The notes under the pieces are model-generated. The model was given only the letters and a program-made list of their open reading frames with translations. It had not been told where the DNA came from and searched no databases. A program made the position numbers and the translations under genes. From Bacteroidetes bacterium MED-G17 (GTDB lineage: Bacteria > Bacteroidota > Bacteroidia > NS11-12g > UBA9320), in contig NTKK01000008.1 of assembly GCA_002457675.1 (NCBI GenBank), positions 28,387 to 92,386 on the forward strand: 64,000 nt of DNA. The letters are read 5' to 3'. This document shows, piece after piece, positions 1-64,000 of the stretch. Numbering within the stretch: position 1 is the stretch's first letter; every line of letters begins with the position of its first letter.

Positions 1-59
1 CTTACTTTCGCTCGTGCTTTGTTCTTTTGTCCTTTTCTTTCTAATCTTGTAACTGCCAT
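1..59 (-). CDS. N-terminus of a small basic hypothetical protein (MAVTRLERKGQKNKARAKV...), truncated by window edge
   Basis: Reverse-strand ATG at 59..57 with open frame running off the window; Lys/Arg-rich; divergent from the arginase gene. Confidence 0.4.
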   Translation of the reverse strand, partial: MAVTRLERKGQKNKARAKV

Positions 60-110
60 TTCTTAAAGATCCACGAAATTATAGAGAAAAAGTGAAATCA
101 AAAAAAGTAA

Positions 111-1007
111 ATGAACAAAAATAAATATTGGAACAAAATTATTGCCAACACGAGTGAGCTTGGTGCTGGGACTAAAGGCGCCAGTCTTGGACTACAAGCG
201 CTACAAGCGGTAGACAACAGTTTTCTTGATTCAAGTGAAATAGAGTTAATTAAAAACCCTGATAAGAATTTTGGTACAGATGGTCTTCAAAAAATTAAAC
301 GATTAAATTCCATTGTAAAGGCAAATAAAAAAACTTGCCAAAGTGTTGCTAAAACTCTTCAAAACCATGACCGAATTCTGTTATTAACCGGAGACCATAG
401 CAATGCAATTGGGGGTATTGCTGGACTAAAAAAGTTTGCCCAAGAAAAAACCATAGGCGTGATTTGGATTGATGCTCATGCCGACTTACACATCCCAGAC
501 AGTTCTCCAAGTGGCAACATACATGGTATGCCTTTAGGCGCATGTTTAGATGATGGTAATAAAAAGCATTCCGAAGATTGGGAAGAAATAATTAATCTCT
601 CAGGTTATTGTCCAGCTTTACGAGCTGAAAATATCGAATTTATTGGGATTCGAGATTTAGAAGCTATTGAGTGGCAAATCATTCAAAATAAAAAAATTCG
701 ATATACCAAAGTTGAGGAGGCAAGAAAAATAGGTGTAAATCGATTGGCTGAAAGTTGTTTGAAAAACTTAGACTCAACAGATTTTATTTACCTCTCATTT
801 GACGTCGACGTTCTCGACCCTAGTATTTCTAAAGGTACAGGAACTCCAGTTTTTGGCGGATTTTCAGCCCATGAAGTGGGACAGATGTTGCACGTGTTCT
901 TGCAAAGTCAAAAAGTAAAAGTTCTTGAGATAACGGAAATAAATCCTTTGTTGGACAGTGAAAATAGAATGGCAAAGACCGTAAATGAAATAATGAGCAA
1001 CCTTTAG
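111..1007 (+). CDS. Arginase family protein (ureohydrolase)
   Basis: GDHSNAIGG, DAHADLH, HGMPLG and SFDVDVLDPS metal-binding motifs of the arginase/agmatinase family. Confidence 0.88.
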   Translation: MNKNKYWNKIIANTSELGAGTKGASLGLQALQAVDNSFLDSSEIELIKNPDKNFGTDGLQKIKRLNSIVKANKKTCQSVAKTLQNHDRILLLTGDHSNAIGGIAGLKKFAQEKTIGVIWIDAHADLHIPDSSPSGNIHGMPLGACLDDGNKKHSEDWEEIINLSGYCPALRAENIEFIGIRDLEAIEWQIIQNKKIRYTKVEEARKIGVNRLAESCLKNLDSTDFIYLSFDVDVLDPSISKGTGTPVFGGFSAHEVGQMLHVFLQSQKVKVLEITEINPLLDSENRMAKTVNEIMSNL

Positions 1008-1050
1008 TAGTTATAGCCAATCAACAATAATTATCGGCATAACATCAACA

Positions 1051-1084
1051 TTTGTTCAATTTAACCGTTGAATATTTACTTTTG
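1051..1084 (+). promoter_or_regulatory. Bacteroidota-type promoter for trxA (TTTG ... TACTTTTG)
   Basis: -33-like TTTG at 1051-1054 and exact TAnnTTTG at 1077-1084, 12 nt before the probable trxA ATG at 1097. Confidence 0.5.
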
Positions 1085-1096
1085 ACACTAAACGAA

Positions 1097-1417
1097 ATGG
1101 CAAAAATATTTACAGAAGCAAACTGGGAAAATGACGTATTGAATTCTGATAGACCAGTATTGGTCGATTTTTGGGCTGAATGGTGTGGTCCTTGCCGCAT
1201 GGTAGGGCCAGTCGTAGAAGAAATAGCAAATGACTATGAAGGAAAGGCAGTCGTAGGAAAACTAAATGTGGATGAAGAACCTTCAGTTTCTATGAAGTAT
1301 GGTATCAGAAGCATTCCAACACTTTTGGTTTTTAAGGGTGGTGAAGTTGTAGATAAGATTATTGGTGCAGTTCCAAAAAGCTCAATTACAGAAAAAATTG
1401 ACAATCAATTGGCTTAG
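1097..1417 (+). CDS. trxA: Thioredoxin
   Basis: FWAEWCGPCR active site; IPTLLVFKGG. ORF opens at 1052 but the internal ATG at 1097 fits family length and the promoter position. Confidence 0.93.
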   Translation: MAKIFTEANWENDVLNSDRPVLVDFWAEWCGPCRMVGPVVEEIANDYEGKAVVGKLNVDEEPSVSMKYGIRSIPTLLVFKGGEVVDKIIGAVPKSSITEKIDNQLA

Positions 1418-1467
1418 ACTTAAGCTAAAATTACCACTCCAGTTCGTAATTTTTGAGTTTTTAACTC

Positions 1468-2370
1468 ATGACGATAAAAAAGGAGGACATATTACTTCCA
1501 GGTAGTCTTCAACTTATTGCAAAAAAAGCAGTTGAAGGTTTTATCATAGGTTTACATAAAAGCCCTTATCACGGTTTTTCTGTAGAGTTTGCTGAGCACA
1601 GATCTTACAACTCTGGGGATTCTGCAAAGGATATTGATTGGAAGCTTTATGCTAGAACGGATAAATTGTTTGTCAAAAAATATGAGGAAGAAACCAACCT
1701 CAGAGCAATGATTGTTTTGGACAACTCTTCTTCTATGCACTATCCTAAGAATACAAAAAGTAAAATTAATGACTCAATCCTATGTTCAGCTGCTTTATTG
1801 TATCTTTTAGAGAAGCAAAATGATGCTTTCGGAATTTGTTTTTTTAACCAAAAAATAGATTATCAAACAGACGTAAAATCTACAAAATCACATTTGGCTA
1901 GATTATTTGCACTATTAGAAATAGAGTTAATCAAAGCCCAAATAAGCGCCAAAACAGAAATTAGCCAGTCTTTACAACAAATAGCGGAAACAAATAACAG
2001 AGGGTCGTTGGTAATAATTTTTACTGATTTTTTGCATAACAATTTGGACGAAGTATTTTCAGCTATCGGACATCTTAGGTTTAATAGACACGAGGTCATT
2101 GTATTTCATTTATTCGATAATCGTACTGAAAAAATGTTCGATTTTGACAATCGGCCATACCTCTTTGAAGACCTAGAAACTGGAGAAAAGATAAAAATTG
2201 AGCCAGATTCGGTTAAAAACTCCTACACCCAAAGAATTTCTAACTTACATAGGAACATAAAAGAAAAATGTGCCAAATTAAAGGTAGATTATGTACCACT
2301 CGATCTCACAAACCCAGTTCATCAGGTACTAAGCAAATTTTTACAAAAAAGAGGCGTTATGAAAAGTTAA
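1468..2370 (+). CDS. DUF58 domain-containing protein
   Basis: GxSVEFAEHRSYNSGDSAKDIDWKLYART and vWA-like MIVLDNSSSM typical of DUF58 proteins. Confidence 0.85.
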   Translation: MTIKKEDILLPGSLQLIAKKAVEGFIIGLHKSPYHGFSVEFAEHRSYNSGDSAKDIDWKLYARTDKLFVKKYEEETNLRAMIVLDNSSSMHYPKNTKSKINDSILCSAALLYLLEKQNDAFGICFFNQKIDYQTDVKSTKSHLARLFALLEIELIKAQISAKTEISQSLQQIAETNNRGSLVIIFTDFLHNNLDEVFSAIGHLRFNRHEVIVFHLFDNRTEKMFDFDNRPYLFEDLETGEKIKIEPDSVKNSYTQRISNLHRNIKEKCAKLKVDYVPLDLTNPVHQVLSKFLQKRGVMKS

Positions 2371-3035
2371 TTTTCTATTTGACCATCTTTCAGGCGAATA
2401 ATTCTTTGTGTTTGATTGGCAATTTCTTGCTCATGGGTTACCACAACAATTGTTTTGTTTTCGCTATTTATCTCCTTAATTAATTCCATTATATCTTGGC
2501 TGGTTTTGGAGTCTAAAGCTCCAGTAGGCTCATCAGCCAAAATTAATTTAGGCGAAGTTGCTAACGCTCGTGCAATAGCTACACGTTGCTTTTGTCCTCC
2601 AGACAATTGAGTTGGTAAATGCGTAGACCATTCTTTCAAACCTACTTTCTCTAAGAAATATTCAGCTTTTCCTAGCCTTTCTTTTCTTTTAATGCCTTGA
2701 TAATAAAGAGGTAATTCTACATTTTCTAACGCACTTTTAAATGGTATAAGATTGAATGATTGAAAAACAAAACCTATACTTTTACCACGCAACTTTGCAG
2801 CTTTTGTTTCATTTAGTTTTTCAATAAGTACGTTATCCAGATGATAAGACCCATTGTCATAATTGTCAAGTAAGCCCAAAATATTTAGCAAAGTAGATTT
2901 CCCCGACCCTGAGGTACCCATAATTGATACCAATTCACCCTGGGCAATTATTAAATCAATGCCCTTTAATACTTTAAGCTGTCTCCCACTAATTTCATAT
3001 GATTTTTCAATGCCCTTTAATTGCAACATGCTCAT
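2367..3035 (-). CDS. ABC transporter ATP-binding protein (MacB/LolD-like)
   Basis: Walker [10 protein letters not shown], signature LSGGQKQR, Walker [13 protein letters not shown]. Confidence 0.92.
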
Positions 3036-5146
3036 GCGATATTAGTCCAATCTTTATACTTATTTTTTGATTTGAGGTAATTTCTTATTTCTACATTTTC
3101 AGCTTTATCTAGATTAGGGTCATTAATTATTAATTCTTGGGCAGCTCCTCTGCATTCCACAAGTAAATCTTCATCTTCTACCATACTAGTAAGTTTCAGC
3201 TGTGGACCACCACTTTGCCTTGTCCCATCCATCTCACCTGGACCACGAAGCTTTAAATCATATTCCGCTAACTTAAAACCGTCATTTGTATGAACCATAG
3301 CAATGAGGCGTTTTTTAGAAGTTTCAGAAATTTTTGAACCGGTCATAAGTATACAATAACTTTGGTATGCTCCCCTCCCCACTCTTCCTCTAAGTTGATG
3401 GAGCTGCGACAAGCCAAATTTTTCGCTGCTTTCAATAACCATGATTGAAGCATTAGGCACATTTACACCTACTTCAACCACAGTTGTGGCTACCAATATA
3501 TTGCAAATTCCTTCTTCAAATCTTTTCATTGCGGCTCTTTTTTCTAAAGAACTCATTCCACCATGCAACATATCAACTTGAAAATCAGGCCTTTTAAAGA
3601 CATCTACCAATTGGTCAAAGCCATGATTTAGGTTTTTGTAATTGAGTTTTTCCGAGGCTTCTATAAGTGGAAAAACAAAGTATGCTTGCCTACCAGCTTG
3701 TATTTGCTCTTTGACAAATTTATAAAGCTTATATCTTTCATTTTCTGCACGAACCGCAGTTTTTATTGGCTTCCTGCCTACTGGTAGTTGGTCAATTTTT
3801 GACACATCCAAATCTCCATAAAAACTTAGTGCCATTGTCCTTGGTATTGGGGTTGCTGTCATTACCAAGAAATGTGGATGTTGATTGCCTTTTTCTAATA
3901 ACCTTGCTCTTTGAGCAACGCCAAACCTATGTTGTTCATCAATTATAACTAACCCTAAGGATTTAAATTTTACGTGCTCTTCAATCAATGCATGTGTTCC
4001 TATTAAAATTCTGCAATCACCATTTTGTAAATCAGCATTCAATTTTTTTCTTTCAGAATTTTTTGTTGAACCAGTTAGCAACCCAATTGAAATACCTAAT
4101 GGAAATAATAAGTCAGAAAATGATTTGTAGTGCTGTTGAGCCAAAATTTCAGTGGGGGCCATAATAGAAATCTGATGACCATTATCAATTGCAATGAGTG
4201 CAATTAGGAGCGCAACTATGGTTTTTCCACTTCCAACATCACCTTGTAAAAGTCTATTCATTTGCTGACCAGATTTTAAGTCATCCCAAATCTCAGTAAC
4301 TACATTTTTTTGGGCATCAGTTAACGTAAATGGCAATACATCATCATAAAATTTTTTAAAGTAATGTCCAACTTTTGGCATAATGATTCCTGGAGCGTTT
4401 GTCTTTCTTCCTTGTCGAATCATTAAAAATCTCAATTGCAAAAAAAATAGCTCTTCAAACTTCAATCTTCTTAAGGCCAACTTCAATTCCCCTTGAGAGT
4501 CGGGCATGTGTATTTTTATAAACGCTGTTTGTCTATCTATTAAATCGAACTTATTTCTAATTTCTTTAGATAAATTTTCTGGTATAAAAATGCCTTTCCC
4601 ATCCAATAATTTCCTAAATATTTCTCTAAATATTTTTTGCTCTATTTTTCTTTTTTTGAGTAACTCTGTTAAAGGATAAACTGCTGTCAATGAGTTGCTT
4701 ATTTGATTATTATTTGACCACAAGTTCAGCTCAGGATGAGAAAATGAAAATTTGCCTTTGTAAGCACTCGGCTTTCCAAATAATATATACTCCTCACCTT
4801 CATGTAATTTTTTTTCAATCCATTGTATCTGTTTAAACCAAACCATATTTACAGAGCCAGTTTGATCAGTAAAAACTGCTTTTAAAAATGGTTTTCTTGG
4901 ATTTCCCCCTTTTTGAATATGACCAATGGTTCCTTTGAGTTGTACCTTGGATAGGTCGTTTTTCAAATCCTTTATTTGTAATATTCTCGTTCGATCAACA
5001 TATCGAAGTGGGAAATGATACAATATATCTTCTACAGTAGAAATATTCAATTCTCTCTTAAATAGAGCAGATCTAATCTCTCCTACTCCTTTTAGATATG
5101 TTATTTCCGTACTTAAATTCACATTATCTCTGCATCCATGTACCAA
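3032..5146 (-). CDS. recG: ATP-dependent DNA helicase RecG
   Basis: GDVGSGKT, DEQHRFGV, TATPIPRT, QLRGRVGRG; ~700 aa RecG architecture. Confidence 0.95.
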   Translation of the reverse strand: MVHGCRDNVNLSTEITYLKGVGEIRSALFKRELNISTVEDILYHFPLRYVDRTRILQIKDLKNDLSKVQLKGTIGHIQKGGNPRKPFLKAVFTDQTGSVNMVWFKQIQWIEKKLHEGEEYILFGKPSAYKGKFSFSHPELNLWSNNNQISNSLTAVYPLTELLKKRKIEQKIFREIFRKLLDGKGIFIPENLSKEIRNKFDLIDRQTAFIKIHMPDSQGELKLALRRLKFEELFFLQLRFLMIRQGRKTNAPGIIMPKVGHYFKKFYDDVLPFTLTDAQKNVVTEIWDDLKSGQQMNRLLQGDVGSGKTIVALLIALIAIDNGHQISIMAPTEILAQQHYKSFSDLLFPLGISIGLLTGSTKNSERKKLNADLQNGDCRILIGTHALIEEHVKFKSLGLVIIDEQHRFGVAQRARLLEKGNQHPHFLVMTATPIPRTMALSFYGDLDVSKIDQLPVGRKPIKTAVRAENERYKLYKFVKEQIQAGRQAYFVFPLIEASEKLNYKNLNHGFDQLVDVFKRPDFQVDMLHGGMSSLEKRAAMKRFEEGICNILVATTVVEVGVNVPNASIMVIESSEKFGLSQLHQLRGRVGRGAYQSYCILMTGSKISETSKKRLIAMVHTNDGFKLAEYDLKLRGPGEMDGTRQSGGPQLKLTSMVEDEDLLVECRGAAQELIINDPNLDKAENVEIRNYLKSKNKYKDWTNIA

Positions 5147-6155
5147 TCATTGCGCCCAGTTCCATCATCCACGCAATGCCAACATGAACAATTAACCCAC
5201 CCCAAATTGACCTTCCGTAAAATGTAATAACACCAAGTATAGTGCCTCCAAAAAAGGAACTTATCGCTTCACCCATTGGTTTGCCAAAATGGATAACAAC
5301 ATAAAATGTAGATGCAGCCAAAATAGCTTGAGAGCCCAAAACCCTTATTGCGCCCAAAATTAAAAAACCTCTAAAGAAAAGCTCGATACTAAAAAAATCC
5401 ATACCATAAAATAGTTCATAAATCAAAAAATACTTCCAATGCTGCATATTTTGAATACTGTAAGAATGAAGAAATTTTGCCCTTGGGTAGGCCCCCAAAA
5501 AATCACTTTGGGTAGATGCCAAAGTAATCAATGGAACCATCAACAAAAGCATCATGAAATAAGGTCTCAAATTAAAATTATAGCCTGTACATCCATAGAA
5601 TGATTGTCTTTTTCTTTCAAAAAGAAACCAGAAAATTAAAATTGGGATGAGCACTATGCAAAAACGAAAAACAGAATTTGTAATTCTGTTCCAAAATATT
5701 TCATGAGCAGAGTGCTCATAAAATATCTTCAGCCAATCGTTGAAATGGTAATAAGAAAATCTACAAGCGAAAATCAACGTAGTAAATAAAATGAATACAT
5801 AAAAAAAGGTTTTTTTGAAATGAATATAATTCCCTGAAAAAAAAGATTGGATGATCACTGGTAAAATAAAAACAAGGAAAAAAAGAAGCCAGTAGATTAA
5901 AACAACATAGCTTTCTAATCCATGTACATTTCTAATCCAATTAAACATACCAAGACCCCAGTTCAAATAAATTAGAATAGCATTTAGAACAAGAATTGTA
6001 ATAAATGAATCCCAACGAAAATCATGCTTAAAAAAATTTTTAAAGTATCCGAGGACTGAGACCACGATACAAAGTAAAAAAAACCATGTATATATCTTGT
6101 GTATCAAATTTATCCGTCTACAACTACTTTTGGATAAATGCCTAAATTTTCCCAT
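5124..6155 (-). CDS. CPBP family intramembrane metalloprotease (start uncertain)
   Basis: Multi-TM protein with ELFFRGFL (EExxxR-like) and FxxxH motifs (VVIHFG, VHVGIAW). ATG at 6155 overlaps dnaE; a TTG at 6107 is an alternative start. Confidence 0.75.
   Translation of the reverse strand: MGKFRHLSKSSCRRINLIHKIYTWFFLLCIVVSVLGYFKNFFKHDFRWDSFITILVLNAILIYLNWGLGMFNWIRNVHGLESYVVLIYWLLFFLVFILPVIIQSFFSGNYIHFKKTFFYVFILFTTLIFACRFSYYHFNDWLKIFYEHSAHEIFWNRITNSVFRFCIVLIPILIFWFLFERKRQSFYGCTGYNFNLRPYFMMLLLMVPLITLASTQSDFLGAYPRAKFLHSYSIQNMQHWKYFLIYELFYGMDFFSIELFFRGFLILGAIRVLGSQAILAASTFYVVIHFGKPMGEAISSFFGGTILGVITFYGRSIWGGLIVHVGIAWMMELGAMIGTWMQR
6125..6132 (+). promoter_or_regulatory. -7 box TACTTTTG of dnaE
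   Basis: Exact TAnnTTTG, 5 nt upstream of dnaE ATG. Confidence 0.45.
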
Positions 6156-9100
6156 TTACACTGCCATACACAATTTTCACTTTTAGATGGAGCAGCAAAG
6201 ATTCCTGACTTAATCAATAAGGCTAAAATAGATGGGCAGCCAGCTGTAGCGATCACCGATCATGGCAATATGTTTGGTGCTTTTCATTTTGTGAATCAGG
6301 CACAAAAAGCAGGTGTAAAACCTATAGTAGGTTGCGAATTTTATTTGGTTGAAGATCGGCACAGGCAGCAATTCAGCAGAGGAGAAAAAGACATTAGACA
6401 TCACCAGCTGTTGCTCGCCAAAAATCAGATCGGCTATCAAAATTTATCTAAATTATGTTCACTAGGTTACATGGAAGGTCTTTATGGAAAATACCCTAGA
6501 ATTGATAAATCACTATTGGTTAAATACAAAGAAGGCATCATTGCAACCTCTTGTTGCATCGGTGCTGAAATTCCACAGACTATTCTAAAACAAGGAAAAG
6601 AAGCGGCAGAGCAAAAGCTTAAATGGTGGCTTGAACAATTCGGCTCAGATTATTTCATTGAAATACAACGACATGGGTTAAAAAATATAGACAACACGGG
6701 CATGAGTCAGGAAGATGTGAACCAAATTCTAATTGGATTTGCCAAAAAAAATGACTTAAACATAATTGCAACAAATGATAGCCATTATACCGAAGAAGAA
6801 GATTTCAATGCACATGACATTTTGTTGTGCGTGAATACAGGTGATTTTAAAAACACCCCTATTGGTCAAGGAAAAGGATACAGGTTTGGATTTCCTAACA
6901 ATCAGTTTTTCTTTAAAACTACTGAACAAATGAATGCTTTATTTTCTGACATTCCAGAATCTATAGACAATACAAACCTGCTAATTGATCGCATAGAAGC
7001 ACCAAAGATAAATCGAGACATTTTATTGCCCAATTTCAGCCTTCCTAAAGGATTTAACACGCAAGATGATTATTTGCGTTATCTCGTTTATGAAGGTGCT
7101 AAAAAAAGGTATGGAGAGATGACAGAAGATTTGAGAGAAAGGATTGATTTTGAACTTGCCACAATTTCAAATTCAGGTTATCCAGGATATTTCTTAATAG
7201 TTCAAGACTTTACATCCGCTGCCAGAAAACTGAATGTTTCAGTAGGTCCTGGACGAGGCTCAGCAGCGGGTTCAGTGGTTGCCTATTGCACAGGAATTAC
7301 CAATGTTGATCCTATAAAATATGATTTACTTTTCGAACGTTTTTTAAATCCTGAAAGAATAAGCATGCCTGATATTGATATTGATTTTGATGATCGGGGA
7401 CGTGAAAAAGTAATTGACTATGTAATTGACAAATACGGCAAAAATTGCGTTTCTCAGATCATTACATATGGATCTATGGCAGCAAAATCATCTATTAGAG
7501 ATGTTGGTAGAGTACTTGAGCTACCCTTGGATAAAACAGGCGACTTAGCAAAACTTGTTCCCGATGGTGGCAATCTGAACAAAATTTTTAAGATGGATGA
7601 TAAAGAACTGAAAGAAAAATTCAGATCTGAGGAATTTGAAAATATAAAAAAGCTGAAATCCATTTCTCATGAAAAAAAACTTGAAGGTCAGGTTATAAAG
7701 GATGCATTAAAACTAGAAGGATCAGTAAGAAATACAGGTGTACACGCTTGCGGAATCATCATTACTCCAGATGATATTACCAACCATATTCCTATAGCCA
7801 AGGCAAAAGGAACTGAACTTTTAATTACCCAATACGATAATGATCTCGTAGAAAATGCGGGCTTATTAAAAATGGATTTTTTAGGGTTAAAAACATTAAC
7901 CATTATCAAGGATTGCATAGCGCTCATCAAAAAACGTCACCAAACAGAAATTGATATAGACACCATATCTCTCGAAGATGAGAATGCTTTTAAAATATTC
8001 CGTAAAGGACTAACCAATGGCATTTTTCAATTTGAATCTGACGGGATGAAAGCACACTTAAAATCATTGAAACCGACCCAATTTAATGACATCATCGCAA
8101 TGGCTGCCCTTTACAGACCTGGACCTATGGAGTACATTCCCACTTACATAAAAAGAAAACATGGTAAAGAAACCATTCATTATGACCATCCTGATATGGA
8201 AGAATATCTAAAAGAAACCTATGGGATAACAGTATACCAAGAGCAGGTCATGCTACTTTCTCAAAAACTTGCAAGCTTTTCTAAAGGACAAGCAGATAAA
8301 TTAAGAAAGGCTATGGGTAAGAAAAAGAAAGAAGATATTGATGCGATGAAACCCGTTTTTATGGAAAATGCAGAAAAAAACGGCTACGATCAAAAGATTA
8401 TGGAAAAAGTTTGGGGTGATTGGGAAGCTTTTGCTTCATACGCTTTTAACAAAAGCCATTCAACTTGTTATGCGGTAGTGGCCTTCCAAACTGCTTATTT
8501 AAAAGGGAACTATACGCCTGAATTTATGGCGAGTCTACTCACACACAATATGAGTAATATGGACAAAATGAGCAAATACATTGAAGAGTGTAAATTTTAC
8601 AATATCGAAGTCTTAGGACCTGACCTTAATGAGTCTGAAGCCAATTTTTCAGTAAATAATCTTGGGAAAATTCGTTTTGGTCTGGAGGCTATAAAAGGAG
8701 TTGGTGGAGCTGCTGTAGAGAAGCTTATTGAAGAAAGACAAAAAAATGGACCTTTCACTTCCATTTTTGACCTTACTTCAAGAGTTGATTTACGTTCCAT
8801 TAACAAAAAAACTTTAACATCTATGGCCACGGCAGGGTGTTTTGATAGTTTTAGTAATACCCATCGTGCGCAATACATAAGCGAAGGAATCCATGAAGAT
8901 TCTGGTGTAGAATTGGCGGTAAAATTTGGCGCCAAAGCTCAAGGTGGAGCACAGAAAAACCAAAGCAGTCTTTTTGGCGAAAATGCTGCAGTTCAGCTAA
9001 CCCAACCAAAACTGCCAGAATGTGAGGAGTTGACGATGATTCAACGTCTAAATCTAGAAAAAGAAGTCATTGGCATTTATATATCCGGTCACCCACTATT

Positions 9101-9707
9101 ACAATTTAATAACCAAATTCAGTTTTTCTGCAATGCAGAGCTTAATGATTTGGAAGAACAAACAGAAAAAAAGCTGAATAAAGAATTCATCATTTGTGGA
9201 ATTGTCACCAAATTTCAAGAAGGTATGAGCCGAAAAGGTGATAAATATTGTCATGTTGAAATAGAAGATTTTAAGGGTAGTTTTTCCTTTAGACTTTATT
9301 CAGATGACTTCGCAAAGTTTAGCCAATATTTGCATGAAGATGACAGGGTAGCAATCAAAATGCAGTTAAAAAAATATTACAGTAATGACCGTTTTTTTTG
9401 GAAAATTGCAGAGGTTGTTTATCTGAGTGATGTATTTAAAAAGTACTTAGGAAAAGTGGAAGTACATCTAAAGACCGATGCTGTTTCATTGCCTCTTATC
9501 GACCAGTTAGAGAGATTGCATACAGAACGAGGGAAAATTGGATTTGACATCAAGCTTACTCAAAAAAAGACCGATGAAGAAAGCAAAAAAAATTATCATC
9601 AATCCATCAATTTAAGAAGCGCCAAAATAAAACTAAGCAATGAAGAGCTAGCTTGGATAGATACACTTAAAGAAAAAAACATTCCTTTTAAAATGATCAA
9701 AAACTAA
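6138..9707 (+). CDS. dnaE: DNA polymerase III subunit alpha
   Basis: PHP start MPKFSHLHCHTQFSLLDGAA; VGPGRGSAAGSVVAYCTGIT; PDIDIDFDD; YAFNKSHS; 1189 aa. Confidence 0.97.
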   Translation: MPKFSHLHCHTQFSLLDGAAKIPDLINKAKIDGQPAVAITDHGNMFGAFHFVNQAQKAGVKPIVGCEFYLVEDRHRQQFSRGEKDIRHHQLLLAKNQIGYQNLSKLCSLGYMEGLYGKYPRIDKSLLVKYKEGIIATSCCIGAEIPQTILKQGKEAAEQKLKWWLEQFGSDYFIEIQRHGLKNIDNTGMSQEDVNQILIGFAKKNDLNIIATNDSHYTEEEDFNAHDILLCVNTGDFKNTPIGQGKGYRFGFPNNQFFFKTTEQMNALFSDIPESIDNTNLLIDRIEAPKINRDILLPNFSLPKGFNTQDDYLRYLVYEGAKKRYGEMTEDLRERIDFELATISNSGYPGYFLIVQDFTSAARKLNVSVGPGRGSAAGSVVAYCTGITNVDPIKYDLLFERFLNPERISMPDIDIDFDDRGREKVIDYVIDKYGKNCVSQIITYGSMAAKSSIRDVGRVLELPLDKTGDLAKLVPDGGNLNKIFKMDDKELKEKFRSEEFENIKKLKSISHEKKLEGQVIKDALKLEGSVRNTGVHACGIIITPDDITNHIPIAKAKGTELLITQYDNDLVENAGLLKMDFLGLKTLTIIKDCIALIKKRHQTEIDIDTISLEDENAFKIFRKGLTNGIFQFESDGMKAHLKSLKPTQFNDIIAMAALYRPGPMEYIPTYIKRKHGKETIHYDHPDMEEYLKETYGITVYQEQVMLLSQKLASFSKGQADKLRKAMGKKKKEDIDAMKPVFMENAEKNGYDQKIMEKVWGDWEAFASYAFNKSHSTCYAVVAFQTAYLKGNYTPEFMASLLTHNMSNMDKMSKYIEECKFYNIEVLGPDLNESEANFSVNNLGKIRFGLEAIKGVGGAAVEKLIEERQKNGPFTSIFDLTSRVDLRSINKKTLTSMATAGCFDSFSNTHRAQYISEGIHEDSGVELAVKFGAKAQGGAQKNQSSLFGENAAVQLTQPKLPECEELTMIQRLNLEKEVIGIYISGHPLLQFNNQIQFFCNAELNDLEEQTEKKLNKEFIICGIVTKFQEGMSRKGDKYCHVEIEDFKGSFSFRLYSDDFAKFSQYLHEDDRVAIKMQLKKYYSNDRFFWKIAEVVYLSDVFKKYLGKVEVHLKTDAVSLPLIDQLERLHTERGKIGFDIKLTQKKTDEESKKNYHQSINLRSAKIKLSNEELAWIDTLKEKNIPFKMIKN

Positions 9708-9712
9708 TTGGA

Positions 9713-10471
9713 TCATAGACCTATATTCCTTAAGATGGTTGAAGCATTTGGCTGAGCTGTTGGCATAATAACCAAGTCATTAATATTTACATGCTTAGGC
9801 TGATTTAATACCCAAAAGACAGATTCAGCAACATCTACAGGCAACAAATTTTCAAAACCTAGATACACTTTATCAGCTCTTTCTTTATCTCCTTCAAAAC
9901 GAACGGTGCTAAACTCAGTATCTACAGCACCTGGATGTATGGCACTTACTTTTATTCCCTTTTTCGCCAAATCAATTCTAAAGGCTTTATTCAACGCGTC
10001 TACCATATGCTTGGTTCCACAATATACATTTCCATTGGCATATACTTCTTTACCTGCAATAGACCCTATGTTTACAATATGACTGTGTTTGGTCATTAGT
10101 GGAATAACACACTTGCTCACATACAAAATGCCCTTAATATTGGTGTCAATCATACTTTCCCAATGGTCAATTTTTCCATCTTCTATAGAACTTAAACCCA
10201 TGGCAAGACCTGCATTATTTATAAGGAAATCAATATGCTTGGATGTAATTTGATTTATATACTTTTTCACTTCTTTAAAATTTCTTACATCAAAACAAAG
10301 GGTTTGTACCTCTATCCCATATTCCTTTTCTAAGGATAATTTTATCGACTCAAGACGTTTTTCACGCCTTCCAGTTAATATTAAATTTGTGCCTACCGTA
10401 GCCAACTTTTTGGCTACTTCATTCCCAATTCCAGACGTTGCTCCTGTTATAAGGGCGATTTTCCCTCTCAT
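9713..10471 (-). CDS. SDR family NAD(P)-dependent oxidoreductase
   Basis: TGATSGIG, NNAGLA, YCGTKHMVDAL. Confidence 0.92.
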   Translation of the reverse strand: MRGKIALITGATSGIGNEVAKKLATVGTNLILTGRREKRLESIKLSLEKEYGIEVQTLCFDVRNFKEVKKYINQITSKHIDFLINNAGLAMGLSSIEDGKIDHWESMIDTNIKGILYVSKCVIPLMTKHSHIVNIGSIAGKEVYANGNVYCGTKHMVDALNKAFRIDLAKKGIKVSAIHPGAVDTEFSTVRFEGDKERADKVYLGFENLLPVDVAESVFWVLNQPKHVNINDLVIMPTAQPNASTILRNIGL

Positions 10472-10523
10472 ATTTTTGACTTAATTTTTTTGTGGGCGGA
10501 AGATAGTCCATAATATTGTAATT

Positions 10524-10808
10524 ATGAATTGGGAAATTAAAGATGCCGTTTTACTAATAAGCCAAGTACAAAATTTACCTACGACTTTCGAAAGCAACTT
10601 TGAATATGTGCTTTTTAAAGAATCAGCTGAAATTTCTTCTGCCTTGAAAAAAAAATTCAAAGGGAAAACAATTATAAAAGTGGGAAACAAACCCAATAGT
10701 GGAGATGTGTTGTTTATACCTAGCTTGAGAGAATCGATGGATTTTATCCAAATAGATAAAATAGAAAAAATGCTGTCAGATGACAAAGGTGAGGAGAAAA
10801 CTAGTTAA
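10524..10808 (+). CDS. Hypothetical protein (94 aa)
   Basis: Open frame on the only plausible strand between divergent neighbours; TAATATTG box 5 nt upstream of ATG. Confidence 0.55.
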   Translation: MNWEIKDAVLLISQVQNLPTTFESNFEYVLFKESAEISSALKKKFKGKTIIKVGNKPNSGDVLFIPSLRESMDFIQIDKIEKMLSDDKGEEKTS

Positions 10809-10885
10809 ATAAAGGCTTTACTCTGCAGCTAATCGAATAACAGAAAAGATTGTAAACAATATTCAAATTAAATACTTAATCATAT

Positions 10886-11671
10886 ATGCTTCATTATTCG
10901 GTTTATACCAAACCTTCTTCATCAGCTTGGGTGGTATTTATTCATGGAGCGGGTGGAAGCAGCAACATCTGGTATAAACAAATAAGAGATTTTCAGAAAG
11001 ATTTCAATGTTCTTCTCATCGACTTAAGAGGACATGGTAAATCTAAACAACCGTTTCGTAAAAAGTTAAAGAAATATACTTTTACAGAAATAAGCAATGA
11101 CGTGCTTGAGGTTTTAGATCACTTAAATATAAAGTCTGGTCATTTTGTGGGAATATCTCTTGGGACAATTATTATTAGAGAAATAGCAGAAAGAAATCCA
11201 ACTATGGTGGAGACCATGATATTGGGAGGTGCAATTGTAAAACTAAATTTACGAGGTCAAATTCTAATGAAACTTGGCGTTTTACTGAAATCTGTCATAC
11301 CATATCTATTGCTTTATCGTTTCTTTGCTTTCGTCATCATGCCAAGAAAAACGCACACTGAGTCTCGTCTTTTGTTCGTAAATGAGGCCAAAAAATTATA
11401 CCAAAAAGAATTTAAACGCTGGTTTAAACTTGCTTCGGAAATTAACCCCTTGTTGAAACTATTCAGAATACATGATTGCGGTATTCCCACCCTGTATATC
11501 ATGGGAGAAGAAGATCATATGTTTTTACCAAGTATAGGGAAACTGGTTAAAAATCATAATTCTTCGAGTTTACAAATAATTCCAAACTGTGGACATGTCG
11601 TTAATGTTGAAAGTCCATTATTATTTAATAAATTAAGTCGTGACTTTGCCTCTAGGTGGTCAAAAAAGTAA
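10886..11671 (+). CDS. Alpha/beta hydrolase
   Basis: FIHGAGGS, DLRGHGKS, GISLGT nucleophile elbow, NCGHVV. Confidence 0.88.
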   Translation: MLHYSVYTKPSSSAWVVFIHGAGGSSNIWYKQIRDFQKDFNVLLIDLRGHGKSKQPFRKKLKKYTFTEISNDVLEVLDHLNIKSGHFVGISLGTIIIREIAERNPTMVETMILGGAIVKLNLRGQILMKLGVLLKSVIPYLLLYRFFAFVIMPRKTHTESRLLFVNEAKKLYQKEFKRWFKLASEINPLLKLFRIHDCGIPTLYIMGEEDHMFLPSIGKLVKNHNSSSLQIIPNCGHVVNVESPLLFNKLSRDFASRWSKK

Positions 11672-11674
11672 ATC

Positions 11675-11700
11675 GGTCAACGACATAATTGGCCTTCTTA
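11675..11700 (+). terminator. Weak stem-loop after alpha/beta hydrolase
   Basis: GGTCAA...TTGGCC hairpin followed by TTCTTATTT. Confidence 0.3.
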
Positions 11701-11770
11701 TTTAAAAATTTATTTTAAAAGCAATAAAAAAAGGATGGCTCTTTTTTCTTTTTAAAAAAATCAAAAGGCG

Positions 11771-11778
11771 TAACTTTG
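11771..11778 (+). promoter_or_regulatory. -7 box TAACTTTG of tRNA-Arg
   Basis: Exact TAnnTTTG ending 6 nt before the mature tRNA 5' end. Confidence 0.5.
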
Positions 11779-11784
11779 ACGTCT

Positions 11785-11858
11785 GGCCTCGTAGCTCAAC
11801 TGAATAGAGCACTTGATTACGGCTCAAGAGGTTTCAGGTTTGAATCCTGACGAGGTCA
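11785..11858 (+). tRNA. tRNA-Arg (ACG)
   Basis: Cloverleaf: acceptor GGCCTCG/CGAGGTC (one G-U), anticodon stem CTTGA/TCAAG with loop TTACGGC (anticodon 11819-11821), T arm TCAGG TTTGAAT CCTGA, discriminator A; CCA not encoded. Confidence 0.95.
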
Positions 11859-11871
11859 CGACCATATAAGT

Positions 11872-11907
11872 AGCCATAATGTAAAAACGTTGTGGCTTCT
11901 TGTTTTT
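11872..11907 (+). terminator. Rho-independent terminator of tRNA-Arg
   Basis: AGCCATAATG / CGTTGTGGCT 10-bp stem (two G-U) then T-rich tail TCTTGTTTTT. Confidence 0.65.
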
Positions 11908-12008
11908 AAAGGGTTTCAGCCAAAAAGATAGAACGCCCGCTAAGGGTGTTTTTTGTGGTTTTTTGATAAAAATGTAGGTAAATTTTAGCGGTGTTTCTGT
12001 AATGAAAA

Positions 12009-13454
12009 CTAAGGATTGATATGCATTTGTAATATTCTCTGTGATTCAATTTTCACCTTTTTATCTTTTCTTAATTGCCATAGCATTGTCGACGCATATT
12101 GCCTTGAGCTGTCTAACTCAACAATAGGTTTTGGATACTGGTTTCCCAAACTTGTTTGATACATGATCTGATCCATTTCACTCATTTCCCATGGTTTGTG
12201 AATCAAAGATTTAGGTATATTTTTTAATTCTGGCAACCATTTGAGTATAAAAGTACCATAGGGGTCGTGCTCAACCGAATTTTTGACCGGATTGTATATT
12301 CTTATTGTATTCAAGCCTGTTTCTCCAGCTTGCATGATAAGCTGTGGGTAATGAATACCCGGTTCAAAATCTAAAAATTGTCTTGACAAATGAGAGCTTG
12401 CTGCCTGCCATGGTTGCCAAATCAAGTGCGTAAAGAAACTAACCAACATAGCTCTCATCCTAAAATTTATGTAGCCTGTTTCATTTAAACATCGCATACA
12501 GGCGTCCACTAAGGGATAACCCGTTTGCCCCTTTTCCCATTTTTCAATGAGTTCTTGATTTAGAGGCTTATTTAATTTCTCATACGCTTTATTCAAAGAC
12601 TCAAATTCCATTCTACATTCCATTTCAAATTTTTGAACAAAGTGAGAATGCCATCTTAATCGACTTGTAAATCCATCAATGGCGCTTTTTTTCCCATGGT
12701 CTTTCCTTATTTTTCTGGCTTCTTGGTAAGCTTGTCTAATTGAAAGATTTCCCCAAGCCAAATAGACAGATAAGCGACTGCAATGCGTTCTTGATTCCAA
12801 TGGTTTGGATATACTTTTTATATAATCAAAATGTCTCTCATTTAGAAAGCTATTTAAGTATTTACTAGCATATGTCTCGCCACCAACTTGTCTTTTCGTG
12901 TGACCCTCATTTAATTCAATAGACATTGACCAATTTTGAATGAATTGTTTTGAAAGCAACTGACCTTTACGAGGTTGAAATCTTGCTATAGGACCATTTA
13001 CATATTCTTTCCAGTCCTTTATCCAGTTATTCCTATTTTTTCTTCCTCGCTTAACCCCTTTTGATGGCATCTCAATCCATGAAATTTGTTGCGATTTAAA
13101 CCAGCTTGCCATTTGTTTATCTCTTTCATAAGTTATCTTCAGGCCAGTCTCTTCATGGCTGAATACCTTTCTAACCGTCATTTTTTGTATTAAACTTTTG
13201 AAAGCATCTTTTACTTCCATTTCTAAAAACAAAACTTGACTTTGATATTGGTCTAATTTACGGTTTAAATCAAGTAAAGATTGTTTGATAAAAGTAAAAT
13301 GACGTTCAGAATAATGAGGATCGTTTTGAATAGAAGGTTCAAGAATGTAAAGAAGACAAAATTTTTCATTTTCAGAAACCGATTTGCAAATAGCCTCATT
13401 ATCCTGAAGTCGTAAATCTCTTTTTAGCCATACAATGTTGACGATTTCCTTCAT
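12009..13454 (-). CDS. Cryptochrome/deoxyribodipyrimidine photolyase family protein
   Basis: [15 protein letters not shown]-terminus; FAD-binding region [39 protein letters not shown]. Confidence 0.9.
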
Positions 13455-13531
13455 CTATTTTCCAAAACAAGGGTTACTAGCATTTGGTTTCATTAATAAA
13501 ACATAGAGTACATAAAGAAATTTAAAATGGG

Positions 13532-15694
13532 CTATCTAATAAGATGGACATTGCCACTATACTCTTTCACCTCACCACTTAAAAAGTGCACCCTCAAAAG
13601 GTATCCATAAACACCTAACGGAGTATTTTTCGCTTTCCATGAAATGTCATGAAATCTAGGATCTACGTCCTTTATATCATGTAAAATTTGACCATATCTA
13701 TTGAATATTATAAATCTTTCAACTTTTTTTATTTGGTGAGGCCTAAGTTTTGGACCAAAAGTATTGTTAGGCTCTGAGCTCCCCGGTGTAAATGCATTTG
13801 GTATGAATACATGTTGCTTGACAACTATATTAATGTAGGCAGAGTCTTTAGACCGGCAGCCATCAATACTCTCTGCCTCAAGTTTTACCTGGATTGATTG
13901 AGGTGGATAGACATCAATTGGCGAGCAGCTTAATTGACAATTAAATAGCCCATCAGGCGACCAGAAGTAATTAGCTATAGAATCATTAGAAGATACTTTA
14001 AAAGTTACGAATTCCCCTAGCTCAATAGTCGATTTTTTGGGTTGTAACCCTATTCTGAATTCGGGCGGATTATTTAGTTGTATAGTACTATCCCATAAAC
14101 ATGCTACATCGTCCTTTACTTGAAGATAGTAAGTGTTCGCAGGAAGATTACTGAAAACTAAAGAAGTGTCAAAATTTGCATTGTCTAAGGAATACAAAAT
14201 TGGATTTATCCCTTCTTTTACAGCTATAACCTGAATACGACCTGTAGAATCTCCTTGACACAAAGGATTAGTTGTCTCAACTTGCACCTTCAAGGGACTT
14301 TGTTTAAACTTTAGGCGAAGTGACAAAAAGCTATCACAGGCAAATTGATCTACCAAGGTATCCAGATATATTCCCTCTTGATCAACCCATTTGTCATTAA
14401 AAAAAACTCTTTTCCCTTTACAAACGGTTGAATCAATATTTGTAAATGTATTTTTACGGTGTAAAATTCTTAATCGAACAATGCTGTCACATCCGTATGT
14501 GCCAATCACCGTATCCAAGTAATACCCTTCAGCATTTATTTTCCTATTGTTGAAAAATATGAAATCTTTTGGGCATATAAGACTATCAAAAAAACCAAAT
14601 TGTTGGGGTCTTTTTTTTAGGGTAATATATACAATACTATCACAGCCTTCTTTTGATATAAACGAATCTGAATATATCCCTGGCATGGAAATGTACTTTC
14701 CATTAAAAAAAATGGAACTTTCCCTGCATATAGTTGAATCAATAAAGGATAGGATTGGTTTTTTGATTTCTATGTAGTTCTCTTCAGATGTAACTCTGCA
14801 CTTTTCATTGATTAAATTACTTGCAGTATTTGCTAACAAATAACGGTATCTGTAAAACCCTACATTCCCATTTAGGTGGGCATATCTATCTTGATTTGCA
14901 CCTGAAATATTTGTCCATCCATTCCCTTCGTTTACTTGCCATTGATATTGTGGTGTATTGTATCGATTGCCTTGTAAGCTTGCCATAAAAACTTTTGGAC
15001 TGAATGCACGGGGGCATATTTCAAATGGGTTTCTTGGATTTATAAAAGCTTTTGGGCCACAAGGCCTGAAGGAAATATTGTCTAAAGCCAAATCATTGCC
15101 TGAACCGCCAGGTGCATTATTTCGTAAAGACAGAATTAAACTATCTTGACCTGGCTGAGTAGAAAAAGTAAATGAATAGGTATTCCATTTTTCATTATTA
15201 GGCACATTACCTGTGCTGTATTTATTTACCCCATTAATTAAAAACTGAAGATTTGGCTTAATATAATTGGGATAAGATTTGTCCATTAGATTAAAAACAT
15301 CAATGGAAAATTCATAAGTTGTATTTTCACACAAATCGTAAACAGTATCAATGTAAAATAGACCCGCTTGGAAGGAAGCATTAACAACCATCATATAACC
15401 AATTGGATCGTCACTATTGTCTTTTATTCCTTGCCATCCAGCCCACAACAGTGGCCATCGACGCATGTCATTGGTAATCGTATAGTATCCATCATCCATT
15501 GGCACGTTGGTTGTATATGTATAGCCCGGGGCCAATTTGGGGTCTTTTTGAAGAACCACAGCAGAACCGCTGCCAAAATCACCGTTTTCAAAAATATTTT
15601 CTCCCAATTGGCCAGAACAAGCTTGTGACCAAACACTACAATTATGTAGAAGGAAAAAAAATAGTGCGAGAAGATGGGCTATATTTGAAAACAC
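13532..15694 (-). CDS. Secreted protein with T9SS type B (gliding-motility-associated) C-terminal sorting domain
   Basis: Signal peptide; C-terminus FIPNAFTPGSSEPNNTFGPKL...FIIFNRYGQILHD...GVYGYLLRVHFLSGEVKEYSGNVHLIR; internal Cys-Asp-Ser repeats; GTG start. Confidence 0.88.
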   Translation of the reverse strand: MFSNIAHLLALFFFLLHNCSVWSQACSGQLGENIFENGDFGSGSAVVLQKDPKLAPGYTYTTNVPMDDGYYTITNDMRRWPLLWAGWQGIKDNSDDPIGYMMVVNASFQAGLFYIDTVYDLCENTTYEFSIDVFNLMDKSYPNYIKPNLQFLINGVNKYSTGNVPNNEKWNTYSFTFSTQPGQDSLILSLRNNAPGGSGNDLALDNISFRPCGPKAFINPRNPFEICPRAFSPKVFMASLQGNRYNTPQYQWQVNEGNGWTNISGANQDRYAHLNGNVGFYRYRYLLANTASNLINEKCRVTSEENYIEIKKPILSFIDSTICRESSIFFNGKYISMPGIYSDSFISKEGCDSIVYITLKKRPQQFGFFDSLICPKDFIFFNNRKINAEGYYLDTVIGTYGCDSIVRLRILHRKNTFTNIDSTVCKGKRVFFNDKWVDQEGIYLDTLVDQFACDSFLSLRLKFKQSPLKVQVETTNPLCQGDSTGRIQVIAVKEGINPILYSLDNANFDTSLVFSNLPANTYYLQVKDDVACLWDSTIQLNNPPEFRIGLQPKKSTIELGEFVTFKVSSNDSIANYFWSPDGLFNCQLSCSPIDVYPPQSIQVKLEAESIDGCRSKDSAYINIVVKQHVFIPNAFTPGSSEPNNTFGPKLRPHQIKKVERFIIFNRYGQILHDIKDVDPRFHDISWKAKNTPLGVYGYLLRVHFLSGEVKEYSGNVHLIR

Positions 15695-15710
15695 CTCTTA
15701 AAGATAAGCA

Positions 15711-16796
15711 TTATTTCCGCATGGATTCATTTCTCTCAATCTTATGTTTTGGTCTTGTCCATCTCGGTTTTTCATCTAACGATTTTAAGTTGGACTCTTC
15801 TTTTTCTATTGTTTTAGGTTGCGCTTTTTTCACAAATGGTTTTTGGGGCTTCAAACCAAGTAAATCAAAAAGTTCTAAATCTTGGTGTATATCTGGGTTA
15901 GGTGTAGTTAATAACTTATCACCTGAAAATATTGAGTTAGCACCCGCAAAAAAACATAAGGCTTGACCTTCGTGGCTCATTTCTGTTCTACCTGCCGAAA
16001 GTCTCACCTGAGTTAGAGGCAAAACGATTCTAGTTGTAGCAATCATTCTTATCATTTCCCATATTGAAATAGTTTTTTGTTCTTGAAGTGGTGTTCCTTC
16101 TATTGCTACCAAAGCATTAATAGGAACAGACTCAGGTTGAGGGTTTAAAGTTGATAAGGCAACAAGCATTCCTGCCCTGTCCTCTACATCTTCACCCATT
16201 CCAATAATGCCTCCTGAGCAAACAGTAACATTGGTTTTCCTAACATTTTCAATGGTGTCAAGACGGTCTTGAAAAGCGCGGGTAGATATAACTTCTTTGT
16301 AATATTCTTCAGAAGAATCTAAATTGTGGTTGTATGCGTACAACCCAGCCTCTGCAAGTCGCTTGGCTTGATTTTCGGTAATCATACCCAATGTACAGCA
16401 AACTTCCATATCTAATTTATTGATAGTTCTAACCATCTCCAAAACTTGTTCAAACTCAGGCCCATCTTTCACATTTCTCCAAGCTGCACCCATACACACT
16501 CTTGAAGAACCCATTGATTTGGCTCGTTGAGCTTGTTCAGCAACTTGAGAAATGCTCATTAAGTCATTGCCTTCGATATCTGTATGATAACGGGCAGCTT
16601 GAGGGCAGTACGAACAATCCTCAGGGCAGCCACCCGTCTTGATAGAAAGTAGAGTGCTTACCTGAACTGTATTGGGATCATGATTTTTTCTATGAATTTG
16701 GGCTGCTTTGTAAAGCAAATCCATTAATGGTTCATTGTAAATTTTTAGAATCTCTTCCCTCGTCCAATTATTACGAATTTTATTCATGCCCTTCAC
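15711..16796 (-). CDS. bioB: Biotin synthase
   Basis: Radical SAM CPEDCSYCPQ, YNHNLDSSEEYY, RLSAGR, FFAGANSIFSG. Confidence 0.96.
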   Translation of the reverse strand: MKGMNKIRNNWTREEILKIYNEPLMDLLYKAAQIHRKNHDPNTVQVSTLLSIKTGGCPEDCSYCPQAARYHTDIEGNDLMSISQVAEQAQRAKSMGSSRVCMGAAWRNVKDGPEFEQVLEMVRTINKLDMEVCCTLGMITENQAKRLAEAGLYAYNHNLDSSEEYYKEVISTRAFQDRLDTIENVRKTNVTVCSGGIIGMGEDVEDRAGMLVALSTLNPQPESVPINALVAIEGTPLQEQKTISIWEMIRMIATTRIVLPLTQVRLSAGRTEMSHEGQALCFFAGANSIFSGDKLLTTPNPDIHQDLELFDLLGLKPQKPFVKKAQPKTIEKEESNLKSLDEKPRWTRPKHKIERNESMRK

Positions 16797-16812
16797 GAAA
16801 ATACGTTTTATT

Positions 16813-17958
16813 TTATTCAGCTTTTTGAATTAATAAACTTGCGGCGTTTCCGCCAAAGCCAACCGTATTAATTAAGATTTTTTTGATTTGCTTTGGTGCT
16901 TTGCTTGTTTTAATAAATGGTACTTCCACTACTTTATTGTTGTTTAACATATAAAGTGCGAGGTCAAGACTGTGCATTCCTGAGGCGCCTAAAGTATGTC
17001 CAATTTTCCATTTGTTTGATGTACAAAAAGGAACTTTGTTTTGGAATATTGATTTAATGGCCTTTTGCTCTGCCTTATCTCCGTTTATTGTACCTGGAGC
17101 ATGCATGATGATTGCATCAATAGACCCTAAGTTGTGATTTTCTGTTGCGCCTAACATAGCTTTTTGTAAGGAAATCCCATTTTTGCTAATGGAAACACTA
17201 TTTGAAATTTTTTCTGATCCGTACCCCCACCCTACAATATAACACAGGGCTTCATTCTTTCTACCTTTTTCAATACAAGCCACACCAGCACCTTCACCCA
17301 ATACCAAAGTATTTTCTTTTTTATCAAAATCCAAACTTCTGCACGGATAATCTACATCCATTTTACTATATATCTTTAGGGCTTTCATTTGAGCAATGGT
17401 AAATGGTGTTAAGGGTGCCTCTGTACCTCCCACCAAAAACTTTTCAACCATTCCAGATTTTATCCAAGCGATGCCGTTTAAAAAGGCATAAAAAGCGGAT
17501 GAACATGTAATGGAATGCGAAAACATTGGTCCTTGAGTACTTAAGTCTTGTGCGAGCCATGAAGAAATATTGCCAGCGGTGGTGCTTGGGGACGCTTGAA
17601 TATGGGTGATTTCAGATTGTAAAAAATCAGCATGATGTTCTTCTAATTTTTCTGTAGGGCCTCTAGAACAACCTATATTAATACCCATTATTTCGTTTTT
17701 ATTCCAATGTGCCATTTTCATAGCTTGCCTTGCAGCATGTATGGCATAGAGTGCAGTTTTATCTAAATGCTTATAAGATTGCTTATCTCGTAATTGGTCA
17801 ATTACTTTTTGAGTCTCTAGGGGAATTTTTCCTTGCCAAAATTCATCTAGCCTTGTTAAGGCATGCGATTTGCTATTGTAAGCATTTTGATTTTTTTCAT
17901 TTAAATGACCCAAAGCACTAATGGAAGAAAAACCTACTATGGATAATGGTTCATTCAT
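16813..17958 (-). CDS. Beta-ketoacyl synthase (KAS I/II-like) within the biotin operon
   Basis: Active-site CSSAFYAF, HAPGTINGD, KIGHTLGASG; probable start MNEPLSIVGFSSISALG at 17958 (ORF opens at 18000). Confidence 0.88.
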   Translation of the reverse strand: MNEPLSIVGFSSISALGHLNEKNQNAYNSKSHALTRLDEFWQGKIPLETQKVIDQLRDKQSYKHLDKTALYAIHAARQAMKMAHWNKNEIMGINIGCSRGPTEKLEEHHADFLQSEITHIQASPSTTAGNISSWLAQDLSTQGPMFSHSITCSSAFYAFLNGIAWIKSGMVEKFLVGGTEAPLTPFTIAQMKALKIYSKMDVDYPCRSLDFDKKENTLVLGEGAGVACIEKGRKNEALCYIVGWGYGSEKISNSVSISKNGISLQKAMLGATENHNLGSIDAIIMHAPGTINGDKAEQKAIKSIFQNKVPFCTSNKWKIGHTLGASGMHSLDLALYMLNNNKVVEVPFIKTSKAPKQIKKILINTVGFGGNAASLLIQKAE

Positions 17959-19231
17959 TTTTTTCACCAAACTTTTCAATACATTCAAGCGTTGTTTCAT
18001 AGACTTTTTCCATTTGCTTTTCTGAAGTAATAAACGGTGGTGTCAAATAGATGGTATTACCTAAGGGTCTAATAAAAACTCCTTTTTCCATGAAGAATTG
18101 AAAAATTTCATTTCTTTTTTTTCCATATCTATCTATTGGTGTATTAAGCTCAAAGGCCAAAATAACACCATTTGTTCTCTCATTCATCACTCTTTTATCA
18201 TGCATCAAGACCTTTAGAAAATTGTCATGACTTTTTTCAATTTTCAGCTTTCCATTTTCTATTATTTTACTTTGGTATAGATCAATGGCAGCAGAGGCAA
18301 CAGAGCATGCTATGGGATTTGCTGTGTAGGTATGTCCATGAAAAAATCCTTTGGCATTGTCCTCGCTTAAAAAAGCGGAAAATATTTTTTCTGTACATGT
18401 CGTTAATGCCATTGGAAGCATACCAGCAGTTAGTGCCTTAGATAGACAAATAATATCAGGAGAAATTGTAACCTGCTCAGAAGCGAATAAGGTATTCGTC
18501 TTTCCAAAGCCTGTCATTACTTCATCAGCTATTTTTAGAACATCATACTGTTTACAAAGTCGCAAAATCTGACAAAGATTTTTGGCTTCATGCATTTTCA
18601 TCCCTGCAGCCCCTTGAACCAAAGGTTCATATATAAATGCTGCTACATCTCCTTTATCTAAAATGTTTTTTAAGTGCTGCAATACTTGATCAATATTTTC
18701 TTCAGTAGGTACAGGTATTCTTTTGACTTCTATGAAAAAATCTTCAAAAGCACCATTATAAACTGATAAACCTGATACGGACATGGCGCCGAATGTATCT
18801 CCATGAAATCCTTCTTCAAAAGCAACAAATACTTTTCTTTTGTCTCCCTTGTTATGAAAATATTGGATGGCTATTTTTAAGGCAATATCAACCGCTGTAG
18901 AGCCATTTTCACTAAAAAAGACCCTGTTTTGACCATAGGGTAAAAGAGGAATGATTTTCTCGGTAAGTTTTACTGCAGGTTCATGTGTAAATCCTGCAAA
19001 AACTACTTGATCAAGTTGTCGCATTTGATGGTAAGCAGCTTCTATCAAAATTGGATGGCAATGTCCATAAACGGCAGTATACCAAGAAGATATCGCATCA
19101 ATATATATTTTACCTGACTCGTCGAATAGAAGCGTACCCTTTGCTTTTGTTATACCCAGTGCATCAGGGGTGTTGTTGTGCTGCGTGAGTGGGTGCCAAA
19201 TATGTTTTTTATCTCGCTGGCTTATAGGCAT
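17951..19231 (-). CDS. bioA: Adenosylmethionine-8-amino-7-oxononanoate transaminase
   Basis: HIWHPLTQ N-terminus, SSWYTAVYGHCHP, FSENGSTAVDIALKIA, DEVMTGFGKT, LSKALTAG. Confidence 0.95.
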   Translation of the reverse strand: MPISQRDKKHIWHPLTQHNNTPDALGITKAKGTLLFDESGKIYIDAISSWYTAVYGHCHPILIEAAYHQMRQLDQVVFAGFTHEPAVKLTEKIIPLLPYGQNRVFFSENGSTAVDIALKIAIQYFHNKGDKRKVFVAFEEGFHGDTFGAMSVSGLSVYNGAFEDFFIEVKRIPVPTEENIDQVLQHLKNILDKGDVAAFIYEPLVQGAAGMKMHEAKNLCQILRLCKQYDVLKIADEVMTGFGKTNTLFASEQVTISPDIICLSKALTAGMLPMALTTCTEKIFSAFLSEDNAKGFFHGHTYTANPIACSVASAAIDLYQSKIIENGKLKIEKSHDNFLKVLMHDKRVMNERTNGVILAFELNTPIDRYGKKRNEIFQFFMEKGVFIRPLGNTIYLTPPFITSEKQMEKVYETTLECIEKFGEKNE

Positions 19232-19851
19232 AAAAATGACCTTATAATTGGTTTGAATTTTTGCGCATAGATACCAATTATTTTTGCATCTATCGATTTA
19301 TATTGGTCAACTCTGCCCAATGATGGGAGCTGACCTTTTTCGCAAATTATCTCTTCGGTCGATTTATTTTCCTTGCCGTTAAAAACCAAAGCTATTTTGC
19401 TAAACCCACGTCCTTTAAGTGCCTCAATACTTAACAGGGTATGATTTATGCTTCCTAAATAATTCCTTGAAACCAATATCACCACATCGTCTTTATTAAT
19501 TAAATCAATAATGGTGTGTTTTTTGTTTAACGGTACCAAAAGCCCTCCAGCCCCCTCAATTACTAAATGGTTCTGAGTTTTTGGACGAATGATATCATGT
19601 ATTTTTATTTTTTTGTTTTCAAGATCTGCGGCTGCGTGCGGACTCATCGGGGCATTCAATGCATATGCATGCGGAAATACTGTCGTATTTTGATCACCGA
19701 TTAAATGGGCAACGGTATGGGCGTCAGTAAAATCTAAGTTTCCTGACTGTATAGGCTTCCAATAATCTGCTTTTAGCGCTTTAATAAAAATAGCAGAAAC
19801 CAAGGTTTTACCAACATCTGTAGAGATTCCTGTGATAAATATATTAGCCAA
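19222..19851 (-). CDS. bioD: Dethiobiotin synthase
   Basis: FITGISTDVGKT P-loop, YWKPIQSG, VIEGAGGLLVPL. Confidence 0.95.
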   Translation of the reverse strand: MANIFITGISTDVGKTLVSAIFIKALKADYWKPIQSGNLDFTDAHTVAHLIGDQNTTVFPHAYALNAPMSPHAAADLENKKIKIHDIIRPKTQNHLVIEGAGGLLVPLNKKHTIIDLINKDDVVILVSRNYLGSINHTLLSIEALKGRGFSKIALVFNGKENKSTEEIICEKGQLPSLGRVDQYKSIDAKIIGIYAQKFKPIIRSFLCL

Positions 19852-20998
19852 TTTTTGTCAATATTTCTTTAAGTTCTTTTAGAACGTTTTGAATTTGCTC
19901 AATGCTATTATAGCTGTGTAAACAAAATCGCAAACGCTCTTTGCCTTTTGGAACTGTCGGCGAAAGTATTGCTTTTACGTGATATCCCTTTATATACAAT
20001 TCATTGGAAACATTTTTAGCTTTAGTATTATCCGCAATAAGACAGGATTGTATGGCAGAATTACTTGAAAAAAAATATTCTTCTATCAAATATGTTGATT
20101 TGCAAAAGTTAAAATAATCAATTCTCTTTTTTAATTGATTTTGCAAGTTTGGGTTTGCTTCTAAAAACTGATAAGCCGAATATGCAACTGCAACAGAATG
20201 CGGACTAAGGGCTGTAGTATAAATCAAAGACCTAGCGAAATTAATTAAGTAATTTTTCAAAGATTTTGAACCCAAAATAACGGCACCATGGCAACCCAAA
20301 GATTTTCCAAAAGTCACTACTCTTGCAAAGAGCGAACCTTCGATGGCCATTGATCGAGAAAATCCTTGTCCCAGATCACCAAAAACGCCTGTAGAATGCG
20401 CCTCATCTAAAACCAAACGCAACCTATTTTCGGCACAAACCCTTGCTAATTTTTCCAAATTGGGGCTGTCCCCATCCATTGAAAAAACTGTCTCTGTTAC
20501 GACGTAGACTTCCTCAGATTTGTGTCTTATTTGAGCAGCTTTTTGTTTAAGATCATTTATGTCATTGTGCTTAAATTTAGAGCTTGAAGCTAAGCTCATT
20601 TTTATACCATCTCTTATCGATGCATGCACCAACTCATCGAAGAAAATATGGTCACCACGTTGTGGAACAGACGAAAAAAACCCCACATTGGCATCATATC
20701 CTGAATTAAATAATGTTGCAGAAGGAGACTGATGAAAAACAGATAAATATGTCTCAAATTTTTCATGAATTCTTTGATTGCCAGATAATAAGCGAGACCC
20801 AGTACTTCCATTGATGTTTTCTAGGTTACAAATTTTTTCGTAAGCATCTTCGTGAATTACTTTTTCCTTGGCCAAGCCTAAATAATCATTTGAGAAAAAA
20901 TCAACGACAGTTTCATTTGTTTGGGTTAAACTCCTCAAACTATTCTCAACTGACCTTTTCGTTAGTTTGTTTTGAAGTCGCTGGGAAATCTCCTGCAC
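19844..20998 (-). CDS. bioF: 8-amino-7-oxononanoate synthase
   Basis: FFSNDYLGLA, GSTGSRLLSGN, DEAHSTGVFG, TFGKSLGCHGA. Confidence 0.94.
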   Translation of the reverse strand: MQEISQRLQNKLTKRSVENSLRSLTQTNETVVDFFSNDYLGLAKEKVIHEDAYEKICNLENINGSTGSRLLSGNQRIHEKFETYLSVFHQSPSATLFNSGYDANVGFFSSVPQRGDHIFFDELVHASIRDGIKMSLASSSKFKHNDINDLKQKAAQIRHKSEEVYVVTETVFSMDGDSPNLEKLARVCAENRLRLVLDEAHSTGVFGDLGQGFSRSMAIEGSLFARVVTFGKSLGCHGAVILGSKSLKNYLINFARSLIYTTALSPHSVAVAYSAYQFLEANPNLQNQLKKRIDYFNFCKSTYLIEEYFFSSNSAIQSCLIADNTKAKNVSNELYIKGYHVKAILSPTVPKGKERLRFCLHSYNSIEQIQNVLKELKEILTKIG

Positions 20999-21042
20999 TA
21001 AACAAATTTAGGAAAGTTGCTGCATCCAATGAACTTGTTTAT

Positions 21043-23688
21043 TTATTTAATAAACCTACAATATCCAATCGAATTAATTAACATAAGATAGCTACCCTTT
21101 GGTAAGCTATCAAGATTTATGTGAGACTCGCTGAAAGTACCTTCTCTAATCATTTTTCCCTCGGCATTGAATAGCGTATATGCCCCCTTTTGGATTCCTT
21201 GCAAATAGAGGATGTCATTTACTGGATTTGGGAAAAAACTAATACTTGAAAGATGTGAAAGATCAACACCAGCAAGTTGGTCGAAATTGACCATACTATC
21301 TATAGTTTCAACACACTGGTTTTGAATATTTTCTACTTTTAAATTTACCATTACAAACTGTTTATTATAGGTTTGTGAAACCCTAAATTCAATAATTGTG
21401 TCTTTGCTTACAAGCGTTCCTGTTTCCATAGGTTGGACTTGCCAAGTTGTATAGGTGCTTTGAATATCCGTATTGCGAAGGAGTTTGATTTTTTCATCAT
21501 TTCCTATCAGTTGTTTTCTTGCCAAAATAGTTGCTAAAGGTTTTCGGAAAATCTGAATTGAATCTTTAGTTTGACTGCCTAATGGACAAATTGACTGATC
21601 ATTGAATGCACTATCAATTTTATAAATGAGCAATTGTTTTGGTTTTTGCACTTCAATTTCAATTAATATGGAGTCTTTACGCTCAAATTGAGGTTTTATA
21701 ATATTATCATTAAGTGTAAATGTGAAATAGGCACTATCAACATACTGGTTGTTGGTTGTAAATGAAATATTTTGCTTCCCGAACTTCAAGCAGGTATCAG
21801 ACATTGGTAAAAATTGTATTTGTGGAGAAGGAAATGTAAGAATATCAGCAGTTTTTTGACTAATACACGCCGTTTTTTCATTGGTGAAAACGTAAGACAG
21901 TTTTGTATTACCTGATTCAAAAACACCTGGTTTGGTTTCTTCCACTTTTACTCCATTAATTAACCAAATTCCTCCACTTGGAGAGGCATCGAGATTTAAT
22001 GGACTTTCGTTGCTGCACCTTTTCAACGTATCGTCAAAAGAAAATTGGGTTGAAAAAATGGAGTCCAAACCTAAAACTTCCAGCCAAATGTCTTTGGAGG
22101 TTTTGCAACCCTTGAACTCATTTGTATAGCGAAGCAAATATTTACGGTCTTGATAAATTTGGTTGGTTAGTTTATTGGTTTTGATACTATCCTTTCCAAA
22201 AATTCCTAAATCATCAGGGTTATTAAATCCGCTGCTATCTATAACTTTCCAGCTACCACCAGAAGGTTGAATTTTGTAAAAATCGGATAGGGATACTACG
22301 CCTGTATTGTAACATAAAGGACTGGCCTGCTCATAAACAATACTTGGATTAGCACCAACGTAAATTTGAATGGTATCTACCGATGAACAGCCGTAATTAT
22401 TAAAAGTAGAATAAGCCAATATCAAGGTGTCAATGCTATTGGGTTTTATTTGTATTTCAGAAAGTAGAAGCAAGGTGCTATCTCCCTTTTTTATCAACAA
22501 ACTATCTTGACCTTTACAGTCTAAACAAGACCAAAAACTACTATCTATCCCGCTTTGAGATACAACATGATTACGATCTAAATTTGTATTACCAAAAGAC
22601 TGACAGTAACTTCCGTTGGATAGGACAGCAACCGGCTTTTCTATGATTTGAATTTTACGTGTGCTAGATGTATTACTGCAACCTGACTTGCTAACAGTAA
22701 AATTATATGATCCAGAATCATTTACCCAAATATTGTTTCCATTCTGCGCATTATTCCAAGTAAAACTAGCTCCAGGCACAAACTGTGCCAATAGATTTAC
22801 AGAATCTCCTCTACAAAAAGACTGATCGTTGCTGCTCAACCAATTGGCAGGGGGCTTCGGCAAAACATTTATTTGAAGGGTATCGTAAGGCCCCAAACCA
22901 TTTTTGTTTTTTGCTCTCAGTAATATTTGATAATTACCAGCTTTATTAAAAACTACATTGCTCACATTCTGTTGGCTTGAATTACTAATACTACCACCAT
23001 TAAATATCCATTCATAAGAAGTGGGGCTAGATGTTGCAGAGCCTTTAAAATTAAGCCCATCTCCCTCACATACCTTGTTTTTATTGACACTTGCTGTTGC
23101 TAATGGCAACGAATCTTGAAAGAAATCAACATCTAACGTTTTCGCATATACCTGATCACCACTATTAGATCCGTTTTGGTTAGCAGCCAAAAGAACAGAA
23201 TAAAACTTGACTTTCCCTTGATAAGAACTCGGTGCTTTCCACATGAAAGACCACTCTGTACTGTTTGTACTTGTGGTATTTGTACCATTTGAAGTGTGCA
23301 AAAGATATTGTCTTGTTTTCCCTCCAAATAGTCTTGTCTTTTTCTGAATTCTGTTGTTATTCGAACTTAAGGTTCCAATGGGGTTGTTGCTGCTGTCTAA
23401 AACGGTAATTTGAAACCCAAATTTATTTATCGAAGTTTGTTTATAGCTTAATTTAATGTCATAAGTACTATCCTTTTTATACTTTCCATTCGTAAAATCT
23501 CCATTCAGTTTAATATTGCTCCAATTACTTCCACTGACAATTAAAGACCCAGAATGGCAAGAAGTACAGTTGTTTTCTCCAGGCGCATTTGTATAACCAC
23601 CCCCAGGACCGCCTGTATTCGTATATGTTTTTTTTGATATAAAAATCACTGAACAAAAAGTAAGAAAAAAAATAATTCGTTTATTCAT
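21043..23688 (-). CDS. Secreted multi-domain protein: N-terminal CxxCH-containing Reeler-like/choice-of-anchor domain, PKD-like domain, T9SS type A sorting domain
   Basis: APGENNCTSCHSG near N-terminus; ...SSISFFPNPVNDILYLQG...KGSYLMLINSIGYCRFIK C-terminus. Confidence 0.85.
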   Translation of the reverse strand: MNKRIIFFLTFCSVIFISKKTYTNTGGPGGGYTNAPGENNCTSCHSGSLIVSGSNWSNIKLNGDFTNGKYKKDSTYDIKLSYKQTSINKFGFQITVLDSSNNPIGTLSSNNNRIQKKTRLFGGKTRQYLLHTSNGTNTTSTNSTEWSFMWKAPSSYQGKVKFYSVLLAANQNGSNSGDQVYAKTLDVDFFQDSLPLATASVNKNKVCEGDGLNFKGSATSSPTSYEWIFNGGSISNSSQQNVSNVVFNKAGNYQILLRAKNKNGLGPYDTLQINVLPKPPANWLSSNDQSFCRGDSVNLLAQFVPGASFTWNNAQNGNNIWVNDSGSYNFTVSKSGCSNTSSTRKIQIIEKPVAVLSNGSYCQSFGNTNLDRNHVVSQSGIDSSFWSCLDCKGQDSLLIKKGDSTLLLLSEIQIKPNSIDTLILAYSTFNNYGCSSVDTIQIYVGANPSIVYEQASPLCYNTGVVSLSDFYKIQPSGGSWKVIDSSGFNNPDDLGIFGKDSIKTNKLTNQIYQDRKYLLRYTNEFKGCKTSKDIWLEVLGLDSIFSTQFSFDDTLKRCSNESPLNLDASPSGGIWLINGVKVEETKPGVFESGNTKLSYVFTNEKTACISQKTADILTFPSPQIQFLPMSDTCLKFGKQNISFTTNNQYVDSAYFTFTLNDNIIKPQFERKDSILIEIEVQKPKQLLIYKIDSAFNDQSICPLGSQTKDSIQIFRKPLATILARKQLIGNDEKIKLLRNTDIQSTYTTWQVQPMETGTLVSKDTIIEFRVSQTYNKQFVMVNLKVENIQNQCVETIDSMVNFDQLAGVDLSHLSSISFFPNPVNDILYLQGIQKGAYTLFNAEGKMIREGTFSESHINLDSLPKGSYLMLINSIGYCRFIK

Positions 23689-23930
23689 GATACAGAGCCT
23701 TTACTAATATTAGACAAATAAGAATTCATAAGTGTTTGAATATAAAATGTCATCTTATTGTAATAATTTGATTATTAAATATTTATTAATAATACCAACC
23801 AAAAGTAACACCTTAGGTCCTTAAACCAAATTTTTCATTTTTTGTATGTAAAAAAATTACTTAGCCTGGTTCAAATCATCCAATTGAATTTTAGACACTT
23901 TTGCTCATAAGCGTATTGTTGTTTTTGTAC

Positions 23931-24740
23931 TTACCTCGGACTAACTTGGTGTAGTTTTCGCACCACTTTCAAAATAATGAGTTTTGGTGAAAAGGGAATT
24001 GTGCCTAAAATAATTTTTTGACCAAAACTAACAGCTGGAAGTGCATTTATTTTCCCTTTCATCATTGCCTTAAACGAACTCTGTGCTACGCGTTGGGCAC
24101 TTGCCGTTTTTTTAAATAGTAGCGACTTTTCTAATTTGGCTATTTTGGCAAAATTACTTTCCGTAGGTGGCGGCATGCTAGTTGTAACGGTTACACCTGT
24201 ACCTCTTAGCTCCTCAGCTAATGCGTTGCTAAATGAAGATATAAATGCCTTACTTGCAAAATAGACAGCTTGCATAGGTCCTGGCACCAATGCTGCTGTG
24301 CTACTCATGTTTAAAATCCGACCCATTCTATTTTGTTTCATTTGTGGTAAGAACAAATATGTTAATTCCGTCAGGGCTATCATATTTACTTGAACCATAC
24401 TTTTATGTTTCTGCAAGTCTTGATCTATGAAATAGCCCAAACTACCAAAACCAGCGTTATTAATTAGACAGTTTAAGCTTCCCAACGCTAATTTGTTATA
24501 TGCCTCAAAAATCTTTTGGGCGGCGCCTTCAACTGCTAAATCTTGAACCAATATGTGTACTAAGCAATCCCAGCTGTCCTCTATTTCTGCTTTTAATTCT
24601 GTTAAACCCTCCTTATTCCGAGCCACAGCGACCAAATGTTTACCGCCTCGCTTGGCAAACACTTTAGCTAACTCCGCTCCAATACCTGATGAAGCACCAG
24701 TAACTAGTGCTATTTTGTGATCTCTTAACAACAACCACAA
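23931..24740 (-). CDS. SDR family oxidoreductase
   Basis: TGASSGIGAELA, NNAGFGSLG, YFASKAFISSF. Confidence 0.92.
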   Translation of the reverse strand: MWLLLRDHKIALVTGASSGIGAELAKVFAKRGGKHLVAVARNKEGLTELKAEIEDSWDCLVHILVQDLAVEGAAQKIFEAYNKLALGSLNCLINNAGFGSLGYFIDQDLQKHKSMVQVNMIALTELTYLFLPQMKQNRMGRILNMSSTAALVPGPMQAVYFASKAFISSFSNALAEELRGTGVTVTTSMPPPTESNFAKIAKLEKSLLFKKTASAQRVAQSSFKAMMKGKINALPAVSFGQKIILGTIPFSPKLIILKVVRKLHQVSPR

Positions 24741-24831
24741 ATTAAATATAGTTAACTATTAGATAATAAAATTTTAGCTTTTTTTTAATGCCATTATTTA
24801 TCTTAATTTAAATTTCAATAATTCATACACT

Positions 24832-24839
24832 TAATTTTG
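24832..24839 (+). promoter_or_regulatory. -7 box TAATTTTG
   Basis: Exact TAnnTTTG, 8 nt upstream of the ATG at 24848. Confidence 0.45.
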
Positions 24840-24847
24840 AATGCTTT

Positions 24848-25471
24848 ATGAATGATGCTATTTATGACAAACTAACTTCTTGGATTGCTAATTTGCCCAT
24901 TGAAAATATTGATGTCAATCGGATGAATATGCTCACAGAAATTGGTAAAAATTTAAGGGAACATTTAGCTGTCAAGAAGCAATTTAATCTGCATTTTTTA
25001 TGCACGCATAATTCCAGGAGGAGTCAGATGGCACAAGCACTTGGTCAATTGATGGCCTCTTTTTTTGATTTACCCATTAGCTGTTTTTCTGGGGGAACAG
25101 AAGTTACCGCATTTCACCCAAATGCTATACAATGTTTAAGAGCTATTGGTTTTCAGATATATGAAAAAGAAAATATCGGCAACCAATCTACATTTCAAGT
25201 TAATTTTTCAGACCAAGAGAATGGAGCAATCATGTGGTCCAAATTGATTGACGACCCGAGAAATCCAAAAGAAGACTTCATCGCCATGTTTACCTGCGAT
25301 CAAGCTGCAGAAGCATGTCCAATTGTATTTGGAAGTTTACAGAATATAAAACTTAACTACCAGGATCCGAAAATTTATGATAGCTTAAAAAATGCCCATA
25401 AAGCTTATGTAAAATGTGCAATTAAAATTGCTTCAGAATTGAAAATTGTATTTGCGTCCGTGCTGAATTAA
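24848..25471 (+). CDS. Low-molecular-weight protein-tyrosine-phosphatase / arsenate reductase-like protein
   Basis: CTHNSRRSQMAQ P-loop plus MFTCDQAAEACP. Confidence 0.8.
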   Translation: MNDAIYDKLTSWIANLPIENIDVNRMNMLTEIGKNLREHLAVKKQFNLHFLCTHNSRRSQMAQALGQLMASFFDLPISCFSGGTEVTAFHPNAIQCLRAIGFQIYEKENIGNQSTFQVNFSDQENGAIMWSKLIDDPRNPKEDFIAMFTCDQAAEACPIVFGSLQNIKLNYQDPKIYDSLKNAHKAYVKCAIKIASELKIVFASVLN

Positions 25472-25475
25472 AAAA

Positions 25476-26972
25476 TCACTCGGCTTCATTTTTGGGTTCT
25501 ACTAAAATCACTTTTTCTTTATCAACAGTCACGAGCCCCTGAGGAGCCCCTTTAGGTTTCCGAACATACTTTCGATGGGTATAAACTACGGGACACAGGT
25601 TGTTATTCTTACTTTTAGAAAAAAAAGCTGCCAATGAACCAGCTTTTTCCAAAACATGCTTTGGGATATTTTTCCCAGAGGAATTTTTTATCAAAACATG
25701 ACTTCCTTGGACGCCTCGAGCATGCAACCAAATATCATTTCTATGGGAATATTTTGTTATTAGTAGATCGTTATTCTTTGCGTTTTTTCCTATCCAAATA
25801 TCATAACCGTCAATATACCTTTTTCGGAAAGGAAAAGCGTCTGACTTTCGATTCATTTCCTCTTCTTTTAAGTAAGGTTTTAAGGATTTAAAATCCTGTA
25901 CCCCTTCAAGTTCACCAATCTCATTAGAAAGTCTACCTATTATTCTTTTCGCTTCAACAATGGCTTTTTCTTGAAAAGCCAATTTCTTATGTTGGCTTTT
26001 CCCCTTTTCGTAATATTTCTCAGCATTTTTTTGTAAACTAAGTTGCTTGATTAACTTGATATCTATTCTATCACCAGTGTAAAAGTTTAATAATTTAATT
26101 TTTTTTGTTGCCTCATCGACATCCAAATGCAAATTGGCCATTAAGATATCTCCAATTTCCTTGTATGATGTTTGTTTCGACTCTAAGTCGATTTGGGCAT
26201 GTATCTTTTTTAAATAATTTCTTTTTCTCTTTAATTCCTTCTTGACGGCTTGCAGCAATGCATTCTTTTTTTGCTGAAACTCATTTTGCGAAATAAAAGT
26301 GCGAGCAAAAGATGTACTTATTCCAAGCATATCAGATTGACCTTCTTTTTCCGACAAAACCATATTTATGGAATATTTTTCCTGCTCTATATGCATGATT
26401 CTTTTTTGGATTTTTTGATATAAAACTTTTACTTGTTCTGCCGACATTGGGAATTTCATATCTTTCCATATCCACTCATTTTTTGGTACAAAAGGATACA
26501 GATGGACAAATTCGTCTTTGCTTCTTGCCGGGACAAATGTTTTGTTTACGAATACATCACGGGCCATATGCCAATCTTTGTCTATTTTTTTTCTAAAAAT
26601 TTCAACAATTTTATTGTTTTTGTAGAGTAGCACATTGCCGTTGTTTTTGTAACATTTAAATACAAGGGATAAACCGTCTTCGAAGTCAAAAGAGAAACTC
26701 CGATTCATTTTGTGTGCAGAAATAGATGTTAATTTTTTGGATTCGATTACTTTAAAAGGATTTAATCTATTTTTCTTGGGCAATTTTTGAAAATCAGCCT
26801 GCTGAAAGAGTGAAAATCCTTTATAATATTGATACTTTAAGGAAAATTCTTTATCAAAAATGAAGAATAGCTCACTTTTACTTGAACTAAATGAAAATTG
26901 GAGAAATCGTCCACAGAGTTTGTCGTGAAGTTGATTGGCCAATCTTTCAAAAAATAAAGCATTGGAATGCAT
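25476..26972 (-). CDS. NFACT family protein (RqcH/Rqc2 homologue)
   Basis: C-terminal NFACT-R domain: KNNDLLITKYSHRNDIWLHARGVQGSHVLIKN, YTHRKYVRKPKGAPQGLVTVDKEKVILVEP; central coiled coil. Confidence 0.85.
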   Translation of the reverse strand: MHSNALFFERLANQLHDKLCGRFLQFSFSSSKSELFFIFDKEFSLKYQYYKGFSLFQQADFQKLPKKNRLNPFKVIESKKLTSISAHKMNRSFSFDFEDGLSLVFKCYKNNGNVLLYKNNKIVEIFRKKIDKDWHMARDVFVNKTFVPARSKDEFVHLYPFVPKNEWIWKDMKFPMSAEQVKVLYQKIQKRIMHIEQEKYSINMVLSEKEGQSDMLGISTSFARTFISQNEFQQKKNALLQAVKKELKRKRNYLKKIHAQIDLESKQTSYKEIGDILMANLHLDVDEATKKIKLLNFYTGDRIDIKLIKQLSLQKNAEKYYEKGKSQHKKLAFQEKAIVEAKRIIGRLSNEIGELEGVQDFKSLKPYLKEEEMNRKSDAFPFRKRYIDGYDIWIGKNAKNNDLLITKYSHRNDIWLHARGVQGSHVLIKNSSGKNIPKHVLEKAGSLAAFFSKSKNNNLCPVVYTHRKYVRKPKGAPQGLVTVDKEKVILVEPKNEAE

Positions 26973-26983
26973 ATCTCAATTTG

Positions 26984-27748
26984 CTAAAACTCTCCATAGA
27001 GATCGGTAAGTGCCTCATGTCCAGTTTCGGTGATAAGAATGGTATGTTCATATTGTGCGGATAATTGACTGTCAATTGTTCTTGCTGTCCATCCATCACT
27101 AGGGTCAATTTTGCACCTTGCCTTACCTAAGTTAATCATAGGTTCTATAGTAAATGTCATTCCTGGCCGCATACGTTTACCAGTATTTTTATCTGCAGTA
27201 TGTGGAACTTCAGGTTGCTCATGAAAACGTAAACCTACTCCATGTCCGCAAAATTCATACACGACACCAAGACCTTTTTCTTGCGCATATTCTTTAATGT
27301 GAAAACCAATATTGCCAAATCTGTTGCCTGGGAAGCATTGTTTCATGCCTATACTGAGGCATTTTTTGGTATGTTCAAGTAAGCTCTTTGCTTCTTCACT
27401 TATTTCCCCAACTGGATACATTTTACATGTGTCTCCAAAATATTTATTCAAAATAGTAGTTACATCAATGTTCAAAATATCGCCTTCTTTCAACTCATAT
27501 TTCCCAGGTACACCATGACAGACCACGTCGTTTGGAGAAGTACAAATGGCACCGGTAAAACCCTTGTAGCCCAAGGTGGCTGACTTGGCTCCATGATCAT
27601 TAATAAATTCTAATGCTCTTTCATGTAAATATTGTGTGGTGTTTCCTGGTACTACAAATTGTTCTAAATATTTTAATGTTTTGGCAGCAAGTTGACTACT
27701 TTTTCTAATTCCATCTATCTGCTCTGCACTCTTAATTTTTATAGCCAT
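26984..27748 (-). CDS. map: Type I methionyl aminopeptidase
   Basis: INDHGAKSATLGYKGFTGAICTSPNDVVCHGVP, DVTTILNKYFGDT, GHGVGLRFHEQP, FTIEPMIN. Confidence 0.95.
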   Translation of the reverse strand: MAIKIKSAEQIDGIRKSSQLAAKTLKYLEQFVVPGNTTQYLHERALEFINDHGAKSATLGYKGFTGAICTSPNDVVCHGVPGKYELKEGDILNIDVTTILNKYFGDTCKMYPVGEISEEAKSLLEHTKKCLSIGMKQCFPGNRFGNIGFHIKEYAQEKGLGVVYEFCGHGVGLRFHEQPEVPHTADKNTGKRMRPGMTFTIEPMINLGKARCKIDPSDGWTARTIDSQLSAQYEHTILITETGHEALTDLYGEF

Positions 27749-27779
27749 AAAGAAATTTAATAAACCGCGAAGAAAGCAA

Positions 27780-28916
27780 TTAATGCCTCAATGAAACATA
27801 TGATTGTCTTATTTGAGACAATACTTGACTAAAAATTGGTCTAGTAAACTGAAAAAATAAATCTTGAGGAGACGGTGGTATTAGCTCTCGGTAACGTGTA
27901 AGTTGATATTCATCTTTACTAAGCGCCTTCTTATCTCCTTTGTAACTTGCCCACTGGTGTTCCCATACAAATGTGCCAGGAAATTTTCTTTGCTCAATTA
28001 CACTTTGGCTAAAATTATTTATACGTTTAAAATCCAATAAGCCAGTACTTTTTACTGATTTAGTAAATAAGTGAAACTCAGCTTCCACAGGCCCGTAAAC
28101 TTTCTGCTTTGAACCATCTTCTAATTTTATCGATCCTATTTCGATGCTATCTCTTCTTAAATTTCTAATTTTTTCTTGGACATATGTTTGACCTATAACA
28201 TAATCGTCAAATTTTAGGCTAATGATTTCATCAGCATCTTCGAGAGTCAAAGCGGATGGACTATAAAATTGTACGTATCGATATCTAAGTCGGTTGGCTT
28301 CCTCCCGTATTTCATTGTCAAAAAACTCGCTCGTTATATTTAGAACTCGGCTACCAACAGGCAATGGTTTGATAAGCACCCTAACCAATGCCATGTTAAA
28401 TGATTTATCTAACCATTTTTCAATCCCTCCAAAATTTGAAACATAGTTTTTCGTTTTTAGAAAATTCCTATGTGCAATTCTAGCATCGTGCTTGGTTTGC
28501 AAGGCCATTAACCTCAAGCCTTCATCATAATGTGCTTGTGCACCCTGTTTGAGAGCGTACTCTAAAGGTTCTGTGAAATTCTGAGGCACTACTTCTTCTA
28601 AGCAGGCAGGGCATCGCTGTAACTCATTATAAATTAGCTGTAACAACCTATATCTATCTACTATCTCGTCCCATTTATAAATATCACTTTTTGAAGTAGC
28701 CGCGGAAATTCTATTTGTATTTTCATCAACAACATGTTTATATGCCTTTTTTAATGTATGTCTTGCTTTATCATTTTCAGGGCGTTTTCGGAGCTGTTTC
28801 ATCGATTTAAAAACTGCATCCTTATAAAGTCCTCTTTTTAAATCTCGAGAACCTGAAGAACAAGATTGAAAAAAAAGAAATGAATAAAATAAAAAACAAA
28901 GTATTCCCCAACGCAT
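27780..28916 (-). CDS. Hypothetical lipoprotein
   Basis: Signal peptide with FFQSCSSGS lipobox-like site; no recognised domain. Confidence 0.7.
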   Translation of the reverse strand: MRWGILCFLFYSFLFFQSCSSGSRDLKRGLYKDAVFKSMKQLRKRPENDKARHTLKKAYKHVVDENTNRISAATSKSDIYKWDEIVDRYRLLQLIYNELQRCPACLEEVVPQNFTEPLEYALKQGAQAHYDEGLRLMALQTKHDARIAHRNFLKTKNYVSNFGGIEKWLDKSFNMALVRVLIKPLPVGSRVLNITSEFFDNEIREEANRLRYRYVQFYSPSALTLEDADEIISLKFDDYVIGQTYVQEKIRNLRRDSIEIGSIKLEDGSKQKVYGPVEAEFHLFTKSVKSTGLLDFKRINNFSQSVIEQRKFPGTFVWEHQWASYKGDKKALSKDEYQLTRYRELIPPSPQDLFFQFTRPIFSQVLSQIRQSYVSLRH

Positions 28917-29124
28917 GTTTCAAAAATTACAAAAATTATGCCCAAAAAAGAAAATATTTAATTTTCGTACTGCTTAAAATAATACTCCTTCATAATAAAT
29001 TTTTACTAAGTAATTGAAAATCAAACTCAAGTCTTATGAGATGTTTTAACTTCTATTGATCTTTAGAATAAAGTTGAAAAGTTTTATTGTTTTAAAATTA
29101 TACTCTTTCGATATTTCCCATCGC

Positions 29125-30363
29125 ATGATTGATAAAAAAGATATCCAATGCCCAAATTGTGGACATGCATTTAGCACAAATAATGTTTATCTCAAACAGA
29201 TTGAGCGAGAAATTGAGGAAAAATATAAGACCAAAGTCAATCAGCAAGCTAAAGATTTTGCAATAAAAGAAGCAAACCTTATCCAAGAAAAAGAGGACTT
29301 TGAAACAAAAAAGAAAAATGAAAATAATTTATTTCAACAAAAACTGAAGCAAAAAATTCAAGAAGAAAGACGAGCTATTGAGGCAGAAAGTTTAGAGAAA
29401 TTCAAACTAGAATTGAGCGAGTTAAAAAAAGAAAATGAAGCCAAAAAATTGGAGAACTTTACCCTAAAGAAAAAAGAACTGGATTTACAAAAAAAAGAGC
29501 AAGAGCTATTGGAACTTAAACAAGAACATGAAATTGAAATAGAACGAAAAATACTCGCTAAACGACAAGAAATGGAGCAAAAAATAGGTGAAAAATTAAA
29601 CAACCAGTTTGAGCTTGAACGCATGCAATTCCAAAAGCAAATTGACGACCAAAAAAAGTTGACTTCGGAAATGCAGCGCAAACAAGAACAAGGTTCAATG
29701 CAAATGCAAGGTGAAGTATTGGAACTTGTATTGGAAAATAAATTGAGAAGCCTATTCCCATTTGACTCAATAAAGGAAGTTCCTAAAGGCACAAGGGGTG
29801 CAGATGTTATTCAAGTGGTCAGAAATCATCTCCAACAAACCTGCGGCAGCATACTGTACGAAAGCAAAAGAACTAAAGCTTTTTCCAACGATTGGATTGA
29901 CAAATTAAAAGAAGATCAAAGAATGGTAAGGGCTGAAATTGCTATATTGGTAACTGAAACAATGCCAAAAGAATTTTCTGTATTTGGTAAATTAAATGGT
30001 ATTTGGGTTTGTTCTTTTTCTGCATTTGAAGGTCTTAGCCAGGCTATGAGGGAGTCTTTGATCAAGCTAAGAGAATTGCAAATCGCTCAAGAAAATAAAG
30101 GTGAGAAAATGGAAATGTTGTACAAATATCTAACGGGACAGGAGTTTAAGCAATCTATAGAACGCATAGTAGAAACTTTTTCGAAGATGAATGAGCAATT
30201 AGATAAAGAAAAACGAGCGATGCAAAAAATATGGAAGGAAAGAGAGAAACAAATAGAAAAGGTGATGACCAGTACTATTGATATGCATAGCTCATTCAGA
30301 GGTATTGCTGAGAGCATTCCTCAGGTTAAAAGCCTTGAATTAGGTAACGAGGACGAGTTATAA
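29125..30363 (+). CDS. DUF2130 domain-containing protein
   Basis: N-terminal CPNCGHAF, long charged coiled coil, C-terminal DUF2130-like region ([11 protein letters not shown]...[23 protein letters not shown]). ORF opens at 29056; ATG at 29125 preferred. Confidence 0.8.
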
Positions 30364-32025
30364 GTTGCGTAATCTCTGTTTGATATCCAAGCGATGCTTT
30401 CTTGCCGTATCTCGGGCTATGTCATAACCTGCATCTGCGTGCCTTATTACGCCCATAGCGGGATCATTATGAAGGACACGCTTGATCCTTACATGGGCAT
30501 CTTCTGTACCATCTGCAACTATAACCATTCCTGCATGTATACTATAGCCAATTCCCACTCCTCCACCATGATGCAGGCTTACCCAACTAGCACCACCTGC
30601 CGTATTAATTAAGGCGTTAAGAATAGGCCAATCGGCAATTGCGTCACTACCATCTTTCATCGCTTCTGTTTCTCTATTTGGACTAGCAACTGATCCAGTA
30701 TCCAAGTGGTCTCGACCAATTACTATAGGTGCCTTTACTTTTCCTTCCTTTACCAATTGGTTGAATGCCAAACCCGCTTTTTCTCTTTCACCTTGGCCCA
30801 ACCAACAGATTCTGCAAGGTAACCCTTGAAAAGAAATCTTTTCTTGCGCCATTTTTATCCATCTGTGTAAACTCTCATCCTCAGGGAACATCTCTAACAA
30901 TAGCTTATCGGTAGTATAGATATCCTCAGGATCTCCAGACAGTGCTGCCCATCTAAATGGACCCCGTCCTTCACAAAACTGAGGACGAATAAATGCAGGA
31001 ACAAAACCAGGAAAATCAAAGGCACGCTCTAAGCCAGCTTCTAATGCACGTCCTCTTAAGTTGTTCCCGTAATCAAAAGTAATGGTTCCCTTATCATGAA
31101 AATAAAGCATAAGCTCAACATGTCTTTTCATTGTTTGGTAACTGAGTTCCATGTATTTGTCTTTATTTCGTAATCTCAATGCTTCTGCTTTTTCTGCGTC
31201 GTATCCTTCTGGGAAGTATCCAATTAATGGATCATGAGCAGATGTTTGATCCGTTAACAAATCAAGATGAATATTTCTCTCTTTCAATCGGCTCAATAAG
31301 TCAACTGCATTGCCAATCCAAGCAATAGAAACAGCTTCTTTATTTTCCCTAGCAATAACTGCCTTATCAATGGCTTCATCTAAATCCCTAACCATGAAAT
31401 CTAGATATCTTGTTTCAAGTCGCTTTCTTATCCTCCACTCTTCAACTTCTGCCGCAAGACAAACACCTTCATTCATTGTTACTGCTAATGGTTGAGCGCC
31501 TCCCATGCCTCCAAGACCAGCTGTTACGGAAAGTGTCCCTTTTAGACTATTATTAAAATGCTGCCTAGCTGCTTCAGCAAAGGTTTCATATGTGCCTTGA
31601 ACAATTCCTTGGGTACCGATGTATATCCAACTCCCTGCGGTCATTTGACCATACATAATTAAACCCTGAGCTTCAAGATCTCTGAAGTGTTCTTGAGTGG
31701 CCCATTTAGGAACCAAATGAGAGTTTGCGATGATTACCCTAGGCGCATCTTTATGCGTAGGTAATATACCCACAGGTTTACCACTCTGAACCAATAATGT
31801 TTCATTATGTTCTAAATCTTTTAAAGCTTTGACAATTAAATCAAAAGATTCCCAGTTTCTAGCTGCTTTACCTGTTCCACCATAAACAATGAGGTCTTCT
31901 GGACGCTCAGCAACTTCAGGATCCAAATTATTATGCAACATTCTTAGTGCGCCTTCTTGAACCCAACCTTTGGTATTGAGTTTAGTACCTACAGGGGCCT
32001 TGATGATTTTTGATTCAACTGCCAT
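30358..32025 (-). CDS. hutU: Urocanate hydratase
   Basis: [78 protein letters not shown]. Confidence 0.96.
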
Positions 32026-32098
32026 ACCACAAAAGAACTAAAAAGATACGATTTGGTTTTTTAGTATGTAATAGAATAAAATTATTTTTAACTATAGT

Positions 32099-32563
32099 AT
32101 GATTGTTGTAAGAGAAGGGATAAAAGAGGATATCCAACAGGTCTTTGATTTAATTATGGAATTGGCCATTTTTGAAAAAGGCGAAGACGAAGTAATAAAC
32201 ACTCCTCAAAAAATGCTTCAAGAAGCATTTAGTAAGAAGCCTAATTTCGGATTTTTCGTAGCAGAAAAGAATGGAAAAATTGTAGGAACCTCCATATTCT
32301 ACGTGCGTTATTCTACTTGGAAAGGATCAACTTTATACTTAGAAGATTTGATTGTCACTGAAAGAGAAAGAGGAAAAGGCATTGGTGCTGAATTGTTCAA
32401 TAAAACCTTAGAACTGGCATCTAAAAAAGGATACCAAAGACTTAGTTGGCAAGTATTAAACTGGAATCAGCAGGCCATCGATTTTTACAAAAGTTTTGAC
32501 GCAACTTTTGATGAAGAATGGATAAATTGCCATTTGAATGTGGGAGTTAATCAAAAGTATTAA
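32099..32563 (+). CDS. GNAT family N-acetyltransferase
   Basis: LEDLIVTERERGKGIGAELF and WQVLNWNQQAIDFYKSF. Confidence 0.9.
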   Translation: MIVVREGIKEDIQQVFDLIMELAIFEKGEDEVINTPQKMLQEAFSKKPNFGFFVAEKNGKIVGTSIFYVRYSTWKGSTLYLEDLIVTERERGKGIGAELFNKTLELASKKGYQRLSWQVLNWNQQAIDFYKSFDATFDEEWINCHLNVGVNQKY

Positions 32564-33206
32564 GGAGTATCTCGTTTGGCCTTCTGCTATTATTGTTTTT
32601 TTATGGCTTGCCTTTTTTATCAATTTAAATTATCAATTCAACTGGAATGCCTACGGGATTCATCCCAGACAAATACATGGATTATTAGGCGTTGTTTTTT
32701 CTCCCTTCCTTCATGCAGATTTTGGGCATCTGTTTCACAACAGTATACCTTTTTTCATTTCCTTCAGCTTTATTTTCTTCTTCTATAAACAAAAATCATG
32801 GGCAATAGCACTTACAATATTTCTAGGTTCAGGTATTGGTGTTTGGCTATTTGGAAAATATTATTCTAATCATATTGGTGCTAGTGGTATTGTTTATGGT
32901 TTTGTTTCATTCTTAATATTTTCGGGATTCCTTCTAAAAAATAAAAAGATGTGGGCAATGTCCTTGTTAATGATTTTTCTGTATGGGAGTCTTATCTGGG
33001 GAATATTCCCTCAAATAAACATAATATCTGGCGCAAAAATTTCATGGGAAGGTCACGCTTGTGGAGCAATTACAGGATTTTTATCCGCTTTTTATTACAG
33101 AAAATATGGACCTCCAAGCGACCTCGACAATTATTTTGGAGATGAAGATGACCTCGAATACTTCAGCACAAAAACCTGGGTAGAGGATCAAACTGCAAAC
33201 CAGTAG
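32538..33206 (+). CDS. Rhomboid family intramembrane serine protease
   Basis: GASGIVYGF catalytic Ser motif, HLFHNSIPFF, GHACGAITGF catalytic His; overlaps GNAT gene by 26 nt. Confidence 0.88.
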   Translation: MWELIKSIKEYLVWPSAIIVFLWLAFFINLNYQFNWNAYGIHPRQIHGLLGVVFSPFLHADFGHLFHNSIPFFISFSFIFFFYKQKSWAIALTIFLGSGIGVWLFGKYYSNHIGASGIVYGFVSFLIFSGFLLKNKKMWAMSLLMIFLYGSLIWGIFPQINIISGAKISWEGHACGAITGFLSAFYYRKYGPPSDLDNYFGDEDDLEYFSTKTWVEDQTANQ

Positions 33207-33257
33207 AAAAAACGGATTTTAATTCCTTTAGACAATTATCCTTATTTTCGAAATACA

Positions 33258-35264
33258 ATGCGAAATCTTGTTCCATTTATTCTTATTAGCCTGCTTAATA
33301 CTTTTAATTCTTATGCCAAGGAAGGAGACACTTTAATTGTTCGTTCTCATGACTTGGTAGACATGACTTGGAATGGCAATTACGATCGAAAAGCTTTTTT
33401 TCCAACCAAAGGAAAAACTTTTCAGAAAGTATTAATGAAGTATACGCTCGGGTGTGCTAGCACAGGTTGTTCAGATTGGGATTACGATGTAAATATTTAT
33501 TTGTTGAAAGATCTAGGTTATAGAGATTCAAATGTTAAATCCTATGACACCATATCAACCAATCCAGTGATAGTAGATACTGTCTGGAATGTTTTTGATG
33601 CAAGAGAACCATTTGAATTGGGTCGTTACATCACCCCTTATGGAACTTACATGGCAAGAAATAGCCTAGGTTTTAACAATGACTGGAACCACACCTTCTA
33701 TTATGATGTTAGTGAATTTGTCGGATTATTTAAAGATTCTGTGACCATTAGATCAAACTATCGAGGTTGGTCTTCTGGATTTAGTGCTACTACAGATTTT
33801 ATTTTTATTGAAGGAACTCCACCAAAAAATGTTCTGGCCGTAAAAAATATCTATTTAAGAGGCGGTGGATACCAAAGCTCTGAAGAATTTGAGAAAAATG
33901 TAACTCCTGAAAAAAAGATTTTCATAAATAAAAGAACGAAACATGCTAGGGCCAAGGTAATCGTTACTGGTCATGGTTTTGACAACAATACACAATGTGC
34001 CGAGTTTTGCCAAAAAAGTTATGATCTTATAGTAAACAAAGAAAAAGTTGGAAGCCACCTTATGTGGAGAAATGACTGTGGCAAGAATCCGGTTAGACCG
34101 CAAGGAGGAACTTGGCTCTACGATCGTGGCAATTGGTGCCCGGGAGATAAAGTTTTTCCAGAATTTTATGATGTTAGTTCAAAAATTAACCCAGGTGATA
34201 CCAATATTTTCAATATCGATTTAGAGGCATATACTTGGTCGGGCAACCAAAGACCAAGCTACAATCTTTCTACCGTTTTGTTTGAGTATGGAGCGTACAA
34301 TTTTGACCTTGATGCAAGAGTTTTGGAAGTATTGAAGCCCTCAGATCGAGATGAATTTATGCATTGGAATCCATCCTGCGATAGACCTATATGTATTATT
34401 CAAAATGCAGGAAGACAGCGCATCACATCAGCTGTTATCAAATACGGATTCGAAGGTCTTGAACCCTCCTATTTTGAATATACCGGAGATTTAGCTAGCA
34501 TGCAAAAAGATACAGTTTCTTTACCCATACCAAAATGGGAAAATGAAGATGAAGGTGTTTTTTATGTTGAAATTACGTTACCCAACAAAAGTTACCAAGA
34601 CGAAAACCTAAGCAACAATAAGTTGATAAGCAAAGTAAAAATTGCTCCACGTTTAGAGCCCTTCAGAATTTGGTTACGAACCAATGGTCGTGTCCAAGAA
34701 AACAAGCTGGTCATCCTAAATAGCAATCAAGAAGAAGTATATCAATTGGATAATCTTATGCCCAATACGATGTATAGAGAGGATGTAAATCTTCCAGATG
34801 GTTGCTATACATTACTTTTAACAGATGAAGGGAAAGATGGACTCGATTGGTGGGTTTATCAAAACAATGGAATTACAGCCGCTACCGGTGGTTGGATGAG
34901 AATTCAACCTCAATCAGGTGGAGGTTTTATTGAAAACTGGGGAGGTGACTGGGGTACTGAGATTAGATACTCATTCATCTATGGAAACTACGAAGGTGAG
35001 CATCAAACAATCGAACCAAAAAATTTATTGATTTTTCCAAACCCATCAAAAGATTTAGTTAAAATACAGATTCCAGCTATTGATGAGAAAATTACCATCA
35101 GTATTTTTAACTCTTTAGGACAGAAAGTAAAAGAGAATTCAAACATCCCAAGCGACAGAGCCTATTGGCATAACATGCATTTGGAAGATCTTGGAAGTGG
35201 TACTTTTATTATCAAAGTTGAATCAGCTACTTTGAACGAAACCAAAAAAATATTTGTAGAGTAA
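33258..35264 (+). CDS. Secreted PNGase F-like (peptide-N-glycosidase F-related) protein with T9SS type A sorting domain
   Basis: GCSDWDYDVNIYLL, GRYITPYG, KHARAKVIVTGHGFDNNTQCAEFCQKSYDL, WLYDRGNWCPGDKV collinear with PNGase F landmarks; C-terminal FPNPSKDLVKIQ...GTFIIKVES. Confidence 0.82.
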   Translation: MRNLVPFILISLLNTFNSYAKEGDTLIVRSHDLVDMTWNGNYDRKAFFPTKGKTFQKVLMKYTLGCASTGCSDWDYDVNIYLLKDLGYRDSNVKSYDTISTNPVIVDTVWNVFDAREPFELGRYITPYGTYMARNSLGFNNDWNHTFYYDVSEFVGLFKDSVTIRSNYRGWSSGFSATTDFIFIEGTPPKNVLAVKNIYLRGGGYQSSEEFEKNVTPEKKIFINKRTKHARAKVIVTGHGFDNNTQCAEFCQKSYDLIVNKEKVGSHLMWRNDCGKNPVRPQGGTWLYDRGNWCPGDKVFPEFYDVSSKINPGDTNIFNIDLEAYTWSGNQRPSYNLSTVLFEYGAYNFDLDARVLEVLKPSDRDEFMHWNPSCDRPICIIQNAGRQRITSAVIKYGFEGLEPSYFEYTGDLASMQKDTVSLPIPKWENEDEGVFYVEITLPNKSYQDENLSNNKLISKVKIAPRLEPFRIWLRTNGRVQENKLVILNSNQEEVYQLDNLMPNTMYREDVNLPDGCYTLLLTDEGKDGLDWWVYQNNGITAATGGWMRIQPQSGGGFIENWGGDWGTEIRYSFIYGNYEGEHQTIEPKNLLIFPNPSKDLVKIQIPAIDEKITISIFNSLGQKVKENSNIPSDRAYWHNMHLEDLGSGTFIIKVESATLNETKKIFVE

Positions 35265-35312
35265 GTAAAAACAAAAAGTTGTTATTTCGCCTATAGAAAC
35301 AAAGAATTTTCC

Positions 35313-36974
35313 ATGTCACATCCACTTTTCAAGAAACATCAAGCACTGCTTGACCAAGCCATAATTGCTTTAAAAGAGCGAAAATTTTTCACACCATATC
35401 CAGAGCATCCTAAGGCATATGAAGAATGGGGAAATGAAGAAGGAAAAGCGAGCTTTTCGAAAAAATTAAACACAAACTACCTTGGAGTTGCTGAAGGAAA
35501 TTCAGATTGGATTGGTGAAGAGATATCACCCTATTGGCAAACTGGGTTGGGTATTCAATATCCGAAAGAAAATCCTCAAGAAGTCATAAATAAAGCAAAA
35601 TCTGCCTTTGAAATATGGAAGAATACATCTATTAAATCTAGAGCTGGTATACTAATTGAAAGTCTAGAAAGAGTTAAATCTCGTTTTTTCGAATTGGCTT
35701 ATGCAACCATGCATACCACTGGTCAAAGCTTTTTAATGTCTTTTCAAGCAAGTGGTCCACACGCAAACGACCGCGCCTTAGAGGCTATAGCAAAAGGGTA
35801 TGAAGAGCTCTTAGAATACCCCGAAGAACTTACTTGGACGAAACCAATGGGTAAATTTGATCTTGCACTTAAAAAAACATTTAAACCAGTACCAAAAGGT
35901 ATTGGTTTGGTTATTGGATGTTCAACTTTCCCAACTTGGAACACAGTACCTGGATTATTTGCTAACTTAATGACAGGTAATGTTTCCATAGTTAAACCTC
36001 ATCCAAAAGCAATTATGCCAATTGCCATTTTAATAGAAGAATTAAGAAATGTTTGTAAAGAAAATAAACTACCAGAAGATATAGTTCAACTTGCTGTTGA
36101 TACGGTAAAAGAACCCATTACCAAAATTTACGCAGAACATTCTGAAATAAAACTAATTGATTATACTGGAAGTTCGTCATTTGGCGACTATCTAGAAGGA
36201 CTGCAAAAAACTTGTTTTACAGAAAAATCAGGTGTCAACTCTATTATTTTGGAGAGTGCACAAGATTTAAAATCTACCTGTCAAAATATTGCATTTTCCG
36301 CAAGTTTATATTCTGGTCAAATGTGCACTGCACCTCAAAATATTTTTGTTCCAGAAACAGGTATCGAAACCAAGGAAGGAAAAATGAATTTTGAAGAAGT
36401 ACTTAGTACTTTGACCCAAAGTATGGAAAATTTAGTAACCCATCCAAAAATGGGACCGGGCACCCTCGGGGCTATCCAAAATGACAACACCTTGGTAAAT
36501 ATTGACGCGCAAGGGGACTTTGGCGGAAAAGTAATTTTAGAACAGCTAAATATTAGCAATCCTGAGTTTGCCTCGGCCAGAATAGCTAGTCCAAAGATTG
36601 TAGTTTTAAACGCAACACAAGCTACATATCAAGAAGAATTTTTTGGCCCAGTCCTGTTTGTTATTAAGTGTAAAAATAAACTGGAGGCACTTCAAAAAAT
36701 AAAAGAACTAGCAGAATCTAAGGGAGCAATTACTTGCTCTGCTTATACGCTAGATGAGGCTTTTGAAAAAAAGATAGAAGAAGAAATGAATAGCGTTTTC
36801 ACCCCAGTTAGTTTTAACTTTTCTGGACCCGCATTTATCAATCAACATGCTGCCTTTTCTGATTTTCACGTTACTGGTGGAAACCCAGCTGGTAATGCAA
36901 GTTTTACCAACTCAAATTTTATAAATAGACGTTTTGTATGGGTAGGAAATAGATATATGCCTAATACCCTTTAG
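35313..36974 (+). CDS. Phenylacetic acid degradation protein PaaN-like (aldehyde dehydrogenase family)
   Basis: MSHPLFKKHQALLDQAI...RKFFTPYPEHPKAYEEWG N-terminus; ALDH core with SLYSGQMCTAPQNIF. Confidence 0.8.
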   Translation: MSHPLFKKHQALLDQAIIALKERKFFTPYPEHPKAYEEWGNEEGKASFSKKLNTNYLGVAEGNSDWIGEEISPYWQTGLGIQYPKENPQEVINKAKSAFEIWKNTSIKSRAGILIESLERVKSRFFELAYATMHTTGQSFLMSFQASGPHANDRALEAIAKGYEELLEYPEELTWTKPMGKFDLALKKTFKPVPKGIGLVIGCSTFPTWNTVPGLFANLMTGNVSIVKPHPKAIMPIAILIEELRNVCKENKLPEDIVQLAVDTVKEPITKIYAEHSEIKLIDYTGSSSFGDYLEGLQKTCFTEKSGVNSIILESAQDLKSTCQNIAFSASLYSGQMCTAPQNIFVPETGIETKEGKMNFEEVLSTLTQSMENLVTHPKMGPGTLGAIQNDNTLVNIDAQGDFGGKVILEQLNISNPEFASARIASPKIVVLNATQATYQEEFFGPVLFVIKCKNKLEALQKIKELAESKGAITCSAYTLDEAFEKKIEEEMNSVFTPVSFNFSGPAFINQHAAFSDFHVTGGNPAGNASFTNSNFINRRFVWVGNRYMPNTL

Positions 36975-37035
36975 ATTTCATTTAAAGTTCACACAAGCAC
37001 CTCTATTTTTCTTAATATTGTAACAATTAAAAGAA

Positions 37036-37569
37036 ATGCAGAAAAATCTAATCAATATTGGTTTAACGATAGTCGTTTTTGTTATGGCTTTTTTACTGTA
37101 TAAGACAATTGCAGACCCTATTGCTCACCAAAAGGAAATCAATAGACGAGAGCAAGCGATTATTGAGAGGTTAGAAAAAGTTCGCGAGGCACAATTAGCA
37201 TTTAAAGATATCACAGGGAAATTTGCGAACTCTTGGGACACACTAATTAATGTCATGAGAAATGGTGAAGTCAACGTAGAAATACAATATGGTGATGCAG
37301 ATGATAGCACCACTGTATTCAGAAAAGAAATTATAAAAAAGCCAATTTATCAAGAGCTTTTTTCAGATTACCCATTAGACTCTATCTTTTTTGTTCCCTT
37401 TACAAACGACACCTTTGATATTGCTACTGGGGAAGTTGAAAAGAACGGCGTGTTGCTTCCTACTTTTCAAATTACTGATCCAGCGCCATATAATGAACGG
37501 AGAGTTGAAAACAACAATGCACTTCGGGTAGGTAATTTATTCGAAGCTGATTACAACGGAAACTGGTAA
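37036..37569 (+). CDS. Hypothetical single-TM protein
   Basis: N-terminal TM (IGLTIVVFVMAFLLYKTI) followed by a short coiled coil. Confidence 0.65.
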   Translation: MQKNLINIGLTIVVFVMAFLLYKTIADPIAHQKEINRREQAIIERLEKVREAQLAFKDITGKFANSWDTLINVMRNGEVNVEIQYGDADDSTTVFRKEIIKKPIYQELFSDYPLDSIFFVPFTNDTFDIATGEVEKNGVLLPTFQITDPAPYNERRVENNNALRVGNLFEADYNGNW

Positions 37570-37583
37570 ATTGATTTTTATAG

Positions 37584-37608
37584 ACTTACCTTTAATGGTA
37601 AGTTTTTC
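37584..37608 (+). terminator. Rho-independent terminator
   Basis: ACTTACC-TTTAAT-GGTAAGT stem-loop followed by TTTTT. Confidence 0.5.
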
Positions 37609-37617
37609 GTGAAATAA

Positions 37618-38364
37618 TTGATGAAGTTAATCTTTGAAATAAAGGAAAATCTAGTCTCGATTGCAATAAAAAACAATCAGGACAAGATTGAATATCTCAA
37701 TATTCAAAGAAACATAGAAGATGTAGATTTTGATAAGATATTTAAACAAACCCTAAAAGATACCATTAGCGAAGTCATTTTAGTTGGGGCAAAAATTCCG
37801 TTTTGTTTAAGCCCAATTGCCGAAAAAGCCGATTATGAGGGGTACTTTGCTCTAAAATATCCAACAAATCAATCACAGAAAATAGTGAGTACTGACAATG
37901 CAAAATACAATATCAAACTGGTATTCATTGAAGAGGAAATTCTATCAGAAAAAATAAAATCCCATTTTGGAAAATTCCGTTTCTTATTAGATACAGACTT
38001 TTATTTAGATCTACAGGCCTATAAAAATCTTTGGAGGGTTGTTTTGTATGACAATGAAATGTTATTGTTAGGTTTTGGTAGAGAGGGCGAAGAATTACTC
38101 ATGGCCAATAGATTTTCAACTAAAAATATAGATGAAAATGCCTATTTTTTGATGTCTTCGGTAAGCCAAAAAAGTGCGGTTCATAAAGATTGCATAATAG
38201 AAATTCTGGGTCAATCGGAAAAAGCAATTAAAATTAAAAATTTGATTGAACCATATTTTAAAAAAGTTGAAATACATTTTAAAACCCTAAACTTTCAGCA
38301 ACCACAGGTATCTGATCAAGACAGAGTGTTTTTAAACCAAAATTATCTCTTACAACATATTTAA
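37618..38364 (+). CDS. DUF3822 family protein
   Basis: Size, position directly upstream of rsmD-coaD and sequence style typical of Bacteroidota DUF3822. Confidence 0.65.
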   Translation: MMKLIFEIKENLVSIAIKNNQDKIEYLNIQRNIEDVDFDKIFKQTLKDTISEVILVGAKIPFCLSPIAEKADYEGYFALKYPTNQSQKIVSTDNAKYNIKLVFIEEEILSEKIKSHFGKFRFLLDTDFYLDLQAYKNLWRVVLYDNEMLLLGFGREGEELLMANRFSTKNIDENAYFLMSSVSQKSAVHKDCIIEILGQSEKAIKIKNLIEPYFKKVEIHFKTLNFQQPQVSDQDRVFLNQNYLLQHI

Positions 38365-38365
38365 C

Positions 38366-38893
38366 ATGCGAATTACTGGTGGCAAATGGGCTAGAAAACA
38401 AATTAAACCCCCAAAATCGCTACCAGTAAGACCCACTATGGATCAATCTAGAGAGTCGATTTTTAATATTCTTGGACATAAATTCACAGTAACAGATGCG
38501 CAAGTATTGGACCTTTTTGCAGGTACAGGTATTGTAAGTTTGGAATTTGCTTCGAGAGGTGCACGACATATTGATCTAGTAGATTCGAATACATTTGTGG
38601 TTTCTCATTTACGAAGTCTATCTAAACATTTTAGCTTTTCACATAATATTTTTCAGAATGATGTTTTTTCCTTTTTGCAAAATAAGCACAACGTTTATGA
38701 TTTTATTTTTGCAGATCCTCCATATAATCACAGCAAAATAAAAATATTGCCAGAATTAATTTTTGAACATAAACTCTTAAATAATTCGGGAATTTTCATT
38801 TTAGAACACCCACAAAATATTCAGATAAAGACACTCAATAAAATGGATGAAAGAAAATATGGCCAGTCCATTTTTTCTTTTTTTCACGCATAA
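38366..38893 (+). CDS. rsmD: 16S rRNA (guanine(966)-N(2))-methyltransferase RsmD
   Basis: MRITGGKWARK, VRPTMDQSRESIFNIL, LDLFAGTGIVSLEFASRGA, FADPPY. Confidence 0.94.
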   Translation: MRITGGKWARKQIKPPKSLPVRPTMDQSRESIFNILGHKFTVTDAQVLDLFAGTGIVSLEFASRGARHIDLVDSNTFVVSHLRSLSKHFSFSHNIFQNDVFSFLQNKHNVYDFIFADPPYNHSKIKILPELIFEHKLLNNSGIFILEHPQNIQIKTLNKMDERKYGQSIFSFFHA

Positions 38894-38910
38894 AATTGTT
38901 TCTTTGAACC

Positions 38911-39366
38911 ATGAAATTGGCCATTTTTCCTGGAACTTTTGACCCTTTTACCAACGGCCATTTGCAAATTGTTAAGAAAGGCTTAAAACTTTTCGACCAC
39001 CTTATTATCGCTGTGGGTGAAAATCCCAATAAGGAACAAATGTTTTCTTTAGTACAAAGAAGAAACTGGATTGAAGATATTTTTAAAAATAATAACAATG
39101 TCTCTGTAGATAATTACCAAGGATTAACTATCCAATTTTGCAAAGATGTTGGAGCTCAATTTATTCTTAGAGGCTTAAGAAGTTCTGACGATTTTAATTT
39201 CGAAAAACAGATAGCTTTGGTCAACGAAAAATTAGAATCAGATATTCAAAGTGTCTTTGTTATGTCAGAAGAAAGTCATAGTCAAATAAGTTCAACTTTG
39301 GTAAGAGAGTTGATCAGGTATCAAGGTGATTTTAGACAATTTGTGCCTAAAGAAGTGCGCTTCTAG
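38911..39366 (+). CDS. coaD: Pantetheine-phosphate adenylyltransferase
   Basis: FPGTFDPFTNGHLQIV, RGLRSSDDFNFEKQIA, ISSTLVRELI. Confidence 0.95.
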   Translation: MKLAIFPGTFDPFTNGHLQIVKKGLKLFDHLIIAVGENPNKEQMFSLVQRRNWIEDIFKNNNNVSVDNYQGLTIQFCKDVGAQFILRGLRSSDDFNFEKQIALVNEKLESDIQSVFVMSEESHSQISSTLVRELIRYQGDFRQFVPKEVRF

Positions 39367-39958
39367 TAATAATATCCAAGATTGAAGGATAGGTTTTTGT
39401 CAAACTTTCTAATGCTTTTTGTGGATGTAAAAAAAATACTTTGGTAATATCTTCATCTGGTTGAGGGCGTAAATTTTTTGTATCATCACAATTTAAAATA
39501 TACCATTTGGTTTTTTTTACCTTCAATTTCTCTTTTGGATACTGAAAAAAATGGTAAGAAACTACCGATTCCCTTACCATTTGTAAAGTACCCGCGCCAG
39601 TTTCTTCACCAACTTCTCTTATGGCGGCTTCTAAAGCACTTTCGCCCTTATCAATTTTACCTTTTGGCAAATCCAAATAATTTCTTTTCTCAATAAAAAG
39701 CAATTCATTTTTAGCGTTTAAAACCAAGCCGCCTGCCGCCTCTATAAGCGGAAATTGTGCTAGGAATTTTTGAAAATAAACTTCAGGATCATTACATAAC
39801 ACTACAGCTTTATCCTCTAAGCTTTGCTGTTTCACCTTTTCCGTAAGGTCATTTAGTTCGTTTATTTTCTTGCATTGGATGGTATAAGGATTTGTTTTTG
39901 GCTTGCTCTTTATATCAATAAATTCAATAAAACTATTTTCAAAATATATTTTGTTCAT
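39347..39958 (-). CDS. NUDIX hydrolase
   Basis: Nudix box GKIDKGESALEAAIREVGEETGAG. Confidence 0.92.
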   Translation of the reverse strand: MNKIYFENSFIEFIDIKSKPKTNPYTIQCKKINELNDLTEKVKQQSLEDKAVVLCNDPEVYFQKFLAQFPLIEAAGGLVLNAKNELLFIEKRNYLDLPKGKIDKGESALEAAIREVGEETGAGTLQMVRESVVSYHFFQYPKEKLKVKKTKWYILNCDDTKNLRPQPDEDITKVFFLHPQKALESLTKTYPSILDIITRSALL

Positions 39959-39967
39959 TTGTAATTA

Positions 39968-40582
39968 ATGTCTTTGGATAGGAAAGAAATAGCAAAAATA
40001 TTGTTGAAATGTGAAGCCATAAAATTAAACCTTAAAAATAAGTTTGTTTGGTCTTCAGGTATTCTATCTCCAATATACTGCGATAACCGCGTGATTTTAT
40101 CCTACCCAAATGCTAGAGAAGCTTTGGTTGAGGCATTAGCAGAGAAAATAACGGAATGCTTTGCAGATGTTGAAGCCATAGTAGGCGTTGCAACGGCGGG
40201 AATTGCCAAAGGAGCCCTTTTAGCTCAAAATCTATCCATTCCCTATGCTTATTGCAGAACGGAACCAAAAGAACATGGAACAAAAAAACAATTGGAGGGA
40301 AGGCTAAATCCTGGCTCAAAGGTTGTTGTTTTTGAAGACCTAATTTCCACTGGGGGAAGCTCACTAAAAGTTGTTCAGTATTTAAGAGATGCTGGTTTTA
40401 TTGTGTTGGGTGTTCAGGCAATATTTACCTACGGCACAAAAAAGGCAGAAGAAAATTTTAGCACCCATACCAGTTTAGAAACTATAGTAGATGTGCAATC
40501 ACTTATGGATGTTGCCATTTTGGAAAAGCATATTACTCAAGAACAAGCCAAAGAAGTTCTGGATTTTTTACATACGCTTTAG
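39968..40582 (+). CDS. pyrE: Orotate phosphoribosyltransferase
   Basis: FVWSSGILSPIYCDNR, VGVATAGI, VVFEDLISTGGSS. Confidence 0.94.
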   Translation: MSLDRKEIAKILLKCEAIKLNLKNKFVWSSGILSPIYCDNRVILSYPNAREALVEALAEKITECFADVEAIVGVATAGIAKGALLAQNLSIPYAYCRTEPKEHGTKKQLEGRLNPGSKVVVFEDLISTGGSSLKVVQYLRDAGFIVLGVQAIFTYGTKKAEENFSTHTSLETIVDVQSLMDVAILEKHITQEQAKEVLDFLHTL

Positions 40583-40583
40583 C

Positions 40584-41894
40584 TTAGTATCTATAATGTT
40601 CTGGTTTGAATGGACCACTGACCGGTACACCTATATAATTTGCTTGATCTTCAGACAATTCTTCCAATTCTACACCTATTTTGTTTAAATGTAATCTGGC
40701 TACTTTTTCATCTAAATGTTTTGGAAGTATAAAAACATCTTTTTCATATTTGTCAGAATTATTCCATAGTTCTATTTGTGCAAGTACTTGGTTGGTAAAT
40801 GAGTTGCTCATTACAAAACTTGGGTGTCCCGTAGCGCAGCCTAAATTTACCAATCTTCCTTCTGCCAATACAATAATTTCTTTCCCATGGATGTTGTATA
40901 AATCAACTTGAGGTTTTATCTGAAATTTTGAACCTCCGTGGTTGTTGTTTAACCAAGCCATATCGATTTCATTATCAAAATGACCGATGTTACAAACGAT
41001 GGTTTTATCATTCATCAATTCAAAATCTTCTTTTTTAATGATATCTTTATTACCTGTTGCTGTTACAATTATTTGTGCTCTTTGGATGGCATTTTTCATT
41101 TTTTTAACTTCGAATCCATCCATAGCAGCTTGAAGCGCATTGATAGGGTCTATCTCTGTTACAATCACCCTTGCACCAGCACCTCTAAGAGACATTGCAG
41201 TACCTTTCCCAACATCTCCGTACCCCGCCACAACGGCTACTTTACCTGCAATCATGATGTCAGTAGCTCTTCGAATTGCATCCACTGCACTTTCTCTACA
41301 TCCATATTTGTTATCAAATTTTGATTTTGTGACAGAATCATTCACGTTAATCGCAGGCATTGGTAAGGTTCCATTCTTTACACGATCATATAGTCTGAGA
41401 ACCCCAGTTGTGGTTTCTTCTGAGATTCCTCTTATTCCTGAAACAAGCTCGGGTCTTTTGTCCAATACATAGTTGGTAAGGTCTCCACCATCGTCTAAGA
41501 TCATATTTAGCGGCTTTCCACCATCGAAAGCGTCTATTGTTTGTTCGATACACCAGTCGTATTCTTCTTCTGTTTCTCCTTTCCAGGCAAAAACCGGGGT
41601 TCCTTTCGCGGCAATTGCAGCAGCAGCTTGATCTTGTGTTGAAAATATATTACAAGAACTCCAAGTAACTTCAGCTCCAAGAGTTTGTAATGTTTCAATA
41701 AGAACAGCCGTTTGAATAGTCATATGCAAACAACCTGCAATTCTTGCTCCACTGAGTGGTTTTGATTCAGTAAATTCTTCTCTGAGCGACATTAAACCAG
41801 GCATTTCCGCTTCCGCAAGCTCAATTTCTTTTCTACCCCATTCTGCCAAACTGATGTCTTTTACTTTGAAGTTTTTCGACGTAGTGATATCCAT
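40584..41894 (-). CDS. ahcY: Adenosylhomocysteinase
   Basis: [68 protein letters not shown]; start MDITTSK at 41894 preferred. Confidence 0.96.
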
Positions 41895-41968
41895 ATCGAA
41901 TGCGAAGATATTACATACATTCAATTTTTATGTTGACTCCTTGGAGTATATTAATAATTTTGTACATT

Positions 41969-42382
41969 ATGTACCCAGAAGAATTGGTATCGCCAATGAG
42001 AGCCGAGTTAACAAATGAAGGCTTTAAAGAACTTAAAACGGCTGAAGAAGCTGACAAAGCACTAAACGCCATGGACGGTAGTGTATTAATTGTTGTAAAT
42101 TCAGTCTGCGGATGTGCTGCTGGTTGCGCGCGACCTGGAGTGATTTCTTCTCTAAAAAATGACAAAAAACCAGACCGACTTCTTACCGTTTTTGCAGGTC
42201 AAGATAAAGAGGCTACGGAAAAAGCAAGAGAGTATTTTTTACCCTACCCGCCTTCTTCGCCCTCAATCGCTTTAATGAAGGATGGTGAATTAATCCATTT
42301 CGTAGAAAGGCACCATATTGAAGGTAGGCCATCTGATCTAATTAGCAATCATTTAAAACAGGTCTATAATCAACTTTTATAA
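41969..42382 (+). CDS. BrxA/BrxB family bacilliredoxin (YphP/YqiW)
   Basis: MYPEELVSPMRAELT, VNSVCGCAAGCARPG, FFLPYPPSSPSIALMKDGELIHFVERHHIEGR. Confidence 0.93.
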   Translation: MYPEELVSPMRAELTNEGFKELKTAEEADKALNAMDGSVLIVVNSVCGCAAGCARPGVISSLKNDKKPDRLLTVFAGQDKEATEKAREYFLPYPPSSPSIALMKDGELIHFVERHHIEGRPSDLISNHLKQVYNQLL

Positions 42383-42403
42383 TTCAATGTTGAATACCTT
42401 AAA

Positions 42404-42442
42404 CAAAAAAAGCTTGCTAAAATTTAGCGAGCTTTTTTTTTG
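42404..42442. terminator. Bidirectional terminator between bacilliredoxin gene and gldJ
   Basis: AAAAAAAGCTTGCTAAA-ATTTAGCGAGCTTTTTTTTT. Confidence 0.8.
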
Positions 42443-42468
42443 GAGAATCTATTTTTTATAATTTTCAG

Positions 42469-43896
42469 TTATGGATGTCCAAGTCTATGCATGGCACACC
42501 TAAATCCTATTCTGCTGTTTGATTGCTCTTCATCCAAATATCTTCTAGTTCCTGGCGCCATCCAATATTCAGGATCGTGCCAATTTCCGCCTTTATAAAC
42601 TCTTGCTCTGTTGTCTATCAGTGTACTTACTCCATACTCATAACCTTGGCTACCATCACCGTATACTTCCTCATCCAAGTAACCTATATTGTCTGACTTT
42701 TTATAATTCCTTCTATATTCATTTTCTTCTCTACTAACATTTACGTATTGAATTCTCCCTAAGCTATCTTTATAGTCAACAAATCCATCTTCATCTAATT
42801 TTGGCTTATTGAAAACATTCCCTCTAAAAGAATTAAACTCGTTTACATCTTCAAAACTTAGTGGTCTGTAAACATCCATAACCCATTCACTAACATTGCC
42901 TGCCATATTATAAAGTCCAAAATCATTTGGCCAGTATGTTCTTACATCCGTTGGTATAAAGGAATGATCATTGTATTTACTCTCAATACCAGCAAAGTCT
43001 CCATTACCTCGTCTTACGTTGGCCATAAAAACGCCTCTATAATTTGTCTCACCTTTTTTGCTCCCATCATTTCTAACTGTATGCCCAACCCACGGATATA
43101 TTTTCTTGTTGTTGATATTTTCTCCAATAGCCTCACCAGTATTTGCCATTGCCGCGTACTCCCACTCTGCTTCAGTTGGCAATCGATATTCTGGTAGGAA
43201 AATACCATCTTCCATTTTTACTTTTCTTGTGGCCCCTTTAGACATAATATCCTTTAGAGGACGCTTTCCTTCTTTTCCGTCAAACTGCCTGTTTAGATAG
43301 GCATCCGTATTAAAGTTTTCTTCATTCATTTGATTTGGATCTGTATCCAATATCCCTTCTCGCACAAGAATCATTTCATTGACTCGATCGGTTCTCCAAG
43401 CCGCATATTCAGTTGCCTGTAACCAACTTACACCAACAACAGGATAATTTTGGTAAGACGGATGTCTTAGATAATATTTTACATAAGGTTCATTGTACGC
43501 CAATCTATCTCTCCAGCAGTTGGTATCAGGAAGAGCCATTTTATATACTTCCGGATAATCTACAAAAACTCTTCTTAGCCAATGTAAATACTCCAAATAG
43601 TGTTTATTGCTTACTTCCGTTTCATCAAGATAAAAGGAAGGAACTGTTACTTTCTTCTCTACATTGTTGTACTCAAAAGTTAGGTCTTGTTCAGAGCTAC
43701 CCATCGTGAAAGAGCCACCATGAACCAAAATTAGACCAGGACCTGTTTCTTGACCTGCATATTCATACGTTTCAAAACCACCCCAGTCTGGGTCATTATA
43801 AACCCACCCAGTAGTTGATGAGCGTTCTGACGAACATGCAACAAACAAAGATGCTGCAGTGAAAGTAATCATTAATATTTTGCTAAATTTTATCAT
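42469..43896 (-). CDS. gldJ: Gliding motility lipoprotein GldJ (SUMF1/FGE-fold)
   Basis: Lipobox LFVACSS, STTGWVYNDPDWGGFE, LILVHGGSFTMGS, MAGNVSEWVMDVYRP, GGNWHDPEYWMAPGTRR; start MIKFSKIL at 43896. Confidence 0.9.
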   Translation of the reverse strand: MIKFSKILMITFTAASLFVACSSERSSTTGWVYNDPDWGGFETYEYAGQETGPGLILVHGGSFTMGSSEQDLTFEYNNVEKKVTVPSFYLDETEVSNKHYLEYLHWLRRVFVDYPEVYKMALPDTNCWRDRLAYNEPYVKYYLRHPSYQNYPVVGVSWLQATEYAAWRTDRVNEMILVREGILDTDPNQMNEENFNTDAYLNRQFDGKEGKRPLKDIMSKGATRKVKMEDGIFLPEYRLPTEAEWEYAAMANTGEAIGENINNKKIYPWVGHTVRNDGSKKGETNYRGVFMANVRRGNGDFAGIESKYNDHSFIPTDVRTYWPNDFGLYNMAGNVSEWVMDVYRPLSFEDVNEFNSFRGNVFNKPKLDEDGFVDYKDSLGRIQYVNVSREENEYRRNYKKSDNIGYLDEEVYGDGSQGYEYGVSTLIDNRARVYKGGNWHDPEYWMAPGTRRYLDEEQSNSRIGFRCAMHRLGHP

Positions 43897-43970
43897 CTTT
43901 ATTGAATGATTTATTATTAAACTTTTTTGAACCTTAATTATTGTTACAATTATACGTTTTTTCAAGCGCT

Positions 43971-44954
43971 TTAAAAGTCTGGACAACTAATTGGTCTGAA
44001 TCTTCGAGTAGGTTTTCGCGCACACCAACCAACACTTGCTGATATTTCGTGTGAACCCGGTGCCGCTGCACGAGCGCTTGATACCGTTAAATCAAAAGAA
44101 TAGCCAAACTTAAATTGGTCTTTTCTAAAACCTACCAATACCATTGCAGCATCAGAATTTTTAAAATCTCCAAAAGTTTGTCTATACCAAAGACCGGTAA
44201 CCAAAGGGCCTCGATTAATATAAAATCCTGCATTTAATTGCGAAAATTGATCTTGCATCATAAAAAGAATATTCGGTGAGAAAGTAGCTTTGGCAACTCG
44301 TCTTTTATCCAATGGGACAACCATACCTCCATGGGCAGTATATCTTCTTGGCAAATTACTCTCAGGATCTCCGTAAAAAGACTGATTCGGCTCGATTGCG
44401 TTATGTGCAGCAAAACCAAAATAAAAGTCTTTAGTGTAGCCTACAACCCCCGCATTAAAATTTGGTGTTAGTATGTTGGTTGAAGTCAATTGTTCAGCAG
44501 AAGATTTTACAAAACCGCGCGTTTCGTCAATCATATCTTCAAACAAAAGCTTACTCTTATCTACACTTCTTTGGATAATTTGCGCTTCAATACCAAATCT
44601 CATAGTGAATTTGCGCGTAACATTGAGCTGATATGAATAAATCCCACTAAACTGGTAGGTTTTCAACAAACCTTCACCTGCAACATCCCTAAGCGCCACG
44701 AAGCCAAGACCACCGCCGATGGCATTTACATGTTGGTCGAAACTTGCAACTGTAGTAATATAGGCTCCTGGTAAATTGGGCCATTGATTTCTTTGATTCA
44801 AGGAAACCCGTCCACCACCATTACACTCTCCCGTACCAGCTAGGGAGGGGTTTGTGTACAATGGAGACGCATAAAATTGAGACAATTCCGGATCTTGTGC
44901 TTTAACCGTTATTACTAGAAGAACTAAAAGTCCAAATAATGTGTACCGATTCAT
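43971..44954 (-). CDS. PorP/SprF family T9SS membrane protein
   Basis: QDPELSQFYASPLYTNPSLAG signature, beta-barrel; start MNRYTLFGLL at 44954 preferred (ORF opens at 45050). Confidence 0.88.
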   Translation of the reverse strand: MNRYTLFGLLVLLVITVKAQDPELSQFYASPLYTNPSLAGTGECNGGGRVSLNQRNQWPNLPGAYITTVASFDQHVNAIGGGLGFVALRDVAGEGLLKTYQFSGIYSYQLNVTRKFTMRFGIEAQIIQRSVDKSKLLFEDMIDETRGFVKSSAEQLTSTNILTPNFNAGVVGYTKDFYFGFAAHNAIEPNQSFYGDPESNLPRRYTAHGGMVVPLDKRRVAKATFSPNILFMMQDQFSQLNAGFYINRGPLVTGLWYRQTFGDFKNSDAAMVLVGFRKDQFKFGYSFDLTVSSARAAAPGSHEISASVGWCARKPTRRFRPISCPDF

Positions 44955-45093
44955 TCTGAATTTTTGTTGCACCTTTTGTGTCATTCTTAAAAAGAACGTG
45001 AAAATACAAAAAACATGATTGATATTTTTATTTTTTTCAAAAATACACACTATTTTAGTTTCAAATCTGTTATTAGAATAGCCATTAAGGAAA

Positions 45094-48000
45094 ATGATTT
45101 ATATCAAAAAAATTAGGCCAGTGGTCTTAGCCCTTTTTTTTATTTTCTTTTACGCATTGAATTCTTTTGCTCAGAAGTCCCCGTTAAGCAGTGGTACATG
45201 GCATAAAATTTCAATCATTGAGGATGGAATATATAACTTGACTCCTTTGCTAATCGAACAATTTGGTGATGGTATTGAACTGAATAAAATTCAACTTTAT
45301 GGCAATGGAAAAGGGATGTTGTCTGAAGTTATTGCCGAAGCAGATAAATCAATTTTAACCGAAATACCTTTGTTAGAAATTGATAAAAATCAAAATGGCT
45401 TATTGGATGGAAATGACCAAGTTTTATTTTTTGGCTTAGGCCCTCACCAATGGAATTATGATTCAACCAATCAAGATTTTACCCATGAATACAATATTTA
45501 CAGAAACGAAAATTTTTATTTCTTTACACACGGTTTAAAAAATGGCAAACGCTTGCAAAATGTTGGAAATGGCGCTCAATTGAACCCTACTAGAAAAATC
45601 CACAAGCATAAGTTCCTTGTCTTCCATGAGCAAGACGAAGTAAATGTTGCCAAATCTGGTAGAATGTGGGTTGGAGACGAAATAAATTCAAATCGACCAA
45701 AAATATTCACTTTCGATATCAACAATTTGGTTAAAGAGGATACAATATTTTTCCGTTCAAAAATTTGGGTTAGATCTTTAGTAGAGAGTAGCTACAGCTT
45801 GAAAATTAATGGTCTAACTAAAAGCCAAAAAATGGTTTATAAAATTCCTGGATCGAAAGACAATATCCAAGCACAAATTAACACTGAAAATCATTCTTTT
45901 AAAAGCAAGGATAACCAAATTGAAGTTAGTTACACTTATTCAATTCCAGATATTGCTTCAAGAGCATGGATAGACTACATAGAGCTTGTTGCAAGCCGTA
46001 ATAATATTTTAACTGCTGAGCAAGAAGTTTTCTTATTCCCTACGAAAACCAATTCAGAGGATATCACTATTTCATTTCAAAATTTAGCCAATGAAGATGT
46101 GAATGTTTGGGATATAACTGACTTTAATTCACCAAAAGTTCAATCTTTTTTGAATGGCACTTTTGATTTTAATGTTTCAAATACCAAGCCATTGAGGAAA
46201 TACATTTCATTCTCTAACCCACGCCAAGCTGAGTATGTTGGAAAAATTGAGAATCAAAACCTCATTAGTATTTCCGCTACAGACTACCTAATGATTTACC
46301 ACCCAAATTTCAAAACTGAAACCGAACGTTTGGCTGAATTTCACAGAAACCAATATGCTTATGATGTTAAATGTATCAACATCTTCAATATTTATAATGA
46401 ATTTTCTTCTGGTGGACAAGATGTTGTGGCCATTAGAAATTTTATTAAATCAGTTTATGATAAAGGTGCCGCCGAGGCCAAACCATTAAGATATGTTCTA
46501 TTCATGGGTGATGCAAGCTACGATTTTAAGGAGCGACTTGATGGCAATACTAATTTTGTTCCCAGCTATCAAAGTATAAACTCCATAGATCCAATAGCCT
46601 CTTATCCAAGCGATGATTTTTTTGCAATCCTAGAGGATGATGAAGGTTACTGGGGTTTTCAAAATGTTGCTGAATCTCTTGATATAGGTGTAGGTAGATT
46701 CCCTGTAAAGACAGCAATTGAAGCCAAAACCGTGGTGGATAAAATTATTCATTACCATCAATCAGAAACCTTTGGTAAATGGCGAAATAATATTGTGTTT
46801 TTAGGGGATGACGAGGATGGTAACAAATTTTTTAACGACGTAGAAAATTTTTCCAATGAAATTTATCAAAAACATCCTGAAATCAATGTGCAAAAAATCT
46901 ACCTAGACGCTTACCCTCAAGTGTCTTTTGGAAGCGGAAATAAATACCCTGAAGTAAATGATGCCGTAAACAGGTCCATAGAGCAAGGCACTTTGATTTT
47001 TAATTATATTGGGCATGGAGGTGGCAATGGTATGGCGCACGAAAGGGTAGTAACAAGAGCACAAATCAACGAATGGAAAAATTATGACAAACTTCCATTG
47101 TTTGTAACAGCGACTTGTGAACTTTCGCAACATGACGACCCTGCACAAGTATCTCCTGGTGAATTAATATTACTCAATCCCAATGGAGGAGCAATTGGAC
47201 TAATTACCACATCTAGAGTTGTTACGTTAACCGTTAACCGAAACCTTAACGACAAAATTTATCGAGACAATATTTTCGCAAAGAAGGATGGAGAGAGACC
47301 TTCGCTCGGCGATGTTTTCATGAAAATAAAGAACAACAGTTTTAGAGCAGTAAATCAACGGAATTTCATCCTTTTAGGCGATCCGGGCATGCAATTAGCC
47401 TACCCCAAAAAAAATGTTTTCATCACCCATGTTAATGGCCAAAAAGTAGAAGAGTTCAAAGATACCATTGGCGCCTTAGGCAAGGTATCTATTGAAGGTA
47501 TTGTTGCAGATAATGATAGCATAATGATTAGCAATTATGATGGTACTCTTAATGCCACAGTATATGATAAGTTTCAGACCTTCCAAACATTAGGCAATGA
47601 CCCAGGCAGCAAGATTGATGCATTTTCATTACAAAATAGCAGCATATACAATGGTAGAACAGAGATACAAGATGGTAAATTTAAATTTAGCTTTATTGTA
47701 CCAAAAGACATCTCATATCAATTTGGCAAAGGCAAAATATCCCTCTATGCCTTCAATACAGAAGAGGATGCAAATGGTTTTGAGAATCAAATTGTTGTTG
47801 GTGGGTCATCTGATGAATCAATTTTTGACACCATGGGCCCGCAAGTGCGGCTATTCCTTAATGATTCGACTTGGAAAAATGGAGGCTTCACAAATCCAAA
47901 TCCTACTTTACTAGCAGATATTTATGATATAAACGGAATAAACACGGTTGGAAGTGGCATTGGGAAAGATATAGTAGCTATTCTAGACAAGAATACAGAA

Positions 48001-48495
48001 CATGAGCAACTTTTTATTCTTAATGATTACTACCGAGCCAATTTAAACAGCTACCAAAGTGGGAAAATAAAATTTCCTTTAAGTGAAATAGCAGAAGGAG
48101 AACATACCATACATCTCAAAGTTTGGGATGTATCTAACAACTCGTTTGAAACAAAAACCAATTTTGTTGTAGGTGCTGAAGATAAACTCGAAATTGCCCA
48201 TGTCAAAAATTTCCCCAATCCATTTAGCACTTCGACTCAAATACAATTTGAACATAATCAAGCAGGAAAATGGATAGAAGTAGATTATCAAATTTATTCC
48301 ATTGCTGGAAAAAAAGTATTTAATACAAAAAAGACATTTGAAATAGCACCAACAAGAGTTGTATCTATTCTATGGGAAGGCCAAAATAATAACGAACAAA
48401 CTTTAGAAAGTGGTACTTACTTCTGTCGTATTTTTGTGAAAGATAAATACAACCGAATTACTCAAAAAACCCTAAAACTGATAATCTTACGTTAA
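45094..48495 (+). CDS. porU: T9SS sortase PorU (C25 gingipain-like cysteine peptidase)
   Basis: YIGHGGGNGMAHE (His), FVTATCELSQHDDP (Cys); adjacent porV; C-terminal FPNPFSTSTQIQFEH domain. Confidence 0.92.
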   Translation: MIYIKKIRPVVLALFFIFFYALNSFAQKSPLSSGTWHKISIIEDGIYNLTPLLIEQFGDGIELNKIQLYGNGKGMLSEVIAEADKSILTEIPLLEIDKNQNGLLDGNDQVLFFGLGPHQWNYDSTNQDFTHEYNIYRNENFYFFTHGLKNGKRLQNVGNGAQLNPTRKIHKHKFLVFHEQDEVNVAKSGRMWVGDEINSNRPKIFTFDINNLVKEDTIFFRSKIWVRSLVESSYSLKINGLTKSQKMVYKIPGSKDNIQAQINTENHSFKSKDNQIEVSYTYSIPDIASRAWIDYIELVASRNNILTAEQEVFLFPTKTNSEDITISFQNLANEDVNVWDITDFNSPKVQSFLNGTFDFNVSNTKPLRKYISFSNPRQAEYVGKIENQNLISISATDYLMIYHPNFKTETERLAEFHRNQYAYDVKCINIFNIYNEFSSGGQDVVAIRNFIKSVYDKGAAEAKPLRYVLFMGDASYDFKERLDGNTNFVPSYQSINSIDPIASYPSDDFFAILEDDEGYWGFQNVAESLDIGVGRFPVKTAIEAKTVVDKIIHYHQSETFGKWRNNIVFLGDDEDGNKFFNDVENFSNEIYQKHPEINVQKIYLDAYPQVSFGSGNKYPEVNDAVNRSIEQGTLIFNYIGHGGGNGMAHERVVTRAQINEWKNYDKLPLFVTATCELSQHDDPAQVSPGELILLNPNGGAIGLITTSRVVTLTVNRNLNDKIYRDNIFAKKDGERPSLGDVFMKIKNNSFRAVNQRNFILLGDPGMQLAYPKKNVFITHVNGQKVEEFKDTIGALGKVSIEGIVADNDSIMISNYDGTLNATVYDKFQTFQTLGNDPGSKIDAFSLQNSSIYNGRTEIQDGKFKFSFIVPKDISYQFGKGKISLYAFNTEEDANGFENQIVVGGSSDESIFDTMGPQVRLFLNDSTWKNGGFTNPNPTLLADIYDINGINTVGSGIGKDIVAILDKNTEHEQLFILNDYYRANLNSYQSGKIKFPLSEIAEGEHTIHLKVWDVSNNSFETKTNFVVGAEDKLEIAHVKNFPNPFSTSTQIQFEHNQAGKWIEVDYQIYSIAGKKVFNTKKTFEIAPTRVVSILWEGQNNNEQTLESGTYFCRIFVKDKYNRITQKTLKLIILR

Positions 48496-48524
48496 ACCAC
48501 AATATTTTATTTAATTTGTTCTAA

Positions 48525-49697
48525 ATGAGAAATATTTGTTCATCTCTATTCGCTTCTGTAATAATCCTTGGTTTAACTTTCAACTTAGTCCAAGCTCAAG
48601 TTACGTCTAAGGATCAATTGTTAGGCCAACGAAACGTCGTCACGACATCCGTACCCTTTTTAACTATAGCTCCAGACGCACGATCGGCAGCCTTAGGTGA
48701 AGCTGGGGTAGCTTTAAAGCCGGATGCCAACGGAGCCTATTGGAATGCAGCTAAAATGGCTTTTATAGAAAGTGATGCAGGAATTTCTATATCAGCAACA
48801 CCATGGCTTAGAGAGCTTGTTCCAGATGTTTGGATCTATTATCTCTCGGGATACAAAAGAATTGGGGAGAAACAAAGGAGCACCCTGTCAGGTTCTATTC
48901 GCCATTTTACCCTCGGTGAAATACAATTTACGGACCAAGTTGGAAGTAGTTTGGGAAATTATGAGCCATATGAAACTGCCATTAGTGGTAATTATGCAAC
49001 CCAACTCTCGAAGCAATTCTCTGTAGGAGTTGGCCTTCGATTTATTGTATCAGACTTAGCCAAAGGTCAATATAGTGGCAATCAAGAGATAAAACCAGGA
49101 ATAGCAGGCTCCGGCGATATTGGCGTTTATTATAAAAATGAAATTGACTTAGGGGGGCGAGAATGGCAAATAGCTCTTGGAGGAAATATTTCCAACCTGG
49201 GCTCCAAAATTTCTTACACAACAAAAGCGGAAAGAGATTATATACCAACAAGCTTAAGATTGGGAGCCGCATTCACTAATATAATTGACGATTACAACTC
49301 TATCACCTTTTTGGTAGACATTAATAAACTTCTTGTTCCAACCCCACAATGGGATGATAGCACACAAAGATATTATCGGAAAGATGTGAATGTCTTGCAA
49401 GGTGTTTTTCAGTCCGTGGGTGATGCCCCAGGGGGCTTTCAAGAAGAGCTAAATGAATTAATGTATTCGGTAGGATTTGAATATTGGTATGACAAACAAT
49501 TTGCCCTGAGAGCAGGCTATTTCAATGAGCATAAAAATAAAGGAGGGCGTAACTTTGGAACAATTGGTGCAGGTCTTAAAATGAATAAAATTGGTGTTGA
49601 CGCAGCTTATTTAATTCCACTAGCACAAAGGCATCCTCTTCAGGGCACCATTCGTTTCTCCGTCGCAGTCGATTTAGGCGTAATATCAACTGATTAA
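48525..49697 (+). CDS. porV: T9SS outer membrane channel protein PorV
   Basis: TSVPFLTIAPDARSAALGEAGVAL, PDANGAYWNAAKMAF; directly downstream of porU. Confidence 0.93.
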   Translation: MRNICSSLFASVIILGLTFNLVQAQVTSKDQLLGQRNVVTTSVPFLTIAPDARSAALGEAGVALKPDANGAYWNAAKMAFIESDAGISISATPWLRELVPDVWIYYLSGYKRIGEKQRSTLSGSIRHFTLGEIQFTDQVGSSLGNYEPYETAISGNYATQLSKQFSVGVGLRFIVSDLAKGQYSGNQEIKPGIAGSGDIGVYYKNEIDLGGREWQIALGGNISNLGSKISYTTKAERDYIPTSLRLGAAFTNIIDDYNSITFLVDINKLLVPTPQWDDSTQRYYRKDVNVLQGVFQSVGDAPGGFQEELNELMYSVGFEYWYDKQFALRAGYFNEHKNKGGRNFGTIGAGLKMNKIGVDAAYLIPLAQRHPLQGTIRFSVAVDLGVISTD

Positions 49698-49790
49698 TCG
49701 AGCAGCAATTTATTTATATAAATTAAGAATAACCCTTGGTTGTTTTTTTTTATTAAGATTGCATTCGCAAAGTTCACGCCAGCGATTGAT

Positions 49791-51152
49791 ATGAGTTTGA
49801 TTACAAATAAGCATATTTTTTCACTTCAGGAATTAATGGATAGAATAATCAAAAAAAATCCAAATCAACCTGAATTTCATCAGGCCGTTTTGGAGGTATT
49901 TGAGTCCATTTTACCTTTTGTTGTTAAAAACAAGAAATACGCAAAAAGAACTCTTTTGGAAATCATGTCTGAACCAGAAAGAACCATCGGTTTTCGAATT
50001 AGTTGGCAAAATGACGAAGGAAATATCGAAGTCAACAAAGGTTATCGCGTTCAAATGAGCAGTTCAATAGGTCCTTATAAAGGTGGCCTTCGATTTCATC
50101 CAAGCGTCAACCTTAGTATTTTGAAATTTTTAGCATTTGAACAAATTTTCAAAAATAGTCTTACGTCCCTTCCACTCGGTGCTGGAAAAGGTGGGTCGGA
50201 TTTTGACCCTAAAGGAAAAAGTGATAATGAAATTCGAAGATTTTGTCAAAACTTCATGACTGAATTATATCGTCACATTGGAGATAGCACAGACATACCT
50301 GCGGGTGATATTGGTGTAGGTGCAAGGGAAATTGGCTACCTTTTTGGCCAATACAAAAAAATAACCAATCAATTTAATGGCGTACTAACAGGGAAAACAT
50401 ATGGTTGGGGCGGAAGTTTAATCCGACCCGAAGCCACCGGATATGGATGTGTTTATTTCACCCAACATCTTCTAAAAGATCGAAATGAGGACCTTGAAGG
50501 CCAAAAAATTGGGATTTCTGGAAGTGGAAACGTTGCGCAATACGCTGCAGAAAAAGCAATAGAACTTGGGGGTATTGTCCAAACACTTAGCGATTCTAAA
50601 GGGGTTGTTTATGCCGAAAATGGATTGAAACAAGAACACATCGAGTTTACTAAAATTCTTAAAAATGAAAAACGAGGAAGAATTAAGGAATTGGCAGATC
50701 ATTTTGATGGAATCAAATATTTTGAAAGCGAAAAACCTTGGCGATTTCCACTAAGCATTGCTTTGCCTAGTGCAACCCAAAATGAATTAAATCTTGGAGA
50801 AGTAAATTCTTTAGTCTCTAATGGATTAAAATATGTCGTTGAAGGCGCCAATATGCCGACTACACCCGATGCCATCTCTTTTCTGCATGCCAATAATGTT
50901 GCTTATGGTCCGGGAAAAGCAAGTAACGCAGGAGGCGTAGCTACTAGCGGTCTTGAAATGAGTCAGAATGCGCTTAAACTTCATTGGTCAAGTCAAGAAG
51001 TAGATCAAAAACTACAAGGAATCATGACCAATATTCATGCCCAATGTAAAGAATTTGGAAGTGAATCAGGTAGTATAAATTATGCGAAAGGAGCAAATAT
51101 TGCAGGTTTTGTGCGTGTTGCAGATGCTATGCTAGATCAGGGTCTGGCTTAA
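49791..51152 (+). CDS. gdhA: NADP-specific glutamate dehydrogenase
   Basis: YRVQMSSSIGPYKGGLRFHPSVN, LPLGAGKGGSDFDPKGKSD, TDIPAGDIGVGAREIGYLFGQYK; start at 49791 preferred. Confidence 0.95.
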   Translation: MSLITNKHIFSLQELMDRIIKKNPNQPEFHQAVLEVFESILPFVVKNKKYAKRTLLEIMSEPERTIGFRISWQNDEGNIEVNKGYRVQMSSSIGPYKGGLRFHPSVNLSILKFLAFEQIFKNSLTSLPLGAGKGGSDFDPKGKSDNEIRRFCQNFMTELYRHIGDSTDIPAGDIGVGAREIGYLFGQYKKITNQFNGVLTGKTYGWGGSLIRPEATGYGCVYFTQHLLKDRNEDLEGQKIGISGSGNVAQYAAEKAIELGGIVQTLSDSKGVVYAENGLKQEHIEFTKILKNEKRGRIKELADHFDGIKYFESEKPWRFPLSIALPSATQNELNLGEVNSLVSNGLKYVVEGANMPTTPDAISFLHANNVAYGPGKASNAGGVATSGLEMSQNALKLHWSSQEVDQKLQGIMTNIHAQCKEFGSESGSINYAKGANIAGFVRVADAMLDQGLA

Positions 51153-51202
51153 TCTACATTTTATTAAGACTAGTTAAAAATAAAGGCTAGTTTTGCGCAG
51201 CA

Positions 51203-53395
51203 ATGAGATTGTTTTTATTTAGTCTTATTCTAGTTGTAAATGGCGTATTGACCCAACGTATTTACGCCACACAGATAGACACCTTAAAAAACAATGGTAA
51301 AGGTACACATCTGCTTGACAGCTTTTTATTTTGTCAAAAAAAATCCAACTTTTCACTAAAAGGGCTTTATAATGGTCAAATTTTTGAAGGTAAAAACAGC
51401 CATTTATTGATGCCTGACGCACAGAGAACACAAAACTTCAATAATCTTTCACGTTCTATATTCAAAGAAATTCCCGGATTGAATATTTGGGAATACGATG
51501 GAAGCGGTGTACAGATCAATATTGGTGCGAGAGGATTAAGCCCAAATCGAAATAGCAATATAAACACACGTCAAAACGGATACGATATAAGTGCAGACGC
51601 ATATGGATATCCTGAAGCTTATTTTTCACCTCCTGCTGAAGCATTGCAAAAAATCGTATTTTCTCGGGGCTCTTTTGGTCTTCAGAACGGACCTCATTTT
51701 GGAGGTTCGTTGGATTTTATAATCAAAGAAGGCGAAAAAGATAAATTGAAGCTTAGTGAGCATATTACCTATGGTAGTAACAACTTCAGAAAAAGCTATA
51801 CAAGTCTAGGAGGTTCACTAAAAAATTGGAAATACTTTGGGTACTTTCAAAAGCTACAAACCAATGGCTTTATACCTCGAAGTAAATTAGACCAAAATGT
51901 CCTTTACTTATCTTCAAAATACACATCTCCTAATCATTGGGACATTGCTACCCAATATACAAACATGAATTACTTGACACAGCAACCAGGTGGATTAACA
52001 GATAGCTTATTTAAAGCGAACCCCTATCAAGGGAACAGAAGTAGGAACTGGATGTCTGTAAATTGGCATCTATTCGGTCTAATTTTTAATAAATATTTTA
52101 ATGAAAAGAATACCTTTAATTTGAGATTATTTGCGCTGGATGCGAATAGAAAACAAGTTGGAACAATCAACCTTACGCCTGAAAAGTATGATGATTATAA
52201 TATAAATAGAGACCTAAAAGTTGGTAATTTTAATAACCTTGGCTTTGAAGCAAGATATTCTAGCGAATACAAGATTAGATCTTATAATAATAGCCTATTA
52301 ATGGGCATCAGGTTATTCAGTGGTGAAACCTCCGACCAAAGAGGTTTTTCAACTGCTGGAGATGAGGTAGATTTTGATTTTCTAAATACCAATTATGTCG
52401 GAAATTCTAGCTTTTTGTGCCCCAGTATTAATTCATCATTTTTTGCAGAAAATATTTTTAGAATTAACAATTCTCTGTCCATCACCCCGGGTATTCGATA
52501 CGAATTTCTACAAACTGAAGTGAATGGCTATTTTTTGGATGGACGAGATACAGGAATCTTCACAATAGAGAACACAGAAAAATCGAATAGAGACTTCCCT
52601 TTGTTTGGGATAGGCATAAACCAAAAATTAAAATCACTTGAATTACAATTAAACTTTACACAAAATTACAGAGCCGTAAATTTTTCAGACGTAATTATTA
52701 GAAACCCCAACTTATTAATTGATTCGGAATTGAAAGACGAGTCTGGGTTTAATTTTGATATCGTTTTAAGAGGATTTTTAAAGCCAAATAAAGTTTACAT
52801 CAATTTTGGCTTATTTTATTTGGATTATAGGGACATTATCGGCACTGGTGAAATAACGAACCAAGAAAATATCTCGCAACCTTTCAAGACCAATATAGGT
52901 CAAGCGTATTCTAGAGGAATCGAGTCTCTTTGCAAAGTCTTTTTTGATTCCCCTTTTTCTGAAAAGAGTCGCTCTTCTATTTTTTTCAACTACAGCTTCA
53001 TACAAGGGAAATATACGAAAGGAAATGAATCCTACGTAGGTAACCAATTGGAATACTTATCGCCTCATATTTTAAAAACAGGTTTTTCACTATCGATAGG
53101 TAAAAGACTAACATTGAATTATCAATATTCTTATCAGAGTAAACAATTTTCTGATGCAAAAAACACCCTCTCTTCTTCCAATGGATTGGTAGGAATAATC
53201 CCCTCCTTTTCTTTACATGATTGTTCTATCGCCTACAAACTGAATAATTGTGTAGTAAAATTTAGTGGAAACAATTTACTCAATAAATCATATTTCACTA
53301 GGAGAGCTCCGGGATTCCCTGGTCCAGGTATAATTTCTGGTATTCCAAGAAGTTTATTTGCGACAATTAACTATAATATTTCTGCGTTAAAATAA
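51203..53395 (+). CDS. TonB-dependent receptor (FecA-like)
   Basis: Plug NLSRSIFKEIPGLNIWEYDGSGVQINIGARGLSPNRNSNINTRQNG; barrel C-terminus NLLNKSYFTRRAPGFPGPGIISGIPRSLFATINYNI. Confidence 0.88.
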   Translation: MRLFLFSLILVVNGVLTQRIYATQIDTLKNNGKGTHLLDSFLFCQKKSNFSLKGLYNGQIFEGKNSHLLMPDAQRTQNFNNLSRSIFKEIPGLNIWEYDGSGVQINIGARGLSPNRNSNINTRQNGYDISADAYGYPEAYFSPPAEALQKIVFSRGSFGLQNGPHFGGSLDFIIKEGEKDKLKLSEHITYGSNNFRKSYTSLGGSLKNWKYFGYFQKLQTNGFIPRSKLDQNVLYLSSKYTSPNHWDIATQYTNMNYLTQQPGGLTDSLFKANPYQGNRSRNWMSVNWHLFGLIFNKYFNEKNTFNLRLFALDANRKQVGTINLTPEKYDDYNINRDLKVGNFNNLGFEARYSSEYKIRSYNNSLLMGIRLFSGETSDQRGFSTAGDEVDFDFLNTNYVGNSSFLCPSINSSFFAENIFRINNSLSITPGIRYEFLQTEVNGYFLDGRDTGIFTIENTEKSNRDFPLFGIGINQKLKSLELQLNFTQNYRAVNFSDVIIRNPNLLIDSELKDESGFNFDIVLRGFLKPNKVYINFGLFYLDYRDIIGTGEITNQENISQPFKTNIGQAYSRGIESLCKVFFDSPFSEKSRSSIFFNYSFIQGKYTKGNESYVGNQLEYLSPHILKTGFSLSIGKRLTLNYQYSYQSKQFSDAKNTLSSSNGLVGIIPSFSLHDCSIAYKLNNCVVKFSGNNLLNKSYFTRRAPGFPGPGIISGIPRSLFATINYNISALK

Positions 53396-53428
53396 AAAAG
53401 GGCAGAAATAATATTTCTGCCCTTTTTT
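53394..53428. terminator. Bidirectional rho-independent terminator
   Basis: AAAAAAGGGCAGAAATA-A-TATTTCTGCCCTTTTTT, 11-bp GC-containing perfect stem between convergent genes. Confidence 0.9.
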
Positions 53429-53454
53429 GTATTGAATAAACACAATTATGAGAA

Positions 53455-54129
53455 TTAAAATCCCCAACCAATAGTGATTTGAGCGTTCGGAATGTATGGG
53501 GCCGAATTAAACTCTCTTCTTATATTTTCACTTCTGTTTATCGAATTTGGAGTGGATACCGTATTTGTGTTCACATCAAATCCTGGAAGTCTAATTAAAC
53601 CAATATCAAATCCTAATTGTAAACCTTTAACCGGTCTTAATCCATAGCCAGCACCCAGGAAAACAAAAGGACCACCCCCGGTTATTTGGTAAGAGTTTTG
53701 GTCCGGATCTTGAAGTGTGCCTGACAATCTTCCAACTCCTGCACCAGCGGCCAATCTTACACCTTGTGCTTTTTCAAAAGGTCTATATTGTAAGATTCCT
53801 CCGGCCCATGAACTTGAATTATTTTCGTCACCGAGTTTTCCAGTAAATGCAATTTCATTGTTGCCATCCAAATCACCAATTTCAAGGTCATCACCTGAAA
53901 ATTCTATTTCCTGTGCTTGGCCATAGAAAGCAACAAATGTCGTTTTTTTAGATACTTGGTGACCAAATGCCAATCCACCCCCTGGGATTGGTCCCGAGAT
54001 ATTGATACTTACTGAATTTTCTGCATATTCTCTGTCTTTTTTCCAAAATGCAAACTTATCTTGAGCAAAGCTGCTTAATCCAAAGCAACCAACAAGAACC
54101 AAACTTAAACTGTATTTTAATATACGCAT
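53455..54129 (-). CDS. Outer membrane beta-barrel protein, hypothetical
   Basis: Signal peptide, alternating beta-strand pattern, aromatic C-terminus (ITIGWGF). Confidence 0.7.
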   Translation of the reverse strand: MRILKYSLSLVLVGCFGLSSFAQDKFAFWKKDREYAENSVSINISGPIPGGGLAFGHQVSKKTTFVAFYGQAQEIEFSGDDLEIGDLDGNNEIAFTGKLGDENNSSSWAGGILQYRPFEKAQGVRLAAGAGVGRLSGTLQDPDQNSYQITGGGPFVFLGAGYGLRPVKGLQLGFDIGLIRLPGFDVNTNTVSTPNSINRSENIRREFNSAPYIPNAQITIGWGF

Positions 54130-54172
54130 AAGTGCAAGATAATTTATTAAACAATAATTACCAATTGAATAA

Positions 54173-54207
54173 AAAAAGCCCTATGGCATTCCACAGGGCT
54201 TTTTAAA
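54173..54207 (-). terminator. Rho-independent terminator for the 54228-54935 gene
   Basis: AAAAAAAGCCCT-ATGGCATTCCAC-AGGGCTTTTTAAA stem-loop. Confidence 0.8.
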
Positions 54208-54227
54208 AATCCTTGATTAATTTATTT

Positions 54228-54935
54228 CTAGTTTTCAGGAAGATTCCAAGCACCTAATATAGTTCTTGTTATAGTCAAAAGATTGGAATTTGCAGAGGTT
54301 GCAGCGGCAAATTTTCCAAAGCCTTCAGATTGATAGAATTCACTTGAACACTTCATATAAGTTGCAAAATTTTTGAAGTTTCCAGTGATGTAATGTGAAA
54401 TCTCGCCCTCTTGCCCAGCAAAAGCTTGGTGTATAGCAATTTCAGCATTGTATTTATCTAATATAGCTTGATTGTCTTTTATAAGTTGTGCAAAGGCAGT
54501 TCCTGTAGTTTGTGGGTTTATCGCTTTAATACCCCAAATACCTTGAAAGAAATTTCCCTCTTTATTGGTAGAATTTAGAAGTTGAGTACCATACTGTTGT
54601 CTTACACCTTCGACATTGGCAGACCAAAAAGACCACATTTTCATCCAGTCTTCGTTCTCAAAAATAGATTTGTAATCAAACAGCTTACCTAGATCATCCA
54701 AAGACTCTGTGTAAAATAAAATAGAGTGAGTGTGAGTTTGCTCACCTGCTTCTGCTTGAGTTAAAAACGCTGTTGGTAAACCTTTACCAGTTTCAGAAGC
54801 CATGAATTCTCCCCAAGTTTTAGAAAACTCTTCAACTTTAGCAGGTGGAACAGTAAAATCGAAATTTACCCAGGATTGTGCGAAGATGTTTAATGTAAAC
54901 ATCAAGGCAATAATTGTGACAGTTATTTTTCTCAT
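54228..54935 (-). CDS. Secreted hypothetical protein, possibly two ferredoxin-like (dimeric alpha-beta barrel-type) domains
   Basis: Signal peptide; two halves with similar length and predicted beta-alpha-beta layout. Confidence 0.65.
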   Translation of the reverse strand: MRKITVTIIALMFTLNIFAQSWVNFDFTVPPAKVEEFSKTWGEFMASETGKGLPTAFLTQAEAGEQTHTHSILFYTESLDDLGKLFDYKSIFENEDWMKMWSFWSANVEGVRQQYGTQLLNSTNKEGNFFQGIWGIKAINPQTTGTAFAQLIKDNQAILDKYNAEIAIHQAFAGQEGEISHYITGNFKNFATYMKCSSEFYQSEGFGKFAAATSANSNLLTITRTILGAWNLPEN

Positions 54936-55115
54936 GGCATAAAGATAGCTGTAATTTTAAGAATGAAACGAAGCAGCAACTTTACAACTTCATCCCTTAA
55001 ACGCTATATTCAAATTAAAAAAAGTTTTTGTCTATATATCAAGCGATTAGAAGAAGCTTGACAAGACCCTAAATAAAAAAATAACGAAAAGTTAGTGTTG
55101 AAATAACTTTGTGAA

Positions 55116-55307
55116 CTACGCTTTTTTCACGTTCACCGCATTCTTTCCTCTTTTTCCGTCTTGTTCTTCAAAAGTGACATGGTCATCTTCTCTAACAGAG
55201 TCTACTAGACCTGACTTGTGAACGAAGACATCTTTTCCAGTTTCATCATCTTGAATGAACCCATAACCCTTTTCAGAATTAAAAAATTTTACTTTGCCTG
55301 TTTTCAT
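55116..55307 (-). CDS. Cold shock protein (CspA family)
   Basis: MKTGKVKFFNSEKGYGFIQDDETGKDVFVHKSGL. Confidence 0.96.
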   Translation of the reverse strand: MKTGKVKFFNSEKGYGFIQDDETGKDVFVHKSGLVDSVREDDHVTFEEQDGKRGKNAVNVKKA

Positions 55308-55313
55308 TGGTAT

Positions 55314-55514
55314 TTATTTATTACTTGATTTTTGACTTTTTTGTTTCTCCATCTCGGATAGTTCGTCTTGAGATAGTGTTAGATTTTCTGGGGCACTTGC
55401 CCAATCAATTTCTAAACCTCCTTCAGAACTCCTTCTTTCCTCTTTTTTTTCAGCCTTTTGCTTTTTTTTTATTTTCTTATTTTTCTCTCTTTGCCTTTTA
55501 TTGAACGTGTCCAT
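55314..55514 (-). CDS. Small Lys-rich protein upstream of csp gene
   Basis: MDTFNKRQREKNKKIKKKQKAEKKEERR..., 6 nt before csp start, same strand. Confidence 0.75.
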   Translation of the reverse strand: MDTFNKRQREKNKKIKKKQKAEKKEERRSSEGGLEIDWASAPENLTLSQDELSEMEKQKSQKSSNK

Positions 55515-55788
55515 ACACTATCTTTCTACTTTAAAACAATAAAAGAAATTTCGCTGGGGGTTTTCTTGAATTGAAATCTAATAGAGTGCAAATCTAAGGC
55601 TTTTGAGGTTCAATTACCCTAGTTATCATAAAATTATTTTTTATATCATCTATTCGTTGACGAATGTATGATTCCAAAAGATAAATTTTAAGTCATTTAT
55701 AGCACTTAAATTACTTTTAGATGCAAAAAATGTATTTAGCAATATTGATTGCACCATTTTTCTTAATACATTATATACAAGTTAATAT

Positions 55789-56574
55789 TTAGTTCTTATC
55801 ATTAATTAGGACTGGAGTTTGTCCATCAGTTATTATAATTTTTGCATTGTTGGAACTGGAGAGTTCTTTTAAAACTTCAAGACTTCTCCACCTTATGTTT
55901 TGTTCTGTTAGACCTTCTTTGATAATTTTTTGAAAATCCCTCACTCCTTCAGCCTCTATTCTCTTCCTTTCTGCTTCCTTTCTTTCTCTTTGCAAAACAA
56001 AATCCATCTGTTGCGCTTCTTGCTCTGCTCTAAGCTTAGACTCAATTGCAGAATATAGTCCCTCAGGCAAGGTTATACTTTTTAATAATATGGATTCAAT
56101 GACAAAACCTCTTCCTTGTAATATACTTGACATATGTTTTTTAATTTCTTTTTCTATTTCTCCCCTTTTCCCTGAATGCATATCCTTTGCATAGAAACGC
56201 GCGCATACATCCGCTGCAGCAGACCTAAAAGAGCTTAGAATCATCACCTGCTCAAATCTTTTTCCAACACTATTAATGACTTCTTTCGCTTTTCCTTCCT
56301 CTACATGATAAAGGATGGAAATTTCAGAAGCAACATTTAAACCTTCTTTAGATGGAAGATTTAGCCTAACCTCGCGATTTACGGTTCTTGTCGGGACTTT
56401 AAGCATCTTGGTAGTAAAAGGGTTTATTAGATAGATACCTTGTTCTTTCGGTTCCCCTTTTAATTTGCCTAATCTTTGTTTAACACCCACTTCTCCAGGT
56501 CTAACAACTGCGCAGGAACTAAAAAAAGTGATGATGAGAATAAAAAAAAACCGTAAAAGCATAGTCAATTTCAT
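55789..56574 (-). CDS. Prohibitin/SPFH (band 7) family protein, predicted lipoprotein
   Basis: VVRPGEVGVKQRLGKLKGEPKEQGIYLINPF, AEQEAQQMDFVLQRERKEAERKRIEAEGVRDFQKII; FFSSC near N-terminus. Confidence 0.88.
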   Translation of the reverse strand: MKLTMLLRFFFILIITFFSSCAVVRPGEVGVKQRLGKLKGEPKEQGIYLINPFTTKMLKVPTRTVNREVRLNLPSKEGLNVASEISILYHVEEGKAKEVINSVGKRFEQVMILSSFRSAAADVCARFYAKDMHSGKRGEIEKEIKKHMSSILQGRGFVIESILLKSITLPEGLYSAIESKLRAEQEAQQMDFVLQRERKEAERKRIEAEGVRDFQKIIKEGLTEQNIRWRSLEVLKELSSSNNAKIIITDGQTPVLINDKN

Positions 56575-56814
56575 GTAAATAATTTTAAATATAATAAATT
56601 AACTACAAGTCTGAATACATAAAAAGATATAAGTGAAAAAGCTTATGTAGATCTTTTTGAACTAATCAGGAGTTGAGTATGAAATTTATGGAGACAGCTC
56701 AGTCGTTGAGGAGAAAAAATAATACGAATGCCAACAGAAAATAAGCAGTATTTAAATAATGACTATATATAATATTTGTTTTGAAAAATCAAACATAAAC
56801 ACTAAAAACTCGTT

Positions 56815-56822
56815 TAAATTTG
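56815..56822 (+). promoter_or_regulatory. -7 box TAAATTTG
   Basis: Exact TAnnTTTG, 7 nt upstream of the ATG at 56830. Confidence 0.4.
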
Positions 56823-56829
56823 AAACTTT

Positions 56830-57720
56830 ATGCTTATTGATAAGACCATCCCTTTAAGGTATATCTTCAGTAATGTTAAAGCTGATCTGAGTGTTTCGCT
56901 GGTTTTCATACTTGTGGTGATATTGATAAAATATTTCTTGCCAGAGCTAAATCTTAACATTGCTATTCCAGCATTGTTAGGTACAGCTATCTCTTTGGTA
57001 TTGGCTTTTAAATTAAGTCAATCATACGATAGATGGTGGGAGGCCCGAAAAATATGGGGTGAGATAGTGAACGATAGCAGAACTTTGATCAATCAAATTC
57101 AAGGATTTTCCCATAAAAACATTACAAGTAATGAAGATATTGAATCGTTTGCATTCCGCCAGATAGCTTGGTGTTACGCTTTGGCTTATTCCCTAAGGAA
57201 TTTAAATCCACTTGATATTATATCTAAATTCCTAAGTAAAACTGAATTGGAAGCGCTCCAGGGCCAAGTAAATATCCCGCTAAAATTGATGAACAACCAC
57301 AATAAACAGTTAAATAAATTACTCAAAGAAGAATCAATCAATGAGTTTCAACAAATTCAAATAGATAAAACATTGGTTCGCATGGTGGCATCTATGGGAA
57401 AAGCTGAAAGAATTAAGAATACTGTTTTTCCTAGAACTTACCGTATTTTTTTGCGGTTTTTCATTTATTTATTCATCCTAACTTTAGCCATAGCTTTGGA
57501 CAATTTGAACCCTATGTATGAAATAGGTTTATTGCTTTTAATTGCATTTCCTTTTTTCCTGCTAAAATCAACTGCTCAACATATGCAAGATCCGTTTGAA
57601 AATAGGCCAACTGACACTGCCATGCTAACGATATCTAAGACCATTGAAATAAACCTAAAGCAGTTAATCAATAAAGAAATCAGTCAACCAGAAGAAAAAG
57701 AAACTTTCTTCAAAATGTAA
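56830..57720 (+). CDS. Bestrophin family (UPF0187) membrane protein
   Basis: LALVLAFKLSQSYDRWWEARKIWGEIVNDSRTL-type signature; FENRPTDTAMLTISKTIEINLKQL. Confidence 0.9.
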   Translation: MLIDKTIPLRYIFSNVKADLSVSLVFILVVILIKYFLPELNLNIAIPALLGTAISLVLAFKLSQSYDRWWEARKIWGEIVNDSRTLINQIQGFSHKNITSNEDIESFAFRQIAWCYALAYSLRNLNPLDIISKFLSKTELEALQGQVNIPLKLMNNHNKQLNKLLKEESINEFQQIQIDKTLVRMVASMGKAERIKNTVFPRTYRIFLRFFIYLFILTLAIALDNLNPMYEIGLLLLIAFPFFLLKSTAQHMQDPFENRPTDTAMLTISKTIEINLKQLINKEISQPEEKETFFKM

Positions 57721-57747
57721 ATATATCTATTTAAGAATGAATGCTTG

Positions 57748-58179
57748 CTAGCTTCTATATCCTTTGCTACCAAAAGCTTCGGATGTGCCATTTTGGCAAA
57801 ACTGCCTCAAACTTTCAAGATATTTCGCCCAACTAAAGTTCAAATTTGCGTACATATCATCCAGTGCTTCAAAGCCACTTATAGACACCCTGACTCTGGT
57901 TTTTTCGTCGTTAGTGTCTAAAGAAAAACTGGTTATTTGTCCAATAAAAGGCATCGAAGAATCAATACATTCCCAAACCAATCTCTTGCTTTCCTCTCGC
58001 TCAATTATTTTAACGTCAAAAGTGGCTTGGCCAAATGTCATACTAAGCGTTTCATTAAGTTTTGAGGATCCTTTTACATCAGTAGTATACCATTGCTTTA
58101 GCTTATCAACATCAGTTAGCGCTAAAAAAACCTTTACTATTGGTGAATTGATATGAAATAAGTGATGAATTGTATGCAT
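57748..58179 (-). CDS. SRPBCC/AHSA1-like domain protein
   Basis: INSPIVKVFLALTDVDKLKQWYTTDV; FSWAKYLESLRQFCQNG. Confidence 0.8.
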   Translation of the reverse strand: MHTIHHLFHINSPIVKVFLALTDVDKLKQWYTTDVKGSSKLNETLSMTFGQATFDVKIIEREESKRLVWECIDSSMPFIGQITSFSLDTNDEKTRVRVSISGFEALDDMYANLNFSWAKYLESLRQFCQNGTSEAFGSKGYRS

Positions 58180-58189
58180 ATTATTTTAT

Positions 58190-58657
58190 TTATTGTTGAA
58201 TTTTAAATTTTTTAATAGGTGTATTGAATTGTTTGATTAATAAAATGTAAATCGTGGATGATAATTCTCCCAAGTCAATCTCAAATGATTTGACATAAGT
58301 ATTTATTGGACCTACTTTCACCTTTCTTCCTGCTAGATCTTGAAGTTCAAAAGTGAAACCTTCTTCTATTTTATTGATTTCAATATTGATATAGCGCTTG
58401 AAAGGGTTAGGGTAAAGAGATACTTTGGTATCGCTTAAAAAGATATTCTTAATGTTCCCTTTAATTTTGTAAAACTCATAAGGCTGTTGCACACCCTCAT
58501 TGGATTTGTCAAGTTTAGCATTGGTCAACTGTCCCACACTATAAGAAATTAAACCGTCCGAAGATTTGGCTGCCCCACCTGATGTATTCATGGAAGATTG
58601 TGCAAAAAGTGGTGTTGAAAATACAACTAGTAAACATACAAAAAATCCTTTCCTCAT
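58190..58657 (-). CDS. Small secreted protein with T9SS type A sorting domain
   Basis: SGGAAKSSDGLISYSVGQL...GVQQPYEFYKI; LYPNPFKRYINIEI; STIYILLIKQFNTPIKKFKIQQ. Confidence 0.85.
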   Translation of the reverse strand: MRKGFFVCLLVVFSTPLFAQSSMNTSGGAAKSSDGLISYSVGQLTNAKLDKSNEGVQQPYEFYKIKGNIKNIFLSDTKVSLYPNPFKRYINIEINKIEEGFTFELQDLAGRKVKVGPINTYVKSFEIDLGELSSTIYILLIKQFNTPIKKFKIQQ

Positions 58658-58830
58658 ACTGAACCCTTAACTTCTCAAAAATGAAGATTTTTTTTTTATA
58701 AATCAATTTTTGATCTAATTCAGTTTAGTTAAGGTCCTCTGCCATAAATTTAAATTCATCTTTTATTTTCTTAGGCAACGAACTTATAGTAGACAATGAA
58801 ATAGCAAGGATAAATAGATTTAATAATTAA

Positions 58831-58915
58831 GACGGAACCAAACTATCTTATAAAATGATAACTACATATTTTACTAAAAATATGTACTTTGATATACAAT
58901 AACCACGATAAATAT
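58831..58915. repeat. Degenerate intergenic repeat copy A, with 10-bp perfect inverted repeat (58863-58886)
   Basis: Shares CGGAACC, AACTAT, TGATAAC, CATATTTT, GTACT and ATACA in the same order with 61450-61535. Confidence 0.4.
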
Positions 58916-59002
58916 TTAATTTCACCATTGGTCTAGAGGTCAATGAATCTTTGGTAATAATTGTAAAAAAAAAGTTTATTCTTATAAAATATTTGATTTA
59001 AT

Positions 59003-59530
59003 ATGAAGATTAAGGAAGGATTTCCATTTAAAATGGTACAATTTTCGTCAAAAATAGAAGTTACCAAAGAAACACTTTGGAATGTAATCTCAAGGCCAAA
59101 AAACCTAGAATTATTTCATCCATTTGTTAAAGAAAATCCAACTGAACGTTGGAACAAAAAAGATTCTAGAGATACTATCATTTACTATAACAACCTAGTT
59201 CTAAATCGAATTTTTCTTGACTGGGTTGAGGGAAAATCATATACCCTTATTATTGGCAATAGCGCATATGCTACGGCCAAAGTTCATTGGGATATCATCG
59301 AAAATGATTCAAAAAATACAAGTATCAATATAACGATTTATTATTATCCTTCGGTTGCATTAGGAAAATATCCTGCTATGCTTCAACCCTTAATAGACTG
59401 GATTTACTTAAAGCCAAAATTAAAAGAATATGTCAAGAGCGTGGTTTTAGGGATTAAATTCTATTCTGAGTCAGGTATTAAAGTTAAAAAAAATCAATTC
59501 GGTTTCAATCCAATGTTTTCAAGACTGTGA
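59003..59530 (+). CDS. SRPBCC family protein (hypothetical)
   Basis: MVQFSSKIEVTKETLWNVISRPKNLELFHPFVKEN. Confidence 0.75.
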   Translation: MKIKEGFPFKMVQFSSKIEVTKETLWNVISRPKNLELFHPFVKENPTERWNKKDSRDTIIYYNNLVLNRIFLDWVEGKSYTLIIGNSAYATAKVHWDIIENDSKNTSINITIYYYPSVALGKYPAMLQPLIDWIYLKPKLKEYVKSVVLGIKFYSESGIKVKKNQFGFNPMFSRL

Positions 59531-59561
59531 TTTGGAAATATTTTATTATTTTAGTGCAATA

Positions 59562-60533
59562 ATGAAAGGGATATTTACAGTTATTTTAAGCTTTACAATA
59601 GGTATTGCTTGGTCACAATCTATAGTTAAGCCTGATATTCCAGCAGATGGAGTAACCTATCAAATTTTCGTTTTGGATGATCAATTGAACTTTTCAAATC
59701 AAGGGGATTGGGACTTCTCAGATATAAAAACTACTTCTGAAAATTCAGTTCAAATTGCCCCGATATCATCATCAGATATTGCCAAAAATTATCCAAATGC
59801 CACCCATGTAAAATATGATAATGGAGAACAATTTTTTCTTGGTTTTAACGAAAATAATCTCACCTATAATGGCGAAGTAACAGTAATCACTTCTTCATAC
59901 CCTGAACCACTTGTTTTACACCCTTACCCATTTAGTTTAGGTAACACTAATGCTAAAATTGTAGAAGAAATTCCATTTACTGTTGCTGGTGGTCCACCAG
60001 GATTAATTAGAGATGATCAAGTATATTCAGAAGTAATCTCTAGCGGAACTTTAACCATGCCTGACAAGACAGTTCATCAGGATGCAGTTCTAATGAAAAT
60101 TACGAGAACGTTTACTGATCGGCAAATAGGTTCTCCGCCATGTATCAATAAGCAAGAAGCCCATGAATGGTGGGTTAAAGGTTATGCGATACCTGTAGTC
60201 CGGACGTTCAACATGGTTCAAAGTGGAGCGTGCCCATCAAATGTAATTAGGAGATCTAAATTTTTGAAAGGTGATCCGCTCAGCATTAAAGCAATTAGTG
60301 CTGGAGAGGTATTAATTTTTCCCAATCCGGTTAATACCCATTTAAATATTCAGGTAAAAAAACACTTTTTAAACTATAATTTTAGCATCATAGATATTAC
60401 CGGGAGAGTTGTGAAATATGGAGTTATTGAATCAACAAACACAAGACTAGATTTAAAAAACTTATCAAAAGGAGTATATAATTTAGCATTAGGAAATTCT
60501 CCAAAACAGAATTTTAAATTTTTCAAGAATTAA
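59562..60533 (+). CDS. Secreted protein with T9SS type A sorting domain
   Basis: Signal peptide MKGIFTVILSFTIGIAWSQ; LIFPNPVNTHLNIQVKK...SKGVYNLALGNSPKQNFKFFKN; start at 59562 preferred. Confidence 0.85.
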   Translation: MKGIFTVILSFTIGIAWSQSIVKPDIPADGVTYQIFVLDDQLNFSNQGDWDFSDIKTTSENSVQIAPISSSDIAKNYPNATHVKYDNGEQFFLGFNENNLTYNGEVTVITSSYPEPLVLHPYPFSLGNTNAKIVEEIPFTVAGGPPGLIRDDQVYSEVISSGTLTMPDKTVHQDAVLMKITRTFTDRQIGSPPCINKQEAHEWWVKGYAIPVVRTFNMVQSGACPSNVIRRSKFLKGDPLSIKAISAGEVLIFPNPVNTHLNIQVKKHFLNYNFSIIDITGRVVKYGVIESTNTRLDLKNLSKGVYNLALGNSPKQNFKFFKN

Positions 60534-60666
60534 CAGTAACAAGTCTAAACCATTGCACTCGGATTCGGAGCTGCAATAGCCTTTTTACTTAAACTTAACT
60601 TTAATAATCTTAAATTAAGTTATAATAAGTATTATATTCGGAAACATACTTTAAAAACAAATAATT

Positions 60667-60951
60667 ATGAAAGATATACTTGTTGTTGGCAAACTGAAAG
60701 AGGAAAAGTTCGAGAAATTTATGGGCTTTATGCAATCTGATGTTGGAATAAATGAAAGAAAAAAAATTGCAGATTTAACGAAAACTCTAGGCACAGTATC
60801 GCCTGATAAAAATTCAGTTATGTTTAAGATTGCAGTCCACAATGAGGATGCTTTGCATGCATTTTTGGATGGGACAAATCCGGTTTCCGGACCAATTTTT
60901 GAAGAGGTTATGGAAAGCTATGAAATATTTACTATCTCCAAAATCAAATAA
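60667..60951 (+). CDS. Hypothetical protein (94 aa)
   Basis: Clean ORF in a same-strand run. Confidence 0.65.
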   Translation: MKDILVVGKLKEEKFEKFMGFMQSDVGINERKKIADLTKTLGTVSPDKNSVMFKIAVHNEDALHAFLDGTNPVSGPIFEEVMESYEIFTISKIK

Positions 60952-60957
60952 ATACAA

Positions 60958-61158
60958 ATGAATAAATTATTTAACCCATCCGACTATTTCATTCTATTTG
61001 CTGCAGTAGTTTCTATGGCTATATCAATTGGATTTTGGTTTAGCGGATATAAAGATGAAGGGGTTTATATAGGCATTTGGGTCCCCTCAATATTAGGATT
61101 TGGCAATTATGTCAAAAATCTTCTCATCCAAAATAAGGAAAGAAAAAAAGATGTATAG
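60958..61158 (+). CDS. Small membrane protein (66 aa, about two TM segments)
   Basis: YFILFAAVVSMAISIGFWFSGY and GIWVPSILGFGNYVKNLL; 6 nt after the preceding ORF. Confidence 0.6.
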   Translation: MNKLFNPSDYFILFAAVVSMAISIGFWFSGYKDEGVYIGIWVPSILGFGNYVKNLLIQNKERKKDV

Positions 61159-61258
61159 CACTGAAATAATTTTTGGAATAGGGATTTTTGTAACTCTAAT
61201 TACTTCAATTGGTATTTATATTACCATAAAGGAGTTTAACCAACAATCGGACAATTAA
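61151..61258 (+). CDS. Tiny single-TM protein MYSTEIIFGIGIFVTLITSIGIYITIKEFNQQSDN (35 aa)
   Basis: ATG overlaps the 3' end of the previous ORF by 8 nt; one hydrophobic helix then a polar tail; below the ORF-track size cutoff. Confidence 0.5.
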   Translation: MYSTEIIFGIGIFVTLITSIGIYITIKEFNQQSDN

Positions 61259-61449
61259 ATAAAAAAATTTTGTTCAATTCAGATTTAAAAATTGAAAAAC
61301 CTTGATTAATCAAACAACTACAAATTCTCCCAAAAATCATAATTAAACCCATTGTTATTTCACTAAATTTAATTTGTACATAGCTTTGGTTGCTAAATTC
61401 TTTAAGAAGTTTGCCTGTTTGCCGATAAGTACTACTAAAACTAATTGAG

Positions 61450-61535
61450 GTCGGAACCGAACTATGTTTACCTACTGATAACCATATTTTTATGTAAAAA
61501 AAGTACTCAGGTATACAGCTGGGTATACAGTAAAT
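61450..61535. repeat. Degenerate intergenic repeat copy B, including two GGTATACAG direct repeats (61510-61518, 61522-61530)
   Basis: Collinear short matches to 58831-58915; tandem 9-mers at 12-nt period. Confidence 0.4.
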
Positions 61536-61695
61536 ATACATAAGCTCTAGTCAAACTTTTTATTTAACGTTTTATTGATAAGCTATTGTATTATAATTTT
61601 TCTAGAATTTCTTAACTGACCTTGTTTTATTACCAATGTATTTTTTTTGGTAGAAATAATTATAAACAAGAATAATTTCTTAATTTAGTGCGATA

Positions 61696-62337
61696 ATGTA
61701 TTCAAAAACTAACTTAATTGGATTACTGTCTATATTGGTAATCTTTTCCGCTTGCTCGACATCAAACCAAGTCGTCTCAAATAAGCGTAAACTAAACAAT
61801 GGGCATAAAATTGAATTGCGAAAAAAACCACAAAACAAACAAAGTGAAACCCTCACCCAAGTTGGTAATGAAAATAAGCTAGATAAGGAAACTAAAGCAG
61901 TAAAGCCTGTCGATTATAAAGTGGCAGCAGAATCAACTGTATTGGCCTCCAAAATGAATAATATTACTGAACTAAATAGCCAAAACAATGCAACCGAAAT
62001 GGCTATTATTGAACAAAAATCTGAGGATAGCAATCCAATAAATAAAAACTTTGCTAAAACTTTCAAAAGTGAAAAACAAGTTTTAAAGCAAATGAAAAAA
62101 CAAGCTAAAAAATCTAAGAAATCTACTAAAAGTGGAAAAAGTCAGCTTGTTGCTTTAATTCTAGTTGCATTAACTGGAGCAGTTGGAATCCATAGATTTT
62201 ATTTAGGTTATATCGGTGTTGGAATCATTCAATTGTTAACTGGCGGTGGTTGCGGTATTTGGGCCCTAATTGATTTGATAAGAATCATTACTGGTGACCT
62301 TAAGCCTATCGATGGAGACTACACCGAAAAACTATAA
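61696..62337 (+). CDS. TM2 domain-containing lipoprotein
   Basis: Lipobox VIFSACS; C-terminal LTGAVGIHRFYLGYIGVGIIQLLTGGGCGIWALIDLIRIITGDLKPIDG. Confidence 0.88.
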   Translation: MYSKTNLIGLLSILVIFSACSTSNQVVSNKRKLNNGHKIELRKKPQNKQSETLTQVGNENKLDKETKAVKPVDYKVAAESTVLASKMNNITELNSQNNATEMAIIEQKSEDSNPINKNFAKTFKSEKQVLKQMKKQAKKSKKSTKSGKSQLVALILVALTGAVGIHRFYLGYIGVGIIQLLTGGGCGIWALIDLIRIITGDLKPIDGDYTEKL

Positions 62338-62641
62338 AAGGTTTACCTGGTTGAATGGCTTAAAGGTATTAATTTTAATTGCAATTCCTTTAACGCTATT
62401 GATTTTGCCTTTGGATTTTTTTGACGAGGGGAAAAGTATCAGTCTATTTGCTCTTTTGGGACTTGAGGATTACGTTTACTCCACGGGGATGACACGGGCA
62501 GTAATGCATCTAATGCACTTTGACTTTGCAGGCGCTCGAGAGTTCAATATTCTCTCCTTTTTTGTGTTGCCCCTTTTGTTTGTCCTTTGGCTCAAATGGC
62601 TGTTGGCAGAATTTGGTATTTCAATACTTCGTAAATTTTAA
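62312..62641 (+). CDS. DUF2752-like membrane protein
   Basis: YSTGMTRAVMHLMHFDFAGAREFN resembles the DUF2752 TG-x-TRA...A..FN core; overlaps the TM2 gene by 26 nt. Confidence 0.6.
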   Translation: METTPKNYKRFTWLNGLKVLILIAIPLTLLILPLDFFDEGKSISLFALLGLEDYVYSTGMTRAVMHLMHFDFAGAREFNILSFFVLPLLFVLWLKWLLAEFGISILRKF

Positions 62642-62744
62642 TAATTCATATTTATCCATCAAAATAAGATATCTACCTTATACCGGCCTTTTTTCAGCAA
62701 TCACTTAACAACCACTTAAACTCATTTAATAGCATAATACCATA

Positions 62745-63383
62745 ATGAAATACTTTATTCACTTAACCACTCTTTTTATCGTTTTTTCTGCAAATGCTCA
62801 AACAAATCTATATACCAATCCTGACTTTGAGACCATAGCAGCAGAGCATAATATCATTGCAATAATTCCATTTAAAACTACCGTAAAACTTCGTCCAAAA
62901 GCTATGAAAAATATGAACGAAGATGATTTCATTGAACTACAAGTTAAAGAGTCTGAAAATCTTCAGGCTTCTATGTACTCTTGGTTTTTAAAAAGAAAGA
63001 AAAGAGGTTCTTTATCAGTTGACGTTCAGAATAATTTTAAAACAAATGCTATTCTTAAGAAAAATGAAATCACAAATGAAAATTTAGATTCCTATACACC
63101 AGAAGAATTAGCAAAGCTTCTTGATGTAGATGCTGTAATAATGGGTACATTTCAAACAAATAAACCAATGTCTGCAGGAGCTGCAATAGCCTTAAGAATG
63201 CTTCTAGGTGCTTATGCGGCAACCAATGAAGCAAAAATTAATATGTTTATTTATAACGCAGAAGATGGTAAATTATTAATCAACTATAATAAAAGAGTAG
63301 CAGGGTCTTTGTTTAGCTCTAGTGATGATTTAGTTAATATTTTAATGAGAAAAGCCTCCCGAAGGATTGCATATTGTAAATAA
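62745..63383 (+). CDS. Secreted hypothetical protein
   Basis: Signal peptide FIVFSANAQ; LAKLLDVDAVIMGTFQTNKPMS resembles envelope-stress/curli-type lipoprotein folds. Confidence 0.6.
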   Translation: MKYFIHLTTLFIVFSANAQTNLYTNPDFETIAAEHNIIAIIPFKTTVKLRPKAMKNMNEDDFIELQVKESENLQASMYSWFLKRKKRGSLSVDVQNNFKTNAILKKNEITNENLDSYTPEELAKLLDVDAVIMGTFQTNKPMSAGAAIALRMLLGAYAATNEAKINMFIYNAEDGKLLINYNKRVAGSLFSSSDDLVNILMRKASRRIAYCK

Positions 63384-63483
63384 TTTTTAAAAACTTCAAC
63401 CTTAATCCAAGGGCCTTAAAGAAATTAACGGTAGTATTAACAAATCATAATCCGAGTTTTTTTAATTTTTCCTTTGAAATTAA

Positions 63484-63491
63484 TAAATTTG
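63484..63491 (+). promoter_or_regulatory. -7 box TAAATTTG
   Basis: Exact TAnnTTTG, 4 nt upstream of the ATG at 63496. Confidence 0.4.
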
Positions 63492-63495
63492 GATT

Positions 63496-63996
63496 ATGTC
63501 TTTTCGGGTTTTTACTTCACTATATATGGGTCTATTTTTTGTAAGCGCTTCTCTTAGTTCTTGTTCTGATGATTCAACTGTTTCAGGCACTCAAACAAAT
63601 GTTACAATTCCTGCAACTTTTACTGAACGCTACGACGGCGTAGTTTGGTTAGATGAGGATTCTCCACAAGATGTCTTGTACTACATTTCAATTCAAGATG
63701 GACCAAAAATTAAAATAATTAATTGGGATGCATTTGAAGATAGAAATGAATGTTATGAACTGATTGAAGGAGTTAGAAATTCGTACGGAGATAAGCTCAC
63801 CGTTATAGAAAATAACTTAGATAATCTCATTATAGAAGTAGAAGCACCCAGCTCCCAACCTTCTCGTTTCACCATCACTCTAACGGTAACTAATAATGGA
63901 AATAATGGGATTTTGAAATCACGTGATAGTGAAACAGGTGAAGAACTATTTACCGGAAACTTTGTAAGGTCTAGCACGAAAAATCCTTGTCTTTAA
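63496..63996 (+). CDS. Hypothetical lipoprotein
   Basis: Signal with SLSSCSDDS lipobox-like site. Confidence 0.65.
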   Translation: MSFRVFTSLYMGLFFVSASLSSCSDDSTVSGTQTNVTIPATFTERYDGVVWLDEDSPQDVLYYISIQDGPKIKIINWDAFEDRNECYELIEGVRNSYGDKLTVIENNLDNLIIEVEAPSSQPSRFTITLTVTNNGNNGILKSRDSETGEELFTGNFVRSSTKNPCL

Positions 63997-64000
63997 TTGG

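What the first reader, a model, noticed from the sequence alone, without database searches (positions are those of the whole stretch)
33258..35264. T9SS-exported PNGase F-like amidase
Seen: GCSDWDYDVNIYLL, GRYITPYG, QCAEFCQKSYDL and DRGNWCPGD occur in the same order as in PNGase F (compare CDEWDRYANVYV, GRFITPYW, GCAEWCFRTH, DRAGWCPGM, recalled from the Elizabethkingia enzyme). The acidic residues in the D-W-D and C-A-E contexts, which I recall as catalytic, appear conserved. Unlike classical PNGase F, this protein carries long extra regions and a C-terminal type A sorting domain. Inference: a surface-attached or secreted N-glycan amidase from a free-living bacterium, with a divergent substrate range.
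Basis: partly seen in the sequence, partly recalled or inferred. Interest (0 to 1): 0.62.

Follow-up and report, generated by a model that had tools for sequence, protein, structure and literature searches.

The report
Secreted sugar-stripping enzyme (PNGase F relative)
The gene encodes a secreted bacterial enzyme of the well-known PNGase F family, which cuts N-linked sugar chains off proteins; the family is known and relatives with the same export signal have already been shown to be active, so it is ordinary in kind, but this small-genome bacterium keeps it without the usual enzymes for eating the released sugars.

Summary
The finding is right. The ORF at 33258-35264 (+) is intact (668 aa): signal-peptide-like start, PNGase F double jelly roll (about residues 24-347), two accessory beta modules, and a type A T9SS sorting domain (592-667). 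N-glycanase_C is far above Pfam's cut-off (80.8 v 25 bits). N-glycanase_N alone is below it (17.6 v 22.4), but a profile of 25 relatives aligns across both jelly rolls of PNGase F (1pnf, E = 1e-39), and the AlphaFold model's best PDB match is 1pnf (E = 4e-18, TM 0.79 over the target). The residues shown to be essential in PNGase F and zebrafish Ngly2 (D60, E206) are D75 and E249; E249 is kept in 110 of 110 loci, D75 in 82 of the 84 with a residue aligned. E118 is not kept (R169); published work ties that site to core-fucose specificity. T9SS-exported PNGases with extra modules (PNGaseL, PNGaseDo) are published, so this is a new member of a known kind. Less expected: PF09113 occurs in 59 of 65 genomes of the order against 66 of 393 in the phylum sample, and this 1.67 Mb genome has it as an orphan, without GH92, GH38, GH20 or GH29. 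Activity and substrate are untested.

The parts
33258..35264 (+). PNGase F superfamily amidase gene, 668 aa, the only PF09113 gene of this genome
33258..33317 (+). signal-peptide-like N-terminus (residues 1-20: basic start, hydrophobic helix, SYA then KEG)
   Evidence: sequence read directly; helix 4-19 in the model; no signal-peptide program was run
33327..33812 (+). first jelly roll (N-glycanase_N-like, residues 24-185); carries catalytic D75 (33480-33482)
   Evidence: PF09112 sub-threshold; profile to 1pnf E = 1e-39 covers it; strands in model
33510..33608 (+). loop 85-117 with an insertion shared by the nearest relatives and absent from the 650-aa forms of the sister family; low confidence in the model (pLDDT < 50 at 90-115)
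   Evidence: alignment A1
33762..33764 (+). R169, at the position of PNGase F E118 (core-fucose discrimination site)
   Evidence: PMC9522356
33825..34298 (+). second jelly roll (N-glycanase_C, residues 190-347); carries H239 (33972-33974), catalytic E249 (34002-34004), R290 (34125-34127)
   Evidence: PF09113 80.8 bits
34311..34637 (+). accessory beta module 1 (residues about 352-460); one relative gives a weak CARDB hit
34653..34988 (+). accessory beta module 2 (residues about 466-577), with nearly invariant C516 and a DGLxWW-type motif
35031..35258 (+). T9SS type A C-terminal sorting domain (residues 592-667)
   Evidence: PF18962 and TIGR04183 above cut-off
45094..48495 (+). PorU, T9SS sortase of the same genome
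   Evidence: NF033707, 1184.6 bits, cut-off 420
48525..49697 (+). PorV, T9SS outer-membrane protein
   Evidence: NF033710, 460 bits, cut-off 250
43971..45050 (-). PorP/SprF-family T9SS membrane protein
   Evidence: TIGR03519, 223 bits, cut-off 90.6

Best explanation
[quoted passage not shown] It is made with a Sec signal, carried across the outer membrane by T9SS, trimmed by PorU, and anchored or released at the surface. There D75 and E249 (D60 and E206 of PNGase F) hydrolyse the bond between Asn and the first GlcNAc of N-glycoproteins or glycopeptides from eukaryotes such as algae, leaving Asp in the peptide and a freed glycan. Family membership, catalytic residues and the sorting domain are shown here. 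Export, activity and substrate are inferred. Because this genome lacks the tested N-glycan exoglycosidases, the gain is probably access to the stripped protein rather than growth on mannose-rich glycan; this last step is the weakest.
For: PF09113 at 80.8 bits, cut-off 25. Profile of 25 relatives to PNGase F over both jelly rolls, E = 1.1e-39, with D60 and E206 aligned to invariant D and E. AF2 model pLDDT 78, pTM 0.74; the top 18 PDB matches are all PNGases or putative PNGase-type hydrolases, best 1pnf E = 4e-18, TM 0.79 of target. E249, C274, R290, W293, C294, G296 in 110 of 110 loci; D75 in 82 of 84 with a residue aligned. D and E are essential in zebrafish Ngly2 (PMC12753239), which matches this protein at E = 3.5e-10. 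The three features described as common to PNGases (aromatic-D-aromatic/positive, His plus Glu, Trp/Tyr platform) are present as W74-D75-Y76, H239/E249 and W171 (PMC12381499). T9SS tail plus PorU, PorV, PorP in the same genome. No GH92, GH20, GH38 or GH29; the one SusD sits in a GH16/GH3 laminarin-type locus.
Against: No assay. E118 of PNGase F is replaced by Arg. PF09112 alone is below cut-off. The gene is not in a glycan-use cluster (neighbours: rhomboid, GNAT, PaaN-like dehydrogenase, urocanate hydratase). Other mannosidase families (GH125, GH130, GH76, GH99, GH2) were not searched, so absence of glycan use is not proven.
Confidence: 0.88

Rival explanations
1. It is an active PNGase serving an ordinary N-glycan feeding pathway whose later enzymes lie elsewhere in the genome, in families not searched here, or in partner bacteria.
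For: Published bacterial PNGases are usually read as nutrient enzymes and most of those tested were orphan genes (PMC12381499); 45 of 65 genomes of the order do have GH92.
Against: This genome lacks GH92, GH20, GH38, GH29 and has one SusD, in a GH16/GH3 locus. The only GH18 lies near a tail-sheath gene cluster. The six genomes checked for both and with a verified close ortholog (G000, G005, G016, G024, G028, G030) all lack GH92.
Confidence: 0.35
2. It has lost amidase activity and works as a surface glycan-binding or adhesion protein on the PNGase fold.
For: E118 is lost; two extra beta modules; other relatives carry long forms with a lectin-type Laminin_G_3 domain inserted near the active site.
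Against: D75, E249, H239, R290 and most disulphide cysteines are kept across very divergent relatives, which binding alone would not demand; Ngly2 and type II PNGases also lack E118 and are active.
Confidence: 0.08
3. It acts on a different amide or glycosylamine, for example an unusual algal or bacterial N-linked glycan, not the standard eukaryotic chitobiose core.
For: Position 118 is variable in this group and the 85-117 loop that follows the catalytic strand is lengthened; near-universal in its order, unlike a niche catabolic enzyme.
Against: Residues at the positions that hold the chitobiose (W74, H239, W171) are kept.
Confidence: 0.12

Closest known systems
PNGase F (type I), Elizabethkingia meningoseptica, PDB 1pnf/1pgs
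   Same: Double jelly roll, D60/E206 = D75/E249, the disulphide cysteine pairs aligned, R248 = R290, GR(F/Y)ITPY motif
   Different: 21% identity in the structural match; E118 replaced by R169; a His (H239) where PNGase F has Trp; two extra beta modules and a T9SS tail
PNGaseDo (Draconibacterium orientale) and PNGaseL (Flavobacterium akiainvivens), PMC12381499
   Same: PNGase F superfamily, accessory beta modules after the catalytic domain, T9SS signal
Zebrafish Ngly2 acid PNGase, PDB 9lwg, PMC12753239
   Same: GHG..D....C.EFC and GTWLY.RG.WC.G motifs; same Asp/Glu pair proven essential; no Glu at the 118 site
   Different: Ngly2 has thioredoxin-like and PA domains before the catalytic domain and is lysosomal
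PNGF-II and B. massiliensis PNGase (type II, PDB 4r4x, 7zgn)
   Same: Superfamily and fold; no Glu at the 118 site
   Different: Type II enzymes have an N-terminal bowl-like domain and Gly at the 118 site; neither is seen here

Membership tests
PNGase F superfamily (IPR015197 / PF09113) | N-glycanase_C match over curated cut-off | tested here: met
   80.8 bits v 25; all 25 relatives match
PNGase F superfamily (IPR015197 / PF09113) | N-glycanase_N match over curated cut-off (PF09112) | tested here: inconclusive
   17.6 bits v 22.4 for this protein; 15 of 25 relatives match at E <= 0.01; family profile aligns through this half of 1pnf
PNGase F superfamily (IPR015197 / PF09113) | Two side-by-side jelly rolls superposing on PNGase F | tested here: met
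   Foldseek 1pnf E = 4.1e-18, TM 0.79 of target
PNGase F superfamily (IPR015197 / PF09113) | Catalytic Asp60 and Glu206 | tested here: met
   D75 and E249, invariant in A1; alignment to 1pnf; 110-locus count
PNGase F superfamily (IPR015197 / PF09113) | Amidase activity on Asn-linked GlcNAc | not testable with these tools
   needs expression and assay
Type I PNGase F (Glu/Asp at position 118) | Acid at the E118 position | tested here: not met
   R169
Type II PNGase (PNGF-II-like) | N-terminal bowl-like domain and Gly at the E118 position | tested here: not met
   catalytic fold starts at about residue 24; R169 not Gly, though a one-residue shift against G170 cannot be wholly excluded
T9SS type A cargo | C-terminal Por_Secre_tail/TIGR04183 domain over cut-off | tested here: met
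T9SS type A cargo | T9SS machinery in the genome | tested here: met
   PorU, PorV, PorP in the window
T9SS type A cargo | Actual export and processing | not testable with these tools
   needs cell fractionation

The most novel reading that the evidence does not exclude
In this order of Bacteroidota a surface PNGase is a near-core, mostly single-copy gene, and in the window's lineage it is kept without the tested N-glycan-degrading glycosidases. There it would serve to unlock algal glycoproteins for peptide use (or another surface role) rather than to feed on the glycans, with a core-sugar specificity set by a non-acidic residue at site 118.
Probability: 0.35. Interest if true: 0.5.

Novelty: new member of a known kind. 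Interest (0 to 1): 0.3.

Why it matters
It places an intact PNGase in a small-genome (1.67 Mb) bacterium and shows that the family is close to universal in its order (59 of 65 genomes, against 66 of 393 in the phylum sample). That raises a testable question about what bacteria that may not use the freed glycan gain from deglycosylation. The R169 substitution and lengthened loop make it a candidate for different core-fucose tolerance, of practical use in glycobiology.

Tried and rejected
Rejected: pseudogene or chance motifs (one open frame, strong HMM scores). Rejected: PHM-type copper monooxygenase on a similar fold (no such Pfam hit and no PHM among the 50 structure matches listed; PNGase structures fill the top ranks). 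Considered and set aside: membership of a glycan-use cluster; neighbours are unrelated, and of those tested only the PaaN-like dehydrogenase next door is kept beside the PNGase, in L002 and L003/L034. Looking up E118 in papers changed the reading: it is a specificity site that differs between active PNGases, so its loss does not refute activity. No sequence of PNGaseL or PNGaseDo was available for a tree. A paper search for type II PNGases failed on a term error and was not repeated.

Full report
Observation. The reading frame at 33258-35264 (+) is intact and 668 aa long. All four quoted motifs are present in the stated order. Pfam gives N-glycanase_C 80.8 bits (cut-off 25) at residues 217-341, Por_Secre_tail 44.4 bits (cut-off 27) at 592-667, and N-glycanase_N 17.6 bits, below its cut-off of 22.4. 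NCBIfam confirms the T9SS type A tail. By sequence alone, the best solved structures are PNGase F (1pnf, E = 1.6e-12) and zebrafish Ngly2 (9lwg, E = 3.5e-10), followed by the Bacteroides PNGases.

Both halves of the fold. A profile from 25 full or near-full relatives (A1) aligns with PNGase F over profile positions 22-320 at E = 1.1e-39 and also reaches PNGF-II and the B. massiliensis enzyme. The AlphaFold2 model (mean pLDDT 78.2, pTM 0.74) has an N-terminal helix, the double jelly roll, two further beta modules and the sorting domain. Its top 18 PDB matches are all PNGases or putative PNGase-type hydrolases, led by 1pnf (E = 4.1e-18, TM 0.79 normalised by the target). The sub-threshold N-terminal Pfam hit is therefore divergence, not absence.

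Catalytic residues. D75 and E249 align with D60 and E206 of PNGase F. Across 110 loci, E249, C274, R290, W293, C294 and G296 are invariant. D75 is Asp in 82 of 84 sequences with a residue aligned there; the other 26 have no residue aligned at that column, being fragments or long forms in which the first jelly roll is interrupted. The same Asp and Glu were shown by mutation to be essential in Ngly2 (PMC12753239). The three common features of PNGases listed in PMC12381499 are met: W74-D75-Y76, H239 with E249, and aromatic W171.

The E118 site. PNGase F E118 aligns with R169 here and the site is variable in the group: T, S, N, W, D, G and others (part of this spread probably reflects misalignment in forms lacking this loop). 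Published work says E118 blocks core alpha-1,3-fucose in type I enzymes and is Gly in type II (PMC9522356). The active Ngly2 also has no Glu at this place in the alignment. Loss of E118 therefore argues for altered specificity, not for inactivity. What R169 does is unknown.

Export. The sorting domain is above both curated cut-offs and the window also encodes PorU, PorV and a PorP/SprF-family protein, so T9SS export is well supported though not shown.

Distribution. The gene is single-copy in its genome (1,668,018 bases, 99% complete). PF09113 is found in 59 of 65 genomes of the order (58 of 64 of good quality) and in 66 of 393 of an even phylum sample (66 of 390 of good quality); Fisher p about 2e-31 on the good-quality genomes, with the caution that genomes in one order are not independent. 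The close form (about 42-48% identity over the full length) was found only in part of the same family. Named relatives are mostly uncultured Bacteroidota.

Genome context. The gene is an orphan; the neighbours are a GNAT, a rhomboid, a PaaN-like dehydrogenase and urocanate hydratase. The PaaN-like gene stays next to it in two other genera. In this genome GH92, GH20, GH38 and GH29 were not found. The single SusD lies in a locus with two GH16, a GH3 and a SusC-like protein, which looks like laminarin use. The single GH18 lies a few genes from a phage-sheath-like protein. Among genomes of the order, 45 of 65 have GH92, but none of the six tested genomes with a verified close ortholog does (G000, G005, G016, G024, G028, G030). 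The Fisher test used seven, counting G058 by ORF length only; treat it as indicative. The reading that this lineage strips glycoproteins without eating the glycans is inference; several mannosidase families were not searched.

Comparison. PMC12381499 already describes PNGaseL and PNGaseDo with T9SS signals and accessory beta modules among six assayed superfamily members. This is a new, divergent member of a known kind.

Side result. In many relatives of about 1150 aa, the loop between the strand bearing the catalytic Asp and the GRFITPYG motif holds an insert of about 450-500 residues with a Laminin_G_3 lectin-like domain. The window's protein has a short insertion in the same loop. This loop is thus a site of domain insertion close in sequence to the catalytic Asp.

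Noticed in passing
L084:8063-11629, L097:8132-11647, L111:8054-11617: Long PNGase forms with the first jelly roll interrupted by a roughly 450-500-residue insert that includes a Laminin_G_3 domain, between the catalytic Asp strand and the GRFITPYG motif.
   Followed up: partly
L112:5664-12431 (own genome, contig C10): A GH18-domain protein with C-terminal hydrophobic segments lies a few genes upstream of a phage-tail-sheath-like protein and small tube-like proteins: looks like a contractile injection system cluster.
   Followed up: no
L113:5591-17855 (own genome, contig C11): Compact SusC/SusD locus with a PKD-type lipoprotein, two GH16, one GH3 and a sodium/solute-symporter-like protein, laminarin-type; the only SusD found in this genome.
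   Followed up: partly
window 35313-36974: PaaN-like aldehyde dehydrogenase (TIGR02288 just above cut-off, 587 v 579 bits) stays directly downstream of the PNGase in two other genera.
   Followed up: partly
window 15711-20998: Run of genes on the minus strand that read by eye as a biotin synthesis cluster (BioB, ketoacyl synthase, BioA, BioD, BioF).
   Followed up: no
window 32538-33206: Rhomboid-like membrane protein with a sub-threshold rhombosortase match (44 bits, cut-off 84) immediately upstream of the T9SS cargo gene.
   Followed up: no
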